A stretch of 59,109 nt of DNA from Pseudobdellovibrionaceae bacterium (GTDB lineage: Bacteria > Bdellovibrionota > Bdellovibrionia > Bdellovibrionales > Bdellovibrionaceae): the NCBI GenBank assembly GCA_021731025.1, contig JAKFYD010000061.1, positions 1-59,109 on the forward strand, written 5' to 3'. Made by a program: the position numbers and the translations under genes. Below the pieces are notes generated by a model. That model had not been told where the DNA came from. It was given only the letters and a program-made list of their open reading frames with translations, and searched no databases. This document shows positions 1-59,109 of the stretch, piece after piece (position 1 is the first letter of the stretch; each line of letters begins with the position of its first letter).

Positions 1-96
1 AACATGGAATATTTTAAACTCAAAATCATGCAAAAAGTTGGCTACCTCAACAGCAAATTTGCACTGAAATGGATGTATGAAACCAAAACCTTTTAA
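1..96 (+). CDS. C-terminal end of an unidentified protein (5' truncated)
   Basis: An open frame enters the window at base 1 and ends at TAA 94-96, giving the last 31 residues of a protein whose start lies outside the window. The tail is basic and aromatic (ending YETKTF) with no recognisable motif. I cannot name the family. Being open from the edge and followed by a non-coding stretch with a small hairpin is consistent with a real gene end, but 31 codons is weak evidence. Confidence 0.4.
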   Translation, partial: NMEYFKLKIMQKVGYLNSKFALKWMYETKTF

Positions 97-131
97 ACCC
101 CTATCCCCACAAAAAGAAGAAAGAGCGTCTA

Positions 132-154
132 AGCTGTCAAAAGTTTAGACAGCT
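132..154. terminator. Hairpin, possible weak terminator of the truncated gene
   Basis: AGCTGTC (132-138) pairs perfectly with GACAGCT (148-154) across a 9-nt loop. It lies 36 bp after the stop of the partial gene. No T-run follows on the plus strand, so a Rho-independent role is uncertain. Confidence 0.25.
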
Positions 155-273
155 GCTTCAGAAAAAAGGCATCGCCTTCCGTTTCGTTTCAAAACGATAC
201 AAAATCACTGCTCATCTGCAATTAAATCAAAATGAGAGGCTAAGGATTTGCTTTCTTAATCCTCGAGGTCATT

Positions 274-3200
274 GTGTCATACTTTAAACGATTTATTATT
301 TCAGCTTTGGTTTTCAATTTGGTCTATGGCCCAACTGCGTCTTTCGCTGATAACGGAGGCGGTGACAGCGGTGGTGATACGACAGATTATTCTCATGAAG
401 TAGAAACTCAAAAAATTAGCGCTCAAGAGCAAGAAGAGATTAAAAAAGGTTCGCGTGTTGATGTTGTTGTCGAAGATGGTAACTCACGGGTAAAGATCAC
501 TCCAGGAAGCGATCTTCAGGCCGTCTATGAATCAGGCCGCCCCAGCGCTATTCGTTCAAAAATGGGTTCAATCGCGCATTACTTTGCTTTGCGTACCAGC
601 GACCCTGCATTTCATCCGAATGCTCCCGCCGAAATGCAAAGAGATAAAAAAGATCCAATCACTTTTAAAGATGTTAAACATGGTGCTGTTCATTTTTTCA
701 ATGAAACTCTTTCATTTCAAATTGCTTTGATCGGGCTTAAAGTCGTTGATCTGGTTAAACATTATGGCTCAAACCCTGTGGTGCTCGAAGAGCTGTGGGA
801 TTCTGCTAAAGACCCCTTTGGTCATATCTCATTTTACGCTTTCATGGTTGCTAACGGTTACACAGCTGATTTTTTAAACGACAAATTTTTAAATAGCAGC
901 ACTTCGGGTGTAGCAATGAAAAAGTGGTTTGGAAGTGTTGTTCCGTATCTATCGATGACCGCAGGATCTATGACTTCGCATATCGTCGGCGATACTCTTC
1001 ACTTAATGAAGGCCTGCGCCAAGAACCTGGGAATGCGCGGACGTGGTGAAATTAAAGAGGGAATTCCTGAGCAGATTACAAACGATCCTTGTGAGATGGC
1101 TTGGAAAGATTGGACTATAGAAAAGAAATTCCATGTCTACGGTCCTTCGTTAATTTCTATGTTAACAGCGACTTGGGCCGCTGGGAAAACAACTTCGATT
1201 TTAGCGTCCGCAAAAAATAAACTTAAAACTGTAGCGATGAAGAACTCTGAAGAGTCAGCTGCAGCGAGAGCATTTCTAAAGTTCAGCCTGCAAGGAACTC
1301 GCTTTGGTGTTATTGCCGCTAACTCTCGATCTTTAAGATACACTTTTATGATTGCCGGAAAGACTCCCAATTTTATTCTCTTTCTTGGACTCACAGAATT
1401 GTTTGAACCTTACATCACTAAACAATTCGAGAATGTCACTCGAACACATGTTCGATTGCTTCCGGGCCTGAACACTTTCGGCTCATTGGCCGATGATTTT
1501 ATGAAAGTTGTCCTTGAAGAAAAAAAGAACGGCTGGAATAAAGCTTCCGTCAAGGCCGGCTGTGAGGGAACTTCTAATATTTTTGTGGCGGCATTGAGCG
1601 CATTTTTTACTCCGTCCTTATTGATTCCATTTATTGGCAAGAAATGCAAAACCGATGATGTCATCGATTGGTTAGTTGAGTTCTCTGAATTTATGGAAGG
1701 CTGGCGCGAGTTCAATCAATCCGAACCAATGGCTTCACATTCAGCTTGGATCCGAAAAACTGGCAATCTAAAAAATGCCGAGCGTTTAGCATTCTATTAC
1801 AACAATAAGATGCTCGAGGATTTACAGGATTATAAGACAGCAAAGAGAGTAAATTCAGAAATCGAAAAGGAAAGTCTTAATAAGAAGTCAGCCAAAAAAC
1901 TGACTGAGAAAGAAAAAATGCATCAAGACTTGGTGAATGGGGCAAAGGCTCGTCAAGCCCGCTACCAATCATCCGTGATGAGACTTTACCCCTTGTACGG
2001 AGTTAAATCGGCAAAATATTCTGAAAATCAAAAGGAACTTTATTTTAAAAATCCAGAGGCTCTTGAGGAAGACCAATTGGCTACATTAAAAGAAGTAACC
2101 TACAAATTTTTGATGAAGAGACTGGAGAAAATGCCTCAAACCAAAAACGATAAAGAATTTTTTGAAGAGCTAATCACTACAATTAAAACGAGCGACAAGT
2201 ATAAAATCGGTCTCCAACTTAAAAAAATTCACGACATGTTGTTTGAGTACAAAATAGGTCAAATGATGCTTGGTTCAGGATTATCGGAACCAACTATGAG
2301 CCTCTTAAAAGAATATTCTAAAGAGTTAGGAAATCCTACACCTTCCTTAGCTTACGGACTTGGTTACGCAAATGCTTTCATGGATGGAGCCGGTACCATC
2401 ATCGTCGATGCTAAAGCAAAACTTTCAGCTGCTAATTACCTTGAGGAAGCAAAGTTAGACGATACCTTTGGAGCTTACCGAAATGTTCGTAAGGTCGATC
2501 ATTTAACTTATCAAATGGTCTGTGGCGCTGATCTTTTTTACGGAAACAAAGATGTTGTCAGTGAACGATTTGGATTTTCTGATGAATTCATTCCTCCACG
2601 AATTGTAAAATCCAATGTTGATGCTGATATCTGTGATTTTAGCCCTCGTCTTAAATCATCTGAAGAAATGTATTTTGATAAAATTAAAGATAAGTACAGC
2701 AACAAAACTTATGAAGGTATTTTCAACTTTATCATTCCGAACCTGCGAACAGATATTCAAGAGATAGTCTCTGTCGAAAGAAAAGAAGATCAACTGAATT
2801 TTGCTGGTTGGTGGAACGATACCGTTGAACCGGTGATTCGACGTCAATTTGAAAAGTACCGCAAGCAGTATGAGGAAATCGCCGTAAAATTTGTTGAAAG
2901 CTTATACGCCAAGGATGCGACCTTAAATAAAGGAAGCATAAAATCCAGTGTTGCCTATTCAACAATGCAAGAAATCCGGATTTACAGCTTATTAATGGGA
3001 GAAATTGTAAGCGACAAAATAAGAACCGGCCATATTGATCCCAAATTCCCCTTGTTTAATTTAATGGCGGGAAAAGACCTTACTTCATGGAAACCAGTTC
3101 AAGCTAAATCTCATGAAGATGTTTTTAAATTCCAACTGTTATCCTACAATTCAGACCTATTCTTCCTGAATAATATTAACAATGTTAAAACAGCCGCTGT

Positions 3201-3606
3201 ACCACGAGTGTATGAATTCCAATATCAAGTTGAACATTTAATACGTCATTACCACAATATTCTTTCGAAGATTCAAATCGAAAAAGCCTACGGTAAAGAC
3301 CAAACTGTCATTAAGTATTCAGACAGCGAGATGGAAGCTTTCAATAAACAGAAACAATATATCGAAGAAGTTTTCAAGTCTCTCGTGGAGCAATTTTCTG
3401 CTAAAGCGCAATCGGTCGACGATCAACGCGTGGTCGAGATCCTCAAGTTTTGCACAGGAAAAATCATGGCTTTAGCAGGGCAAATCGATGGTTTCGTCGC
3501 CTTGATAAAAGCTGTTGATTACAATCGCAATGGTGGGCCAACAAAAGTGAAATGCAGAGATGTACAACTAGGGAGAAAAAGTTTGCAAGTGGGCCAATGC
3601 GATTAA
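274..3606 (+). CDS. Very large secreted protein of unknown function (1110 aa)
   Basis: The GTG start at 274 is preceded by a GAGG ribosome-binding site. The first ~26 residues form a Sec signal peptide (basic start, hydrophobic core, cleavage near ASFA-DN). The mature protein begins with a Gly/Asp-rich stretch. It then has long, mostly helical, Lys/Glu-rich sequence with several hydrophobic segments, the clearest at about residues 435-455. No catalytic motif or known fold could be recognised. Location is probably periplasm, outer membrane or outside the cell. Its stop codon is followed in frame by 38 further protein-like codons (3607-3723), so the original gene may have been longer. The small secreted gene at 3766 follows on the same strand and may be co-transcribed. 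The coding call is very safe; the function is unknown. Confidence 0.9.
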   Translation: MSYFKRFIISALVFNLVYGPTASFADNGGGDSGGDTTDYSHEVETQKISAQEQEEIKKGSRVDVVVEDGNSRVKITPGSDLQAVYESGRPSAIRSKMGSIAHYFALRTSDPAFHPNAPAEMQRDKKDPITFKDVKHGAVHFFNETLSFQIALIGLKVVDLVKHYGSNPVVLEELWDSAKDPFGHISFYAFMVANGYTADFLNDKFLNSSTSGVAMKKWFGSVVPYLSMTAGSMTSHIVGDTLHLMKACAKNLGMRGRGEIKEGIPEQITNDPCEMAWKDWTIEKKFHVYGPSLISMLTATWAAGKTTSILASAKNKLKTVAMKNSEESAAARAFLKFSLQGTRFGVIAANSRSLRYTFMIAGKTPNFILFLGLTELFEPYITKQFENVTRTHVRLLPGLNTFGSLADDFMKVVLEEKKNGWNKASVKAGCEGTSNIFVAALSAFFTPSLLIPFIGKKCKTDDVIDWLVEFSEFMEGWREFNQSEPMASHSAWIRKTGNLKNAERLAFYYNNKMLEDLQDYKTAKRVNSEIEKESLNKKSAKKLTEKEKMHQDLVNGAKARQARYQSSVMRLYPLYGVKSAKYSENQKELYFKNPEALEEDQLATLKEVTYKFLMKRLEKMPQTKNDKEFFEELITTIKTSDKYKIGLQLKKIHDMLFEYKIGQMMLGSGLSEPTMSLLKEYSKELGNPTPSLAYGLGYANAFMDGAGTIIVDAKAKLSAANYLEEAKLDDTFGAYRNVRKVDHLTYQMVCGADLFYGNKDVVSERFGFSDEFIPPRIVKSNVDADICDFSPRLKSSEEMYFDKIKDKYSNKTYEGIFNFIIPNLRTDIQEIVSVERKEDQLNFAGWWNDTVEPVIRRQFEKYRKQYEEIAVKFVESLYAKDATLNKGSIKSSVAYSTMQEIRIYSLLMGEIVSDKIRTGHIDPKFPLFNLMAGKDLTSWKPVQAKSHEDVFKFQLLSYNSDLFFLNNINNVKTAAVPRVYEFQYQVEHLIRHYHNILSKIQIEKAYGKDQTVIKYSDSEMEAFNKQKQYIEEVFKSLVEQFSAKAQSVDDQRVVEILKFCTGKIMALAGQIDGFVALIKAVDYNRNGGPTKVKCRDVQLGRKSLQVGQCD

Positions 3607-3723
3607 GGGCTGACTAAAGATTGGTCAGCGGCTGTCGTAGATTGTTATTACAGCGGATTGAGTGAACAGGCTGCGATTAAATTAGGAACAGTTAGTTTAA
3701 AAATGGCACAAAAACTGAATTAA
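3607..3723 (+). other. In-frame open extension after the stop of the 1110-aa gene
   Basis: After TAA at 3604-3606 the same frame stays open for 38 codons to a second TAA (3721-3723). The translation looks protein-like (for example WSAAVVDCYYSGLSEQAA) and is not low-complexity. It could be the old C-terminus cut off by a recent stop mutation, a readthrough extension, or chance. A GCTGAC/GTCAGC hairpin (3609-3614 with 3624-3629) lies just after the first stop. Confidence 0.35.
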
Positions 3724-3765
3724 AAAGAAACGTGTAGATAAAAAAGAATTTTAAGGAGAAATGAT

Positions 3766-4383
3766 ATGTTAAAAAATTTAGTAACAGTATTAGCAGTGAT
3801 CGGATTTGTTTCAACTACGATGGCCCAAGGGAGACCTGTACGCCCAGTAGACACGAAAGCAAAAGAACGCATCGAGAACCTGACTCCCGAACAGCGACGA
3901 GCTCAGCAAGCTCGTGATAATCAAACCGGAGCTCGAGTTGCTGAACAAGCTCGAGAAGCTTCAAAGGCAGGTTTAAAATTAGAAGAGATCAACAGTGTTT
4001 TAGCTAAGATTGAAAACGCTGGTGTTCGTGAAAAGGTTGAAGAAGCAATCAAAAAACACAGTGATAAAGTCACTAATGATGAGACTTTCTTAGCTGATGT
4101 TGTTCTTAACTTAATGAAAGAAGTGAATTCAAACCCAAGCATTAAAGAACAACAACAAATTGTAAAATTCATTGAAGAATCGTTCACATTGATGTCAATC
4201 AGCGGAAAAAGCGGAAAATCTGCCCGTCAAGCCATGGCAACTTTGGCTCGTGAATTAGGTCGCGGAACACAGTTAGACAGTGCTGTACGAACTGCAATGA
4301 AAGAAGCTTTCCCTGAGTTGTCTGAAGCTGAATTGAACGCTAAAATCGAAGAATTCAAAAAGGCTTGCTTAGGTAAAGTTTAA
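3766..4383 (+). CDS. Small secreted helical protein, unknown function (205 aa)
   Basis: ATG 3766 has a strong AAGGAG site 8 bases upstream. A signal peptide of about 20 residues ends near TTMAQG. The mature part is rich in Lys, Glu, Ala and Arg and strongly helical, likely a coiled coil. It has a single Cys near the C-terminus (KKACLGKV). No family is recognised. It follows the 1110-aa secreted protein on the same strand with a 42-bp gap after that gene's second stop, so the two may form one exported unit. A bidirectional-looking terminator follows. Confidence 0.8.
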   Translation: MLKNLVTVLAVIGFVSTTMAQGRPVRPVDTKAKERIENLTPEQRRAQQARDNQTGARVAEQAREASKAGLKLEEINSVLAKIENAGVREKVEEAIKKHSDKVTNDETFLADVVLNLMKEVNSNPSIKEQQQIVKFIEESFTLMSISGKSGKSARQAMATLARELGRGTQLDSAVRTAMKEAFPELSEAELNAKIEEFKKACLGKV

Positions 4384-4410
4384 TCCAAGCTTTACAGTCC
4401 AAAAAACAAA

Positions 4411-4440
4411 AAACCCGCTTCAAAAGAGCGGGTTTTCTTT
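4411..4440. terminator. Rho-independent terminator between convergent genes
   Basis: AAACCCGCT (4411-4419) pairs with AGCGGGTTT (4427-4435) around a 7-nt loop, flanked by A-runs on the left and T-runs on the right. The symmetry lets it serve both the secreted-protein gene (plus) and the cyclophilin operon (minus), which converge here. Confidence 0.85.
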
Positions 4441-4463
4441 TTCTAGCAGTCTTATTTAGACAA

Positions 4464-4967
4464 CTACTTCTCGATCTTCACCGAATTCACAACGACAGGC
4501 TCAACGGGGCGATCCATAGGACCTGTGTTTACCTGAGAGATTTTTTCAACCACATCATAACCTTCAGTCACTTCACCAAAAATAGTGTGTTTATTGTCTA
4601 ACCAAGGGCATTTCACAACAGTAATAAAAAACTGACTTCCGTTAGTGCCTGGGCCGGCATTGGCCATCGATAAAAAACCAGGTTTGTTGTGAGTCAACTC
4701 GGGATGAAATTCATCTTCGAAGCGATAACCAGGTCCACCAGTTCCATTTCCAAGTGGATCTCCGCCTTGGATCATAAAATTGGGAATCACACGGTGAAAA
4801 ACTAATCCGTCATAAAAGGGGCGTTTTACTTTTTGTCCCGTTTTAGGGTCAACCCATTCTTTGGTGCCTTCAACTAAACCCACAAAATTTTCGACGGTCT
4901 TAGGTGCTTTATCAGCAAAAAGTTTAATTTTGAATTTCCCTTTAGTGGTCTCAAATGTAGCGATCAT
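4464..4967 (-). CDS. Cyclophilin-type peptidyl-prolyl isomerase, cytoplasmic (167 aa)
   Basis: Peptidyl-prolyl cis-trans isomerases of the cyclophilin family speed proline isomerisation during protein folding. The family signature is clear: [14 protein letters not shown] with the catalytic Arg, then NGSQFFIT and a HTIFGEV segment that closes the barrel. There is no signal peptide, so it should act in the cytoplasm. The ~165-aa length is normal for bacterial PpiB. It starts 2 bases after the exported cyclophilin upstream, so the two are a tandem operon and probably arose by duplication. Confidence 0.93.
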
Positions 4968-4969
4968 AA

Positions 4970-5617
4970 TTACTTTCTTCGGATGGATTTAATAACAACC
5001 GGTTGAACAGGGACGTCAGCAAATCCCGCGCGAGTCGTCGTCGCTACGGCTTTAATTTTATCGACCACGTCCATGCCTTGAGTGACCTCGCCAAAAACTG
5101 CATATCCATATTTTTCGTTGGATTGATAGTCCAGGCTGTTATCACCCTTGTTATTATCTTCAACATTAATAAAAAACTGCGAAGAGGCCGAATCAATTAC
5201 ATTTGTTCGTGCCATAGCGATAGTCCCGCGTTTATTCGACAAACCATTTTTCGCTTCATTCTTAATTGGTGAACGAGCGGTTTTTTCTTTCATATCGGGA
5301 GTCATGCCTCCGCCTTGAATCATGAAAGTGGGAATGACCCGGTGAAAAACAAGCCCATCATAAAACTTGTCATCGACATATTTCAAAAAGTTTTCGGTGC
5401 TGATGGGAGCTTTCTCTGCGTTCAGCTTAACTTCAATTTTACCCATCTTTTCGACGTCGATGACAACAGTGCTGCTCTTTGCTGTTTTTTTATCGGCCTT
5501 TGCAGCCTTAGTGTCAGCTGCGTCTGCGCTGAAACTGAAAGCCACCAGCACGAAAGCCATTAAATAAATCCACAAGATATGTTGAATATGAGTGTTATTA
5601 CGACCCAGTTGTTTCAT
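4970..5617 (-). CDS. Cyclophilin-type peptidyl-prolyl isomerase, exported (215 aa)
   Basis: This is a second cyclophilin with [21 protein letters not shown] and YAVFGEV motifs. It begins with a hydrophobic signal sequence ending near SFSADAAD, so it should be periplasmic, where it may assist folding of envelope proteins. A GAGGAG ribosome-binding site 6 bases before ATG 5617 supports this start despite the unusual polar N-terminal residues. A Lys/Ala-rich linker (about residues 33-48) joins the signal to the isomerase domain. It lies downstream of tolB on the same strand and directly upstream of the cytoplasmic paralogue. Confidence 0.92.
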
Positions 5618-5692
5618 TCGGAACTCCTCTAAAATAACTTAGTTATAGCCTTCTGTGATAGGGGTCAAGACGCAGTCATAGGGGATTGCGCT

Positions 5693-7069
5693 TCATTCCA
5701 AATTGGCTGACCACTTGGGCTTAAAGTAGTTATGAGAGTCATTTGTCACCCGGCGTTCCTCGGAACCATCGGCCGTAGAGATGTAAATCTGATTTTTCCC
5801 TGTGCGATTGCTCGTATAAACTACAAAACGTCCATCGGGAGAAAATGAAGGGTCTTCGTTGCTAGCGGCGCGACCATTTGACTTTTTCGCCGAGGTCAAA
5901 CGGATCATCTCGCTGCCATCGGTGTTCATCACGAAGATGTCAAAATTTCCATCACTTTGTCCTGCAAAAGCTAATTTTTTTCCATCAGGAGACCAGCTGG
6001 GTGAAGAATTAAAAACTCCAGCAAAGGTTATACGACGAACATTTCCACCATCAATGTCCATAATGTAAATCATAGGACGACCGCTGCGATCTGAAGAAAA
6101 GGCAATTTGTTTTCCATCAGGACTGACGGCAGGCTCGACATTCATGGCTGAATTAGGACCAGTCGTGATTCTTTTAACAAGGTCGCCATCGACAGAAATT
6201 TTATAAATATCGGGTGAAGTGCCTTGGGAAATCGTTAAGAAAATAAATCGTCCATCCGGAGTGAACGACGCTCCCGAATTTATACCCTGACGGTAAGAAA
6301 GCAATCGACGTTTTCCTGCGGGAATGTCGTACAAAAACATATCGGCATTGCGCATCTTGGTTCGCGCTCTTTGAACGTAGGATGTGTAAGCTACTTGTCG
6401 ACCATCAGCTGACCAAGAGGGTGATAAGGAAATTGTTTTATGATCACTGATTCTTTCGAGATGAGCTCCATCCCAATCCATCAAATAAATTTCTTTGTGA
6501 CGACTGCCCGCGCGGTCGCTGGCGACAACTAAACGTGATAAAAACATTCCTGTTCTGTCCGTCAAATTTTTAAGAACGTCATTGGCAAAGGTATGGGCAA
6601 TTCTTCGAACTCCCGAAGTTGTCCCTTTGTATTTTTTCCCGAAAACGAGAGCTGCTTTAGGAACGTGATAAAGATAAACTTCGAATTCAAGATCTTTCCC
6701 CGAGGTGGTGTAAGCGCCACGAATTAAAAAATCAGCGCCAATGCTCGCCCAACTTTGGAATTTAAATCCATTGGGATCACTCGGTCGAAGTCCCACTTTG
6801 CTGGTGTCTTCCAGAAATGCATTTTGTGAGATAAACTGAAAATAATTCGAAACACTTAAATCATTGCTAACAACATTAAAGAGTTCTGCGCCCACTGTTG
6901 TATTTGCTGCTCCTGAACTTGTGGTTTGAAACGGGGGAAGAGCCAAAAGACTTTTTTTTGTTTTTGCTTCACCGATTTTAATATAAATCTGGGAATCTTC
7001 AGCAAAAGTTTTAAGTGAGCCTAGCAAAAGTGCACTTAAAACGAGTTGAGTAAATAATCTTTTTTTCAT
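5693..7069 (-). CDS. tolB: TolB, periplasmic beta-propeller of the Tol-Pal system
   Basis: TolB is the periplasmic beta-propeller that links the inner-membrane Tol motor to Pal and helps constrict the outer membrane at division. The protein (458 aa) has a signal peptide (cleaved near TFAED), an N-terminal TolB domain (about residues 28-180), and at least five PD40 propeller repeats. These have the form [43 protein letters not shown] and [23 protein letters not shown] site precedes ATG 7069. It is the fourth gene of a tolQ-tolR-tolA-tolB cluster. No pal gene is seen in this window. Confidence 0.93.
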
Positions 7070-7092
7070 CGAAGCCTCCGTCCGTGAGAATC

Positions 7093-7899
7093 TTATTCAG
7101 GGAATCCAATAAGCATACCGCGTGTGCCGATAATGGCAATTAACTTTTCGGGGGGAGCGGGATAAGGAGCTGATTTATCAATCGTCTCTAAAACCGCATC
7201 GTCATAGTTGGGATTGCCACTGCTTTTAACAATTTGGCGAAAAGTAATTTGTCCTTTTTCGTCAATTTTTAATAGGATCTGTGCTTTGTAATCTTTTTTT
7301 GCCAGCCATTCGGGAATGGCCCAATTTTGTTTTATTTGACGATCAATTTGTGCAACGTAATTTTCGTGTTGCAGTTTATTTAATCCCGTCAGTTCGGTGC
7401 CCGCAGATAAAATATTTCCTTTGACCTGAGTCGAAGCTTTCTCGGCCGCTTTGGATTCGCTTTCCTTTTTAGACTCAAGATCCTTTTTAATTTTTTCAAT
7501 AGCGCTCATCGACTTTAATTTATTCAAAGCCTGCTGTTGTTTTTTCTTTACCGCATCCAGATTAACCGTTTCAGGATCTACTTTTTTTTGTTCAGGCAAT
7601 TTAGGAGTCTCTTTGGCAACCTCTGCTGGGGGCGGTGGCGGAGGAGCTTCTGCTTCTTTTAGTTTTTCGGGTGGTGCTTCAGCAGGAGCTAATTTTTTAG
7701 GATCAAGTTTGTCCGGAAGACCAACGATGTCGACACGAATGGCCGATTCGTAATCAATAGTTTCACTCGAGATGAAATAAGTTTTCACCAATAAAAATAA
7801 AACGACTGCTAAATGTATTCCTAAAGACCATTTAACTCCTGTTCCGAGCTCGAGCTCGTTCCATTCATTAGTTGTCTTTGGGTATGGTGATGAGCCCAA
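7093..7899 (-). CDS. tolA: TolA/TonB-family energy-transducing protein
   Basis: A single membrane anchor ([14 protein letters not shown]) is followed by a Pro-rich stretch (PPPPPP) and a long Lys/Glu/Ala helix. The C-terminal domain is of the TonB/TolA type ([10 protein letters not shown]... [25 protein letters not shown]), which carries motor force across the periplasm to TolB/Pal. The start is uncertain. The frame extends to 8007 but that overlaps tolR by 140 bases. TTG at 7899, preceded by GGGGA, leaves a short cytoplasmic N-terminus and overlaps tolR by 32 bases. There is no usable in-frame start after the tolR stop and before the membrane segment. The name rests on position between tolR and tolB; a TonB-like label would also fit the domain. 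Confidence 0.82.
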
Positions 7900-8284
7900 T
7901 ATTAAAAATCCCCGCTGCTCTGACCTCGGCCATAACTTCGGCCACAATTCCGTAGTCAACTTTACGATCAGCTTGAATATAGATTTGTTTATTCTTACGA
8001 GTTTCAAAAATTGCTTTTAATTTTTCTTTGATCGAGGAAACTTCCATCGGAGTTTTAGCAGCCATGATTTTTCCATTGGCTTCAATGACAAGAACGAAAG
8101 GCTCGTCATTCAGATCAACCCCTGATGGCGAGGTCTTTGGCAAATCAACTTCGATTCCTTGCTGCATTAAAGGTGCGGTCACCATAAACATGATCAACAA
8201 AACCAACATCACATCCACAAGAGGAGTGACGTTAATTTCACTCAAAGCGACTCTGGATTTTGCTGATCCGCCATTCATTCCCAT
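7868..8284 (-). CDS. tolR: TolR/ExbD proton-channel subunit
   Basis: 138 aa with the ExbD/TolR layout: a short cytoplasmic tail, then one membrane helix beginning NVTPLVDVMLVLLIMFMVTAP, in which the Asp of LVDVMLV is the conserved proton-carrying residue. The periplasmic domain ends QADRKVDYGIVAEVMAEVRAAGI. With TolQ it forms the proton-driven motor. It starts 6 bases after the tolQ stop and overlaps the tolA reading frame, showing tight operon packing. Confidence 0.93.
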   Translation of the reverse strand: MGMNGGSAKSRVALSEINVTPLVDVMLVLLIMFMVTAPLMQQGIEVDLPKTSPSGVDLNDEPFVLVIEANGKIMAAKTPMEVSSIKEKLKAIFETRKNKQIYIQADRKVDYGIVAEVMAEVRAAGIFNIGLITIPKDN

Positions 8285-8290
8285 TTAAAA

Positions 8291-9034
8291 TTAACCTTGG
8301 AAAAAGTTTCGTTTAACGATGTTCAAAAAATCAGAACTGAAATTGTTCAATTCAATTTCCTGTTTTCTGAGTTGCGAAATAAAATTGTTATACAGAACGA
8401 CGGCAGGAATGGCCGCAGCAAGACCAATCGCTGTTGCAAATAGAGCTTCCGAAATTCCAGGAGCCACGACAGCTAAACTTGCACTTCCCATGGTGCCAAT
8501 TTTATGAAAGGAACCCATGATTCCCCAAACCGTTCCGAACAAACCAATAAAAGGACCGGTGCTTCCCGTTGTTGCTAGGATAGTGAGCTTCGATTCCATT
8601 TTTGAAATTTCGTTCTCGCTGGATTTTCGCAAGACACGCTCAAGATTGTCGATACCCTGAAGTTGAGGTTTGGAATCTTTATCTGCAGATCTTTGTGCAA
8701 GCGGAGACTCAGCAAGCTTTTTCATTTCCAAATAAGCCGCTTTAAAAACACGAGCCACAGGACTGTCTTTATATTGCTCGAAATCTTCGTAAAGCGAATC
8801 TAAACTGCTGACTTTCCAAAATTTCGCTAGAAAAACTTCATTTTTCGATTTCATTCTTTGGAATTGTTTAAACTTTGCAATTCCAATTCCCCAACAAACT
8901 ACCGACAGCACAATCAAAATCAAGAAAGTCACCTGAACGATGGGACTAGCTTGTGAAAGCGCGGCGAGAGGACTGGTGTTGATAGAGACTTGGGGAGCAG
9001 CTTCGGCTTGGTTCATAAAGATAAATAAATTCAT
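8291..9034 (-). CDS. tolQ: TolQ/ExbB proton-channel subunit
   Basis: 247 aa with three membrane segments (about residues 32-54, 150-170 and 195-215). The MotA/TolQ/ExbB signature is around LATTGSTGPFIGLFGTVWGIMGSF and VVAPGISEALFATAIGLAAAIPAVVLYN. It is the stator of the Tol motor, the first gene of the tol cluster on this strand. An alternative start is Met7 (9016); neither start has a clear purine-rich ribosome-binding site. Confidence 0.93.
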   Translation of the reverse strand: MNLFIFMNQAEAAPQVSINTSPLAALSQASPIVQVTFLILIVLSVVCWGIGIAKFKQFQRMKSKNEVFLAKFWKVSSLDSLYEDFEQYKDSPVARVFKAAYLEMKKLAESPLAQRSADKDSKPQLQGIDNLERVLRKSSENEISKMESKLTILATTGSTGPFIGLFGTVWGIMGSFHKIGTMGSASLAVVAPGISEALFATAIGLAAAIPAVVLYNNFISQLRKQEIELNNFSSDFLNIVKRNFFQG

Positions 9035-9099
9035 AGAGAAATAGGGTAGGTTGAAGTGAACAGAAATTCAACCCTACATCCCGAGAAGCTCGACCTTAT

Positions 9100-10083
9100 C
9101 TAACGCGTTTCGACGTATTTTTCGACAGAGATTTCAAAGTCCGAGAAATTTCGGAAAATGTAGCCGTCCACCTTGTACTTTTCAGCTTGAAGGACTTCCT
9201 CGGCAGAACCGAGAGGCCCCAGCATAATTTTTTTCTTACGGCGAATCAGTTCTTCATTAAGCCCCAGAGTGAAAACATTGCGATTCATAATTTTTAGCGG
9301 AACAATGAAGACATCACTGCGAATACTCGCCGCTGGAAGAACACCTAAAGAATCTAGACTCAAAAGCCGAGTCACCTCGGGTTGACTTGTTCCATAGAGC
9401 CAAAGGGGCTCAAGCTCTTTAATGCTTTTAAGCACAATATCAACCGGACTTTGTATAATAATTTTTTTCCCAAAATTGTATTTACGCAAAAGTTCCACGG
9501 TGATTTTGTGAATATTCTGGGCATTGTCGATAAGATTTAAAATGAGGCGCTGCTCGGGATAAGTTTTTAAAATTTCCTCGAGAGCAAAGATCCCTGGAAA
9601 TTCTTTTTTTAAAAATTCAAAGTGGTAATTGTAAGGCTTTGGTCCGCGATAATTTTCTGGGCCGAATTTTTTTTCAGATAAGGATTTCTCGAAAACTTCG
9701 GGAGCTTGCACAAACAAGATTTGATCTGCAGTCAGACGCAGATTGAAATAAAGAATCGCATCGGGTTTTTTCTTCAAGATTTTTGGAATTTCATTTTCGG
9801 CAGAAACATCTAAAGCTAACCAAGGTTTTTTCTCTGTAAAAAACTCGGATTGAAATTCATGAACAGGCATGCTCAGTCCCCAAAAACGAATCGTTAAAAG
9901 GATGGCGCCAACGGTAAAAATGGATGCAACGCTGATAAATAAAACTCGCACAAAAACTCCTGGCTGCATTGGACGCAAAATATGCTGCAGGAGCAAGAAT
10001 AACTTTCTATTGGTCGAAAAGAGGCTATTTTGACCAAGGGATCTCGATGGATCCTGAGTACGAGCAATAACACATGTTGCCAT
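9100..10083 (-). CDS. Membrane-anchored GDPD-like protein with degenerate active site
   Basis: The 327-aa protein has one membrane helix (about residues 43-70) and then a region that reads like the TIM barrel of glycerophosphodiester phosphodiesterases. It has PDAILYFNLRLTADQILFVQ where active enzymes have DAIELDV.LTKDG..VVFHD, and then PENYRG, GIFALEEILKTYP, RLILNLI and KYKVDGYIFRNF. Residues normally used for metal and acid-base catalysis (the N-terminal HRG, the E-x-D pair, the HD) appear replaced, so I infer a non-catalytic or altered relative. It lies just upstream of tolQ on the same strand with a 65-bp gap. Met38 is an alternative start; no strong ribosome-binding site marks either. 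Confidence 0.65.
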   Translation of the reverse strand: MATCVIARTQDPSRSLGQNSLFSTNRKLFLLLQHILRPMQPGVFVRVLFISVASIFTVGAILLTIRFWGLSMPVHEFQSEFFTEKKPWLALDVSAENEIPKILKKKPDAILYFNLRLTADQILFVQAPEVFEKSLSEKKFGPENYRGPKPYNYHFEFLKKEFPGIFALEEILKTYPEQRLILNLIDNAQNIHKITVELLRKYNFGKKIIIQSPVDIVLKSIKELEPLWLYGTSQPEVTRLLSLDSLGVLPAASIRSDVFIVPLKIMNRNVFTLGLNEELIRRKKKIMLGPLGSAEEVLQAEKYKVDGYIFRNFSDFEISVEKYVETR

Positions 10084-10235
10084 GACCTTATATTAAGTCA
10101 TTGAAAATACTAACTATGCTCAGATCAGATCTTAGCCATTTTGAACCATTAAATAAGTTAAAAAAAGACGTATTTAAATTGTATGTAAGTCAAATCTCTG
10201 TTAGCTTTCAAGCGCTTAAGAATCCAGGAGAAACA

Positions 10236-10703
10236 ATGAATAAACTCAATCGAAAGATCGAATATTCTTTGATGGCATTAAAACATATGGTGCACAAAAC
10301 ACCAGGTGAATTGACGACAGCGAAAGAGGTTTCAGAAACCTTCAAAACTCCGTTTGATGCTACAGCGCGAGTCATGCAATTGATGGCAAGCCACGGTCTT
10401 TTAAAATCAGAACAAGGGGCTTGTGGTGGTTACCAAATCACTAAAGATTTAGCCAAGGTCACCATGCTTGAATTGATCGAGGTTATTGAAGGATCACCAA
10501 CTCTGGTCAAATGTTTGAATAAAGAAAAAGAAGATTTTTGTGAAATTCAATCGACCTGCAATATTGTTTCACCGGTTCATTCCCTGAATCAAAAGCTCAA
10601 TGAATTTTATAAAAGCTTAACTTTGAAAGACCTCCTTAAAGAAAATCTTCGCGATTCTAAAAATTTAACTAAAGAAAATGTTGGAGCTCCAGCTTATGGA
10701 TAA
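10236..10703 (+). CDS. Rrf2-family transcription regulator of the suf operon
   Basis: 155 aa. The Rrf2/IscR winged-helix begins [12 protein letters not shown] and continues through [43 protein letters not shown] Cys cluster follows (C-x8-C-x5-C in [17 protein letters not shown]), the expected place for an Fe-S cluster ligand set in IscR/SufR-type sensors. The frame is open from 10101, but ATG 10236 has AGGAG 5 bases upstream and gives the normal Rrf2 length and N-terminus. It is the first gene of the suf operon and its end overlaps sufB by 8 bases, so it very likely controls Fe-S assembly in response to cluster status. Confidence 0.9.
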
Positions 10704-12138
10704 AAAACAGAGTACGCTTCAACAAGATTACGAATACAAATATGGTTTCACGACGGATATTGAAACCGAGATGGCGCCCAAAGGCCTGAATGAAGGTGTT
10801 ATTCGTTTAATCTCGAAAAAGAAAAATGAGCCTGAATGGCTTTTGGATTATCGTTTGAAAGCTTTTGCTCACTGGCAAAAAATGACTTGTCCCCAATGGG
10901 CTAAAGTTCACTATGATCCTATCGACTTTCAAAATCTTTCTTACTATGCGGCTCCTAAAACAAAAACTGAAGGGCCAAAGTCTCTGGATGATTTGGATCC
11001 TGAACTTTTAAAAACTTTCCAGAAATTGGGAATTTCCCTGAATGAACAAAAGCGCATTTCTGGGGTTGCCGTTGATTTAGTTTTTGATTCTGTTTCTTTG
11101 GGTACGACTCATCAAGAAGAGTTAGATAAAGTTGGTGTGATCTTTTGTTCCATCAGTGAAGCCGTTCATAAATATCCTGAACTTGTGCGAAAATATTTTG
11201 GTACTGTCGTTCCCTTTAGTGACAATTATTATGCAGCTCTCAATGCAGCTGTATTTAGTGATGGTTCATTTTGTTATATTCCCAAAGGTGTGCGTTGCCC
11301 TGTGGATCTTTCAACTTATTTCCGCATCAATGCCAAAGAGACTGGGCAATTTGAAAGAACGCTTCTGGTTGCCGATGAAGGCAGCTACGTCAATTATCTT
11401 GAAGGCTGTACCGCTCCACAAAGAGATGAAAATCAACTTCATGCGGCTGTTGTTGAATTGGTGGCTTTAGAAAAAGCAGAGATTAAATATTCAACGGTGC
11501 AGAACTGGTACACGGGCGACAAAGAAGGCCGCGGCGGAATTTACAATTTTGTCACTAAGCGGGGAAAATGCGCTGGTAAAAATTCAAAAATATCTTGGAC
11601 TCAGGTTGAGTCAGGTTCAGCCATCACTTGGAAATATCCTTCAGTCATTTTACAAGGGGACAATTCTGAAGGAAGTTTTTTCTCGGTCGCGCTCACCCAT
11701 GATCGCATGCAAGCCGACACCGGAACAAAGATGATTCACATTGGGAAAAATACAAAAAGCACCATTATCTCGAAGGGGATTTCAGCCGGTCATTCTTCAA
11801 ACACTTATCGTGGCCTGGTGAAAATCATGCCTACGGCGGAAAATGCGCGAAACTATTCTCAGTGTGATTCCATGTTGGTGGGTCACACTTCGGGAGCTCA
11901 CACTTTTCCTTCGATTGAAGTGAAAAATAAGTCAGCGCAAATCGAACACGAGGCCAGCACTTCGCGAATCAGTGAAGATCAAATTTTTTATTTGCAATCA
12001 CGTGGTCTGAGCATGGAGCAAAGTATTTCCATGCTGGTGAATGGATTTTGTAAAGATGTCTTTAAACAGCTTCCGCTGGAGTTTGCTGTGGAAGCCGTAA
12101 AATTAATTGAAATGAAGCTAGAAAATTCGGTGGGTTAA
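10696..12138 (+). CDS. sufB: SufB, Fe-S cluster assembly scaffold
   Basis: SufB is the scaffold of the SufBCD complex on which Fe-S clusters are built. The protein (480 aa from ATG 10696) shows family hallmarks: [45 protein letters not shown], and the [11 protein letters not shown] segment carrying the Cys equivalent to E. coli C405. The C-terminus is [29 protein letters not shown] lies 9 bases before ATG 10696; an upstream in-frame ATG at 10678 is less well placed. sufC begins one base after the stop. Confidence 0.96.
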
Positions 12139-12139
12139 A

Positions 12140-12889
12140 ATGTTAGAAATTAAAAATTTGCACGCTACAGTCGACAATAAAGAAGTTCTTAAGGGCTTAA
12201 ACCTTTCTGTCAAAGCCGGGGAAATTCATGCGATCATGGGACCAAATGGCTCGGGAAAAAGCACTTTGTCCAAGGTTTTAGCGGGACATCCTTCTTACGA
12301 AGTGACTTCGGGCGAAGTGAAATATGAAATCAACTTGCAAATGAAAGATCTTCTCGAGCTTGACCCCGATGAGCGAGCGAAAGAGGGAGTCTTCTTAGCC
12401 TTCCAATATCCTATCGAAGTTCCCGGAGTGAACAATCTGACTTTCTTGCGCACTTCTTTTAATTCAATTTTAGAACACCATGGATCGGAGCCCATGAGCG
12501 AAGAAGATTTTAAAAAGTTTGTGCGTGAGAAAATGAAAATCGTTTCTATGCGAGAAGATTTTCTTGAACGCGCGGTGAATGTTGGATTTTCGGGAGGCGA
12601 AAAAAAACGCAATGAGATTCTACAAATGGCTGTACTGGCTCCGCGATTAGCACTTTTAGATGAAACCGATTCGGGCTTGGACATCGATGCTTTGCGAATT
12701 GTGGCCGAAGGGGTTAATAAACTTCGCCGCAAAGACAATGCGATCATTTTGATCACTCACTATCAGCGTTTGTTGGATTATATAAAGCCAGATTATGTGC
12801 ATGTTTTATCTCAGGGAAAAATTGTTCAGACAGGAGATTTTTCCTTGGCCTTGAAGTTAGAAAAAGAAGGTTACGATTGGTTGAATTAA
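12140..12889 (+). CDS. sufC: SufC, ATPase of the SufBCD complex
   Basis: 249-aa ABC-type ATPase with Walker A GPNGSGKS, signature SGGEKKRNEI and Walker B LALLDETDSGLDID. The ETDSGLDID motif and the EGVFLAFQYPIEVPGVN insert are characteristic of SufC rather than transporters. No membrane partner is encoded nearby. It drives conformational change of SufB-SufD. It is packed between sufB (1-bp gap) and sufD (11-bp gap). Confidence 0.97.
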   Translation: MLEIKNLHATVDNKEVLKGLNLSVKAGEIHAIMGPNGSGKSTLSKVLAGHPSYEVTSGEVKYEINLQMKDLLELDPDERAKEGVFLAFQYPIEVPGVNNLTFLRTSFNSILEHHGSEPMSEEDFKKFVREKMKIVSMREDFLERAVNVGFSGGEKKRNEILQMAVLAPRLALLDETDSGLDIDALRIVAEGVNKLRRKDNAIILITHYQRLLDYIKPDYVHVLSQGKIVQTGDFSLALKLEKEGYDWLN

Positions 12890-12900
12890 ACGGGAAAATT

Positions 12901-14211
12901 ATGGATTTTCAAAAAAGTTTCGAAAAATTTAATTCAGAATTCCCTGGTTCTGCTGAAAAGACCAAGCAGCTTCGGGTCACGTCATCTTCTTTTTTCAAAG
13001 AACATGGTCTCCCTTCGCGTAAAAATGAAAATTGGAAATACACCGGCCTTAAGACTTTAACGGAAAATAATTTTTTTACCCAAAAGGCAAATGTTTCTTT
13101 ATCTTCAGAGCTTTCGACAAAAATTGAATCTCGTCGAAGCCCCGAATTTTATGATTTCGTTTTTCTAAATGGAAGTTATCTTAAAAATTTGAGTTCTACT
13201 TCTGTTAAAGGTTTTTCAGTTGAAAGCAAAGCTCCATCTCGCGATTTTGATGGACACAGCGATTGGGGTGGAGACGAACATCTTCACTCGCTGAATGGCA
13301 TGTTTTCCCAAGAGGAAATCGAAATTAAAATCGAAAAAGGGGCCGTGTTGGATAAGCCTCTTCGCTTGCTGTTCTTGAATGATCTTGCCGGCGGCCCATC
13401 ATTGATGACTTATCCCCGGGTGTCTTTGCAAATTGAATCGGGAGCTCAGGCGACACTGATCGAATCGCATCAGGCTTTAGAAACTTCTCGATACTTTGTG
13501 AATTCTTTGTTGCGTGTAAATATTAAAAAACAAGCCCAACTGAAATACATTTTTCACCAAAATCAAAGTGAAACGGCAATTCACTTGGGTCAATCTTTAC
13601 TGCGCTTGTCAGCAGATTCACGATTACAAGCTCTTTCGTTTCACGCAGGTGCAACTTTATCTCGGCATAATGTGGAGGCGCACTTCACTGAATCAGGAGC
13701 CGAGGTTGATCTGTTAGGCTTGGCGGTGATGGCGGGTCGTCAGCATTGTGATAATAAAACTTTAATACGACACGAGGTTGGCCACTGCACCAGTCGTCAG
13801 CTGTACAAATCAATTTTGTCGGATGAAGCTCGTTATATTTTTTCAGGTAAGATTAAAATTGCTCTTAACGCTCAAAAAGCCAGTTCTGAACAGTTAAACA
13901 AAAACTTGTTGTTGAGCTCAAAGGCCGAGGTCGACAGCGAACCTCAATTGGAAGTTGAAGCTGATGATGTCAAAGCCACCCATGGTTCAACGGTTGGGCA
14001 GCTCAGTGCTGATGAACTTTTCTATTTTAAAAGCCGGGGAATTTCTGAAAAGAAAGCTCTGGATCTTTTGAGTTTTGGTTTTGCGGCCGATATCGTGGAT
14101 CACATCGAAGGCGATGTAGTGCGAAGCTTTCTTAACCAAGAGTTGCAAAAGGCTTTTGTGAAGTTGGCCCCCGATGCTCTTAAAAAACCAATTCATCTGG
14201 AGTCTTTATGA
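12901..14211 (+). CDS. sufD: SufD, Fe-S assembly scaffold partner
   Basis: 436 aa from ATG 12901. The N-terminal segment PSRKNENWKYTGLKTL is typical of SufD. The C-terminal beta-helix contains HCDNKTLIRHEVGHCTSRQLYKSIL, the VKATHGSTVG motif whose His matches the functional His360 of E. coli SufD, and DELFYFKSRGISEKKALDLLSFGF. An upstream in-frame TTG at 12877 overlaps sufC and is less likely. It overlaps sufS by 4 bases (ATGA), so translation is coupled. Confidence 0.95.
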   Translation: MDFQKSFEKFNSEFPGSAEKTKQLRVTSSSFFKEHGLPSRKNENWKYTGLKTLTENNFFTQKANVSLSSELSTKIESRRSPEFYDFVFLNGSYLKNLSSTSVKGFSVESKAPSRDFDGHSDWGGDEHLHSLNGMFSQEEIEIKIEKGAVLDKPLRLLFLNDLAGGPSLMTYPRVSLQIESGAQATLIESHQALETSRYFVNSLLRVNIKKQAQLKYIFHQNQSETAIHLGQSLLRLSADSRLQALSFHAGATLSRHNVEAHFTESGAEVDLLGLAVMAGRQHCDNKTLIRHEVGHCTSRQLYKSILSDEARYIFSGKIKIALNAQKASSEQLNKNLLLSSKAEVDSEPQLEVEADDVKATHGSTVGQLSADELFYFKSRGISEKKALDLLSFGFAADIVDHIEGDVVRSFLNQELQKAFVKLAPDALKKPIHLESL

Positions 14212-15428
14212 AAACTCTGGTGGCCCAAGCCCGCTCGCAATTTTTAGCTTTGAATCAAATCGTCAACGGACAAAGTTTAGTTTACCTAGACAGCGCGGCC
14301 ACGACATTAAAGCCCTTGGTTGTCGTTGAAAGATTACAAAGGTATTACGCTTACGAATCGGCGAATGTCCATCGTGGAGCTCATTATTTAAGTGACCGTG
14401 GCACCGAAAATTATGAAAACTCGCGTCTGCAAGTGGCTCAACAGCTTGGAGCTGAAAGTTCCGACGAAATTATTTTTGTTAAAGGAACGACCGAAGCGAT
14501 GAACTTGGTTGCGCAAAGTTACGGCGCTCACTTTTTGAATCCGGGTGATGAAATTTTAATTACGGAAATGGAACATCACGCGAACATCATTCCTTGGCAA
14601 ATGATTGCGCAAAAAAATAATTTTGTTCTTCAGGCTGTTAAAGTCACACCGGATGGCGAATTGGATTACGAAGATTTAAGAAAAAAATTAACGCCCAAAA
14701 CTAAAATCTTTGCGGTGACGGCTTGCTCGAATGTTTTAGGGACGATCAATGATATTCCGACTTTAACAAAAATGGCCCATGATGTGGGCGCGGTTATTGT
14801 TGTGGATGCGGCCCAATGGATTTCTCAGGAAAAAATTGAAGTCAAAAAATGGAATATCGATTTTCTAGCCTTTTCTTCCCATAAATTATTTGGTCCAACA
14901 GGCTTTGGAGCTTTGTATGGACGTAAAGAGCTTCTCCAAAAAATGCCCCCCTATCAAGGCGGAGGCAATATGATTGCGGAAGTTTCATTAGAGAAAACGA
15001 CTTACAATGATATTCCATTTCGATTCGAAGCCGGAACGCCACATATTGCGGGTGCGATTGGGACAACCACGGCTTTAGAGTTCTACAACCAGTTCGACTT
15101 AAACGAGGTTCGAAAACACGAGCTGGCTTTGCTGAAGGCAGCCGAAGAAAAATTAAAATCAATTGCGGGAATTAAATTTTTTGGTCGCAGCAAAACGCGA
15201 GCACCAATTCTTTCCTTTAATTTGGAAGGCATTCATCCTTCTGATGTTGGACAAGTTTTGGATCAGCAGGGAATCGCAGTAAGAACGGGACATCACTGCA
15301 ATCAGATTCTTATGAATCGATTTGGAATTCCTGGAACGGTCAGAGCTTCATTTTCAATTTACAATAATGAAAGCGATGTGGATCGTCTTTATCGCGGCCT
15401 GATTAAGGCTAAGGAGTTTTTATCATGA
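14208..15428 (+). CDS. sufS: SufS-type cysteine desulfurase
   Basis: 406-aa PLP enzyme (class V aminotransferase fold) that takes sulfur from L-cysteine. The PLP lysine lies in SSHKLFGPTGFGALYG, and the persulfide-forming Cys in RTGHHCNQILMNRFG, where the group II HHC motif identifies SufS rather than IscS. ESANVHRGAH and MEHHANIIPWQ are also conserved. No SufE or SufU gene is seen beside it, so the sulfur shuttle is either elsewhere or replaced. Overlaps both neighbours by 4 bases. Confidence 0.96.
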   Translation: MKTLVAQARSQFLALNQIVNGQSLVYLDSAATTLKPLVVVERLQRYYAYESANVHRGAHYLSDRGTENYENSRLQVAQQLGAESSDEIIFVKGTTEAMNLVAQSYGAHFLNPGDEILITEMEHHANIIPWQMIAQKNNFVLQAVKVTPDGELDYEDLRKKLTPKTKIFAVTACSNVLGTINDIPTLTKMAHDVGAVIVVDAAQWISQEKIEVKKWNIDFLAFSSHKLFGPTGFGALYGRKELLQKMPPYQGGGNMIAEVSLEKTTYNDIPFRFEAGTPHIAGAIGTTTALEFYNQFDLNEVRKHELALLKAAEEKLKSIAGIKFFGRSKTRAPILSFNLEGIHPSDVGQVLDQQGIAVRTGHHCNQILMNRFGIPGTVRASFSIYNNESDVDRLYRGLIKAKEFLS

Positions 15429-15994
15429 ACACCTCATCTTCCTCTGAAGTTTTGGTTCGTATTCAAGGGACTCCAAATCCCAATGCATGGAAATTCATTT
15501 TGGACCGACCGGTTTTGAATGAAGGTAAAGCGACTTATGCCGATCCTCAGGAAGCCGCCCAAAACCGTTTAGCTTCTTCGCTTTTCGATGTTCCTGACGT
15601 GCGACAAGTTCATTTTTTCCAGAATGTGATTACGATCACTCATAATTTTGATGCCGATGTCGACAGTTTACAAAAAGCCGTGGTGTCGGTGATTCAAACA
15701 CGAATGCCGATGCATAATCCTGATCAAACGGTTCGTGATGAAAAGAAATTGGCTCGCAGCAATTTGCCTCCTGAAGTTCAAGAGATCGAAGAAGTTTTAG
15801 ACCGAACAATTCGTCCTGGTCTTCAGGGCGATGGTGGCGATTTGACGGTCATCAAATTAGAAGACAATAAACTTTACGTGCATTACGAAGGTGCTTGTGG
15901 GACTTGTCCCAGCTCAACGACAGGAACACTGATGGCGATTGAAGGAATATTAAAAGACGAACTTAACAAGAACCTAGAAGTCATTCCTCTTTGA
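15425..15994 (+). CDS. Nfu-type Fe-S carrier (Nfu_N plus NifU C-terminal domain)
   Basis: 189 aa. An Nfu_N domain (IQGTPNPNAWKFILDRPVL, about residues 11-95) is followed by a NifU C-terminal domain (EVLDRTIRPGLQGDGGDLTVIKLEDNKLYVHYEGACGTCPSSTTGTLMAIEGIL). The CGTC pair is the cluster ligand. The role is to carry or deliver Fe-S clusters made by SufBCD. It is the last gene of the operon (4-bp overlap with sufS) and converges with a minus-strand gene 8 bases later. Confidence 0.93.
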   Translation: MNTSSSSEVLVRIQGTPNPNAWKFILDRPVLNEGKATYADPQEAAQNRLASSLFDVPDVRQVHFFQNVITITHNFDADVDSLQKAVVSVIQTRMPMHNPDQTVRDEKKLARSNLPPEVQEIEEVLDRTIRPGLQGDGGDLTVIKLEDNKLYVHYEGACGTCPSSTTGTLMAIEGILKDELNKNLEVIPL

Positions 15995-16002
15995 ATGAGG
16001 AA

Positions 16003-16377
16003 CTAATCCTTTAGGCGCAGTTTAATTTTTAATTCTTCAGATTCTTTGGGCTCCTTGCTATCAAGTTTTAAATGAATCTGCTCGCCGCCAGAAAGATCCG
16101 AAGTTACAAAATAGTTATCTTTACGTTTAATCACAAGGCGCTTTTCTTCTTTCCCTATATTTAGAGTCGCTACAATGTTGAGTTTGCTAATATTAATTTG
16201 TGCGGCCTTCTTGCCTGCAACAAATATTTTTGTTTCTTTAGCGCCTGGAAAAATTTTTACTTCAAAGAGACGACCAGTCTCTTTGATATGATTGGGGTCC
16301 TCGAACTGACGGGGATCTTGCGCAAAAGAATTATTGCCGGAAAAGGCACAAATAAATATAAGGATAAATAATTTCAT
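16003..16377 (-). CDS. Small periplasmic protein, unknown (124 aa)
   Basis: A signal peptide (MKLFILIFICAFSGNNSFAQ) is followed by ~104 residues of alternating charged and hydrophobic sequence that suggests a beta-sandwich (EVKIFPGAKETKIFVAG, KLNIVATLNIG, HLKLDSKEP). No family is recognised. It converges on the suf operon with an 8-bp gap and has 57 bp before the next minus-strand gene upstream. Confidence 0.75.
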   Translation of the reverse strand: MKLFILIFICAFSGNNSFAQDPRQFEDPNHIKETGRLFEVKIFPGAKETKIFVAGKKAAQINISKLNIVATLNIGKEEKRLVIKRKDNYFVTSDLSGGEQIHLKLDSKEPKESEELKIKLRLKD

Positions 16378-16434
16378 CTTAAAGCCTCATCTTTTTCATC
16401 TAAATTTTACTGCAGCCCTGCTATTAAAATATAA

Positions 16435-16806
16435 CTAGGGATGAAAGAGGTCGTACTTCTGAAAAAACCTTTTTGCTATATTTTGGATTTCTCCATCAGT
16501 TGATTTATCCAATGTTTCTATGCCAACGACTTTCTTTGCGAGATGTTCGTGGTCATAATCAAGGTGATTTTTAAACTCAGTTTTTGCTAAACCTGGACCG
16601 ATCAAAAGAATTTCGTCGGCGTCATTCAGACTTTTCGCCACTTCATGGTAGTACTTTTTCAGGTTGTTCTTTTTTTCTTGTTCGAAATGGCCAGTATGAC
16701 GATTTTTTGTATGATCATTTTTAATTTCCTTTTTAGTTGGAGATTTTTGACTGTAGCTGAATATTTTAGCATGATCATGTTCAATCCAAACTATACAATG
16801 TGACAT
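16435..16806 (-). CDS. eRF1-domain-like (baeRF-type) protein, 123 aa
   Basis: The sequence MSHCIVWIEHDHAKIFSY, KKYYHEVAKSLNDADEILLIGPGLAKTEFKNHL and KKVVGIETLDKSTDGEI fits the bacterial relatives of the eRF1/RNase E-like domain, often annotated as translational machinery or baeRF proteins and thought to act near ribosomes. ATG 16806 has AGAGGAG 6 bases before it. The frame continues upstream to 16956 but that extension (50 codons) crosses the regulatory block and lacks a good start. It is divergent from the 132-aa secreted protein at 17074 and shares a 22-bp upstream motif with the CBS-domain gene at 19749. Confidence 0.75.
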   Translation of the reverse strand: MSHCIVWIEHDHAKIFSYSQKSPTKKEIKNDHTKNRHTGHFEQEKKNNLKKYYHEVAKSLNDADEILLIGPGLAKTEFKNHLDYDHEHLAKKVVGIETLDKSTDGEIQNIAKRFFQKYDLFHP

Positions 16807-16872
16807 ATAAACTCCTCTGGCTGCGATTCGCAGGGTTTTGTTTCTTTCACCATTGGCAAACGATGTCTTTGC

Positions 16873-16979
16873 TAATATACAAATATGACGCCAACAAAAT
16901 TTAATGCTTAGAATCAACCTGTTTAACTTAATCTTAAAAAGGAGACAAGTTGTCATTAACAGTCATGACAAAATGTCTC
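16873..16979. promoter_or_regulatory. Divergent regulatory block, copy 1
   Basis: Two elements here recur at 19792-19895. First, a 22-bp motif (16873-16894) identical at 21 of 22 bases to 19792-19813. Read toward the minus-strand gene it contains TTGGCGTCATATTTG, i.e. TGGC-N7-TTGT, close to the sigma-54 pattern TGGC-N7-TTGC. Second, an imperfect palindrome (16942-16979) bounded by GAGACA and TGTCTC. It contains GACAAGTTGTC and a downstream GACAAAATGTCTC half also present in copy 2. It sits between the eRF1-like gene and the secreted-protein gene. Confidence 0.6.
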
Positions 16980-17073
16980 GAAAATTCTTTTTTCTCAGAC
17001 TATCTCAAAGCTGGACGTTTTAGGTGTGGATTGGAAATTGAAATGCTGAAAGAAAACCACAAAGGAGTATTCA

Positions 17074-17472
17074 ATGAAAATTCGTTTCTCATTTCTTATC
17101 GGCGCCATTTTATTAACAAGCGGAATGGCTTTCAAAGCTAACGCAGCAGAAGGCGGTACTAAACTAATTCAAGTTGGGATCAGCGATGTTTTCATACCTG
17201 CAGGGTTTGATAGCACATCTGATGCCTACGTCGTCGCAAGTGGAGTTTTTCCAAATGGCTGTTATCGCTGGAGTCACGCAGAAGTTACTCACAAGGACAC
17301 AAATGTTCATGAAGTCAGAAGCATGGCTAATGTAAGTCAGGGCATGTGTATTATGGTTTTGGTGCCATTTTCCAAAGCTGTTAAGCTGGGTAAATTCGCT
17401 TCTGGTAAACATACACTTAAATTTTTAAACGGTGATGGTACCTACTTAGAAAAAAGCTTAACTATAGAATAA
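17074..17472 (+). CDS. Secreted 132-aa protein, paralogue A
   Basis: A signal peptide of about 24 residues (ending FKANAAEG) precedes a ~108-residue domain with beta-rich pattern. It is strikingly similar to the protein at 19999: both have VASGVFPNGCYRWSHA, VTHKD, and a second Cys in a context ending MVLVPF, and both end HxLKFLNxDGT. The two conserved Cys residues probably form a disulfide in the periplasm. AAGGAG precedes ATG 17074. The family is not known to me. It is followed 10 bp later by a metallopeptidase lipoprotein gene, suggesting an operon. Confidence 0.85.
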   Translation: MKIRFSFLIGAILLTSGMAFKANAAEGGTKLIQVGISDVFIPAGFDSTSDAYVVASGVFPNGCYRWSHAEVTHKDTNVHEVRSMANVSQGMCIMVLVPFSKAVKLGKFASGKHTLKFLNGDGTYLEKSLTIE

Positions 17473-17482
17473 GAGGTCGAAT

Positions 17483-18844
17483 ATGAGAGTCAGATTATTA
17501 GCTCTGTTTTCGTTAATGATCGGCTGTCAGGACAAGTTCGTTGAAAGAAAATTAAATTGGGATGCCGAGCTTTCAGCGTCCAGGCAAGAGGCCCCTCAAC
17601 TTAGTATAAATGATGGGCTTTTTACTGAGACTAGTTTCAAACTTAAGAATCATGAGATCAAATTCTATTCCCAAATGCTGAATGGGGTTCGAGTTAGTGG
17701 TTCTTTGGTAAAGGTGTTGGCCCAAACCCAGGGCCAACCTATTTTAATTAACGGCAGCTACATGAAAGAAATTGAAACGAACTATTACAACACTGAAGAC
17801 GCAAAGAAAAATCTTCCTAGGGCGTACTCTTTATTGATGCGCTCGTCTCCTCAGTTTCAGAAGACAAAGCTTTTAGAAAGTGAAGTTGTCTACAGTCGCC
17901 TTGGTCGCCAAATGATTCTGATGAATCTATTCTTGGTTGAAGATCAAGAGGGTAAAATATGGCAAGTTAAAACCTATCCGAGTGGATCGTTTATATCGAT
18001 GGTTAAAGTAGGATCAAATTTCGAAACCCGGCAGGCGCAGGTTTATCCTCGTGGTCCGAAACAAAGCGAGATGACCCGAGTTCAGCTTTTTGATTTGAAT
18101 CTGGGAAAAGCGTTAGTCAGTCAACTTCTGCAAGTTTCTTCAGAGGCAAATAGGCAAGCCATTTCACCAGAGGATCTACTTTCGCTCAGTCCAAAAGATG
18201 AAAGGTTTGATCAAGTTCAAGTGTTCTACTTTTCGCAGCAGGCTTTGCGTTGGATCAGTGAAAAATTTGGGGTGAAGCCTAATTCGGTCATTGATATTGA
18301 AGTCCATGTTGGCGCTCCTGAAAAAACAAACATTGCCTTTTACTACAATAGTAAAATTAGATTTGGATCCGGGGATGGAGAAAACTATTTTAAAATTCCC
18401 CAGGATCCCAGCATTGTCGTGCATGAAACCTTTCATGCTGTCATTGATCAACTTTGTCGATTGCCTTTTCAAGGGGAGGGAGGTTCATTAAACGAAGGTT
18501 TTGCTGATTCGCTAACAGTCTTATATTTAGATCAACCTCATTTAGGAGGAGTTGCTTATCTAAAAGGTCCTTATAAAAGAACAGCAGATAACCAAAGCCG
18601 CTTCAGCGATCGCAACGGCGGTCTTTACCACGACTCTTTAATAATCAGTGGACTTCTATGGGAACTCCGAAATAAAATTGGCCACGAAAAGACATTGGCG
18701 TTAACTTATAATCTGCTGTTGAAAATGGGGCCCGCCAGCACCTTTGAAGATTTAAAAAGAAATGTTCACAGCGAGATTAAGAAAGTTTTTTCAAAAAATG
18801 AAGTTGAGGTCGCTGAGCAGATTTTAAAAGAAAGATCCTGGTGA
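17483..18844 (+). CDS. Gluzincin-type zinc metallopeptidase lipoprotein (453 aa)
   Basis: A short signal with lipobox MIGC (Cys15) predicts a lipid-anchored envelope protein. The catalytic centre is HETFH (residues 314-318), with the third zinc ligand probably E338 in GSLNEGFADSL, the arrangement of the M4 (thermolysin) clan. The first ~200 residues resemble a propeptide/FTP-like region (FYSQMLNGVRVSGSLVKV), which keeps such enzymes inactive until processed. Operon with the 132-aa protein upstream and a 126-aa protein 3 bp downstream. A digestive or envelope-processing role is inferred, not shown. Confidence 0.82.
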   Translation: MRVRLLALFSLMIGCQDKFVERKLNWDAELSASRQEAPQLSINDGLFTETSFKLKNHEIKFYSQMLNGVRVSGSLVKVLAQTQGQPILINGSYMKEIETNYYNTEDAKKNLPRAYSLLMRSSPQFQKTKLLESEVVYSRLGRQMILMNLFLVEDQEGKIWQVKTYPSGSFISMVKVGSNFETRQAQVYPRGPKQSEMTRVQLFDLNLGKALVSQLLQVSSEANRQAISPEDLLSLSPKDERFDQVQVFYFSQQALRWISEKFGVKPNSVIDIEVHVGAPEKTNIAFYYNSKIRFGSGDGENYFKIPQDPSIVVHETFHAVIDQLCRLPFQGEGGSLNEGFADSLTVLYLDQPHLGGVAYLKGPYKRTADNQSRFSDRNGGLYHDSLIISGLLWELRNKIGHEKTLALTYNLLLKMGPASTFEDLKRNVHSEIKKVFSKNEVEVAEQILKERSW

Positions 18845-18847
18845 TTT

Positions 18848-19228
18848 GTGACGTTGGGAAGTGCTGTCATTGGGCTTTGGCTCTATGTTGGCGTGATATA
18901 CCAGGGTAAGGAAATGCCACTGCCTAATCCAGCACTGCAGCTTCAAATGATATTTTTAGATTCAACACAAATGAAACTGCGATATTCATATCTTGATGAG
19001 AGTGGTTTTTGTGAAAGTACGTCCAATTACGTTTATAATTCACTCAAAAAAAATTTACACTTAGAAGTGGTTGAGGTTCACCCAGAGAATGCTGAGTTTT
19101 GTCAGAAAGACCCTGACATGCAGCTAGGGCGAAAAAGTAAAACGCCCGTCGCTTTAAAAGAAGATCGACTTCACTTTCAACTTGGGTTGGGCGAAGAGGA
19201 ATTAACCATGATTTTGATACGTCAGTAA
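18848..19228 (+). CDS. Small membrane-anchored or secreted protein (126 aa)
   Basis: GTG start 3 bases after the peptidase stop. The N-terminus is hydrophobic (SAVIGLWLYVGVIYQG) and could be a signal or membrane anchor. The rest is a small soluble domain with two Cys (GFCEST, EFCQKD). No family recognised and no clear ribosome-binding site, so translation may depend on coupling to the upstream gene. It converges with the CBS-domain gene 11 bp away. Confidence 0.65.
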   Translation: MTLGSAVIGLWLYVGVIYQGKEMPLPNPALQLQMIFLDSTQMKLRYSYLDESGFCESTSNYVYNSLKKNLHLEVVEVHPENAEFCQKDPDMQLGRKSKTPVALKEDRLHFQLGLGEEELTMILIRQ

Positions 19229-19239
19229 ACGCAAATATT

Positions 19240-19749
19240 CTAAATCCCAGCTTGGCTCAACGAATTGCTTGCACTTTGAATCCAGGGTGTATTCAGAATT
19301 CTTTCGAGAGACCAAGATGAAGCTTTTTCATCGCGAAGATAGTGAAGTAGAAGCTGTAAAAAGTTTTCGGATGAAACAATGCCCACAATATCTTGTCCAT
19401 CAGAAATTAGATAACAAGAAATTTTATCCTTGATCATGGATTGAACCACCTGATCCAAAGGTGTTTTCTTATCAAAGGTTTTTACCGGGCTTGACATGTA
19501 TTCATAAACAATTTCCGTTGGATCAAATTTAGCGTCTTCAACTTTAAAACCAGGTTGATGGATAATCTGTGTTTTTAAAGCTCGTAAAAGATCGCGATCA
19601 GACAAAATCCCAACAACTTCATCGTATCTGTTCAGGACAGGAAGATGACGAATGTTATTGATCTGCATCAGACGGTAAGCATTGGCTAAAGATTCATTTT
19701 CATGGGTTGTAATCAATTTGTCTGTCATGCACTTTGAAAGTGTTTGCAT
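19240..19749 (-). CDS. CBS-domain pair protein (169 aa)
   Basis: Two CBS domains fill the protein: CMTDKLITTHENESLANAYRLMQINNIRHLPVLNRYDEVVGILSDRDLLRAL, then YMSSPVKTFDKKTPLDQVVQSMIKDKISCYLISDGQDIVGIVSSENFL. Such pairs bind adenine nucleotides and sense energy state; no partner enzyme domain is fused. AGGAGG lies 5 bases before ATG 19749. It is divergent from the second 132-aa paralogue and shares its upstream motif with the eRF1-like gene at 16806, suggesting common stress or growth-phase control. Confidence 0.9.
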   Translation of the reverse strand: MQTLSKCMTDKLITTHENESLANAYRLMQINNIRHLPVLNRYDEVVGILSDRDLLRALKTQIIHQPGFKVEDAKFDPTEIVYEYMSSPVKTFDKKTPLDQVVQSMIKDKISCYLISDGQDIVGIVSSENFLQLLLHYLRDEKASSWSLERILNTPWIQSASNSLSQAGI

Positions 19750-19791
19750 AGAGCCTCCTCATACTTATTTTTAATTTTACACCTTAAATTT

Positions 19792-19895
19792 TAATATACA
19801 AATAGGACGCCAAGAAATTTCTGTTATTAAATAATCTATTCACTTTGGGGTCCTGCGCGAGACAAGTTGCCTTCGCCACCGCGACAAAATGTCTC
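19792..19895. promoter_or_regulatory. Divergent regulatory block, copy 2
   Basis: It repeats the block at 16873-16979. The 22-bp motif at 19792-19813 lies 43 bp before the CBS gene start. The GAGACA...TGTCTC element at 19859-19895 (37 bp against 38 in copy 1) keeps GAGACAAGTTG at one end and GACAAAATGTCTC at the other, while the middle differs. Retention of the ends and loss of the middle argues for selection on the two half-sites. Confidence 0.6.
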
Positions 19896-19998
19896 ATTCT
19901 GTTTCTTATCTCGAAGCGGCTCTAGACTAAGACATGGATTGAAAATTGTAGGACATGAGAAGGTGAGAATAGAATCCCTTTGGGAAGGAGTCCCTCTC

Positions 19999-20397
19999 GT
20001 GAAAAATGCAATTTTGATTTTTGTCTGTAGTCTTTTATCTTTTAATTTATCCTTCGCCTCAGGTGCTGAGGCAAACCCGCGGCTTGTTCAAGTTTATGCC
20101 AGTGATGTTATTATACCCATGGAGTTTACAAGCACCTCGGAGGTGTATGTCATCGCTAGCGGGGTTTTTCCAAATGGCTGCTACCGGTGGAGTCATGCGG
20201 ATGTGACTCATAAAGACAGGATGACTCACGAAATTAAAATCATGGCCGTTGTCGTTGAAGGCCCATGTAAAATGGTTTTAGTTCCTTTTTTAGAACCTAT
20301 TCCCCTAGGAAGATTTGATGTTGGCCATCATAGTCTTAAATTTTTAAATCATGATGGAACACACACTGAGAAGATTTTGCAGATCGAGAGCTTTTAA
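19999..20397 (+). CDS. Secreted 132-aa protein, paralogue B
   Basis: GTG start at 19999 chosen because AAGGAG lies 8 bases upstream and it gives a clean signal peptide (NAILIFVCSLLSFNLSFASG) and exactly the same length as paralogue A; the longer open frame to 19867 would run through the regulatory block. The mature domain shares GVFPNGCYRWSHA, VTHKD and MVLVPF with paralogue A and keeps both Cys. Function unknown. The metallopeptidase lipoprotein at 21001-22830 is close by, though on the other strand. Confidence 0.85.
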   Translation: MKNAILIFVCSLLSFNLSFASGAEANPRLVQVYASDVIIPMEFTSTSEVYVIASGVFPNGCYRWSHADVTHKDRMTHEIKIMAVVVEGPCKMVLVPFLEPIPLGRFDVGHHSLKFLNHDGTHTEKILQIESF

Positions 20398-20419
20398 AGC
20401 GTATTTTATGATGGCATTT

Positions 20420-21016
20420 TTACAATTCGCGTTCAGCAGCCAGCTGATCCACTGAGACTTTCTGTGCGGGAGCTAAGTATTCCATTGAGTCTTGAGGCCG
20501 GCTGCTTAAGACGGCAGTGGATCCTAATTCTTGTTGCGAAGTATTTGCTTTTGCTTCGAGTGTGATGACACGTTTATCGGTTTGATCAAAGCCAGTGACC
20601 TCAAGTTTAACCTCTTGCCATACTCGCACTTGGTTGGGATCGAGAGTCCCTTCGACAGGACCCCTTACTCTGAACACACCGTCCGGAAGAATCCATTTGT
20701 ACTTTAGAGTCGAGGCCGAGGCTTGCGTTACCATAATGTGGCCTTTAATTTCCACCGATCGTCCTGCAGTTTCTGGAATCGAAGCTGATGGTTGTAAATT
20801 AACGTAAACCAGCGAGAGATGTTTCCCCTGATAAATGACTTTTGATGCTTTAGTTGTGGATAGCGATGCGAATTCGATTTCTCCCGAGGTGAGTTCATTG
20901 CTTTGGTAAAAGCTATTGTAAGTCGCCATACCAACAAAGCCTAAGACGACACCAAAGGGGATAAAGAAAGAGGCTCGTCGTGAATAAATAAAAAATCTTT
21001 TTAGTAAGTAGGACAT
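20420..21016 (-). CDS. Single-pass membrane protein with periplasmic domain (198 aa)
   Basis: The N-terminal anchor (ASFFIPFGVVLGFVGMATY, about residues 15-33) is followed by a periplasmic domain with beta-rich segments (SVEIKGHIMVTQAS, LKYKWILPDGVFRVRGPVEG, VKLEVTGFDQTDKRVITLEA), perhaps an Ig-like fold. No family recognised. It overlaps the end of the metallopeptidase gene by 16 bases, so the two are translated from one message and may work together. Confidence 0.75.
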   Translation of the reverse strand: MSYLLKRFFIYSRRASFFIPFGVVLGFVGMATYNSFYQSNELTSGEIEFASLSTTKASKVIYQGKHLSLVYVNLQPSASIPETAGRSVEIKGHIMVTQASASTLKYKWILPDGVFRVRGPVEGTLDPNQVRVWQEVKLEVTGFDQTDKRVITLEAKANTSQQELGSTAVLSSRPQDSMEYLAPAQKVSVDQLAAEREL

Positions 21017-22830
21017 AAGACCTTCCCGGTAGCTGTTTCGTTAAGCGTGTATGTTGCTGTGCCATTCAATTGCGCTGTTATTTTTCCGTAAGTTGCAGCA
21101 CGAACGTTAATAATGTAAAAACCCGCAGCTTGGCCCGTCATCGAAATTGATTCGGTTCCGCTTTCAAAAGTGGGATTTCTGCGAACACTACGAACGACGT
21201 AGGTGCTATTTGTTTTTCCATTGTCCTCGTCGGATTCTTCAAAGTAAATATAATCTTGTTTATATACCACAAGATCAAGATCAATGGTTTGAACTCCAGC
21301 TTGGCTGTAGGCCAGACTGATTTGATCGTTTGTCGAACCGTTGTAGTAGTATTCGTAAAAGTGATTCGAACGAAATTGATTCGAGCGACTGCTCGATTGA
21401 GTGACGGGGTCCAATGAAATTGGAAATTTTGAACAGCCAGCTGAAGGCGTCAGCGAAACAGGATTGGCATAATATTTTGTATCTGTGGGCTGTTTTTCGT
21501 TGGTCAAAATCGCGTTCCACGCCGCTTGATTGGCCGAATAGGTGGCTGTATTGACAACACTGTTCAGTAAACCAATAAATTTTCCCGAGTTCCTGAAATG
21601 CACGGCTGACGAGTGAAAGCCCGTTGTGCTTCCCGCAAAGATAGTCCAAATTTCAGAAAAAGGTAAACCAGCGGCTAAAGAAGAAGTGTTGGTGCTAATG
21701 GGTGTCGCGATACTTTTATAAAGGGATCGAGTCACTGAAAGTTCGCGGTAAACACCTTCACCAGCAAAACTAACAGCATCCATGGTTGTCGTAGCACCAC
21801 TTTCATCCAACCGAAAATAAATCTGCAAGTTGCAACTGCCACTGGTTTCGACAGTGTCGTTGCAATAGCCTGCGGTATCCGCATAGTTTTTGGTTCCTTG
21901 CACGGCGGCTTGAAGAAAATTAGCCCAGCCTTCACTCCACGCAAGGCGAGGATCAATAATCATATTTCCATTGTGGGAACCGCCCGGAGAATCGCTCTTT
22001 CCATAAATATCTTCTAAGAAATGCCCGTACTCATGAATGATCACCGAGTTGTCAAAATGATCCGTGTCTGATGTTTTAACGTTTCCATCTTTTCCACCTA
22101 AGATGTAGAGCTTTCTTTCGCCCGCGGCATAAAAGCTCAGCAAAGTGCTGGGGTAACCAAAATAAGAATAAGGATTAAATCCCGCTTTCCAGTAAGCAGT
22201 GACTTTCTCGGCCACCCAATTGTTATCGCTAATTTTTGTGCGGATGTAATCGTTGGTTTTGTACAGTTGTTTTAATATATTGAAAGCGGCCCCTTCGATG
22301 GCAGCACTCTCACTTTGTCTGGCATAGGCGGTTACTTGTCCCAAAGCTTGCGTCGTAGAAGTGCCATCAAGGGTGATTGTCTTTGAAATTGAATAAGGAG
22401 TGTTAGCGTTAATATCATCAAGAACACTGGCTTTTAAAAGAGCATTGTTTGCTCGAGAATTAATTTTGACCGTATAAGTTCCTGCGGTTTTAGGTAAGCT
22501 TAATGAAATATTCCCGCTTCCATCAACGGAAGAACATTGAACTTCAGTCCCGGTAGAATCTGTCACGACAACTTCGGCTGCGGCAATCGTGTCACTAACG
22601 GGGTTTCCCGAAAGTACATGAGCCGTGGCATGTGTAGGCCGGTAATAATAAACAGCGGTGCCTGTTACCGTTACCGCAGGAGAATATGTACGAACACTCG
22701 AGCAATATGTGGATTCTGAAGCAACGTTAGCGCTTCCGCCACCGCCGCCTCCGCCACTGCTGCAGGCTGAAAGAAAAGTAAAGTTGAGGCCGAATAGTAA
22801 GAACCTCAGAAAAGACAATTTCATAGACAA
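21001..22830 (-). CDS. Zinc metallopeptidase lipoprotein with HEYGH motif (609 aa)
   Basis: The lipobox LSAC (Cys23) is followed by a Gly-rich linker of seven glycines. Residues ~90-150 look like a carboxypeptidase-regulatory or Ig-like domain (VVVTDSTGTEVQCSS...GNISLSLPKTAGTYTVKI). The catalytic motif is HEYGH (residues 266-270), with a likely third ligand E300 in SEGWANF. The C-terminal ~120 residues resemble a bacterial pre-peptidase-type beta domain (DLDLVVYKQD, SMTGQAAGFYIINVRAATYG). Predicted to be surface- or periplasm-facing. The target is unknown. A GTCTCA-N3-TGAGAC palindrome lies about 60 bp upstream of the start. Confidence 0.85.
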   Translation of the reverse strand: MSMKLSFLRFLLFGLNFTFLSACSSGGGGGGGSANVASESTYCSSVRTYSPAVTVTGTAVYYYRPTHATAHVLSGNPVSDTIAAAEVVVTDSTGTEVQCSSVDGSGNISLSLPKTAGTYTVKINSRANNALLKASVLDDINANTPYSISKTITLDGTSTTQALGQVTAYARQSESAAIEGAAFNILKQLYKTNDYIRTKISDNNWVAEKVTAYWKAGFNPYSYFGYPSTLLSFYAAGERKLYILGGKDGNVKTSDTDHFDNSVIIHEYGHFLEDIYGKSDSPGGSHNGNMIIDPRLAWSEGWANFLQAAVQGTKNYADTAGYCNDTVETSGSCNLQIYFRLDESGATTTMDAVSFAGEGVYRELSVTRSLYKSIATPISTNTSSLAAGLPFSEIWTIFAGSTTGFHSSAVHFRNSGKFIGLLNSVVNTATYSANQAAWNAILTNEKQPTDTKYYANPVSLTPSAGCSKFPISLDPVTQSSSRSNQFRSNHFYEYYYNGSTNDQISLAYSQAGVQTIDLDLVVYKQDYIYFEESDEDNGKTNSTYVVRSVRRNPTFESGTESISMTGQAAGFYIINVRAATYGKITAQLNGTATYTLNETATGKVLCPTY

Positions 22831-23217
22831 TTTATCGGAGTTTTTGATTCTTTTCTGAAGTTTCGTGCCAACTAATTAAATGGTCCAGGGTCTCAAGATG
22901 AGACAATATTTTCTGAATCTTTATGAATTTATATTTTTGTTGGATTTCAATTTTGAGAATAAAAAAAGGCTCGATGGCCACTCTGAAATATAAACCTCTA
23001 TTGGCATAAGTGGGCGACCATTTAACAACTTCAGGATTCCCAGTACGAGCTGGGCTTTCACACCATTGTCAGGGACAGTCCCCTAAAATTTGCTAGTAAG
23101 GTTTATTTTCGATGAGCTTTACGCCGATCGAACCTTCACTAACAATTATAATCCAGAAATAAAAATAATCAATAAACCAGACTTAATAAATTTTTTTCCT
23201 GTTCCGATTAGTTCATT
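22831..23217. other. Intergenic stretch with short palindromes, no gene seen
   Basis: 387 bp between the divergent peptidase gene and the 70-aa gene. It contains the GTCTCA-N3-TGAGAC element (22890-22904) and GGGACAGTCCC (23072-23082) within TTGTCAGGGACAGTCCCC. The latter resembles the short palindromes left by REP-associated (RAYT) elements, but no transposase is nearby. I see no convincing reading frame. Confidence 0.4.
22890..22904. promoter_or_regulatory. Inverted repeat GTCTCA-AGA-TGAGAC, putative operator
   Basis: Six-base arms around a 3-base centre, 60 bp before the start of the metallopeptidase gene. The same architecture (GTCTCA-N3-TGAGAC) occurs at 37590-37604, before another envelope-protein gene. 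A regulator-binding site is inferred. Confidence 0.4.
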
Positions 23218-23430
23218 ATGAGTCTAAAAATGCTGGATTTTATTTTTCCCTTTGCGATTTTTTTCTATGGACTCCTTTTGGTGATTGTGCTTGAAAGCCC
23301 CTTTTTTCAAAAATTAGGAATGTCCCGTCTTTCGCCGGCCTATACTCGGTTATCTGGGCATCGCCCCCTAGCATGGACCAGTTTTTTTCTAGGTGGTCTG
23401 TGGTCCTTACAGAACCTATGGTTAAGCTGA
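23218..23430 (+). CDS. Small membrane protein, 70 aa
   Basis: The frame has a strongly hydrophobic N-terminal helix (IFPFAIFFYGLLLVIVLE) and a second hydrophobic patch near the C-terminus (WTSFFLGGLWSLQNLWL), so it could be a small two-helix membrane protein. No ribosome-binding site is obvious and the family is not recognised. It lies 50 bp before xseA on the same strand. The call depends mainly on plausible composition. Confidence 0.5.
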   Translation: MSLKMLDFIFPFAIFFYGLLLVIVLESPFFQKLGMSRLSPAYTRLSGHRPLAWTSFFLGGLWSLQNLWLS

Positions 23431-23445
23431 CCCTGTGCTTTCAAA

Positions 23446-23474
23446 TTGACTTGAATTAGTCCCATCACTAAGTT
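23446..23474 (+). promoter_or_regulatory. Sigma-70-type promoter for xseA, possibly leaderless
   Basis: -35 TTGACT (23446-23451), 17-bp spacer, -10 TAAGTT (23469-23474). A transcript starting 6-7 bases later would begin at or next to the xseA ATG (23481), which has no Shine-Dalgarno sequence, so xseA mRNA may be leaderless. Confidence 0.45.
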
Positions 23475-23480
23475 CTCTCC

Positions 23481-24824
23481 ATGCCGGAAAATGTCCTCGT
23501 TAGCCCTCAACTCGAGCCCCAAGTCCTGACCGTTGAACAGTTGAATGTGCACGTCAAACAATTGCTTGAAGGACAAATTGGAACACTTTGGGTTAAAGGT
23601 GAAATTTCAAATTTTAAGGCTCACACTTCGGGCCATTTTTATTTTTCACTGAAAGATCCACGTTCACAAATTTCGGCAGTCATGTTTCGGGGCCACAATT
23701 CAAAGCTGCGATTTAAACCTAAAGATGGTTTAGAAGTTATTATCAAAGGCCGTATTTCCGTTTACGAGCCTCGGGGCAATTATCAAATTTTATGTGAAAT
23801 GATGGAGCCCGTAGGTGCGGGCGCTTTGCAAAAAGCCTTCGAAGATCTCAAAGAAAAGCTAAAAGTGGAAGGCTTGTTCGAATCCGAACGTAAAAAACAA
23901 ATTCCCACCATGCCTCGACATGTGGCCGTTGTGACTTCTCCAACAGGAGCCGCTATCCGTGATATTTTAAATATCATGTCACGAAGAGCGCCCAATGTTT
24001 TGGTCACTGTTGTACCCACGGTGGTGCAAGGGGAAGCGGCAGCTCCGTTGATCTGCGAAGCTTTCCAGAAGGCTCAGAAAATTTTAGGAGTTGATGTCAT
24101 TATCATTGGACGAGGCGGCGGTTCTATTGAAGATCTTTGGGCCTTTAATGATGAATCTTTAGCTCGCCTTGTGGCCCAAGCACAAATTCCCGTGATTTCA
24201 GCTGTGGGACACGAAATTGATTTCACGATCATTGATTTTGTGGCGGACTTGCGAGCGCCAACTCCGTCTGCTGCTGCCGAGCTTGTTGCTAAAAGCTGCA
24301 GTGAAGTGACCACGAAAGTAGAACATTTTTTTCGTCTGATTCGTTTGTCTCTCGAGAAAAAGCATGAATCTTTGATTGAAAAAATCTGCAGCTTACAAAA
24401 ACGCTTGGTGGATCCTAAACGGAAACTTCAAGATTTATCTTTAAGAAATGATGATCTTTTAAATCGAATGCAGATGGCGATGGAAAGAAATTTTTCAGAA
24501 CATCGGCACCGTTTGGGACTTTTACGACAGAAAATGGGGACGCCCCAAGAGTTGGTTCATCGTCGACGTCAACAAATTGATATGCTCTGTTTAAAATTTA
24601 AAAATTTTATGCAAAGGCAAATGGAGTCTCAAAAATCATCCTGGTCGCACTTCTCCGGATTGCTGGACAGTCTAAGTCCACTGAAAGTTGTTGAGCGAGG
24701 CTATTCTCTGGTAACGAAAAACAATGAACTTATTAAATCTTCCCGGCAGGTTGAAACTCAAGATCTTTTAAAAATTCAGTTTGGCGAAGGTCAAATTGAA
24801 GTTCGGGTAGAAAAGAAAGGTTAG
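23481..24824 (+). CDS. xseA: Exonuclease VII large subunit
   Basis: The large, catalytic subunit of exonuclease VII, which degrades single-stranded DNA. 447 aa is normal. An N-terminal OB-fold (LWVKGEISNFKAHTSGHFYFSLKDPRSQISAVMF) is followed by the catalytic domain (VVTSPTGAAIRDILNIMSRRAP, IIIGRGGGSIEDLWAFNDESLARLVAQAQIPVISAVGHEIDFTIIDFVADLRAPTPSAAAEL), then a coiled coil and the C-terminal RGYSLVT segment. Its partner xseB starts one base after the stop. Confidence 0.96.
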   Translation: MPENVLVSPQLEPQVLTVEQLNVHVKQLLEGQIGTLWVKGEISNFKAHTSGHFYFSLKDPRSQISAVMFRGHNSKLRFKPKDGLEVIIKGRISVYEPRGNYQILCEMMEPVGAGALQKAFEDLKEKLKVEGLFESERKKQIPTMPRHVAVVTSPTGAAIRDILNIMSRRAPNVLVTVVPTVVQGEAAAPLICEAFQKAQKILGVDVIIIGRGGGSIEDLWAFNDESLARLVAQAQIPVISAVGHEIDFTIIDFVADLRAPTPSAAAELVAKSCSEVTTKVEHFFRLIRLSLEKKHESLIEKICSLQKRLVDPKRKLQDLSLRNDDLLNRMQMAMERNFSEHRHRLGLLRQKMGTPQELVHRRRQQIDMLCLKFKNFMQRQMESQKSSWSHFSGLLDSLSPLKVVERGYSLVTKNNELIKSSRQVETQDLLKIQFGEGQIEVRVEKKG

Positions 24825-24825
24825 T

Positions 24826-25050
24826 ATGGATTTTGAAAAAAAATTGAAGCGGCTTGAAGACATTGTGGTGAAAATGGAAAAGGGTGATCTTCCCTTGGAA
24901 GAATCCCTTCAACTTTTCGAAGAAGGCGTAAAGCTTTCTCGAGAATGTCACAAAAGATTAAATGAAGCTGAATCTCAAGTGAAAGTTTTAATGGGGTTCG
25001 ATGAAAAAGGCGAAGCTTTGACCAAAGACTTTGTCGTCGAGGAAAACTAA
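24826..25050 (+). CDS. xseB: Exonuclease VII small subunit
   Basis: 74 aa, typical for XseB. The family pattern is FEKKLKRLEDIVVKMEKGDLPLEESLQLFEEGVKLSRECHKRLNEAESQV, a helical hairpin that coats the XseA coiled coil. It is placed directly between xseA and ispA, the same order as in many proteobacteria. Confidence 0.95.
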   Translation: MDFEKKLKRLEDIVVKMEKGDLPLEESLQLFEEGVKLSRECHKRLNEAESQVKVLMGFDEKGEALTKDFVVEEN

Positions 25051-25052
25051 GA

Positions 25053-25940
25053 ATGTCTGCTCGTGGCGACATTGAATTGATCGAAAATTCTTTAGCTCAA
25101 ATTTTTCGTATTCCCGATTCCTTGCCACGAAAGCTGGAGCAGAATTCTCATCTTGTGAGATTTTTCGAATGCATTCAGTACTCACTTTTAAATGGGGGAA
25201 AACGTTTTCGCCCCAGTCTGATTCTTTCAATCGCTGAAGCTCACCAAAAGAATAAAGGCGATTACATTCCCTTCGCTGCTGCTGTTGAAATGGTTCATAC
25301 CTATTCTTTAATTCATGATGATCTGCCAGCCTTGGATGATGACAAAGAAAGACGGGGCAAGGCTACAAATCACATTGTGTACGGTGAAGCTTCGGCTCTT
25401 TTAGCGGGAGATGCTTTGCTGACTGAAGCCTTCACTCTCATTGGCCGCGCTTATCATGATCGACCACAGTTAGGTCTAAAATTGGTTTTGCTTCTCGGAG
25501 AAGCTGCTGGAATTCGGGGAATGATCGGTGGCCAAGTCATGGATATGATGACAAAGAAATTTGCCAATGCCGAAGAAATTATTCTAATGCATGAAATGAA
25601 AACCGGAGCGCTAATACGAATTGCTATCGAAGGAGCCGCTTTGATAGCTGCTGAAAATGAAGATTTAGCAGCGAAAAGTGAAGTGCAAATTTTGTGGAAA
25701 GAATTTGGACGTCAGTTGGGTTTATCTTTTCAGATTGCCGATGATATTTTGGACTATGACCAAAAGTCAGAAGATCATAAAAATTTGGCGGCTTTGATTT
25801 CTGTCGAGAAAGCCCAACAGCAATTGCAAACGACGTCGCAGCGGGCCTTAGAGGCTCTCCAAAAAATTTCCACCCTGCAAAATCTCAAGGTGCAACACCT
25901 TGCCGAATTAGTTGAATTCAACCGCCAACGAAAATTGTAA
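25053..25940 (+). CDS. ispA: Farnesyl/geranylgeranyl diphosphate synthase (IspA type)
   Basis: Polyprenyl synthase that condenses isopentenyl diphosphate with allylic diphosphates to give the C15-C20 precursor of quinones and undecaprenol. 295 aa. The first Asp-rich motif is DDLPALDDD in the context HTYSLIHDDLPALDDDKERRGK. The second is DDILD in LSFQIADDILDY. GGKRFRP is the substrate-binding segment. Follows xseB by 2 bp and overlaps tlyA by one base (TAATG). Confidence 0.95.
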   Translation: MSARGDIELIENSLAQIFRIPDSLPRKLEQNSHLVRFFECIQYSLLNGGKRFRPSLILSIAEAHQKNKGDYIPFAAAVEMVHTYSLIHDDLPALDDDKERRGKATNHIVYGEASALLAGDALLTEAFTLIGRAYHDRPQLGLKLVLLLGEAAGIRGMIGGQVMDMMTKKFANAEEIILMHEMKTGALIRIAIEGAALIAAENEDLAAKSEVQILWKEFGRQLGLSFQIADDILDYDQKSEDHKNLAALISVEKAQQQLQTTSQRALEALQKISTLQNLKVQHLAELVEFNRQRKL

Positions 25941-26719
25941 TGAAGAAGCGCATCGATCAGTGGCTTGTGGAAAAGGGTTTGGCGTCTTCGCGGACTCAGG
26001 CTCAAGATTTAATTAGTAATAAACAAGTTAAAGTTTATAAAAATGGTGTCGCTAGCCAAATTGAAAAGCCTAATCACAGCTTCCTGCTGACTGACCTAGA
26101 AAACGGATTGCGCATCGAGGTCATCCCCGGATCCGTAGGGAAATATGTTTCTCGGGGTGGCCTGAAGCTCGAAGGAGCTTTGGACCATGTTGGGTTCAAT
26201 GTTGAAAATCTTGTGGCTATGGACGTTGGAGTTTCAACAGGCGGCTTCAGTGAGGTTTTGTTAAAGCGAGGCGCCGCCCAAGTCTTTGGTCTGGATGTGG
26301 GTCACGGTCAGACTCACAAACAGGTGAAAAGCGATCCTCGGTTCAAACTTTTCGAGGGAGTCAACATCAAGGATATAGATGATCGTCGTGATGTCAGTAC
26401 TACTTTTCCTGCCTTGGGCTTTGATCTTGTGGTGATTGATGTTTCCTTTATTCGTCTAGAACTTGTGTGGCCTAAAGCTTGCGGTTTTCTGAAACGCGGG
26501 GGAAAATTACTGTCATTGATTAAACCACAATTTGAACTGGGACCTAATGCTCTTGGTAAAAATGGTGTTGTTAAAAACGAGGAGCTCTACACTTTGCTTC
26601 GGGACAATATGCTACAACTCGCCCAGCGATTCGGTTTGCAGAAGCTTGATTATTTCGAGAGTTCGATTCAAGGTAAAGAAGGTAATCGCGAATTTTTTAT
26701 TTTCGCTTCTAAGATTTAA
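25940..26719 (+). CDS. tlyA: TlyA-family rRNA 2'-O-methyltransferase / hemolysin A
   Basis: 259 aa. An N-terminal S4 RNA-binding domain (RIDQWLVEKGLASSRTQAQDLISNKQVKVYKNG) is joined to an FtsJ-like methyltransferase domain (YVSRGGLKLEGAL, VAMDVGVSTGGFSEVLLKRGAAQVFGLDVGHGQ, DLVVIDVSFIRLELVWP). Known family members 2'-O-methylate 16S and/or 23S rRNA; the hemolysin label is historical. Last of the xseA-xseB-ispA-tlyA set. Confidence 0.94.
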   Translation: MKKRIDQWLVEKGLASSRTQAQDLISNKQVKVYKNGVASQIEKPNHSFLLTDLENGLRIEVIPGSVGKYVSRGGLKLEGALDHVGFNVENLVAMDVGVSTGGFSEVLLKRGAAQVFGLDVGHGQTHKQVKSDPRFKLFEGVNIKDIDDRRDVSTTFPALGFDLVVIDVSFIRLELVWPKACGFLKRGGKLLSLIKPQFELGPNALGKNGVVKNEELYTLLRDNMLQLAQRFGLQKLDYFESSIQGKEGNREFFIFASKI

Positions 26720-26734
26720 AAGAAAGGCCGTCTT

Positions 26735-27751
26735 ATGGTTCGTACTCGAAATGTTTCAATAATAAATATACTTATCCTTTCTGTTTTATTTTTATCTTCA
26801 TGTCAGTTGAAGACGACAAGATCAGGGACCATAAAACCACTGCCTCCTTCTGCAACAACACCCTCTGCACCCTCAACAAATCCAATGCCGGTTGAAAGCC
26901 GAGACTATGTTTTGACGGAAGAGCCAAATAAAGAAGCTCAAACCCAACCTCAGATGTATGAGCCTCAGACAACGGCAGCTCCACCCGCTAAACTTCCTCG
27001 GGTTGGGATTATCCTTGGTCCCGGAGGAGCAAAAACTTACGCTCACATTGGTGTTCTTCAGGAATTTCAAAAAGCTAAAATTCCAGTAACGGCCATTTCG
27101 GGATTAGAGTTCGCCGCACCCATGGCTGCACTGTTCGCGTGGAAGGGCTTTGTTAACGACGTTGAATGGCAGATGTCTAAAATCAAAGACGATGAAATTA
27201 TAAAAAAGGGATTGATTACGTCTTCGACTAAACCAGCGAACATTACGGATGTTCGTGATTTCATCAAAACTGTTTTCCATAAATTAAAAGTTGAAGACCT
27301 TAAAAAACCTTTTGGTTGCCCGGCGCTGAACCTATCAAAAAATCAAGTCTTCATGATGAGTCGAGGCTCTTTAGATCAATTGCTTCCTTACTGCTGGCCT
27401 TACCCCCCCTTATTCAATGCTTATAAAAATAATGTCAGTGGTTTACGCGATCTTAAATTGACGGCCGATTTTTTACGAGCTCAGGGCGCGCAATATATTA
27501 TTTTAATTAACGTGCTTGGTGGGAATATGCAAAAGCATCCTGTCATTGCTGGCGATAGCCTCGAAAACCTTGCCTGGACCGAGATTGCGACCAGCTATGC
27601 TCGACCTCAGGCAGGTGTGGACGCTATGATCTCATTGAACTTAGAGGATTATGGTATTATGGATTTAGCGCGAAAGCGGGAAATCATGCAAAAAGGCTCC
27701 GAGCTTTCTGCAAAACAAATTGAAACTCTCTCGCAAAGATTGGGATATTAA
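26735..27751 (+). CDS. Patatin-like lipoprotein lacking the catalytic dyad
   Basis: The lipobox LSSC (Cys23) is followed by a Pro/Thr-rich linker to about residue 85. The remainder aligns with bacterial patatin-like phospholipases: IILGPGGAKTYAHIGVLQEFQKAKIPVTAISG matches the oxyanion segment and lead-in to the nucleophile elbow. The next residues are LEFAAPMAALFA, with Glu where the catalytic Ser of G-x-S-x-G should be. The later DGG/DGA Asp motif is absent (NVSGLRDLKLTADFLRAQGAQYIILINV). I infer a structural or regulatory pseudoenzyme on the membrane. It lies between tlyA and pepP on the same strand, with a 2-bp gap to pepP. Confidence 0.8.
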   Translation: MVRTRNVSIINILILSVLFLSSCQLKTTRSGTIKPLPPSATTPSAPSTNPMPVESRDYVLTEEPNKEAQTQPQMYEPQTTAAPPAKLPRVGIILGPGGAKTYAHIGVLQEFQKAKIPVTAISGLEFAAPMAALFAWKGFVNDVEWQMSKIKDDEIIKKGLITSSTKPANITDVRDFIKTVFHKLKVEDLKKPFGCPALNLSKNQVFMMSRGSLDQLLPYCWPYPPLFNAYKNNVSGLRDLKLTADFLRAQGAQYIILINVLGGNMQKHPVIAGDSLENLAWTEIATSYARPQAGVDAMISLNLEDYGIMDLARKREIMQKGSELSAKQIETLSQRLGY

Positions 27752-27753
27752 AA

Positions 27754-29073
27754 ATGCGAAAGCCAATTGAAAATGTGAAAGTGTTCGCGCAAAGACGAGC
27801 AAAGATTGCTGAAGAAATTTCTGGTAAAGCTTTAATCATTGCGGCTCACCCCGAGCAAATTCGAAATCACGATGTGGGATTTGCTTATCGACAAGATTCA
27901 AACATGTACTATTTAACGGGGTTTGAAGAACCAGAAAGTTTTCTTGTTTTCAGACCTGGCCTGAAGCCTGAAACAGTGATGTTTGTGCGACGACGTGATC
28001 CTGATCGTGAAACTTGGGATGGATATCGCTATGGACCTGAAGGGGTTGAAAAAGAATTTGGAGTTGATAAGGCTTATCCTATCGAGGATTTTGCGAAGGT
28101 GGCTCCAACCCTTTTGAAAGATGTTGATGGTATTTATTATCGTCTTCTTAAAAATAAAGAAGCCGATGCAATGGTTTTAAGCGTTCTCGAAAAATTAAGA
28201 TTGTCCCAAGGCAGAACGGGCTATGGACTTTTGAGCATTCACGACGCTGACACTTTATTGGGTGAGCATCGCTTAGTTAAATCTGAATACGAGCTCACTC
28301 ATTTGCGCGAGGCCTGCGAAATTTCGGCGCAAGCCCATCTTGCCGCGATGAAATTCACTCGGCCTGGCGTCAGTGAGCGGCAAGTTCAAGCTGTGTTAGC
28401 TCATCATTTTTTGATGAAGGGTTCAGCACGAGAAGGTTACAATTACATTGTGGCGACGGGAAACAACGCCACAACTTTGCATTACAATTTTAATGATCAA
28501 ACTTGCAAAGACGGTCAATTGTTACTGATCGACGCCGGTGCCGAATACAATTACTTTACGGGTGATATTACGCGCACATTTCCTGTGAATGGAAAATTCA
28601 CGGATGAGCAAGCCGAAGTTTATGAAGGCGTTCTGAAAGTTCAAAAAGAAATTATCGCTATGATAAAACCTGGAGTTGTGTTTAAAAACTTTCACGACAC
28701 AGCGACCTCATTGCTCACAGACCTAATGTTAGAGTTAGGTTTATTAACGGGACGCAAAGCTGACATCATCGAAGCTAATCACCATCGCCGTTATTATCCT
28801 CATGGCGTTGGACATTGGTTAGGAATGGATGTTCACGACGCCGGCCTTTACTACAAAAAAGGCGAGCCTCGGACCATCGAATCGAATATGTGTTTCACCG
28901 TCGAGCCTGGATTGTACATTCCCGAGCACGACGATATGGCTCCGGCAAACTATCGGGGAATCGGCATACGCATCGAAGATAATATTCGTGTGACTGATTC
29001 AGGTTGTGAAGTGATGACTTCCTCTGCTCCGAAAGAAATTGCTGAGCTGGAAAAAGTTATCGGCCAGGCTTAA
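27754..29073 (+). CDS. pepP: Xaa-Pro aminopeptidase (aminopeptidase P)
   Basis: Removes an N-terminal residue preceding proline. 439 aa, like E. coli PepP (441). An AMP_N domain (VKVFAQRRAKIAEEISGKALIIAAHPEQIRNHDVGFAYRQDSNMYYLTGF) precedes an M24 pita-bread fold. The two-metal ligands are visible: Asp in LIDAGAEYNYFTGDITRTFP (two Asp), His in HGVGHWLGMDVHD, and Glu in FTVEPGLYIP and GIRIEDNI. The protein should be cytoplasmic. It ends overlapping the convergent HAD gene by 4 bases. Confidence 0.95.
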   Translation: MRKPIENVKVFAQRRAKIAEEISGKALIIAAHPEQIRNHDVGFAYRQDSNMYYLTGFEEPESFLVFRPGLKPETVMFVRRRDPDRETWDGYRYGPEGVEKEFGVDKAYPIEDFAKVAPTLLKDVDGIYYRLLKNKEADAMVLSVLEKLRLSQGRTGYGLLSIHDADTLLGEHRLVKSEYELTHLREACEISAQAHLAAMKFTRPGVSERQVQAVLAHHFLMKGSAREGYNYIVATGNNATTLHYNFNDQTCKDGQLLLIDAGAEYNYFTGDITRTFPVNGKFTDEQAEVYEGVLKVQKEIIAMIKPGVVFKNFHDTATSLLTDLMLELGLLTGRKADIIEANHHRRYYPHGVGHWLGMDVHDAGLYYKKGEPRTIESNMCFTVEPGLYIPEHDDMAPANYRGIGIRIEDNIRVTDSGCEVMTSSAPKEIAELEKVIGQA

Positions 29074-29819
29074 ACAAAACGATGCTTCAGCCAAGACTTC
29101 TCTTCGGCAATCTGTTGCATCTTATTCTCCGTGCGAAAGAGCTCTTGATCACGGGCTGCAGCACTGACTACTAGGCGCAAGTGGGTCGCCGATTCTAATA
29201 AGGCCAAATCTCCTTCAGTATTTCCCGAAGAGAAAAAAGGAAGTTTGTCTTGAGTTTTCGCAAGAAGAGCCTGAACTTTTCCTTCGCGGTACGAAATAAC
29301 TCCGTATTGCCGACTTGTCACAACTTCCTGTTCAACAGCAGTTTCAATACCAATCACCTGTTCGTGAGTTAAGCCTAAGGCGAGAGCTCCGGGCTCAACA
29401 GCCCATTTGATCGATGCCGTGACAGTGAAGACTTGAACTCCACGCTCCTGAAAAAGCTGTATCAATTTTTTTTGATCTTCGAAGATTGGCACGGGCTTAA
29501 TGGAATCAAAAGATTTTTGGGCCCATTCTTTAACCGTTTCGATTTTTTGCCCCTGACAGATCTGTGCTAACCACAAATAAGCTTCCCGGGGGTCATTGTT
29601 TTTCTTTTTCAGTTCAACATAATGTTGCCAAGGATCGGGGGGCAGCTCGACCAATTTGCGATCAATTTTATAGCGGAAAAAATTTTCTCCCAGATCTGTG
29701 TCCCATAAAGTTCCGTCAGCATCAAAGGCCGCAACAGGGCGCGGGTCTTTTTTAAGGACCTCATCTAAGGTTTGCTGAATTTTATCCCATATCGATTTTG
29801 AATAAGATTTGTATTTCAT
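29070..29819 (-). CDS. HAD-superfamily phosphatase (phosphoserine phosphatase-like)
   Basis: 249 aa. Motif I is AAFDADGTLWDTDLGENFF, with the nucleophile and acid Asp in DADGT. Motif II is the Thr/Ser in VFTVTAS. A Lys in GKVQALL and a motif III-like PFFSSGNTEGDLALLESA complete the site. The helical cap between motifs I and II fits the HAD-IB group (phosphoserine or related phosphatases). The substrate is unknown. Convergent with pepP and divergent from the GNAT-like gene. Confidence 0.85.
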   Translation of the reverse strand: MKYKSYSKSIWDKIQQTLDEVLKKDPRPVAAFDADGTLWDTDLGENFFRYKIDRKLVELPPDPWQHYVELKKKNNDPREAYLWLAQICQGQKIETVKEWAQKSFDSIKPVPIFEDQKKLIQLFQERGVQVFTVTASIKWAVEPGALALGLTHEQVIGIETAVEQEVVTSRQYGVISYREGKVQALLAKTQDKLPFFSSGNTEGDLALLESATHLRLVVSAAARDQELFRTENKMQQIAEEKSWLKHRFV

Positions 29820-29892
29820 AGAAAGATATTATGAAATAAGACTTGCTTTGATACAAGGATCCAGCAAGAAATTCTGTCGGAGGAATTTTAAT

Positions 29893-30369
29893 ATGAGTCT
29901 TTTTTGTCGTGTCATACAGCCGGCAGACCTTGAAGAAATCATGGCTTTCGAAAATAAAAAAATGATCGAAGCCTATGCAGATGAAATGGAAAGAAACATC
30001 CAAAGCTGGAATGCGCGTTGGAGAAAAGAAGCTCTCGATCACTATTTACCATTGGGTTGGAGTTTTTTGGCCCGTCACGAAGATACGCCTTCAGAATTTT
30101 CTGAAGAGGGTCTTTTGGCTGGATACTTTATTGCTCAGCCCATGTTGTTTCTCGATGGCCAAACTCAATCTTTATGGATTGAGCATCTGAGTTATGCCTC
30201 TTTAAAAGCTCGCGATGAATTGTGTGAGTTGGGTTATAAGCTCGCTCGCGAGAAGCATTTTCAACGGGTTTTCTTTCCGAACTCATCGGGAATCATGAAC
30301 AGTGTTCGTCTTTTTAAACCTGAAACTTGGCAGCCCCAAGTCATTTGCCTTAAGACAACCAAAGCATGA
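29893..30369 (+). CDS. GNAT-like protein of unknown specificity (158 aa)
   Basis: ATG 29893 has GGAGGA 8 bases upstream; the frame stays open to 29809 without a better start. The sequence (CRVIQPADLEEIMAFENKKM at the start, LLAGYFIAQPMLFLDGQTQSLWIEHLSYASLKARDELCELGYKLAREKHFQRVFFP) has the strand-helix order of acyl-CoA N-acyltransferases, but the acetyl-CoA loop is not clear. It overlaps glpD by 4 bases (ATGA). Confidence 0.7.
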   Translation: MSLFCRVIQPADLEEIMAFENKKMIEAYADEMERNIQSWNARWRKEALDHYLPLGWSFLARHEDTPSEFSEEGLLAGYFIAQPMLFLDGQTQSLWIEHLSYASLKARDELCELGYKLAREKHFQRVFFPNSSGIMNSVRLFKPETWQPQVICLKTTKA

Positions 30370-31994
30370 AAAAATTTTCCTTTCGTGAGCGCCAAAAAAA
30401 TATCAAAGATCTCGAGACCAAAAATTTTGATCTTTTTATTATTGGCGGTGGGATCAATGGTGCTGGAGTCGCCAGAGATGCCAGTCTGCGAGGGATGAAA
30501 GTTGGCCTGATTGAATCTCAAGATTTTGCGGCGGGAACTTCTTCGCGCTCGAGCAAGTTGATTCACGGGGGCATTCGCTATCTTGAAAATATGGAATTCA
30601 AGTTGGTCTTTGAAGCTTTGAATGAAAGAACGAAATTGTTCGAAATGACACCTCACCTGGTGCATCATTTGCGCTTCATGATTCCGATTTATAAAAGCAG
30701 TCGAGTCAGTCTTTGGAAAATGGGATTGGGAATGTGGTTGTATGACATGCTTGCCTTATTCCAAGCTCCAGAAATGCACGAAACTTTGTCTCCGACCGAA
30801 GCTTTACATCGCATGCCTTCCTTAAGGGACGCAGATTTGGTTGGTGCTTGTGTTTATTCGGATGCTTATATGGATGACGCCCGCTTAGTTTACGAAACTT
30901 TGCGTTCGGCCAATGAAAAAGGGGCCACTTGCGCTAACTATGTTAAAGCCATCGGTGCCGATTTCGATGACAATCAAAAAATTCAACGAGTTCTTTGTGA
31001 AGACCAACTGACTCAGCGAAAATTTTACGTTCGCGCAAAACATTTTGTCAGTTGTGTGGGGCCGTGGACAGATCAGTTGGCTGAAAATTTTGATCCTAAA
31101 TGGAAAAAAGTTCTTCGACCAACAAAAGGTATTCACATCACATTGCCTCGTCATCGTCTGAAAATGGAAAATGCTGTTGTTATGGGAGCAGAAAAAAGCG
31201 ATCGCATTGTTTTTGGAATTCCCCGACACGAGATGCTTTTGTTTGGCACGACGGATACGGACTATCAGGAATCTCCCGAAAAAGTGAGTGTGACCTCAGA
31301 AGACGTTCGTTATTTGCTGGAAATCATCGGCGCTTACTTCCCCGGAGCAAAAATCACTGAACAAGATATTATTTCAAGTTACGCCGGTGTTCGACCTTTG
31401 GTTTATGATGGAGCCTCAACAGAGGGAAAAACCAGTCGCGAGCATGTTATTTTTAAAGACGGTCATCACGTTCACTATGTTGCCGGAGGAAAATACACCA
31501 CCTATCGTTTGATTGCTGATCAAGTGGTTGAGTTTATTTTGAAGGGCTCTTCCATTGAAGAACAAGTCGCTTTTAAAAGAAAAAACACCGCAGTTCCTTT
31601 AAACGAATTCACCGGCACCGAAGAGTGTGGAGCAGCTTTCGCGGCATTTGATCGATGGAAAAAACCGGCAGCGCTGTCATTGCCTGATTTGCATTTATTG
31701 GTCGAGCGCTATGGTTTAGAAGCCGAGCAAATGCTGAAAGATTTCCCTGCGAAAACGGCCCTGGAAATGGAAGCTGCACAGGCCATTCAGCACACGATGT
31801 GCTTAAATCTGGTTGATTTTTATTCTCGTCGCGTCCCTACATTTCTAGCGGATTCGGCCCATGGCCTATCGAGTTTGGATTCAGTGGGTCTTATTTTCCA
31901 AGAGCATTTGGGCTGGCCGAAAGAAAAACTAGAATTGGAAAAACAAAATTATCGCGAATATGTTCAACGTGAGTTGATGTGGAAAAAAAATTAA
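30366..31994 (+). CDS. glpD: Aerobic glycerol-3-phosphate dehydrogenase (FAD)
   Basis: Oxidises glycerol-3-phosphate to dihydroxyacetone phosphate and passes electrons to quinone. 542 aa. The FAD-binding Rossmann motif is LFIIGGGINGAGVARDASLRGMKVGLIESQDFAAGTSSRSSKLIHGGIRYLE. RPTKGIHI, FGTTDTDY, SSYAGVRPLV and HYVAGGKYTTYR are all family landmarks, and the C-terminal DAO_C domain follows. Membrane-associated by analogy. Translationally coupled to the GNAT-like gene. Confidence 0.95.
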   Translation: MKKFSFRERQKNIKDLETKNFDLFIIGGGINGAGVARDASLRGMKVGLIESQDFAAGTSSRSSKLIHGGIRYLENMEFKLVFEALNERTKLFEMTPHLVHHLRFMIPIYKSSRVSLWKMGLGMWLYDMLALFQAPEMHETLSPTEALHRMPSLRDADLVGACVYSDAYMDDARLVYETLRSANEKGATCANYVKAIGADFDDNQKIQRVLCEDQLTQRKFYVRAKHFVSCVGPWTDQLAENFDPKWKKVLRPTKGIHITLPRHRLKMENAVVMGAEKSDRIVFGIPRHEMLLFGTTDTDYQESPEKVSVTSEDVRYLLEIIGAYFPGAKITEQDIISSYAGVRPLVYDGASTEGKTSREHVIFKDGHHVHYVAGGKYTTYRLIADQVVEFILKGSSIEEQVAFKRKNTAVPLNEFTGTEECGAAFAAFDRWKKPAALSLPDLHLLVERYGLEAEQMLKDFPAKTALEMEAAQAIQHTMCLNLVDFYSRRVPTFLADSAHGLSSLDSVGLIFQEHLGWPKEKLELEKQNYREYVQRELMWKKN

Positions 31995-32106
31995 CTGACT
32001 AAAACTTCGACAACTGATGCCTGACAAATTTTGTCTAATGGTCTTCTTCATCTGCTCAATTCGAAAATAACTAAGCCCTATTCGCGAAATTTAGGCATAA
32101 GTATTG

Positions 32107-32133
32107 AACTCCTGAAAAGCACAGGAGTTTTTT
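32107..32133 (+). promoter_or_regulatory. Hairpin that buries the ribosome-binding site
   Basis: AACTCCTG (32107-32114) pairs perfectly with CAGGAGTT (32122-32129) around a 7-nt loop, followed by T's up to 32133 and then the ATG at 32134. The AGGAG in the right arm is the ribosome-binding site of the lipoprotein gene. The structure therefore looks both like a terminator and like a translation-blocking stem; it could be a thermosensor-like or attenuator element. Confidence 0.5.
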
Positions 32134-33039
32134 ATGAAATCGTTCAAAACCATTTTAAGTTTAAGTATTGCGGCTTCAACTTGTGCAGCTCTCATCGCTT
32201 GTAACAAAAGTGGCGGCAACGATCCACAGCCTCCGCCGCCGGTACAGCAGCTTCAACAACCACCACCATATGTGCCTCCTCCACTCCATCCTTCGCAGGG
32301 AATTGTACGACCAGTAATGAAGCCTCAAGAACTAAATTATGTGAAATGTTACGCAGCTATCTTAGATTCTAAATCACTTCGAACTTCAACTGGGGAGTTA
32401 GACTTCCCAATTATCGATTCAACAAAACCTTTGAGCCAAGAAATCTCGTACTTGTACTCTACGATGTTGGGAAAAATTACTTTAAATGTTCAACCGCAAA
32501 CTATGGATCCTAACGGAGTGCCAACTTCAGCAGGCTATATGGAACTTGTTCTTGCAGATCTTTCGGGAACAGGCTCTTCAACTTTACGCGGAAATTTAGA
32601 CTCTCATTTGAATCTGAAAATCGACGATAAGCAGCGCGAAAAATATGTTTCCATTGATTGCTCGCTGGAAATGAAGCAAGGAAACGAATCAATTTCTTTA
32701 ATGGACGTTGGCAATGCGAATGCGACCTACACTTGCTCCACAAGCCTTCCTCAGGTTGCAGCTCCCACAACGCCGATTGGAAATGCTGACCCAAATCTTT
32801 TTACGACTAAAAGTAAACCTCGAACACTTATTGAGAACGCAGTCCAAACTCTAAAAGTTCAGAACGATAAAAAAAATTCAGGCTACATCGTGTTGAGCGA
32901 TGAAAGAAAATCCCAAGAGCGTTCTATAGAGTGGTCAGTGCGCTATGGCCAAGCCTTCCTAGTGACAACGGGGTCAGGTTCTTCTGTGAGCACTTCCATT
33001 CTCTGCCAACCAGCGGTAAACGCCACGCAACAAAAATAA
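32134..33039 (+). CDS. Lipoprotein of unknown function (301 aa)
   Basis: Lipobox LIAC (Cys23) followed by a Gly/Pro/Gln-rich linker with poly-Pro (about residues 28-55). The rest (about residues 65-300) has four further Cys (VKCYAA, DCSLEM, TCSTSL, LCQPA) that could form two disulfides. No family recognised. The ribosome-binding site lies in a hairpin, and a GACAAAT-TTTGTC palindrome lies about 100 bp upstream, so expression may be tightly controlled. Confidence 0.8.
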   Translation: MKSFKTILSLSIAASTCAALIACNKSGGNDPQPPPPVQQLQQPPPYVPPPLHPSQGIVRPVMKPQELNYVKCYAAILDSKSLRTSTGELDFPIIDSTKPLSQEISYLYSTMLGKITLNVQPQTMDPNGVPTSAGYMELVLADLSGTGSSTLRGNLDSHLNLKIDDKQREKYVSIDCSLEMKQGNESISLMDVGNANATYTCSTSLPQVAAPTTPIGNADPNLFTTKSKPRTLIENAVQTLKVQNDKKNSGYIVLSDERKSQERSIEWSVRYGQAFLVTTGSGSSVSTSILCQPAVNATQQK

Positions 33040-33063
33040 GAAAACTTTAATGAAATCTCTGCA

Positions 33064-33093
33064 TTGACTCTGTATTTCCGTCTCCTCTAGACT
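33064..33093 (+). promoter_or_regulatory. Sigma-70-type promoter for the mreB operon
   Basis: -35 TTGACT (33064-33069), 18-bp spacer, -10 TAGACT (33088-33093). The mreB ribosome-binding site AGGGAG and GTG start follow within 25 bp. Matches are partial. Confidence 0.45.
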
Positions 33094-33107
33094 GGACAAA
33101 TACATAG

Positions 33108-34160
<1,053 letters not shown>

Positions 34161-34170
34161 TCGAGAGTTC

Positions 34171-34602
34171 ATGGATGAGTTAGCGATTAGAGATATTTCA
34201 CTGTTCTTTTTCTTTTGTCTTTTAGACGAAGAGAAAGCTTATGATTTTTCTTCGCGCGCTGTTGATGAATATTTTGAGCTCAAACGAAAGTCTCCTTCCG
34301 AAAAAGTCCAAATTCTTGTTGTTAAAGCCACTTTCAAAATTTGGAAAAAGTTTTCCTCGAAAATCCAACGGGGGCGGCCACATATGACAAAACAATTGGG
34401 CTGGACCTGGCCTCACGATATCAATTTCGGACCGTGGATGGAGTTTCAAAAAAATACCATTTGGGACGAATTCATTGTTTCCGTATGGGCCTTTTTTTTA
34501 AAGTATTCAGATGAAGAGATCGCCCAGGGCTTAGAGATGACCCCAGGAACTATTCGCTATCGCTTGGGACACGCTCTTAAAAAATTGGGTTCGTACGTAT
34601 GA
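34171..34602 (+). CDS. ECF sigma factor-like protein (about 143 aa)
   Basis: The C-terminal 45 residues (FFLKYSDEEIAQGLEMTPGTIRYRLGHALKKLGSY) match sigma region 4: a helix-turn-helix that recognises -35 promoters. The N-terminal part (LLDEEKAYDFSSRAVDEYFELKRK) is compatible with a reduced region 2 but is diverged. ATG 34171 is used here; TTG 34153 overlaps mreB and is possible. It overlaps the next gene by 4 bases (ATGA). With a membrane anti-sigma-like protein next door it is probably a regulated sigma or sigma-derived protein. Confidence 0.7.
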   Translation: MDELAIRDISLFFFFCLLDEEKAYDFSSRAVDEYFELKRKSPSEKVQILVVKATFKIWKKFSSKIQRGRPHMTKQLGWTWPHDINFGPWMEFQKNTIWDEFIVSVWAFFLKYSDEEIAQGLEMTPGTIRYRLGHALKKLGSYV

Positions 34603-35618
34603 TGAATACACCTTTATCACCTTACAAAAAAAGAAAAGTGTCTTCCTTTCTTGCTCACGAAATGCTTTTTGATTATTTGACGGACCGTTTAGATCCGGAA
34701 CGTCGCACCGCTGTCGAGAACGAACTTAAAACTGACGTCGAGAACCAAAAGGCCTTAGCTGAAATGCAGAAGGCTCTTAATTACATCGAAAAAATCAATC
34801 GAGTCGAAATAGAACAAGATCTTCTTGAAAGCATGAGCGAATCATCGAACTACATTTCGATCATGCTGAAAAAAACCCAATTCGATAAATGGCCATCCAG
34901 CGTGAAATGGTCCATCGAAGCTCTGATTGTTGTCCTGGGTGTTGTGTTGTTCCTTGTTGTCGTGCCTTGGGATCAAGCTTTGAAGATGACCCTGCTGCCG
35001 AAAGAAAAAGAAGTTATCCTTGCAGAAATTTCCAAAGATCCTACAACAAAAAGTAATATCAATTTAGCTGAGATTGAAAAAAAAGAAGTTCCTCAGTTTC
35101 AGGATGAAGAAAAAAAAACATCAACTGACAGTGCTGACGAGAAAGCCACATCTAAAGTGAACGTCGCCACGACAACACCAAAAGAGACATCAACATCTTC
35201 CAATGCGGGAAACCTTGCTAAAGTTGATGCGCCTGCTGAACCAACGAATTCGACGGCAGGAACAAATACAGCGAAAGAAAATTCAACGTCAGCAGCGGCC
35301 GAAGACACGGAAAAAAAATCAGCGGGTTTTCTTTATCGCGGGCATTTAGATGTAACGAATGTTGAGATGAACTCACCCAAGATCACTGAAAAAATTATTG
35401 AATTGGGAGGCCGTAAGGCGGGGGAAGTTGATATCGGCTGGAAAAAAAGCGATACAACTTATTACTACCATTTTACTTTGCCCGAGGCCAAGTACGACGA
35501 CCTGATCGAATTTTTTTCAGGGTATACCGAGACCGAACTTAAAAAGGAAAAGCATCCTCGTGTGATGCCTGATGGAATTATCCGTCTGATTATCACCGTC
35601 GATGAAAAGAAACAGTGA
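34599..35618 (+). CDS. Anti-sigma-like single-pass membrane protein (339 aa)
   Basis: Cytoplasmic N-terminus with AHEMLFDYLTDRLDPERRTAVENELKTD, which matches the anti-sigma (ZAS) pattern of H-x3-L-x-DYL-DG-L-x-PEER but lacks the zinc Cys pair. A single membrane helix (SIEALIVVLGVVLFLVVVP, about residues 103-123) and a Ser/Thr/Ala/Lys-rich linker lead to a ~100-residue periplasmic domain (GHLDVTNVEMNSPKITEKIIELGG). Position after the sigma-like gene (4-bp overlap) and before a kinase (4-bp overlap) supports an envelope-signal relay. Inference from topology and order. Confidence 0.7.
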   Translation: MMNTPLSPYKKRKVSSFLAHEMLFDYLTDRLDPERRTAVENELKTDVENQKALAEMQKALNYIEKINRVEIEQDLLESMSESSNYISIMLKKTQFDKWPSSVKWSIEALIVVLGVVLFLVVVPWDQALKMTLLPKEKEVILAEISKDPTTKSNINLAEIEKKEVPQFQDEEKKTSTDSADEKATSKVNVATTTPKETSTSSNAGNLAKVDAPAEPTNSTAGTNTAKENSTSAAAEDTEKKSAGFLYRGHLDVTNVEMNSPKITEKIIELGGRKAGEVDIGWKKSDTTYYYHFTLPEAKYDDLIEFFSGYTETELKKEKHPRVMPDGIIRLIITVDEKKQ

Positions 35619-37549
35619 AGCGAATTAAAAGACAACCCAAACGCTCATTAAGAACAATTTTGATTGTCTGGTTCCTGTTATTTTCGATAATTCCTTTAGG
35701 CTTCGTCACATGGTATTCACTCTCAAAGTATGAGGTCGCCATCGATAAGGAACTATCACTGCGCCTCAGTGGTAATGCCCGTGAAATTGCTATTATCTTG
35801 TCAGACTTCCGCGTTGGTCTTCAACAGCGGAAGGATAAATATCTTCGTGATCCTCATTTTCTTTACAATATTTCCGCGGGCGAATCTGCAGCCCTTCGTT
35901 CGCAAATGGAAGAGTGGCTCAAAAATGAATTTTCAGCCAGTCTAACTCTGTACAATCGTGAAGCCCGAATGTCGATTTCAGTTTTTAAAGATGATAAAGG
36001 CGAAATCCAAAATTTCTCGCCAGCTCAAGACGCCGTTTTTCTAACAGAAAAACTATTAGCTTCCCTGAAAGAAACGCGAGAAGTCGGTGTTATTCGCTAT
36101 GATGAGAATAAAAAAATGTCCTTGCTGCTTATTTCTCGAGTGACCAACAGCAATGGTAAAACCATAGGCTACCTGGAACAAGCACTTGACCTCGATCGAA
36201 ATTTTTTAAATCGTCTGCGAGCAAGATTGAAATTAGAACTGATGTTGTTGCAGGAAAACGGACAAGTCGTTACCGCAAGTTCCCAGGAACTTTTAGGGAT
36301 TAAAAAAGAATTTTTTAAAAAATACATTTTTGATAACCCTCGGGACAATCTTTTTGAAATCCAGCTTCGAAATAATCCCTATGGCTTCGTGATTAATCCC
36401 GCCGATTGGGGAGAAAGCCGATTTTACGTTGCTCTTGGGGCCTCGAAGACAGAGGCAAAAGCGGTGCTTAAGAATGTTAAATTCGCTTTTGTGACCGTCG
36501 TCGGCGCCGTGATTGTGCTCCTTGTATTTACAATCCTGGTCAGCAGCTCGTGGTTCTTGAAACCCCTCAACGAGTTGGTTGAAGCTCTGCAGTCTTTCGA
36601 AAACCAAGAACAAGCTATCACCATTCCCGTAAAGAACGATACGGAAATTGGTTTACTGACAGAAAGCTTTAATCAAATGAGTTTAAAGATCTCACAAGCG
36701 CGAACTGATCTGCGTAAAAAAATCTCCGAGCTCGAGCACGCCAATCGGGAGATCACTGAAACACAAACAAAGCTGATTCATTCGGCGAAGATGGTCAGTC
36801 TTGGTCAGTTGGTGGCAGGGGTTGCTCATGAACTTAACAATCCTATCAGCTTCATCTACAGTAATATGATTCACCTTAAAGATTATTCCGAGAAGTTAAT
36901 GCAGCTGATAGAAGTCGCAGAAAATGATCCTAAAAAATTAAAAGAGACTAAAGAAGAAGTCGAATACAGTTACATCAAAGAAGATTTACCTAAGCTTGTA
37001 GCTTCTTGCCAAGAGGGCGCGCGACGCACTCGAGATATCGTTATTGGATTGCGAAATTTCTCGCGGCTTGAAGAAACTAAATTGAAAGAAATCGATATTA
37101 TTGCCAGTCTCGAGACAACATTGGATCTGCTTCAAGGTGAAATTAAAAATCGGATTCAAGTTCATAAAAATTATGAGCCTGTTCCCCGAATCCATGGTTA
37201 CATCACCCAAATCAATCAAGTCTTTATGAATATTCTGAGCAATGCTTTGCAGGCCATCGACGGGAATGGAAATATTTGGATTAGCACTGTGTCTATTAAA
37301 GATCCAAAAAGTAAAATGTCTTCGGTGCAAATTTCTATACAAGACAGTGGTCAAGGGATCCCTCCAGAAATTGCCGATAAAATTTTCGATCCCTTTTTTA
37401 CCACTAAAGGCGTCGGGCAAGGCACTGGTCTAGGTCTGAGTATCACTTACGGGATCGTTCATAATCACGGAGGAGATATTCAAGTGCGCAGTGAGCCCGG
37501 TGTAGGGACTGAGTTCGTGGTTATTTTACCAATCACACCTCCCACTTAA
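35615..37549 (+). CDS. Membrane sensor histidine kinase (644 aa)
   Basis: GTG start overlaps the previous stop (GTGA). A first membrane helix (about residues 11-32) is followed by a ~255-residue extracytoplasmic sensor (Cache-like length). A second helix ([21 protein letters not shown], about 288-308) leads to HAMP, a coiled coil, then HisKA with [14 protein letters not shown] (His405). The HATPase domain has an N-box [38 protein letters not shown] and GTGLGLSI. No response regulator is encoded beside it. It closes the mreB operon. Confidence 0.93.
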
Positions 37550-37589
37550 ATTAAGCTCAATAGAACAAACTGGGCACTTCCAGTTTTGT

Positions 37590-37604
37590 GTCTCATTTTG
37601 AGAC
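37590..37604. promoter_or_regulatory. Inverted repeat GTCTCA-TTT-TGAGAC, putative operator
   Basis: Six-base arms, 3-base centre, in the gap between the kinase gene and the 207-aa gene. Same design as 22890-22904. It is not followed by a T-run, so a terminator role for the kinase operon is less likely. Confidence 0.4.
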
Positions 37605-37690
37605 GGGTTACCCTCGAATTTCTTAAAAATATGCCGATAATTTTACCAGCAACTCTTACAGTTGTGAGAGAATAATTTAGAGGTGGCTCT

Positions 37691-38314
37691 ATGCCTTCAG
37701 CGAAAACAAAAAACGAATTGGATAACAAAAAACTTTTGTTATCCCTTTTTTTTCTGTTTTCCGCCTTTGGATTATTTTGGCTTGCTTTGCAAGACGAAGA
37801 GGGTCTTAGTGAAAATGACTTAATTCCCGTGCAGGCCAGTGATGAGGCTGTTCGAAAACACCTTCGTAAAACGTCGCAAAAAATTCAAGCCCAAAAAGTT
37901 CAGGCCCAGATTGAAAATTTCGCTCCAGCGCCGCGATTCAATGAAGGTGGGACCCAAGTTTATGAAGCTTCCAGTCATGGCCTGGAATTCAGGCCTGATC
38001 CTCGATTGAACGAACTCAGTCATACTCTTCGTCGCGAGCCAAAAGCTTCAGGAAGTCAGCTTCCAGAGCCAAATGAAATGATTCAGAATCAGCTCTATGA
38101 ACAGCAAAGATGGAATGAGTATAAATTGGCTTATCGCCAAGCTTATGCCCAAAAGTTTATTGAGAATGCTCGGAAGCACGGTTGGGAAATTCGTTTGAAT
38201 GAAGAATTTAAAATTGTAAAAGTTAAGGCCATCAAAAAGGACAATCGTCAGCAACTTTTTACGGGATCCAATGGCCGTGCGCCTGACTCGGAAAATGCCG
38301 AAGCTCCTAAATAG
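37691..38314 (+). CDS. Single-pass membrane protein with charged tail (207 aa)
   Basis: GAGG precedes ATG 37691. A Lys-rich start, one membrane helix (LLLSLFFLFSAFGLFWLAL, about residues 15-33), then an acidic/basic, Gln-rich, helical region (RKTSQKIQAQKVQAQIENF) and a second helical part rich in Tyr and Arg (NEYKLAYRQAYAQKFIENARKHGWEIRLNEEFKIVKVKAIKK). No family recognised. It converges with the RadC-like gene, overlapping by 8 bases. Confidence 0.8.
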   Translation: MPSAKTKNELDNKKLLLSLFFLFSAFGLFWLALQDEEGLSENDLIPVQASDEAVRKHLRKTSQKIQAQKVQAQIENFAPAPRFNEGGTQVYEASSHGLEFRPDPRLNELSHTLRREPKASGSQLPEPNEMIQNQLYEQQRWNEYKLAYRQAYAQKFIENARKHGWEIRLNEEFKIVKVKAIKKDNRQQLFTGSNGRAPDSENAEAPK

Positions 38315-38708
38315 TCAGCTTTAATTGCGATAAATTCAAAAGACCACTTTCTGCAAAACTGAAATAGCTTTGACGAGCCAAAATTAAATGATCTAAGAAA
38401 TGGAATTCCATCATTTGGGAAAGGGACATAAGCCGATTGGTTGTTTCAAAATCTTGGGGTGAAGGGCTGGGATTCGATGAAGGATGACTGTGCGCCATAA
38501 GAAATTGATTTGAGTTTAAGGAGATCAAAAAACGAAACAGGTCTCTCACATGAAAAGGGCAGCTATCTACCGTACCCCGAAAGAGCATTGTTTTTCCCAA
38601 GAGGCGACATTCCGAGTTCAGCGCAAGGCACCAAACTTCTTCTTGTTCATAGGAGATTTCGGCTTCAAGGCTTTTCCATCCGTCCAAGCTGGATTTAACA
38701 TAAGTCAT
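38307..38708 (-). CDS. RadC-like JAB/MPN domain protein (133 aa)
   Basis: The JAMM zinc motif is HSHPSSNPSPSPQDFE, preceded by RGTVDSCPFHVRDLFRFLISLNSNQFLMA and followed by LDHLILARQSYFSFAESGLL, all as in RadC/YeeS proteins. Full RadC is ~220 aa with an N-terminal helix-hairpin-helix region; that part is missing, so only the JAB domain remains. The family function is unsettled. Confidence 0.88.
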   Translation of the reverse strand: MTYVKSSLDGWKSLEAEISYEQEEVWCLALNSECRLLGKTMLFRGTVDSCPFHVRDLFRFLISLNSNQFLMAHSHPSSNPSPSPQDFETTNRLMSLSQMMEFHFLDHLILARQSYFSFAESGLLNLSQLKLTI

Positions 38709-38770
38709 GTGTCGCGGATGTGCAAAAAACTGGACTGGGTAAAACAGATTTTATGCATCCAGGACATTGC

Positions 38771-38799
38771 TTGCCGTTCGATTCTCTTCGGAATAAACT
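38771..38799 (+). promoter_or_regulatory. Possible sigma-70 promoter for lpoB
   Basis: -35 TTGCCG (38771-38776), 17-bp spacer, -10 TAAACT (38794-38799). It sits 29 bp before the ATG, leaving room for the CAGGAG ribosome-binding site. Confidence 0.4.
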
Positions 38800-38827
38800 T
38801 GGTAAGATTTCAATAACAGGAGTTTTC

Positions 38828-39418
38828 ATGAAAAGATTAGCTGTATCTTTGCTTTGTTTATTTTTAGTCAATTGCGGACCAAAAGCCTTTGTAAAAGGAA
38901 CCTACGATCAAGATGTGAATCGTGAAAATTTATTGAACGACTCTTGGTCAGAGACCGATATGCAAAAAGCCGTCGCTGATTTAGTGAATAGCTTGATGTC
39001 GCATCCATCGATTGCCACAGCTAAAAGACCGCCCGTGGTCATGGTGACCCAACTTCAAAATAAAACCAGTGAACACATTGATACTCAAAGTATCATGGAC
39101 ATGGTTCGCGTTGATCTGATGAAGGGTGGCAAAGTTGCCTTCATTGATAAAGAAGCTCGCGGCGATATTTCTGAAGAGTACAATTACCAAAATTCAGGAA
39201 TGGTTGCTGAAGAAAGCAAAAAAGGTCCCGGTGGACAAACGGGAGCAGATTTCATCATCAATGGTCGTTTGGATTCCATCGTTCAAGAAGTTGGTAAAGA
39301 TAAAACTGTTTATTACAAACTCGTTTTGAATATGACGAATCTTAAATCAGGCGTTATTTCATGGTCTGATCAAAAACAAATTCGTAAGCAGTTCCGTAAA
39401 AAAACAATCGGTTTATAA
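38828..39418 (+). CDS. lpoB: LpoB-like outer-membrane lipoprotein, PBP activator
   Basis: LpoB proteins reach from the outer membrane to activate penicillin-binding protein 1B. 196 aa from ATG 38828 (AGGAG 6 bases upstream). Lipobox LVNC (Cys16). Family features are PPVVMVTQLQNKTSEHIDTQSIMDMVRVDLMKGGKVAFIDKEAR and GADFIINGRLDSIVQEVGKDKTVYYKLVLNMTNLKSGVISWSDQKQIRKQF. The frame is open upstream to 38720 but the signal peptide begins at 38828. It is followed by the COG3014-type TPR lipoprotein that often accompanies LpoB. Confidence 0.88.
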   Translation: MKRLAVSLLCLFLVNCGPKAFVKGTYDQDVNRENLLNDSWSETDMQKAVADLVNSLMSHPSIATAKRPPVVMVTQLQNKTSEHIDTQSIMDMVRVDLMKGGKVAFIDKEARGDISEEYNYQNSGMVAEESKKGPGGQTGADFIINGRLDSIVQEVGKDKTVYYKLVLNMTNLKSGVISWSDQKQIRKQFRKKTIGL

Positions 39419-39431
39419 TTTGGAGTAAAGA

Positions 39432-40685
39432 GTGATCCTTTGGCTGTCAGCTCTTTTTGAAAAACCCACCTTCGCTGTGGGTTTTTGCTTTTTATTTCTG
39501 AGCTCTTGCGCCACTTATCAGGGGAAAGTTCAAAAATCCCGCCAAATGATTATGGCGGGGCAAACCAGTCAAGCCGTGGAAGAGCTTAAAACCCTTGCCG
39601 AGAAAGCGGATGGAGATAAATTAGTTTATCTTTTAGATTACGGAACAGCTTTGCAATTGAATGGTCAGTTCAAAGAAAGTAACCAAATTTTTTTAGCGGC
39701 TGACAAACTTTCCGAGCAGATCGATTACCAATCAGCCACGCGGGTGGCCGGATCTCTTTTGCTGAATGAAGAAATGGTTCAGTACAAAGGCGATACTTTC
39801 GAGAAAATTTTTATCAACGCCTACTTGGCCATGAATTTTCTAGAACTGAACCAGCTAGACGATGCGCTGGTTGAATCACGGCGAATCAATGAAAAATATC
39901 AAAAGCTCAGGGCCGAAGAGAAAAAAGTTTTTGAGTTGAATCCCTTTGCAAAATATCTTTCCGCTTTAATTTGGGAAGCTGATCAAAAGTGGGATGATGC
40001 TATCATTGCCTACAGTGAAGCTTACAAACTGGATCCCAACATCAGTCATTTGCGCGAAGATTTAATTCGCACTTCAAAGAAAGCTCGGCGCAAAGATGAA
40101 CATGAATCTTGGAAAAAGCAATTTCCCGAAGTTATCGAAAAACCAGAATGGTACGACAAAAGTTACGGTGAACTGGTTATTCTTGTTCAACAAGGTTGGG
40201 GCCCAAGAAAAGATTTTAATCCCATGGATTATCATTGGCCTATCTTGAAACCGGTGTATTCCCAAACTCAGAAAGCCCGCTTAGTCATTGATGGAGTTGG
40301 AAGTTTTGATAGCGGCTTAGTTTACAATACCGAAGTGGCTGCGATTAAGACTTTGCAAGAAGATGCTTTAAGTTTGGTGGGCCGCCGGATCGCCGGCCGA
40401 GTCGCGAAAGATCTGGCAGCTCAGGAAATTCGCAAAAAAAATGAAGCTCTTGGCGCCATTGCTTGGATTGCCATGGTCGCTTCAGATCGAGCGGATCTGC
40501 GACAGTGGTCCACTTTGCCGCAAACGATCCAAGTTGTGCGCGTTTTCCTGAAGGCAGGAGATTATAAATTCAATTTGCAGGGCTTAGATAATGCTGGGCA
40601 ACCCACCGTAGATTCTTTAGCGGGGCGGGAAGTAAAGATTAGGGCAGGTCGTAAAACTTTTGTAAATTGGCGAACGGTTAAATAA
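39432..40685 (+). CDS. TPR-containing lipoprotein, COG3014 type (417 aa)
   Basis: GTG start with GGAG 7 bases upstream. Lipobox LSSC (Cys26). The N-terminal half has TPR-like helical pairs (AGQTSQAVEELKTLAEKAD, AYLAMNFLELNQLDDALVESRRIN, KYLSALIWEADQKWDDAIIAYSEAYKLDP). The C-terminal half has ELVILVQQGWGPRKD, DAMSL-like ALSLVGRRIAGRVAKDLAAQE and a final beta region (AGREVKIRAGRKTFVNWRTV). This layout fits proteins found next to lpoB. It probably acts in envelope assembly at the outer membrane. Confidence 0.82.
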   Translation: MILWLSALFEKPTFAVGFCFLFLSSCATYQGKVQKSRQMIMAGQTSQAVEELKTLAEKADGDKLVYLLDYGTALQLNGQFKESNQIFLAADKLSEQIDYQSATRVAGSLLLNEEMVQYKGDTFEKIFINAYLAMNFLELNQLDDALVESRRINEKYQKLRAEEKKVFELNPFAKYLSALIWEADQKWDDAIIAYSEAYKLDPNISHLREDLIRTSKKARRKDEHESWKKQFPEVIEKPEWYDKSYGELVILVQQGWGPRKDFNPMDYHWPILKPVYSQTQKARLVIDGVGSFDSGLVYNTEVAAIKTLQEDALSLVGRRIAGRVAKDLAAQEIRKKNEALGAIAWIAMVASDRADLRQWSTLPQTIQVVRVFLKAGDYKFNLQGLDNAGQPTVDSLAGREVKIRAGRKTFVNWRTVK

Positions 40686-40694
40686 GGAGAAAAA

Positions 40695-41018
40695 ATGGGA
40701 ATTCGATTTTTAGTGAGCACGGTCATATTATTTTTTGTTGGAGTTTCGGCTCTTGCAGCTCCCGAAGCCGCTGAAGAGAAAAAAAACGAAGGCGAAGTTG
40801 TTTGCACGCACCAAGAGGATCAGCGAAAATTGTGGATCGTGAATGAAGGCGGGGGATGCAAAGTTCATTATCTTAAAGGGGGCAACATCAGTGTTATCGG
40901 TAGTCAAAAATCAGGAACAGATTTCTGCGAGCGTTTGATCGAAAAAGTTAAGACTAAATTAGTAGCTCCACCTCCAGGTCCAAACTTCGAGTGCAAATTG
41001 AGCAACGAAAACAAATAA
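40695..41018 (+). CDS. Small secreted Cys-containing protein (107 aa)
   Basis: AAGGAG lies 7 bases before ATG 40695. Signal peptide to about residue 21 (SALAAPEA). The mature ~85 residues contain four Cys (VVCTHQED, GGCKVHY, DFCERL, FECKLS), suggesting two disulfides. No family known. Third gene of the lpoB group; a strong terminator begins just before its stop. Confidence 0.75.
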   Translation: MGIRFLVSTVILFFVGVSALAAPEAAEEKKNEGEVVCTHQEDQRKLWIVNEGGGCKVHYLKGGNISVIGSQKSGTDFCERLIEKVKTKLVAPPPGPNFECKLSNENK

Positions 41019-41047
41019 AAAAGCCAACCTTGCGGCTGGCTTTTTAA
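41017..41047 (+). terminator. Rho-independent terminator of the lpoB group
   Basis: AAAAAAGCCA (41017-41026) pairs with TGGCTTTTT (41037-41045), with additional weak pairing in the loop. The T-run gives a good plus-strand terminator, and the A-run on the other side also allows use by the converging regulator gene. Confidence 0.8.
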
Positions 41048-41069
41048 ATCTCTTTTTTAAAACCAAAAA

Positions 41070-41621
41070 TTACTGTTGGTTCAGATTTGGATTGTGACTT
41101 GGAAGATTTGGAGTTTCTTCTTCTTGTTGCAAACCAGGAAGAACAGTTGCTTTTTCAGCAGCTGCTTTCGCCGTTGAATCTGAATTGTATCGTGTCGCTG
41201 CATTAGCAACGCGATTTTCTAAATTTTGTTTTACATCGTCAGAAGAAGCTCTTTCAACATTTACAGCTTGAGCTTGTTTCGTCATGTAGTCCTGAGGGAA
41301 AGCACCCAATTTAGCTAAGTAGTTTGAAATGCTACCGTTTCCATTTTGAATAATTTCGCGCAGGGTAAAAAGAGGCGCATATTGAGAAGCTTTTTTCTCA
41401 GCTTCAAAAATTATTTGCGTTAAAGTCGCAGCAGTAATGTCATTTTTCGATTTGTTATCGATGACCATCACTTCTTCGTTAGTTCGAATCATTTTGGCAA
41501 TATCATCCAAAGTTACATAGCAGCTTTGTTGAGTGTCATAAAGTTTTCGATTTTGATAACGTTTAATGATCTTCACTTTTGAGTTTGGCTTAGTCGTCAT
41601 TGTCTCATTTTGGTTGATCAA
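41070..41621 (-). CDS. phaR: PhaR-type polyhydroxyalkanoate regulator
   Basis: Residues 12-75 (KVKIIKRYQNRKLYDTQQSCYVTLDDIAKMIRTNEEVMVIDNKSKNDITAATLTQIIFEAEKK) form the PHB/PHA accumulation regulator DNA-binding domain. The C-terminal half is helical, Ala/Gln-rich and variable. TTG 41621 is chosen for the GGGAGG site 4 bases upstream; ATG at 41600 is the alternative. No PHA synthesis genes are present here, so the target is open. Confidence 0.85.
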   Translation of the reverse strand: MINQNETMTTKPNSKVKIIKRYQNRKLYDTQQSCYVTLDDIAKMIRTNEEVMVIDNKSKNDITAATLTQIIFEAEKKASQYAPLFTLREIIQNGNGSISNYLAKLGAFPQDYMTKQAQAVNVERASSDDVKQNLENRVANAATRYNSDSTAKAAAEKATVLPGLQQEEETPNLPSHNPNLNQQ

Positions 41622-41703
41622 AGTGCCTCCCTTTTCAATTTCTCCCTTGTTTTAGAGAACTTATTGCGCTGACTCAATAAGTTTTTCTCCGAGGAGATAG
41701 GCT

Positions 41704-41732
41704 TACCTAGCTCTGCCGCTCCATGTTGTCAA
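41704..41732 (-). promoter_or_regulatory. Possible promoter for the PhaR-type gene
   Basis: On the minus strand, a perfect -35 TTGACA (41732-41727), a 17-bp spacer and a weak -10 TAGGTA (41709-41704), about 80 bp before the start. Confidence 0.35.
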
Positions 41733-41886
41733 GCTATCCTCCTGAATTGGCGCTTAAACAACGCATAAAATATTTACACACTAATTATGACACCAAGGGC
41801 TAATTTTTAGTTAATTTCCTCTTCAGTTTTTTAAAAAACAGACCGAAGCAGCGTCTAGGCCATAAAATTTTAGCCAAGACGGAAGC

Positions 41887-42360
41887 ATGAATAACAAGGA
41901 AAATCAAAAGGTTAAGTTAAGCAGTATCTTGGGTGTTCTCGCCCTTTCTTTAGTGCTGTTACTTATGCTTTCACTTCCCGCTAGTGCTCCTTGGAATGAA
42001 TCCAAAGCACTCAGAGCTCGTCAAAAAGCCGAAATCCTAGGCTACCAATTGGTCCAGCTCTACCAAGAGAATTTAAAGGGTCCCACGGACAGCCTTAAGA
42101 ACACTCGTTCTATTGCTTCTGTAGATACTGATCTCGTTGAGTTCAAACCTGAGGGCCTTATGGGCTTAGACCCATGGGGTCAGCCTTATCGCTACATCAT
42201 CCAAAAGTCAGAAAAAGATCAGGTGCGAGTTGTAATTTGGTCGATGGGGCCAAATCAAAAAGACGATAGTGAAGAATCTACCAATAAAAAATTATTCTCA
42301 CCAAAATCTGATGATATCCAGATTGTCCTCAATCTTCCTGTTGGACCAGACACACCCTAG
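41887..42360 (+). CDS. GspG-like pseudopilin-domain protein without prepilin signal (157 aa)
   Basis: A membrane helix near the N-terminus (SSILGVLALSLVLLLMLSL) precedes a domain whose core, LMGLDPWGQPYRYIIQ and VRVVIWSMGPNQKDD, matches the C-terminal beta region of type II secretion major pseudopilins. The usual prepilin peptidase motif (G-F-T-L-[IVL]-E) is missing and there are no other gsp genes nearby. So it probably is a membrane-anchored relative with another role. Confidence 0.72.
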   Translation: MNNKENQKVKLSSILGVLALSLVLLLMLSLPASAPWNESKALRARQKAEILGYQLVQLYQENLKGPTDSLKNTRSIASVDTDLVEFKPEGLMGLDPWGQPYRYIIQKSEKDQVRVVIWSMGPNQKDDSEESTNKKLFSPKSDDIQIVLNLPVGPDTP

Positions 42361-42453
42361 CAAAGTCCAGTTTTTCTTAATTTCGAACGAAAACCTCCGT
42401 CTTTCTTTAAGTCTCACAACCCATGGCCGAGAAGTCCTTATCAAGGAGTTTTC

Positions 42454-44298
42454 ATGCTCAGGGGGCATTCCAAGAATTTAGTGATCGTTGCTTTTTTAGT
42501 TTTCCTTTCTGCGTGTGCGACACCGAACGAAAATGAACGTTCAACTTATTATGACCATGCCTTTGATGACCGCAATCGAGCTCCCGCAAGTTTTGGTCCT
42601 CCTGCTTCAGCCGTTGCTGGGCCAGTGACTGATCCTTTTTACATGAGAACACAGGCCGATTATAATTATGCCCTTGGTGAAGCTCTTTCGAACGAAGGCC
42701 AATTCCAAAAGTCCATTGAGGCGTTTAAACTTACTCTTGTTTATGACCCAGACTCGGTTCAAGTTCGACTGCGAATCGCGGCTGAACATATAAAACTGGG
42801 GCAAATCAATCAGGCGCTTGATAAAACTGAAGAAGCCGTTAAAAAAGATCCAAAAAACATTGAAGCCCATTTGCTTCTTGCGGGATTGTATTCGTCATTG
42901 AAAGTCTACGACAAGGCCATACTCCAGTATGAAACCGTGTTAAGCCAGAAGCCAAATCATCCTGAGGCCACTCTTTATCTTGCGGCAGTTCATTCGGAAA
43001 TGAAGCATCCCGAAAAGGCGATCAAGCTTTTCGAATCTCTACTTAAAAATCCCACTTACTCGACACCGCATTTGTTGCACTACTATATTGGTCGCGTACG
43101 ACTAGAGCAAAAAGATTCTAAGTACTACAAACTTGCGGAAGCTGAATTCAAAAAAACGCTGAAGTTGAAACCGGATTTTGTGGATGGAGTTTTGACTTTA
43201 GGTGGATTCTATCAACGACAAAAGCGTGAAGACGAAGCTTTGAAATTGTATAGCCAGTTCCAAAAAGATCGCGGTCCTAATGTGCGTATTGCTGAAGCTC
43301 TTTCACAGATTTATGTTGAAAGAGAAATGTTTGACGAAGCTTATGAGCAGTTTGAAGTTCTTGAAGCAAACTCGGAAGATTCTTTGAGCGTGAAATTAAA
43401 AATGGCGCTGATCTTGATCGAGAAAAAAGTTTATGATCAAGCCACCAGAAAATTAGAAGAAATTCTTGTTGAGGCACCAGAGTCAGACAAGGTGCGATTT
43501 TACTTGGGCGCTGTTTATGAAGAGACTAAAAAAGACGAAAAAGCCATTTCTCAATTTAAAAAGATTCCCGTCAGCAGCACCTTCTATAGTGAAGCGACCA
43601 TTCACGCTGCTTATTTGATGAAAGGCTTGGGTCAATTGGATTCAGCCTTAGAGACCATCGAAAAAGGAATTAAAAATAAAAAAGATGTTCCTCAGATGTA
43701 CGCGATGCATGCGTCTTTGTTGGATGACAAAGGTGATTACAAAAAAGCGGCTACGGTTTTGGAATCTGCTTTGGAACAATTTCCAGAGCATGCTCAACTG
43801 CGATTTTATTACGGAACGATTCAGGATCGATTGGGACAAAAAGAAAAGGTGATCGCACAGATGAAAAAAGTCATCGAGTTAGATCCCAATCATGTGCAAG
43901 GTTTGAATTACTTAGCTTTTACGTGGGCCGAAATGGATCAAAACCTTCCTGAAGCTGAAAAGTTAGCTCGTCGAGCGGTGGAACTTGAACCTCAAGATGG
44001 TTATATCTTGGATTCCTTGGGTTGGATTCTTTATAAAAAAGGGAACGCTCAAGAAGCTGTGAAGTATTTGGAAGCCGCCTATAAATTTCAACCAACGGTG
44101 GCCGTCATTGCGGAACACTTAGGTGATGCTTACTTTAAAATGACTTTGCTTGAAAAAGCGATGCGTATGTATCAACGGGCACTAGATCTTGAAACCGATG
44201 TGAAAAAGATTGCCGAGCTGAAACAAAAGTTGATCGCCGCTGAAAAGCAAACATTCCCGAATCCTCGCCTACCTGCTTCGATAGGGCAGGAGAAATAA
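42454..44298 (+). CDS. Large TPR lipoprotein (614 aa)
   Basis: AAGGAG lies before ATG 42454. Lipobox LSAC (Cys21). About residues 65-600 are consecutive tetratricopeptide repeats, for example DYNYALGEALSNEGQFQKSIEAFKLTLVYDPD, EAHLLLAGLYSSLKVYDKAILQYETVLSQKPNHPEAT, GLNYLAFTWAEMDQNLPEAEKLARRAVELEP and DSLGWILYKKGNAQEAVKYLEAAYKFQP. It serves as a protein-binding scaffold in the envelope. In many proteobacteria such a gene precedes lolB, and a LolB-like gene follows here. Confidence 0.9.
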   Translation: MLRGHSKNLVIVAFLVFLSACATPNENERSTYYDHAFDDRNRAPASFGPPASAVAGPVTDPFYMRTQADYNYALGEALSNEGQFQKSIEAFKLTLVYDPDSVQVRLRIAAEHIKLGQINQALDKTEEAVKKDPKNIEAHLLLAGLYSSLKVYDKAILQYETVLSQKPNHPEATLYLAAVHSEMKHPEKAIKLFESLLKNPTYSTPHLLHYYIGRVRLEQKDSKYYKLAEAEFKKTLKLKPDFVDGVLTLGGFYQRQKREDEALKLYSQFQKDRGPNVRIAEALSQIYVEREMFDEAYEQFEVLEANSEDSLSVKLKMALILIEKKVYDQATRKLEEILVEAPESDKVRFYLGAVYEETKKDEKAISQFKKIPVSSTFYSEATIHAAYLMKGLGQLDSALETIEKGIKNKKDVPQMYAMHASLLDDKGDYKKAATVLESALEQFPEHAQLRFYYGTIQDRLGQKEKVIAQMKKVIELDPNHVQGLNYLAFTWAEMDQNLPEAEKLARRAVELEPQDGYILDSLGWILYKKGNAQEAVKYLEAAYKFQPTVAVIAEHLGDAYFKMTLLEKAMRMYQRALDLETDVKKIAELKQKLIAAEKQTFPNPRLPASIGQEK

Positions 44299-44347
44299 TT
44301 AATTTTTATTGGAATTTTTAAATATCATGGTTCTCCTCGTTTTCTTG

Positions 44348-44376
44348 TTGTGATCCCACCGGATTCACCCTAAAAT
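44348..44376 (+). promoter_or_regulatory. Sigma-70-type promoter for the LolB-like gene
   Basis: -35 TTGTGA (44348-44353), 17-bp spacer, -10 TAAAAT (44371-44376), 35 bp before the start codon. Confidence 0.5.
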
Positions 44377-44411
44377 CTAAGTCCAATCAAGAATCCACGG
44401 TGGGAGACTCT

Positions 44412-45062
44412 ATGAAAAATGGAATTTTATTGTTCATTGGACTTATCGCATTAACGGCTTGTCAAAGTCGCCAAACAGCTCCCACAACACATTTTCAAAA
44501 AGCGAAATGGGAGACCATTGCGCAAATTAATGATTTAAAGAGAAATAAAAACCATCGTGTATCTATTGATGTTCTTGCAATTAAAAATGAAAAAATGCGC
44601 ATGGAAGTGACGGCCACTTTAGGTTACCAAGTTGCCAGTGTACTTATTAATCGTGAAGGCTTTAAAGCTGCCGTTTATCCTCAGAAGAAATTTTATCAGG
44701 GAAATTTAAGCGATCGCGCGCTTTCGGATGCTCTGAATTTCCCAGTTTCGCCACGAGCTCTTTTTGCGATTGCTTTTGATGAACCCATAACGGGTCAGGG
44801 ATGGAGCTGTGAAAAGGATGCTGAAGCTATGCCTAAAAAATGTGTTCAGGCGAATTCACAGATCCAGGTCGAGTGGACTAAAAAAAATGATGGGACAAAA
44901 TTAGTTAAAATAACATCACCAAGAATCGAGATGAGTTGGTTTTTCAAAAACCCCGAACTTAATTTTGAAGAGAAGCCTGAGCTTTTTAATTTGAATGTTC
45001 CCAATGGCTATCAGGTGATCAGTACTAACGTGGCCACTCGCTCAATTAGCCGAGATTTATAA
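44412..45062 (+). CDS. LolB-like lipoprotein (216 aa)
   Basis: ATG 44412 preceded by GGGAG; an in-frame GTG at 44400 is less likely. Lipobox LTAC (Cys17). The mature sequence (KWETIAQINDLKRNKNHRVSIDVLAIKNEKMRMEVTATLGYQVASVLINREGFKAAVYPQKKFYQG, then RALSDALNFPVSPRALFAIAF) has the open beta-barrel strand order of LolB/LolA-type lipoprotein carriers. LolB inserts lipoproteins into the outer membrane. The TPR-lipoprotein neighbour supports this, but similarity is remote. Confidence 0.68.
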   Translation: MKNGILLFIGLIALTACQSRQTAPTTHFQKAKWETIAQINDLKRNKNHRVSIDVLAIKNEKMRMEVTATLGYQVASVLINREGFKAAVYPQKKFYQGNLSDRALSDALNFPVSPRALFAIAFDEPITGQGWSCEKDAEAMPKKCVQANSQIQVEWTKKNDGTKLVKITSPRIEMSWFFKNPELNFEEKPELFNLNVPNGYQVISTNVATRSISRDL

Positions 45063-45109
45063 GAAAATCTAATTCTGAGTCTAAGCACGACTAGACCTTT
45101 GGCCAGATT

Positions 45110-45122
45110 GAGACAGTGTCTC
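45110..45122. promoter_or_regulatory. Palindrome GAGACAGTGTCTC upstream of prkA
   Basis: A 6-base inverted repeat with a single central base, about 147 bp before the prkA start. It uses the same GAGACA/TGTCTC half-sites as the two divergent blocks at 16.9 and 19.9 kb. A second hairpin (ACGGTT 45165-45170 with AACCGT 45175-45180) lies closer to the gene. Confidence 0.4.
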
Positions 45123-45268
45123 GTGATAAAGTCATCCTCGACGTTTTCTTTCGAAAAAAAAATTACGGTTTTCTAACCGTTTAGAGTTGATGCATAATCT
45201 AAGGTATAGGCGGAAACCACCTTGGAGGTCCGACTTTAAATATTTGCCTAAACTCATCGGAGGAGCAC

Positions 45269-47344
45269 ATGGCTGGAAACATTGATCTGAAAAATTTAGT
45301 CGGCAACTGGCAGGCTTCAAGTTCAGCTTCAAAACTTCACTGGAGTGGAAGTTTCGATGAGTATCTTGCTCTAGTAAAAGCAAATCCCAAAATCACTCGT
45401 AATGCCTTTCAACGAATGTACGACATGATCGTTGAAGCCGGCACAGAGGATTACACCGATTTTAAAAAACAAGTGGTTCGCTACAGATTTTTTGATGATT
45501 CCCACAACAATGGGAAAGACGCCGTTTTTGGTTTAGATATCGCCTTGATGAAATTAGTGAATGTTCTGCGAGCCGCAGCTTTAGGCTACGGAACAGAAAA
45601 ACGCGTGATCTTACTTCACGGTCCCGTGGGAAGCGCGAAATCAACAATCTGTCGTATGCTCAAAAAAGGTCTCGAAGCTTATTCAAAAACGGATCAAGGG
45701 GCTCTTTACACTTTCGAGTGGATTGATGAAAAAGAAGAACTGGGTGGAATACTGGGGAAAAATGTACGCAGCTTTCCAAGTCCCATGCATGAAGATCCTA
45801 TGTTGATTTTCCCTGAAGAAATGCGCCAAAAAGTTTGCGATGAAATCAATCGTGGCCAAGATGGGGAGTTCCGAGTTAAAATTGAAGGCGAATTGTCTCC
45901 TCCTTCGCGCTACATCTTTAAAAATTTAATGGATAAGTACAATGGCGAGCTGATGCGCGTTTTACAACACGTGCGTGTTCGTCGATTATTTCTTTCGGAA
46001 GCTGATCGTGTCGGTATTGGAACCTTCCAACCCAAAGATGAAAAGAATCAGGACTCAACAGAATTAACAGGTGATATTAATTATCGTAAAATTGCTGAAT
46101 ATGGATCGGATTCGGATCCTCGGGCCTTTAACTTTGACGGAGAATTCAACGTTGCCAATCGCGGGATGATTGAATTCGTCGAGGTGTTAAAGTTGGATGT
46201 AGCTTTCCTTTACGATCTTTTAGGAGCATCACAAGAGCATCGCGTGAAACCTAAAAAATTCGCACAAACCCACATTGACGAAGTGATCATTGGTCACACC
46301 AATGAACCGGAATACCGTCGTTTGCAAGACAACGAGTTCATGGAAGCTCTTCGCGATCGTACTGTAAAAATTGATATTCCTTACATCACTCGTTGGAGAG
46401 ATGAGATCAATATCTATAAAAAAGATTTTAATTCTCAGAAAATGCGGGGGATTTCAATTGCTCCTCACACCATTGAAATGGCAGCGATGTGGGCGATTTT
46501 AACTCGCTTGGAGAAACCTAAGAAAGCCAATCTGACTCGCATGCAGAAGTTGAAACTTTACAATGGCAAAACTTTACCGAACTACACGGAAGACAACGTA
46601 AAAGAGCTTCGTAAAGAAGCCATTCGTGAAGGTCTTGAAGGCATGTCGCCACGGTATATTCAGGATAAACTTTCAAACGCGATTGTGAATGCTCAACAAA
46701 ATAATCGAGGATCTGTAAATCCATTTATGGTTTTGAATGAGCTTGAATCAGGTCTAAAAAATCATTCCTTACTTTCAAATGAAGAACTGAAAGCCGAATA
46801 CCGAGAGCTTTTAGGAGTTGTTAAGCAAGAGTACGAAGAAATCATTAAAGGTGAAGTGCAAAGAGCCATCAGCGCTGATGAAAGTGCCTTACAAAGACTC
46901 TGCGCGAATTACATCGATAATGTGAAAGCTTACACTCAGAAAGAGCGTGTTCGTAATCAATTTACAGGTCAGGACGAGGAACCCGATGAGCGTCTGATGA
47001 GATCCATCGAAGAGAAAATCGAAATTCCCGAGTCTCGCAAGGATGATTTCCGTCGCGAAATTATGAATTACATCGGAGCGCTGGCGATCGAAGGCAAGAA
47101 GTTCAATTACAAAATGAATGAACGCCTCCATAAAGCCTTAGAGTTAAAACTTTTCGAAGACCAAAAAGATAGTATTAAGCTCACTTCATTAGTGAGTTCG
47201 GTCACGGACAAAGACACTCAAGAGAAAATTGAAATCGTTAAAACTCGTTTGATTAAAGACTATGGGTATGACGAAATCTCGGCCACGGATGTTTTGCATT
47301 ACGTTGCAAGTATCTTTGCTCGAGGAGATGTGAAGAAGCAATAA
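45269..47344 (+). CDS. prkA: PrkA-type serine protein kinase / AAA ATPase
   Basis: 691 aa. The PrkA AAA domain begins near residue 45. Walker A is [10 protein letters not shown]; the family motifs [35 protein letters not shown]-like [13 protein letters not shown], and [36 protein letters not shown] are present. The C-terminal part is the PrkA kinase-like domain (ARG...[11 protein letters not shown]). Homologues act in stress and stationary-phase signalling (E. coli YeaG, Bacillus PrkA). CGGAGGA precedes ATG 45269. First gene of a prkA-yeaH-spoVR operon; one-base overlap (TAATG) with the next gene. Confidence 0.94.
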
Positions 47345-48438
47345 TGTCAATTAAGGAAGACCAAAGCCGATTTCGCGACATCGTGAAAGGCAAAATTAAG
47401 GAGAATTTTCGCAAATATGTTTCCCAAGGCGAGATGATTGGAAAACGCGAGAATGATTTTGTCAAAATTCCCCTTCCTTCGATTGATATCCCTAATTTTC
47501 GTTATGGCCCAAAACAGCAGGGCGGAGTCGGGCAGGGTGAAGGTCAGCAGGGTGACGATGTCGGTGAGCCCGGCGATGGCCAAGGCCAAGCGGGAAATAA
47601 TGCCGGCGAACATCTTCTTGAAGTTGAATTTACTATTGATGAGTTGGCGGAAATCCTTGGCGAAAAATTAGAGTTGCCGCGCATTCAGCCCAAGGGAAAT
47701 AAAAATATAGAAACAACGCGAACCAAGTACACCGGCTTAGCTCCAGTGGGACCTGAAGGACTTCGTCACTTTAGATCTTCCTATAAAAAAGCTTTAAAAA
47801 GATACGTGACGACAGGGTCCTATGATCCTGAAAATCCCGTGATCATCCCTATACGTCGTGATTTTCAATATCGCAGTTTCAAAAAAATCACTCAACCGCA
47901 AACTCGGGCCGTGGTCATTTATATGATGGACGTCTCGGGCTCAATGGGTGACGAACAGAAAGAGATCGTTCGCTTAGAAAGTTTTTGGATCAACAGCTGG
48001 TTGAAAAAACATTATAAAGGTTTAGAAACCCGCTTTATCATTCACGATGCTGCAGCCAAAGAAGTTGATGAAACTACTTTTTTCCGCACCAGTGAATCGG
48101 GTGGAACTTTAATAAGCTCGGCCTACAAACTTTGTCAGCAGATTATCCAGGATGAATATCCCATCAATGAATGGAATATTTATCCCTTTCATTTCAGTGA
48201 CGGTGACAATTGGAGCGGTGAAGACACACGTCTTTGCATTCGTATGTTGCGAGAGTTTTTCTTACCGCATACGAATATGTTTTGTTACGGCCAAGTGGAA
48301 AGTAAGTACGGAAGTGGGCAATTCTTAAAAGACCTCCAAAAGGAATTTCCTAATGATGAACGCATCGTACTTTCGCAAATTGAGAATCGGGATAAAATTT
48401 TGGATTCCATCAAGGATTTTCTTGGTAAAGGACGGTAA
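47344..48438 (+). CDS. yeaH: YeaH/YhbH-family protein (DUF444, VWA-like)
   Basis: 364 aa, mostly the DUF444 family that always travels with PrkA. An N-terminal [23 protein letters not shown] region is followed by a Gly/Gln-rich low-complexity loop (about residues 59-88). A von Willebrand A-like metal site ([17 protein letters not shown]) and [14 protein letters not shown] come next. Probably the regulatory partner of PrkA. Sits between prkA and spoVR. Confidence 0.92.
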
Positions 48439-48444
48439 TTTGCC

Positions 48445-49983
48445 ATGGCTAATTTAACTCCAGAGCTTGAACGCGAGCGCCAAAAAATTTGTAAGATCGC
48501 CAAAGAGGCCGGCCTGGATTTTTTCGAAACTATTTTCGAGCTAATCACTTATGATCAAATCAATCAATTCGCGGCCTATGGTGGATTTCCAGTTCGTTAT
48601 CCTCATTGGAAATTCGGTATGGAGTATGAACACCTTTCCAAAAGTTACGAATACGGTCTTTCAAAAATCTACGAAATGGTGATCAATACAGATCCTTGTT
48701 ATGCCTACCTGATGGAAGGCAATATGCTGATGGATCAAAAACTTGTGATGGCCCACGTTTATGGCCACTGCGATTTTTTCAAAAACAATGTCTGGTTTTC
48801 AAAAACGAATCGCAAAATGATGGACCAGATGGCCAATCACGCGACCCGCATTCGACGTTATGTCGATCGCTACGGACAGGATACTGTCGAAGATTTTGTT
48901 GATGTCTGTTTAAGCTTAGAAAATCTTATTGATCGCTACAGTCCTTATATGGAGAAATCTTCTCCTAAAGATAAAGAAGCTGAATCCAGCGAAAGATCAA
49001 ATGCGCCTGAGCAAGAGCAAGGTCTCTTGCGCGTCAATCGACCCTATATGCGGGATTACATCAATCCCCCTTCCTTTATTAAAGAGCAGAAGGAAAAAAT
49101 GTCGGCGGCCCTCGCGCAAAAAAATCAAAGATTTCCCTCGGAGCCCCAAAAAGATATTTTGAAATTTCTAATCCACAATGCGCCTTTGCAAGAGTGGCAA
49201 CAAGATGTGATGTCAATCATCCGGGACGAAGCTTATTATTTTTCGCCGCAAGGAATGACAAAAACCATGAACGAGGGCTGGGCTTCTTACTGGCACTCAA
49301 AATTGATGACCGAAAAAATTCTTTCAGATTCTGAAATCATTGATTTTGCTGATCATCACAGTGGAACAATGGCCATGGGTCCGAATGGATATAACCCCTA
49401 TAAAGTGGGTATCGAACTAATGCGCGACATCGAGGACCGATGGAATAAAGGCCGTTTCGGTCGCGACTGGGAAAATTGCGATGATGTTCGCGAAAAACAA
49501 AACTGGGATTTAAAACTTGGCAAAGGGCGCGAGAAAATATTTGAAGTGCGCAAAGTTTATAATGACGTCACCTTTATTGATGAATTTTTAACGGAAGATT
49601 TTTGCATTCGTAATCGTTTGTTTGTTTATAAATTCAACAAACGTACGGGAAAATTTGAAGTTGATACTCGTGATTTTAAAGCGATTAAAGCAAAGCTTCT
49701 GTTTCACATGACCAACTTCGGTCAGCCCATCATTCGCATCGAAGATGCTAATTTCGAAAATCGAGGAGAGCTGTTGCTGACCCATTTGCATGAGGGCATT
49801 GACATGCAACCCGATTTTATGAATGAAACTCTGAAAAACGTGCATGCGGTATGGAGTCGACCTGTAAACCTAGTGACTGCAATGGACGGAGAGGGTCATC
49901 TCTACCGTTATGACGGCAAAGAGCTCACTCAACATAAATTATCCCAACCTCAGCTTCCGGTTGGTGATGGCACTACTGGCTAG
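48445..49983 (+). CDS. spoVR: SpoVR-family protein (YcgB-like)
   Basis: 512 aa. Conserved segments include FPVRYPHWKFGMEYEHLSKSYEYGLSKIYEMVIN, DQKLVMAHVYGHCDFFKNN, EWQQDVMSIIRDEAYYFSPQGMTKTMNEGWASYWHS and NPYKVGIELMRDIEDRWNKG. In Bacillus SpoVR affects spore cortex; in gram-negatives it is part of the PrkA/YeaH stress set. Exact biochemical activity is unknown. It overlaps the next gene's longer frame, but the SUI1 gene starts 2 bp after its stop. Confidence 0.93.
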   Translation: MANLTPELERERQKICKIAKEAGLDFFETIFELITYDQINQFAAYGGFPVRYPHWKFGMEYEHLSKSYEYGLSKIYEMVINTDPCYAYLMEGNMLMDQKLVMAHVYGHCDFFKNNVWFSKTNRKMMDQMANHATRIRRYVDRYGQDTVEDFVDVCLSLENLIDRYSPYMEKSSPKDKEAESSERSNAPEQEQGLLRVNRPYMRDYINPPSFIKEQKEKMSAALAQKNQRFPSEPQKDILKFLIHNAPLQEWQQDVMSIIRDEAYYFSPQGMTKTMNEGWASYWHSKLMTEKILSDSEIIDFADHHSGTMAMGPNGYNPYKVGIELMRDIEDRWNKGRFGRDWENCDDVREKQNWDLKLGKGREKIFEVRKVYNDVTFIDEFLTEDFCIRNRLFVYKFNKRTGKFEVDTRDFKAIKAKLLFHMTNFGQPIIRIEDANFENRGELLLTHLHEGIDMQPDFMNETLKNVHAVWSRPVNLVTAMDGEGHLYRYDGKELTQHKLSQPQLPVGDGTTG

Positions 49984-49984
49984 A

Positions 49985-50350
49985 ATGTCTTTTAAACCTC
50001 GGATTGTTTATTCCACAGATCCTAAAGACCGTTTCGAATGCAAACGATGTGGCCACCTTCTGAATGAGTGTCGTTGTGTACCCATAGAAAATGTTGCGAT
50101 GGACAAAATCGTCGTTAATATTCGCATCGAAAAGGGCGGCCGCGGTGGTAAAACTGTCACTGTCTTAGCGGATCTCCCTAAAAATGAAGACTTTTTAAAA
50201 AAGCTCTCAAAAGAACTCAAAACACGCTGTGGGGTCGGCGGGACTTACGTATTGACCCGGGAAGACTGCCGCATCGAAATTCAGGGTGACCAGCGTGACG
50301 CCATTAAAAAAATCTTAACCAGTAAACAAATTAAATTTAAAGGTATGTAG
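49985..50350 (+). CDS. SUI1/eIF1-like translation factor (121 aa)
   Basis: ATG 49985 is 2 bp after spoVR; the frame open from 49910 lies inside spoVR. The N-terminus has a C-x2-C...C-x-C zinc-ribbon-like set (ECKRCGHLLNECRC). The SUI1 domain is IRIEKGGRGGKTVTVLADLP, LKKLSKELKTRCGVGGTYV and IEIQGDQRDAIKKILT. Related to E. coli YciH, which affects start-codon fidelity. Probably co-transcribed with the prkA operon. Confidence 0.9.
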   Translation: MSFKPRIVYSTDPKDRFECKRCGHLLNECRCVPIENVAMDKIVVNIRIEKGGRGGKTVTVLADLPKNEDFLKKLSKELKTRCGVGGTYVLTREDCRIEIQGDQRDAIKKILTSKQIKFKGM

Positions 50351-50449
50351 TGGCCAAAGCAGAAACACCTTGTTAGATGCCGTAATTTCATAAAAAAATG
50401 ATGCTAAATTTAAAAAACTCCCTAAAATTAAGGATTCGGGGGGAATTGG

Positions 50450-51136
50450 ATGATGAGTAATGAGCCCATCAAAAAAGTGATGATCGTCGATGATTATGAG
50501 GAAAGCTGTAAGCTTTTATCTGAAGTTTTAAGTGAAAATTATCAATGCGCTTACACTCAAGAAAGCACTAAAGCTGTTGATATGATGAAAAACTTCCAGC
50601 CAAATCTTGTTATTTTAGATTACAAGATGCCAGGCCTTCTTGGTGTAGATATTTGTAAATCCATTCGTGAATCAGAAACAACTCGCTACCTTCCCATCGT
50701 TTTTGTTTCGGGCGCGGCCACGGTTGAAGAAAAAATCAAAGCCTTCGAAATGGGAGCTGATGACTTCATCACCAAACCTTTTCATGTCAGAGAGCTTTTA
50801 TTGCGAGTTAAACGCCTAACAGATCGAGAAGTGGACACTCAAAGTGAAATGACGATAGCGAACTTAAGAATGAATTTGTACACCCGTCGAGTTGTCGTTG
50901 ATCAAGCCGAAGTTTCACTAACTCCTAAACAATTCGATATCTTAAAGCTTCTCGTTAGTAACAAAAATAATTTAGTTAGTCGCGAGACTTTCCTGAAAGA
51001 AATTTGGGGAGAGATCGAAGTGACCGCTCGAAATGTTGACAGCCAAATTAATTACTTAAAAAAGAAAATTGAAAATTTTAAAGGAAAAATTGTTGCTGTG
51101 CCTAGCTTGGGTTACCGCTTAGAGCTCAACACTTAA
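50450..51136 (+). CDS. OmpR/PhoB-type response regulator (228 aa)
   Basis: Receiver domain residues 8-125: acidic pair DDYEE, phospho-acceptor Asp57 in NLVILDYKMPGLLG, Ser/Thr in FVSGAA, Lys in FITKPFH. The C-terminal winged helix (SLTPKQFDILKLLVSNKNNLVSRETFLKEIWGEIEVTARNVDSQINYLKKKIENFKGKIVAVPSLGYRLE) is OmpR-type. No kinase is adjacent; the kinase at 35615 also lacks a partner in the window. Either of two ATG codons (50450, 50453) may be used. Confidence 0.93.
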   Translation: MMSNEPIKKVMIVDDYEESCKLLSEVLSENYQCAYTQESTKAVDMMKNFQPNLVILDYKMPGLLGVDICKSIRESETTRYLPIVFVSGAATVEEKIKAFEMGADDFITKPFHVRELLLRVKRLTDREVDTQSEMTIANLRMNLYTRRVVVDQAEVSLTPKQFDILKLLVSNKNNLVSRETFLKEIWGEIEVTARNVDSQINYLKKKIENFKGKIVAVPSLGYRLELNT

Positions 51137-51154
51137 TCAGCCCAGAAAGCTGAA

Positions 51155-51643
51155 TCACTTCTTTTCTTGTCGTTTCTTTTGAAAAAATTTTTGCAGTAAG
51201 TTGCGGCTTTCGTCAGCGAATAGCCCACCCTGGTAAAAAACTTGGTGATTCATTTTTGGTTCATCGAAAATTTGGAAAAAACTTTGAACGGCTCCCCCTT
51301 TAGGGTCCAAACATCCAAAAACGACTCTTTGGACTCGAGCCTGAAGCAGAGCTCCTGCACACATTACGCAAGGCTCCATAGTTACATAAAGTGTCGAGTG
51401 GGGAAGACGCCAAGATTTTTGGGAGCGTGAAGCTGTATCCAGGGCCAGTAGCTCGGCGTGACCCATGGGACTTTGCAACTCTTCCCGCCGATTGTAAGCT
51501 TCGGCCCAAATTTCCTGACTGGAGCTGATAAGGACAGCGCCGACGGGGACCTCGTCCCGAGTGGCTGCGGTTTCGGCCAGGGAGAGGGCCTGCTTCATCC
51601 ATTTTTGATCGATTTCAGTAAATTCGACTGAGTCTTTATGCAT
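51155..51643 (-). CDS. tadA: tRNA-specific adenosine deaminase TadA
   Basis: Deaminates A34 to inosine in tRNA-Arg(ACG). 162 aa. Zinc and catalytic motifs are HAE in GHAELLALDTAS and PCVMC in YVTMEPCVMCAGALLQARVQRVVFGCLDPKGGA, all typical for TadA. The C-terminal tail is rich in Lys. It is divergent from rpsU. Confidence 0.94.
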   Translation of the reverse strand: MHKDSVEFTEIDQKWMKQALSLAETAATRDEVPVGAVLISSSQEIWAEAYNRREELQSPMGHAELLALDTASRSQKSWRLPHSTLYVTMEPCVMCAGALLQARVQRVVFGCLDPKGGAVQSFFQIFDEPKMNHQVFYQGGLFADESRNLLQKFFQKKRQEKK

Positions 51644-51684
51644 TGCGAAATAACCCCATAACTACTTAGAACCCAAGGAATAAT

Positions 51685-51714
51685 TTGTCAACTTTGCTGA
51701 AGATTTGCTATACA
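51685..51714 (+). promoter_or_regulatory. Sigma-70 promoter of the rpsU operon
   Basis: -35 TTGTCA (51685-51690), 18-bp spacer, -10 TATACA (51709-51714). The AAGGAAGG ribosome-binding region and rpsU ATG (51749) follow. Confidence 0.6.
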
Positions 51715-51748
51715 CGTCAAACTCATACTGGAAGGAAGGTGATTTTAG

Positions 51749-51949
51749 ATGGCATTAGTTCGCATTAAAGATGGAGAAAGCTTCGAATCAGCATTTCGAA
51801 GATTCAAAAAATCTTGTGAAAAAGCGGGCATCCTTTCAGAAGTTAAAAAAAGAGAAAACTTTGAAAAGCCTAGCGTAAGACTTAAGAAAAAATCTATAGC
51901 TGCTCGTAAACGAGCGCTTAAAAAAACTCGTCGCAGTTACGGCGAATAG
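51749..51949 (+). CDS. rpsU: 30S ribosomal protein S21
   Basis: 66 aa, highly basic, with the S21 pattern [53 protein letters not shown]. First gene of the rpsU-yqeY-dnaG-rpoD (macromolecular synthesis) operon, with its own promoter. Confidence 0.96.
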
Positions 51950-51974
51950 TTCAATTTATTTTTGGAGGTTCTTC

Positions 51975-52427
51975 ATGGAAATACGCGAGAAGCTCATGGC
52001 TGACGTTAAGGAAGCTATGAAAAGCAAAGAGACGTTGAAATTAAATGCTCTTCGTTTTCTTCAAGCGGCCATCAAGAATCGCGAAATTGAATTGCGACCA
52101 AATCCCATCACTTCGGAAGAAGTGATGGGCGTTTTGCGCCGATCCGTAAAGCAAAGAAAAGAATCCATCGAACAATATCAAGCAGCTGGTCGACAAGACT
52201 TGGTTGATCAAGAAGCTGCTGAATTAAAAATCCTTGAAGCTTATATGCCTCAACAAATGGGTCGCGATCAGCTTGAAAAAATTGTAGTCGAAGTCATTGC
52301 TGCATTAGGAGCGAAAACTCCTAAAGAGATGGGTGCTGTGATGAAAGAAGTTATCGTAAAAACTGCGGGTACTGCCGACAACAAGATGATCAGCGAAGTA
52401 GTGAAAGCGAAACTATCTCCAGCTTAA
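51975..52427 (+). CDS. yqeY: GatB/YqeY domain protein
   Basis: 150 aa, whole length covered by the YqeY domain (REKLMADVKEAMKSKETLKLNALRFLQAAIKNREIELRP, RQDLVDQEAAELKILEAYMPQQM, MGAVMKEVI). Related to the tRNA-binding tail of GatB; function in tRNA-dependent amidation is presumed. GGAGG precedes ATG 51975. It abuts dnaG directly (stop 52427, start 52428). Confidence 0.94.
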   Translation: MEIREKLMADVKEAMKSKETLKLNALRFLQAAIKNREIELRPNPITSEEVMGVLRRSVKQRKESIEQYQAAGRQDLVDQEAAELKILEAYMPQQMGRDQLEKIVVEVIAALGAKTPKEMGAVMKEVIVKTAGTADNKMISEVVKAKLSPA

Positions 52428-54365
52428 ATGGCAAAATACACTCCTGAATTTATCGAGAGAGTGGCAGAAGCCAATAACATCGTTGACCTCATCTCTCAAC
52501 AGACACAGTTAAGACCAACGGGCGGCGGGCTGATGGGTCGTTGTCCTTTTCCAGATCACAAAGAAAAAACTCCCAGCTTTTCCGTTTCTGAAGCCAAACA
52601 AGTTTATCACTGTTTTGGTTGTCACAAGAGCGGAAATATTTTTTCTTTTTTGCGTGATTTTCAGGGAATGTCTTTTCCTGAAGCCGTTGAATTTTTAGCA
52701 GATCGTGCCAGCATTTCATTGCCGCAAACCAGTGCGGACTCTCACGAAATTGATAAAGTGGCTCAAAGAAAAAAACTTTTATTAACTGCCAATAAATGGG
52801 CTTTGCATTTTTTTCGCGAGCAGCTGAAGCGCCAACCTGCGGAACATCCCGTAAAAAGTTACATTCAAAAACGTGGGCTCAACAGCGAGATCATCGAAAC
52901 TTTCCAGATTGGTTATGCCCCGCCTGAATGGGATGGCCTGGTGCAATTTCTTAACTCTAAAGGCATTTCTATGGAAATTGCCGAAGAGGCTCGATTGGTT
53001 AAAGCACGCAGTCAGGGTAAAACAGGACACTTTGATATTTTTCGCGATCGACTGATCTTTCCTATTCTGAATAATCAGGGTGATCCGGTGGCCTTTGGGG
53101 GCCGCATCATCGAAACGGGCGAGCCCAAATACTTAAACTCGCCAGAAACTCCTGTTTTTGTGAAAGGGAAGATTCTTTATGGTCTTTACCAGACGGCGCG
53201 CTACATCCGTGCCGAAGACAACGTTCTGATTGTTGAAGGCTATATGGATTTAATTTCCCTTTACCAAATGGGGATTCGCAATGTGGTGGCGACGATGGGC
53301 ACGGCCTTGACAGCCGATCATGGGCGTTTTCTGAAACGCCTCACAAAAAATGTAGTAGTGCTTTTTGACGGAGACGCTGCCGGTCAGGAAGCTGCAGAAA
53401 GATCACTGCCTTTGCTTTTGGGGTGTGAAATTTTTCCAAAAGGTCTTTTGCTTCCTGATAACCAAGATCCTGATGATTTTGTTAAAGCGAGTGGGGCTGA
53501 AGAACTGACTCGACGTGTGAAACAGGCTCCTGACTTGTTCAGTCTCAATCTTTCGCAGTGGATGAAAGCTTATCGGGGAGAAGCTAGCGAAAAAATTCAA
53601 CTTATTGATCGGCTAAAAACACTTTTTCGTGTGATTAGTGATCGCCGCCTGCAAGATCTTTACCTGCAAGAATCAGCACAAAAGTTAGGTGTTGCACTTC
53701 CCTGGCTGCGCCAAGCTTTGGGAACAGAAAATATGGCAAAAAATACGCAGAGCCATCAACCAAACAAGCCCTTATTTGTGTCTGAATCTTCGAGGGGAGA
53801 AGATGATCTTGCAAAAAAAGTTAACCTGGCTGAACCAGAGTATCGCCTGAAAGGCGCGCCAGCAGCAGAGTTGCTGCTTTTGTCACTCGTGCTCAAAAGT
53901 CGTGCCAATTTGCATTTGATCGAAAGTGAAAATGCTCTCGATTATGTGACTCACGAAAGTGTGAAAAAGCTTCTTGTAAAAAGCTTGGATGTCTATAGAC
54001 AAAACCCCGAGAAATTTGATAGGTTGATCAGTCAACTCATGACGAGTGTAGACGAACCTCGATTTTTGTTTCATGATGATCCCTTATTGCGAGAAAATAA
54101 TAAGGAACATCACGGAGGAGAAACGCGTTCAGAATTAATGAACGAAGTTCTCGAAGAGAATAAAAATGAAGGTCGTCTGATTTTCGATGAAGAGACTGAA
54201 CAGAAACTTTTGAAAGATACCTTTAGACGAATTCGCGAAAATTCACTGAGGGATCAACTGAAAAAGCTAGCTCTTGAATTGAAAATGAATCCGACACCGG
54301 AAAAGATGCAGTTGATGATGAGTTTGCAAAAGGATTTGAGCTCATTAAATCGCAAAGAGATTTGA
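52428..54365 (+). CDS. dnaG: DNA primase
   Basis: Makes RNA primers for replication. 645 aa. A CHC2 zinc finger (C39, H44, C62, C65 in [14 protein letters not shown] and YHCFGC) is followed by the catalytic core ([22 protein letters not shown]), a TOPRIM fold with [14 protein letters not shown] and [14 protein letters not shown], and a C-terminal helicase-binding region (about 450-645). Third gene of the operon. Confidence 0.96.
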
Positions 54366-54381
54366 AACAGAAGAGGTCTTA

Positions 54382-56211
54382 ATGAAACCAAACGTTCCTG
54401 GCTCGCCAAAAGAACCGATCAAGGTCTTATCCCAAATTGAACAAGAAGCCCTGATTAAAGAGGAAATAGAAAAGTTTCTTAAGATATCCAAAGAAAAAGG
54501 CACGTTGACCATCGAAGAGATCAACGACATGTTGCCGCCAGAAATTATTCATCCAGCAGTTCTTGATGCTTTCATGCATGCCTTAGAAGCCAATGGCGCT
54601 TCTATTTTAGAATATTCGGAAGAAGCAAAAGCCGAAGAAGAAGGCGAAGCCGCATTCCTGACTGACACTGATAAATCAGACGACGATGAAGATGCCGATG
54701 AAAAAGCAGAAAGTGAAGACGTTAAAGGAAATGATCCTGTTCGTCTTTACCTGCGAAAAATGGGAAGCGTTTCCTTACTGACTCGTGAAGGTGAAGTAGA
54801 AATTGCTCGGCGTATCGAAAAAGGGGAGCGAGAAATCGTTCGTGCCATTTTGTTATGTCCATTGGGAACTTGGGAAATTATCAACCTTGGTAAACGATTG
54901 GATGAAGGTCGTATCAAAGTTAAAGCCATCTTCCGCGGTCTTGAAGATGAAGAAACTCAGTATGATGAAAAAGAATACATCGATAAAATTCATGAACTCA
55001 TCGATAAAGTAAAAGAATACCAAGAAGCGACTCGCAAACATTTTGAAGTTCTTCGCAGAGAAGATACTCCCAATGATAAGCGCGCCGCCATCATGAGTGA
55101 CTTAAATGTGTTGAATGAAAAATTGATGGCGAATTTCGAGTCCATCAATTTCAATCGTAAAACCATCAATCGCATCGTGATTAAATTTAAAAACTTAGTG
55201 AACCGCATGGGTGTGCTCCGCCGACGTATCAAAGACGGCATGGAGAGAACTTTCTCGAAAGATGTTGCTTCGATGGTTGAACGTCTGAAATTGATGGAGA
55301 CCAACGAAAAAGAACTCATGAAAATGACCAAAGACACAGGTTTGAATTTTGGTCGTTACCGCACTTACGCGATCCAAGCTGAAGAAGCTGAAAAACGTTT
55401 AGTACGTTTGAATGCAGACACTGAAATGAACTTCCGTTGGATCCAGGAAACTTACACCGCCATCTGGAAAGGTGAGCGCGAAGCTGATTTGGCAAAATCA
55501 GAACTGGTTGAAGCGAATCTTCGTCTGGTGGTTTCTATTGCAAAAAAATACACCAACCGCGGTTTACAGTTTTTGGATTTAATCCAAGAAGGAAACATCG
55601 GTTTGATGAAAGCCGTTGATAAGTTCGAGTATCGCCGAGGTTACAAGTTTTCGACTTACGCCACGTGGTGGATTCGTCAGGCCATCACTCGCGCTATCGC
55701 GGATCAAGCGCGAACGATTCGTATCCCTGTGCATATGATCGAGACGATCAACAAGCTCGTTCGTACTTCACGTTACTTAGTTCAAGAATTAGGTCGCGAA
55801 CCAATTCCTGAAGAGATCGCTGAAAAAATGGATATGCCGGTTGATAAAGTTCGCAAGGTTCTGAAAATTGCGAAAGAGCCTATCAGCTTGGAAACTCCAG
55901 TGGGTGAAGAAGAAGATTCTCACTTGGGTGATTTTATCGAAGATAAAAAAGTTATCAATCCTTCGGAAGCCATCGTGAATTTGAACTTGGCCGAGCAAAC
56001 TCGCCGAGTTCTTTCAACGTTGACTCCAAGGGAAGAAAAAGTTTTACGCATGCGTTTTGGTATCGGGGAAGAAAGCGATCACACTTTGGAAGAAGTGGGA
56101 CAAGACTTCAACGTCACCAGGGAACGTATTCGTCAGATCGAAGCGAAAGCATTGCGAAAGCTTCGTCATCCCAGTCGTTCGAACAAGCTCAAAGCTTTCG
56201 TCGACAGTTGA
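54382..56211 (+). CDS. rpoD: Primary sigma factor RpoD (sigma-70)
   Basis: 609 aa. Region 1.1 at the N-terminus, an acidic linker ([19 protein letters not shown]), region 1.2 ([32 protein letters not shown]) and a long non-conserved region. Regions 2.1-2.4 are [74 protein letters not shown]. Region 4.2 is [34 protein letters not shown] tRNA gene begins 14 bp after its stop. Confidence 0.97.
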
Positions 56212-56225
56212 TTTTAAACACCAGC

Positions 56226-56302
56226 GGGGGGATAGCTTAGCTGGTTAAAGCAGCCGGCTCATAACCGGCGGATCGGGGGTTCGAATCCCTCTCCCCCTAC
56301 CA
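56226..56302 (+). tRNA. tRNA with CAU anticodon (elongator Met or Ile2)
   Basis: The cloverleaf is complete: acceptor GGGGGGA with TCCCCCT (one G-U pair), D-arm GCTT/AAGC, anticodon arm GCCGG-CTCATAA-CCGGC, 5-base variable loop, T-arm GGGGG-TTCGAAT-CCCTC and encoded CCA. The anticodon is CAU. The first pair is formed and the anticodon stem lacks the three G-C pairs of initiators, so it is either elongator Met or Ile2 (CAU, lysidine-modified); these cannot be separated by eye. It lies 14 bp after rpoD. The serine recombinase reading frame ends inside it on the opposite strand. Confidence 0.93.
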
Positions 56303-58047
56303 AATTCAGCAACCTGCAATTTTCCGATGGCCCCATTCTCAGAATTCGAAAAAGAGCAGGTAGCACTTGAAACCCGATCTGATGGATTGGGTTTTTTAGT
56401 TTTATGGGCCGCAAGTTCAATGACCTGTGCATCAAAAATTGCAGGCTGGTCACCATTTGATCCACCGGCTTGTGACGATGTTTTGTGAAACAGCCTGTAG
56501 GTGATTCTAAGGCCAGTCGGTACAACAACCAGCGCATCTAACAGATCTTTAAGCAGGTCTTTTTTCATGGCCACAGTGGCCTTTTTCCAACCACGATTAA
56601 ATGATTCCAAACGCTCTTTGAGGTCTATGACCGACAAGTTCACATCCTCTTCCTGATTCTCTTTGGCTTTTAGTTTTTCAAGTTCCGCCGCAAGAATTCG
56701 TCTGGTTCGGCCTAAGCTCTCAAGTTCATCGGTGAAAAGCTTTATGGCCTCTGACTCTTGGCTGACAGTGGATTGGTTTCTAAAAGTGGTCTGAATCGTC
56801 TTTTGAATTTCATCAAGCTGCTTTTGCAGTGCAAGCCGCTGAGCTTTTAGATTTTCAGGTCGGACTATTGAGACCTTTCGGATCTGCTGTTCAATTTTAT
56901 CAAAGTATCCAGCTCGGATCAAAATCTCTGACAAATGATTTTCTAAGGCATCCTCTATTTCTTCGGCTCGTGTCCGCTTGATCGTGCAATCAATGACATC
57001 GCCCTTTTTTGAAGTATGCACATAATATCTATGAACCTGATTTTTGCCGTGAGCTGATGAGCCAACTAAAGCTCTGCCACAATCACCACATTTTAAAAGT
57101 CCTGATAGTAAAAATACGCGTCGTTCTCCGTTCTCAACTCTCAGTCTTGCGCTTGATCTGTTGGAATCAAGCCGATCTTGGACTTTTTTAAAGACACCTT
57201 CGTCAACAATTGCAGGCCAAGAGGCTTTCGCCTCACCGTACTTTTGCCAAACTTTAAGATGGCTCTGATCTTTGTCTTTGTTGTGCCTGTTGATTTCTTT
57301 AACGCCAATGTAGACCGGATTCTGAAGCAAGTGACGTAAGCTATCGTTAGCCCATCTGCCAGCAAGCACCAGCCGATTTTTCGTAGCATTTCTGGCTTTG
57401 GGCCGAATATTCAAAGCCTCAAGGACGGGTATGGTTTTTCCGACGGTGCCGTGCTCGATAAACAAGTCGAATATTTTTCTAACCGTTTTAGCTTCTTCCT
57501 CGTTGACGATGAAAGTTGCTTTGTTATCCGGGTTTTTATCATAGCCCATGACTGAAATGCCGCCGCTATTGAGCCCGCGCATTGCGCGTGAGTGGCAGTT
57601 GATCGCAACCCGTTCTGAAATTTGCTTTCGCTCGAACTGGGCCAAATTTATCATATTATAGATCATCATCTCGCCAGCCGGGGTGCTTGTATCAAATTGC
57701 TCTTTGATCGAAAGAAACTTCCCTTTGAAATCTTCAAGGTCTTCTAACAGGTCGCAAAAATCTGGGATATTGCGAGAAAGCCTTGAGAGCTCCGTCACCA
57801 AGATCATATTGATTTTGCCTTTTTTAAGGTCCTTCAACATCCGCTGATAAGCGGGACGGTTGGTGTCTTTGGCGGAGTAACCGTCATCTATATAAAAATC
57901 AGCAATCTTCCCCCAACCTTTTTCTTGAGCATTTTTGAAATCAACGAATGTCTGGATGCGATGGCGTTGGTTGTCCATTGATCCCTCGACGACCGCGGCC
58001 TGTTCTTCCGTTGAGACCCTGCAATACGTTCCGATTAAGAAAGACAT
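56245..58047 (-). CDS. Large serine recombinase / integrase (600 aa)
   Basis: Resolvase-type catalytic domain at the N-terminus: nucleophile Ser12 in GTYCRVSTEEQ, then INMILVTELSRLSRNIPDF and FERKQISERV. A recombinase domain (SVMGYDKNP, VRKIFDLFIEHGTVGKT, NPVYIGVKEINRH) and a zinc ribbon with C-x2-C (LKCGDCGRALVG) and a later Cys (DVIDC) follow, then a coiled coil. AAGGAG precedes ATG 58047. The last ~19 codons are the antisense of the tRNA (ending IRTPDPPVMSRLL), a familiar false tail, so the end was created by joining to the host tRNA. It is the last gene of the element's operon. Confidence 0.92.
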   Translation of the reverse strand: MSFLIGTYCRVSTEEQAAVVEGSMDNQRHRIQTFVDFKNAQEKGWGKIADFYIDDGYSAKDTNRPAYQRMLKDLKKGKINMILVTELSRLSRNIPDFCDLLEDLEDFKGKFLSIKEQFDTSTPAGEMMIYNMINLAQFERKQISERVAINCHSRAMRGLNSGGISVMGYDKNPDNKATFIVNEEEAKTVRKIFDLFIEHGTVGKTIPVLEALNIRPKARNATKNRLVLAGRWANDSLRHLLQNPVYIGVKEINRHNKDKDQSHLKVWQKYGEAKASWPAIVDEGVFKKVQDRLDSNRSSARLRVENGERRVFLLSGLLKCGDCGRALVGSSAHGKNQVHRYYVHTSKKGDVIDCTIKRTRAEEIEDALENHLSEILIRAGYFDKIEQQIRKVSIVRPENLKAQRLALQKQLDEIQKTIQTTFRNQSTVSQESEAIKLFTDELESLGRTRRILAAELEKLKAKENQEEDVNLSVIDLKERLESFNRGWKKATVAMKKDLLKDLLDALVVVPTGLRITYRLFHKTSSQAGGSNGDQPAIFDAQVIELAAHKTKKPNPSDRVSSATCSFSNSENGAIGKLQVAEFGRGRGIRTPDPPVMSRLL

Positions 58048-58089
58048 TTCAAAATCTCCTTAAGAGCAGAGCGAATATAAATTTTTGGC

Positions 58090-58290
58090 TTACGCTGTAA
58101 TTTCATATTGTTCCTCCTCTTTCTTTGGACGGCCTTTTTTATTTCCGAGCAAAAGCATTTTTGATACTAGATCCTGAACATTTGCCGATCTGGCTTCGGC
58201 CTCCGGTGATTTATCCACCGTCTCTATAAGTTCAATCTCCATGTCTGTCCGTTCTAACTTTACTGCCTTTGCGTTCTTACGCGCTGGCAT
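58090..58290 (-). CDS. Small charged protein in the recombinase operon (66 aa)
   Basis: Basic N-terminus, an acidic middle (MEIELIETVDKSPEAEARS) and a KKGRPKKEEE AT-hook-like tail that could bind DNA. It overlaps the HTH gene by 14 bases and lies 42 bp before the recombinase. Possibly an accessory DNA-binding or directionality protein; that is an inference from size, charge and position. Confidence 0.65.
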   Translation of the reverse strand: MPARKNAKAVKLERTDMEIELIETVDKSPEAEARSANVQDLVSKMLLLGNKKGRPKKEEEQYEITA

Positions 58291-58540
58291 GCTTCTTCAC
58301 TTTCTTAGGCCGCTTTGCGACTTTCACATGCTTGCGGAGTAGATCCAGTAACTCCTTAGCCTTTTTCTCTGGAAGCTCATCTGCGACACTCATCACTGCT
58401 TGAGAAAGTGGGCTTGGATTCCTGAAGCCCGTTTCTATATGGCTAATCGGTTGCTTCCCAGAGAGCCCTAAAATTTCCGCAAGATCCGCTTGTGTGAGTC
58501 CCAACCGTTCTCTGATCTCTTTAAATTTGGCTGGACTCAT
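58277..58540 (-). CDS. XRE-family helix-turn-helix protein (87 aa)
   Basis: FKEIRERLGLTQADLAEILGLSGKQPISHIETGFRNPSPL is a Cro/C1-type DNA-binding domain, followed by a short helix and a Lys-rich tail (KVAKRPKKVKKHAS). Overlaps both neighbours, by 4 bases with the 136-aa gene. Probably controls this small operon. Confidence 0.87.
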   Translation of the reverse strand: MSPAKFKEIRERLGLTQADLAEILGLSGKQPISHIETGFRNPSPLSQAVMSVADELPEKKAKELLDLLRKHVKVAKRPKKVKKHASA

Positions 58541-58947
58541 GCTGCATCACTTTCTTTAGGTATATCTTTGATATACTCAAGATTCAAGTTCTTTTTTGAT
58601 TTTTTTGGCGATGCGGCCTGTCCTAAATAAGATTCCGAAATGGCATCGACAATACTTTGCGGGACCTTCTCACCATTCTTGATCTTTTTCAAGAGGCGCT
58701 CCATATGGGTCACAAGGCTAAAATGCTCATTTCGAATAAGCTGAATATTGGGCTCGCTTAATTCGTTTTTAAATTTCATTATCATATGATTGGCAACGTC
58801 CGAGCGGCTCACCCGGCCAGCATCAAAACCCTCATTCACCGCATCTGTAATGTCATTCAAAGCCACCTCTGACTGCTTTGATATGAAGATTCGTATAATG
58901 TTTTGTTCGCTGGCGTTTTCCTTTTTGTCTTTGTTTTCTTGTTCCAT
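58537..58947 (-). CDS. Unidentified 136-aa protein, first gene of the element operon
   Basis: Mostly helical with a Lys/Glu-rich start. The region IIRIFISKQSEVALNDITDAVNEGFDAGRVSRSDVANHMIMKF resembles the N-terminal part of relaxosome or plasmid-type DNA-binding proteins, but no family can be assigned. AGGAGG is 6 bases before ATG 58947, and a second AGGAGGT lies about 20 bases further upstream. Overlaps the HTH gene by 4 bases. Confidence 0.72.
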   Translation of the reverse strand: MEQENKDKKENASEQNIIRIFISKQSEVALNDITDAVNEGFDAGRVSRSDVANHMIMKFKNELSEPNIQLIRNEHFSLVTHMERLLKKIKNGEKVPQSIVDAISESYLGQAASPKKSKKNLNLEYIKDIPKESDAA

Positions 58948-59001
58948 TTCCCACCTCCTAATTAATAGTTAATTACCTCCTGATTATTATTTTTATTTAT
59001 T

Positions 59002-59109
59002 CCCCACCCAACTCGTAGGTTCCGTGTTCCTGAGCACTTTCCACCAACTACTTCGTTGGGGGGGAGTGCTCAGGAACCGAAGAGGAACCGTTAAGCGAGT
59101 TGGGTGGGG
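59002..59109. repeat. Nested palindrome at the window end, attC-like
   Basis: Outer arms CCCCACCCAACTCG (59002-59015) and CGAGTTGGGTGGGG (59096-59109) are exact complements. Inside are GGTTCC/GGAACC and a 12-bp perfect inner stem GTTCCTGAGCAC/GTGCTCAGGAAC, then a CCAAC/GTTGG tip. The outer arms contain ACCCAAC and GTTGGGT, which fit the RYYYAAC and GTTRRRY cores of integron attC sites at ~100 bp spacing, within the usual attC size. Spacers between outer and next stems are unequal (2 and 6 bases). Alternatives are a bidirectional terminator, a replication or transfer hairpin, or an unrelated assembly-breaking repeat. Confidence 0.55.

Follow-up and report, generated by a model that had tools for sequence, protein, structure and literature searches.

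Known systems and the locus

Sigma-54 activators with 4-3-4 dyads are a familiar class: NorR binds GTCA-N3-TGAC, and the half-sites of PilR are TGTC. The NtrYX regulons of Paracoccus, Neisseria and Bradyrhizobium control the cbb3 oxidase and the nitrite and NO reductases (PMC9409073). Among translation-related proteins, the baeRF-1 family has been linked to ribosome hibernation factors (PMC6514570).

The window (the whole stretch of DNA analysed, 59,109 nucleotides from a Pseudobdellovibrionaceae bacterium) carries two neighbouring divergent loci that resemble these systems in part. Taking the evidence jointly, it appears likely that they contain a two-way sigma-54 switch governed by a candidate NtrC-type regulator, within a respiratory-stress regulon that includes an exported protein, here called SEC.

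Two divergent loci and their intergenic block

Both loci follow the shared plan that had been read from the sequence alone: minus-strand genes start at 16806 and 19749, and plus-strand genes for 132-aa proteins start at 17074 (ATG) and 19999 (GTG). The minus-side proteins are indeed mutually unrelated, one being a CBS pair and the other matching the central domain of pelota/eRF1 alone. The features are as follows.

16435..16806, minus strand: eRF1/pelota central-domain-like (baeRF-like) protein, 123 aa; weak, consistent matches below cut-off
16878..16893, minus strand: sigma-54-like -24/-12 element TGGCGTCATATTTGTA, facing the baeRF-like gene; p 0.026 against shuffles
16942..16956, unstranded: dyad 1a, GAGACAAGTTGTCAT
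16965..16979, unstranded: dyad 1b, ATGACAAAATGTCTC
17027..17042, plus strand: sigma-54-like element TGGATTGGAAATTGAA, facing SEC1; weak
17032-17047, plus strand: alternative register TGGAAATTGAAATGCT facing SEC1, overlapping the preceding element; better score, p 0.027
17074..17472, plus strand: SEC1, secreted protein of 132 aa, all-beta, two cysteines conserved
17483..18844, plus strand: M4-type (thermolysin/aureolysin-like) metallopeptidase, predicted lipoprotein; operon gene 2
18848..19228, plus strand: lipocalin-fold protein; operon gene 3
19240..19749, minus strand: CBS-domain pair protein (E 1e-24)
19797..19812, minus strand: sigma-54-like element TGGCGTCCTATTTGTA, facing the CBS gene; p 0.017
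19859..19873, unstranded: dyad 2a, GAGACAAGTTGCCTT
19881..19895, unstranded: dyad 2b, GCGACAAAATGTCTC
19935..19950, plus strand: sigma-54-like element TGGATTGAAAATTGTA, facing SEC2; p 0.19 alone
19999..20397, plus strand: SEC2, the second 132-aa secreted paralogue, with a GTG start

SEC1 and SEC2 share 56% identity over their full length as proteins and 63% in coding DNA, and a search of the genome found these two copies only. Local alignment of the two intergenic regions scores 38, where 1000 shuffled pairs averaged 10 and reached 18 at most. The conserved pieces are TAATATACAAATANGACGCCAA and GAGACAAGTTG...GACAAAATGTCTC, together with a third, TGGATTGRAAATTG, which lies near the plus gene and was absent from the list in the sequence-only reading.

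Each block is composed of four elements: a minus-facing element, two dyads in the middle and a plus-facing element. The minus-facing element, TTGGCGTC[A/C]TATTTGTATATTA, adjoins the minus gene and contains TGG-N8-TTG with sigma-54 spacing; the plus-facing TGGATTGRAAATTG is also TGG-N8-TTG. The 22-bp motif of the sequence-only reading, which is conserved in both blocks and includes the element at 16878..16893, resembles a degenerate sigma-54 -24/-12 element that faces the minus gene, rather than a separate operator. The GAGACA...TGTCTC element of that reading resolves into the two dyads, which are of the GACA-N3-TGTC type, 22-23 bp apart, one of them with a mismatch. Measured to the divergent elements on either side, their offsets are near mirror images in both blocks: block 1 has -85/-62 and -86/-63, block 2 has -76/-54 and -83/-61. 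Dyad 2b stands from the SEC2-facing element at -54, the commonest offset in relatives.

A young segmental duplication, leaving two blocks alike without conserved function, would suit the position of the modules as neighbours within 3.5 kb. It is scarcely credible as the whole explanation: the paralogue DNA has diverged to 63% identity while the dyads and the minus-gene element have hardly changed, and further dyads occur at other places in this genome and in relatives. The inverted repeat might instead form an RNA hairpin within a transcript leader, and copy 1 does fold well as RNA (z -4.6). However, the fold of copy 2 is unremarkable (z -1.9), an Rfam search gave no match above the gathering score, dyads elsewhere are single or differently spaced, and the proposed promoter is downstream of the repeat in both blocks, which makes a hairpin very improbable.

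Strength of the sigma-54-like elements

The genome encodes sigma-54 (rpoN) together with enhancer-binding proteins. Measured against the reference pattern, with GG at -24 and GC at -12 as in TGGCAC-N5-TTGC, the window elements are degenerate. GG and TTG are kept at the right spacing; the usual -12 GC is found in none of them in the conserved register and is present only in the alternative register of SEC1. Individually the four elements are weak, with a combined p of 0.001. Unlike them, the promoter at ppsA is a clear -24/-12 sigma-54 promoter. Sigma-54-like sites between dyads and start codons exceed shuffles overall (combined p 4e-8, or 4e-6 with the window excluded); 18% of 51 control upstream regions pass p<0.05, and direct comparison with these controls gives p 0.013.

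This degeneracy would also be consistent with ordinary sigma-70 promoters, the dyads serving as operators of another factor (Crp/Fnr type, or a repressor), and one dyad does lie upstream of a Crp-Fnr gene. Such an arrangement is nonetheless improbable, given a sigma-70 promoter scan at background (7 found, 7.7 expected), the fixed spacing between dyad and sigma-54 site in relatives and the linkage of the dyads to a sigma-54 activator. A terminator scan was likewise at background level. The Fnr, DosR and LexA site types do not match the odd-centred GACA-N3-TGTC dyad.

Dyads across the genome

The strict pattern GRGACA-N3-TGTC occurs eight times genome-wide, three of these in the window blocks. 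Because the reversed pattern, used as control, also occurs eight times, the evidence lies in the location of the dyads and not in their number. In this genome-wide motif search, foreseen in the sequence-only reading, three of the five dyads outside the window are intergenic (C8, C16, C52) and adjoin stress or respiration genes, namely usp/ppsA, another CBS gene, and hemerythrin-norCB / Crp-Fnr-nnrS; the other two fall within coding genes (C11, C15). A variable-spacer search for the double dyad gave one more genomic copy, upstream of the CBS gene just named. A single-dyad scan with TGACANNNTGTC was set aside as mostly chance (22 rows, 21 for the reversed control).

Dyads with one mismatch are present in the cbb3-oxidase cluster: by the response regulator, by the PAS kinase, and in the gap that separates ccoI from a gene cut short at the end of the contig. 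This last gene has a weak multicopper-oxidase match and is, to judge from it, a putative copper nitrite reductase (nirK). At L134:6129-15328, hemerythrin accompanies a cluster of nitric oxide reductase-like type, with genes for cytochrome c and a NorB-like protein; the cluster is divergent from a Crp-Fnr gene and nnrS, and one dyad is common to both sides.

Gene products of the two loci

The baeRF-like protein matches the pelota model in its central domain only (E 2e-9; 37.3 bits, cut-off 177.65) and Pfam eRF1_2 at E 0.0013 (19.5 bits, cut-off 27.1). The structure model of SEC is all-beta and confident (about 97 pLDDT in the mature part), and two cysteines are invariant. SEC matched no known family, no significant fold was found for it in PDB or viral models, and its profile had no match among PDB sequences.

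SEC1 is followed by the M4-type peptidase and the lipocalin-fold gene, an order found at most of the 35 loci examined; by this sequence criterion, SEC1 heads a conserved three-gene operon. The peptidase (Pfam M4, 28.6 bits, above the cut-off of 22.4) retains its zinc motifs, HExxH and the downstream NExxAD glutamate, and its N-terminal cysteine suggests a lipoprotein. In the lipocalin-fold protein G9 and W11 of the GxW motif are invariant; Lipocalin_4 matches 5 of 23 homologues, and calycin-barrel folds match with probability 1.00, though at E 0.003. Its likeness to nitrophorins was considered as a sign of heme or NO binding and dismissed, there being no histidine among the invariant columns. 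It is plausible that the three products form an envelope module made under limited respiration.

Beyond SEC2, two minus-strand genes (window 20420-22830) encode proteins of 198 aa and 609 aa with no confident family; the latter, lipoprotein-like and with an HEYGH motif, is possibly a metallopeptidase.

SEC promoters in relatives

Of 66 genomes of the family 46 have a SEC homologue, as do 89 of 144 of the class; the class count takes in distant relatives, where the frames are longer and in some cases hold two matching stretches. Many of these genes are preceded, at 68-102 bp from the start, by a clear TGGCAC-N5-TTGC sigma-54 promoter. In those loci the best upstream dyad departs from chance (combined p 4.5e-11), with the caveat that cross-genome p-values are not independent because the genomes are related. 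It lies at -53 to -55 in 9 of 21 SEC loci, which none of 20,000 random draws matched; in relatives a dyad often stands upstream of the SEC promoter at a fixed helical phase. Since the dyad model was derived from the window, the dyads of relatives constitute independent support, although these genomes are related to one another.

Near the regulator described below, some genomes also encode longer proteins, of about 250 aa, in which SEC-like stretches occur once or twice (L175:7472, L176:10940, L072); in L176 a dyad precedes one of them.

A candidate activator

The genome encodes 16 strong enhancer-binding proteins. The most likely activator would be the receiver-AAA-Fis response regulator at G000:C4:112625-114064, whose gene adjoins that of a soluble PAS histidine kinase and the cbb3-oxidase cluster and whose start is closely preceded by a near dyad. 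In 11 other genomes (G025, G026, G035, G032, G049, G027, G046, G054, G034, G028 and G002) an orthologue is encoded no more than 8 kb from SEC, directly upstream of it in two, and in relatives the NtrC-type regulator near SEC usually adjoins a PAS histidine kinase. In 363 kb of regulator and SEC neighbourhoods, picked independently of the dyad, 19 dyads were found against 2.7 expected and one for the reversed pattern. All but two of the 19 (17/19) are intergenic, typically in the gap between regulator and kinase and next to genes of the CBS, USP, baeRF-like, SEC and cco groups. Presence of the regulator is modestly associated with SEC promoter strength (p 0.03), with exceptions such as G007. 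The NCBIfam models for NtrX (383 bits, cut-off 600) and NorR (332 bits, cut-off 476) both score the candidate below cut-off, and it has an N-terminal receiver domain.

The same two-way enhancer could be read by a paralogous enhancer-binding protein, such as those at G000:C1:49690 and C55:14555, which belong to a clade kept in Bdellovibrio-like genomes and are 50-52% identical to the candidate. G016 and G018, which have the paralogue and lack the orthologue, contain perfect dyads with a sigma-54-like site at -74. On the other hand, the paralogues have the recognition helix DRKTLYRKL where the candidate has NRRTLYRKE, no near dyad was found at the paralogue loci examined, and in many genomes the dyads are concentrated near the candidate and its kinase. 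A paralogue is an unlikely reader of the window sites. Nevertheless, perfect dyads in Bdellovibrio-like genomes without the orthologue indicate that this site can probably also be used by a different activator. In two such genomes the perfect dyad GAGACAAAATGTCTC (L189:1501-1515, L190:1501-1515) precedes the gene for a small secreted protein rich in Gly and His, and a sigma-54-like site follows the dyad after 74 bp.

A different activator, 45% identical, is encoded directly upstream of SEC in G062 and G064 (L045:4351-5720, L051:4301-5670). In these genomes the dyad is changed to GGGACAAATTGCCCC and the recognition helix from NRRTLYRKE to NRKTLYRKE, possibly a natural shift in specificity.

Proposed mechanism and significance

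Under the favoured reading, each block would be a bidirectional sigma-54 control region, or enhancer, in which two GRGACA-N3-TGTCYC dyads bind an NtrC-type response regulator. Bound there, the regulator would activate two divergent sigma-54 promoters, one serving a cytoplasmic stress protein (baeRF-like or CBS) and the other SEC. The regulon would extend to cbb3/nirK, nor/hemerythrin/nnrS, usp/ppsA and CBS genes, and this membership makes low oxygen, NO or respiratory stress the probable signal. SEC1 would be co-transcribed with the M4 lipoprotein peptidase and the lipocalin-fold protein, presumably as an envelope module, and SEC2 would be an extra copy under a copied control region.

The idea of a small regulon is partly borne out, by the shared block and the dyads beside stress and respiration genes, with SEC1 as the head of a three-gene operon. 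In place of ribosome or energy sensing as such, what joins the members is more likely to be microaerobic respiration, NO and dormancy, controlled by a sigma-54 activator.

A broader interpretation is offered tentatively, with slightly less than even confidence: a hitherto undescribed two-component sigma-54 regulon of the Bdellovibrionia may couple microaerobic/NO respiration and dormancy proteins to SEC (modelled as an exported beta-sandwich protein), the M4 peptidase and the lipocalin-fold protein, with control of SEC lost in most Bdellovibrio-like genomes and the operon kept. No paper on such a sigma-54 regulon in Bdellovibrio was found in the open literature searched. The proposal provides a concrete putative regulon for an exported protein family found in this class, and puts forward a candidate regulator, responsive to oxygen or NO, for a lineage whose members are known chiefly as predators. 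In Bdellovibrio-like genomes without the regulator, the SEC operon is kept and apparently rewired.

Comparison with known systems

The proposed architecture belongs to a known type, for which NtrYX (PMC9409073) may be compared; the regulon, the exported module and their place in the Bdellovibrionia look new. As in NtrYX, an NtrC-family regulator is encoded beside a histidine kinase, and the cbb3 oxidase, nir, nor, Fnr-type regulators and nnrS are among the putative targets. In contrast to NtrYX, the candidate falls below the NtrX cut-off, the kinase is a soluble PAS protein, and the proposed targets include SEC, CBS, USP and baeRF-like genes with direct sigma-54 promoters. With activators of the NorR type the candidate shares a Fis-type HTH and short, 3-bp-centred palindromes upstream of sigma-54 promoters, but the half-site is another one, and a receiver domain stands where NorR has a GAF domain.

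To judge from its weak profile matches, the baeRF-like protein of the window would have, like baeRF-1, the core domain without flanking domains; unlike in the baeRF-1 linkage, no hibernation factor adjoins it within the window. The M4 peptidase has the HExxH and NExxAD active-site motifs in common with aureolysin and thermolysin. It differs from them in being divergent, in being a predicted lipoprotein and in lying behind SEC at most SEC loci.
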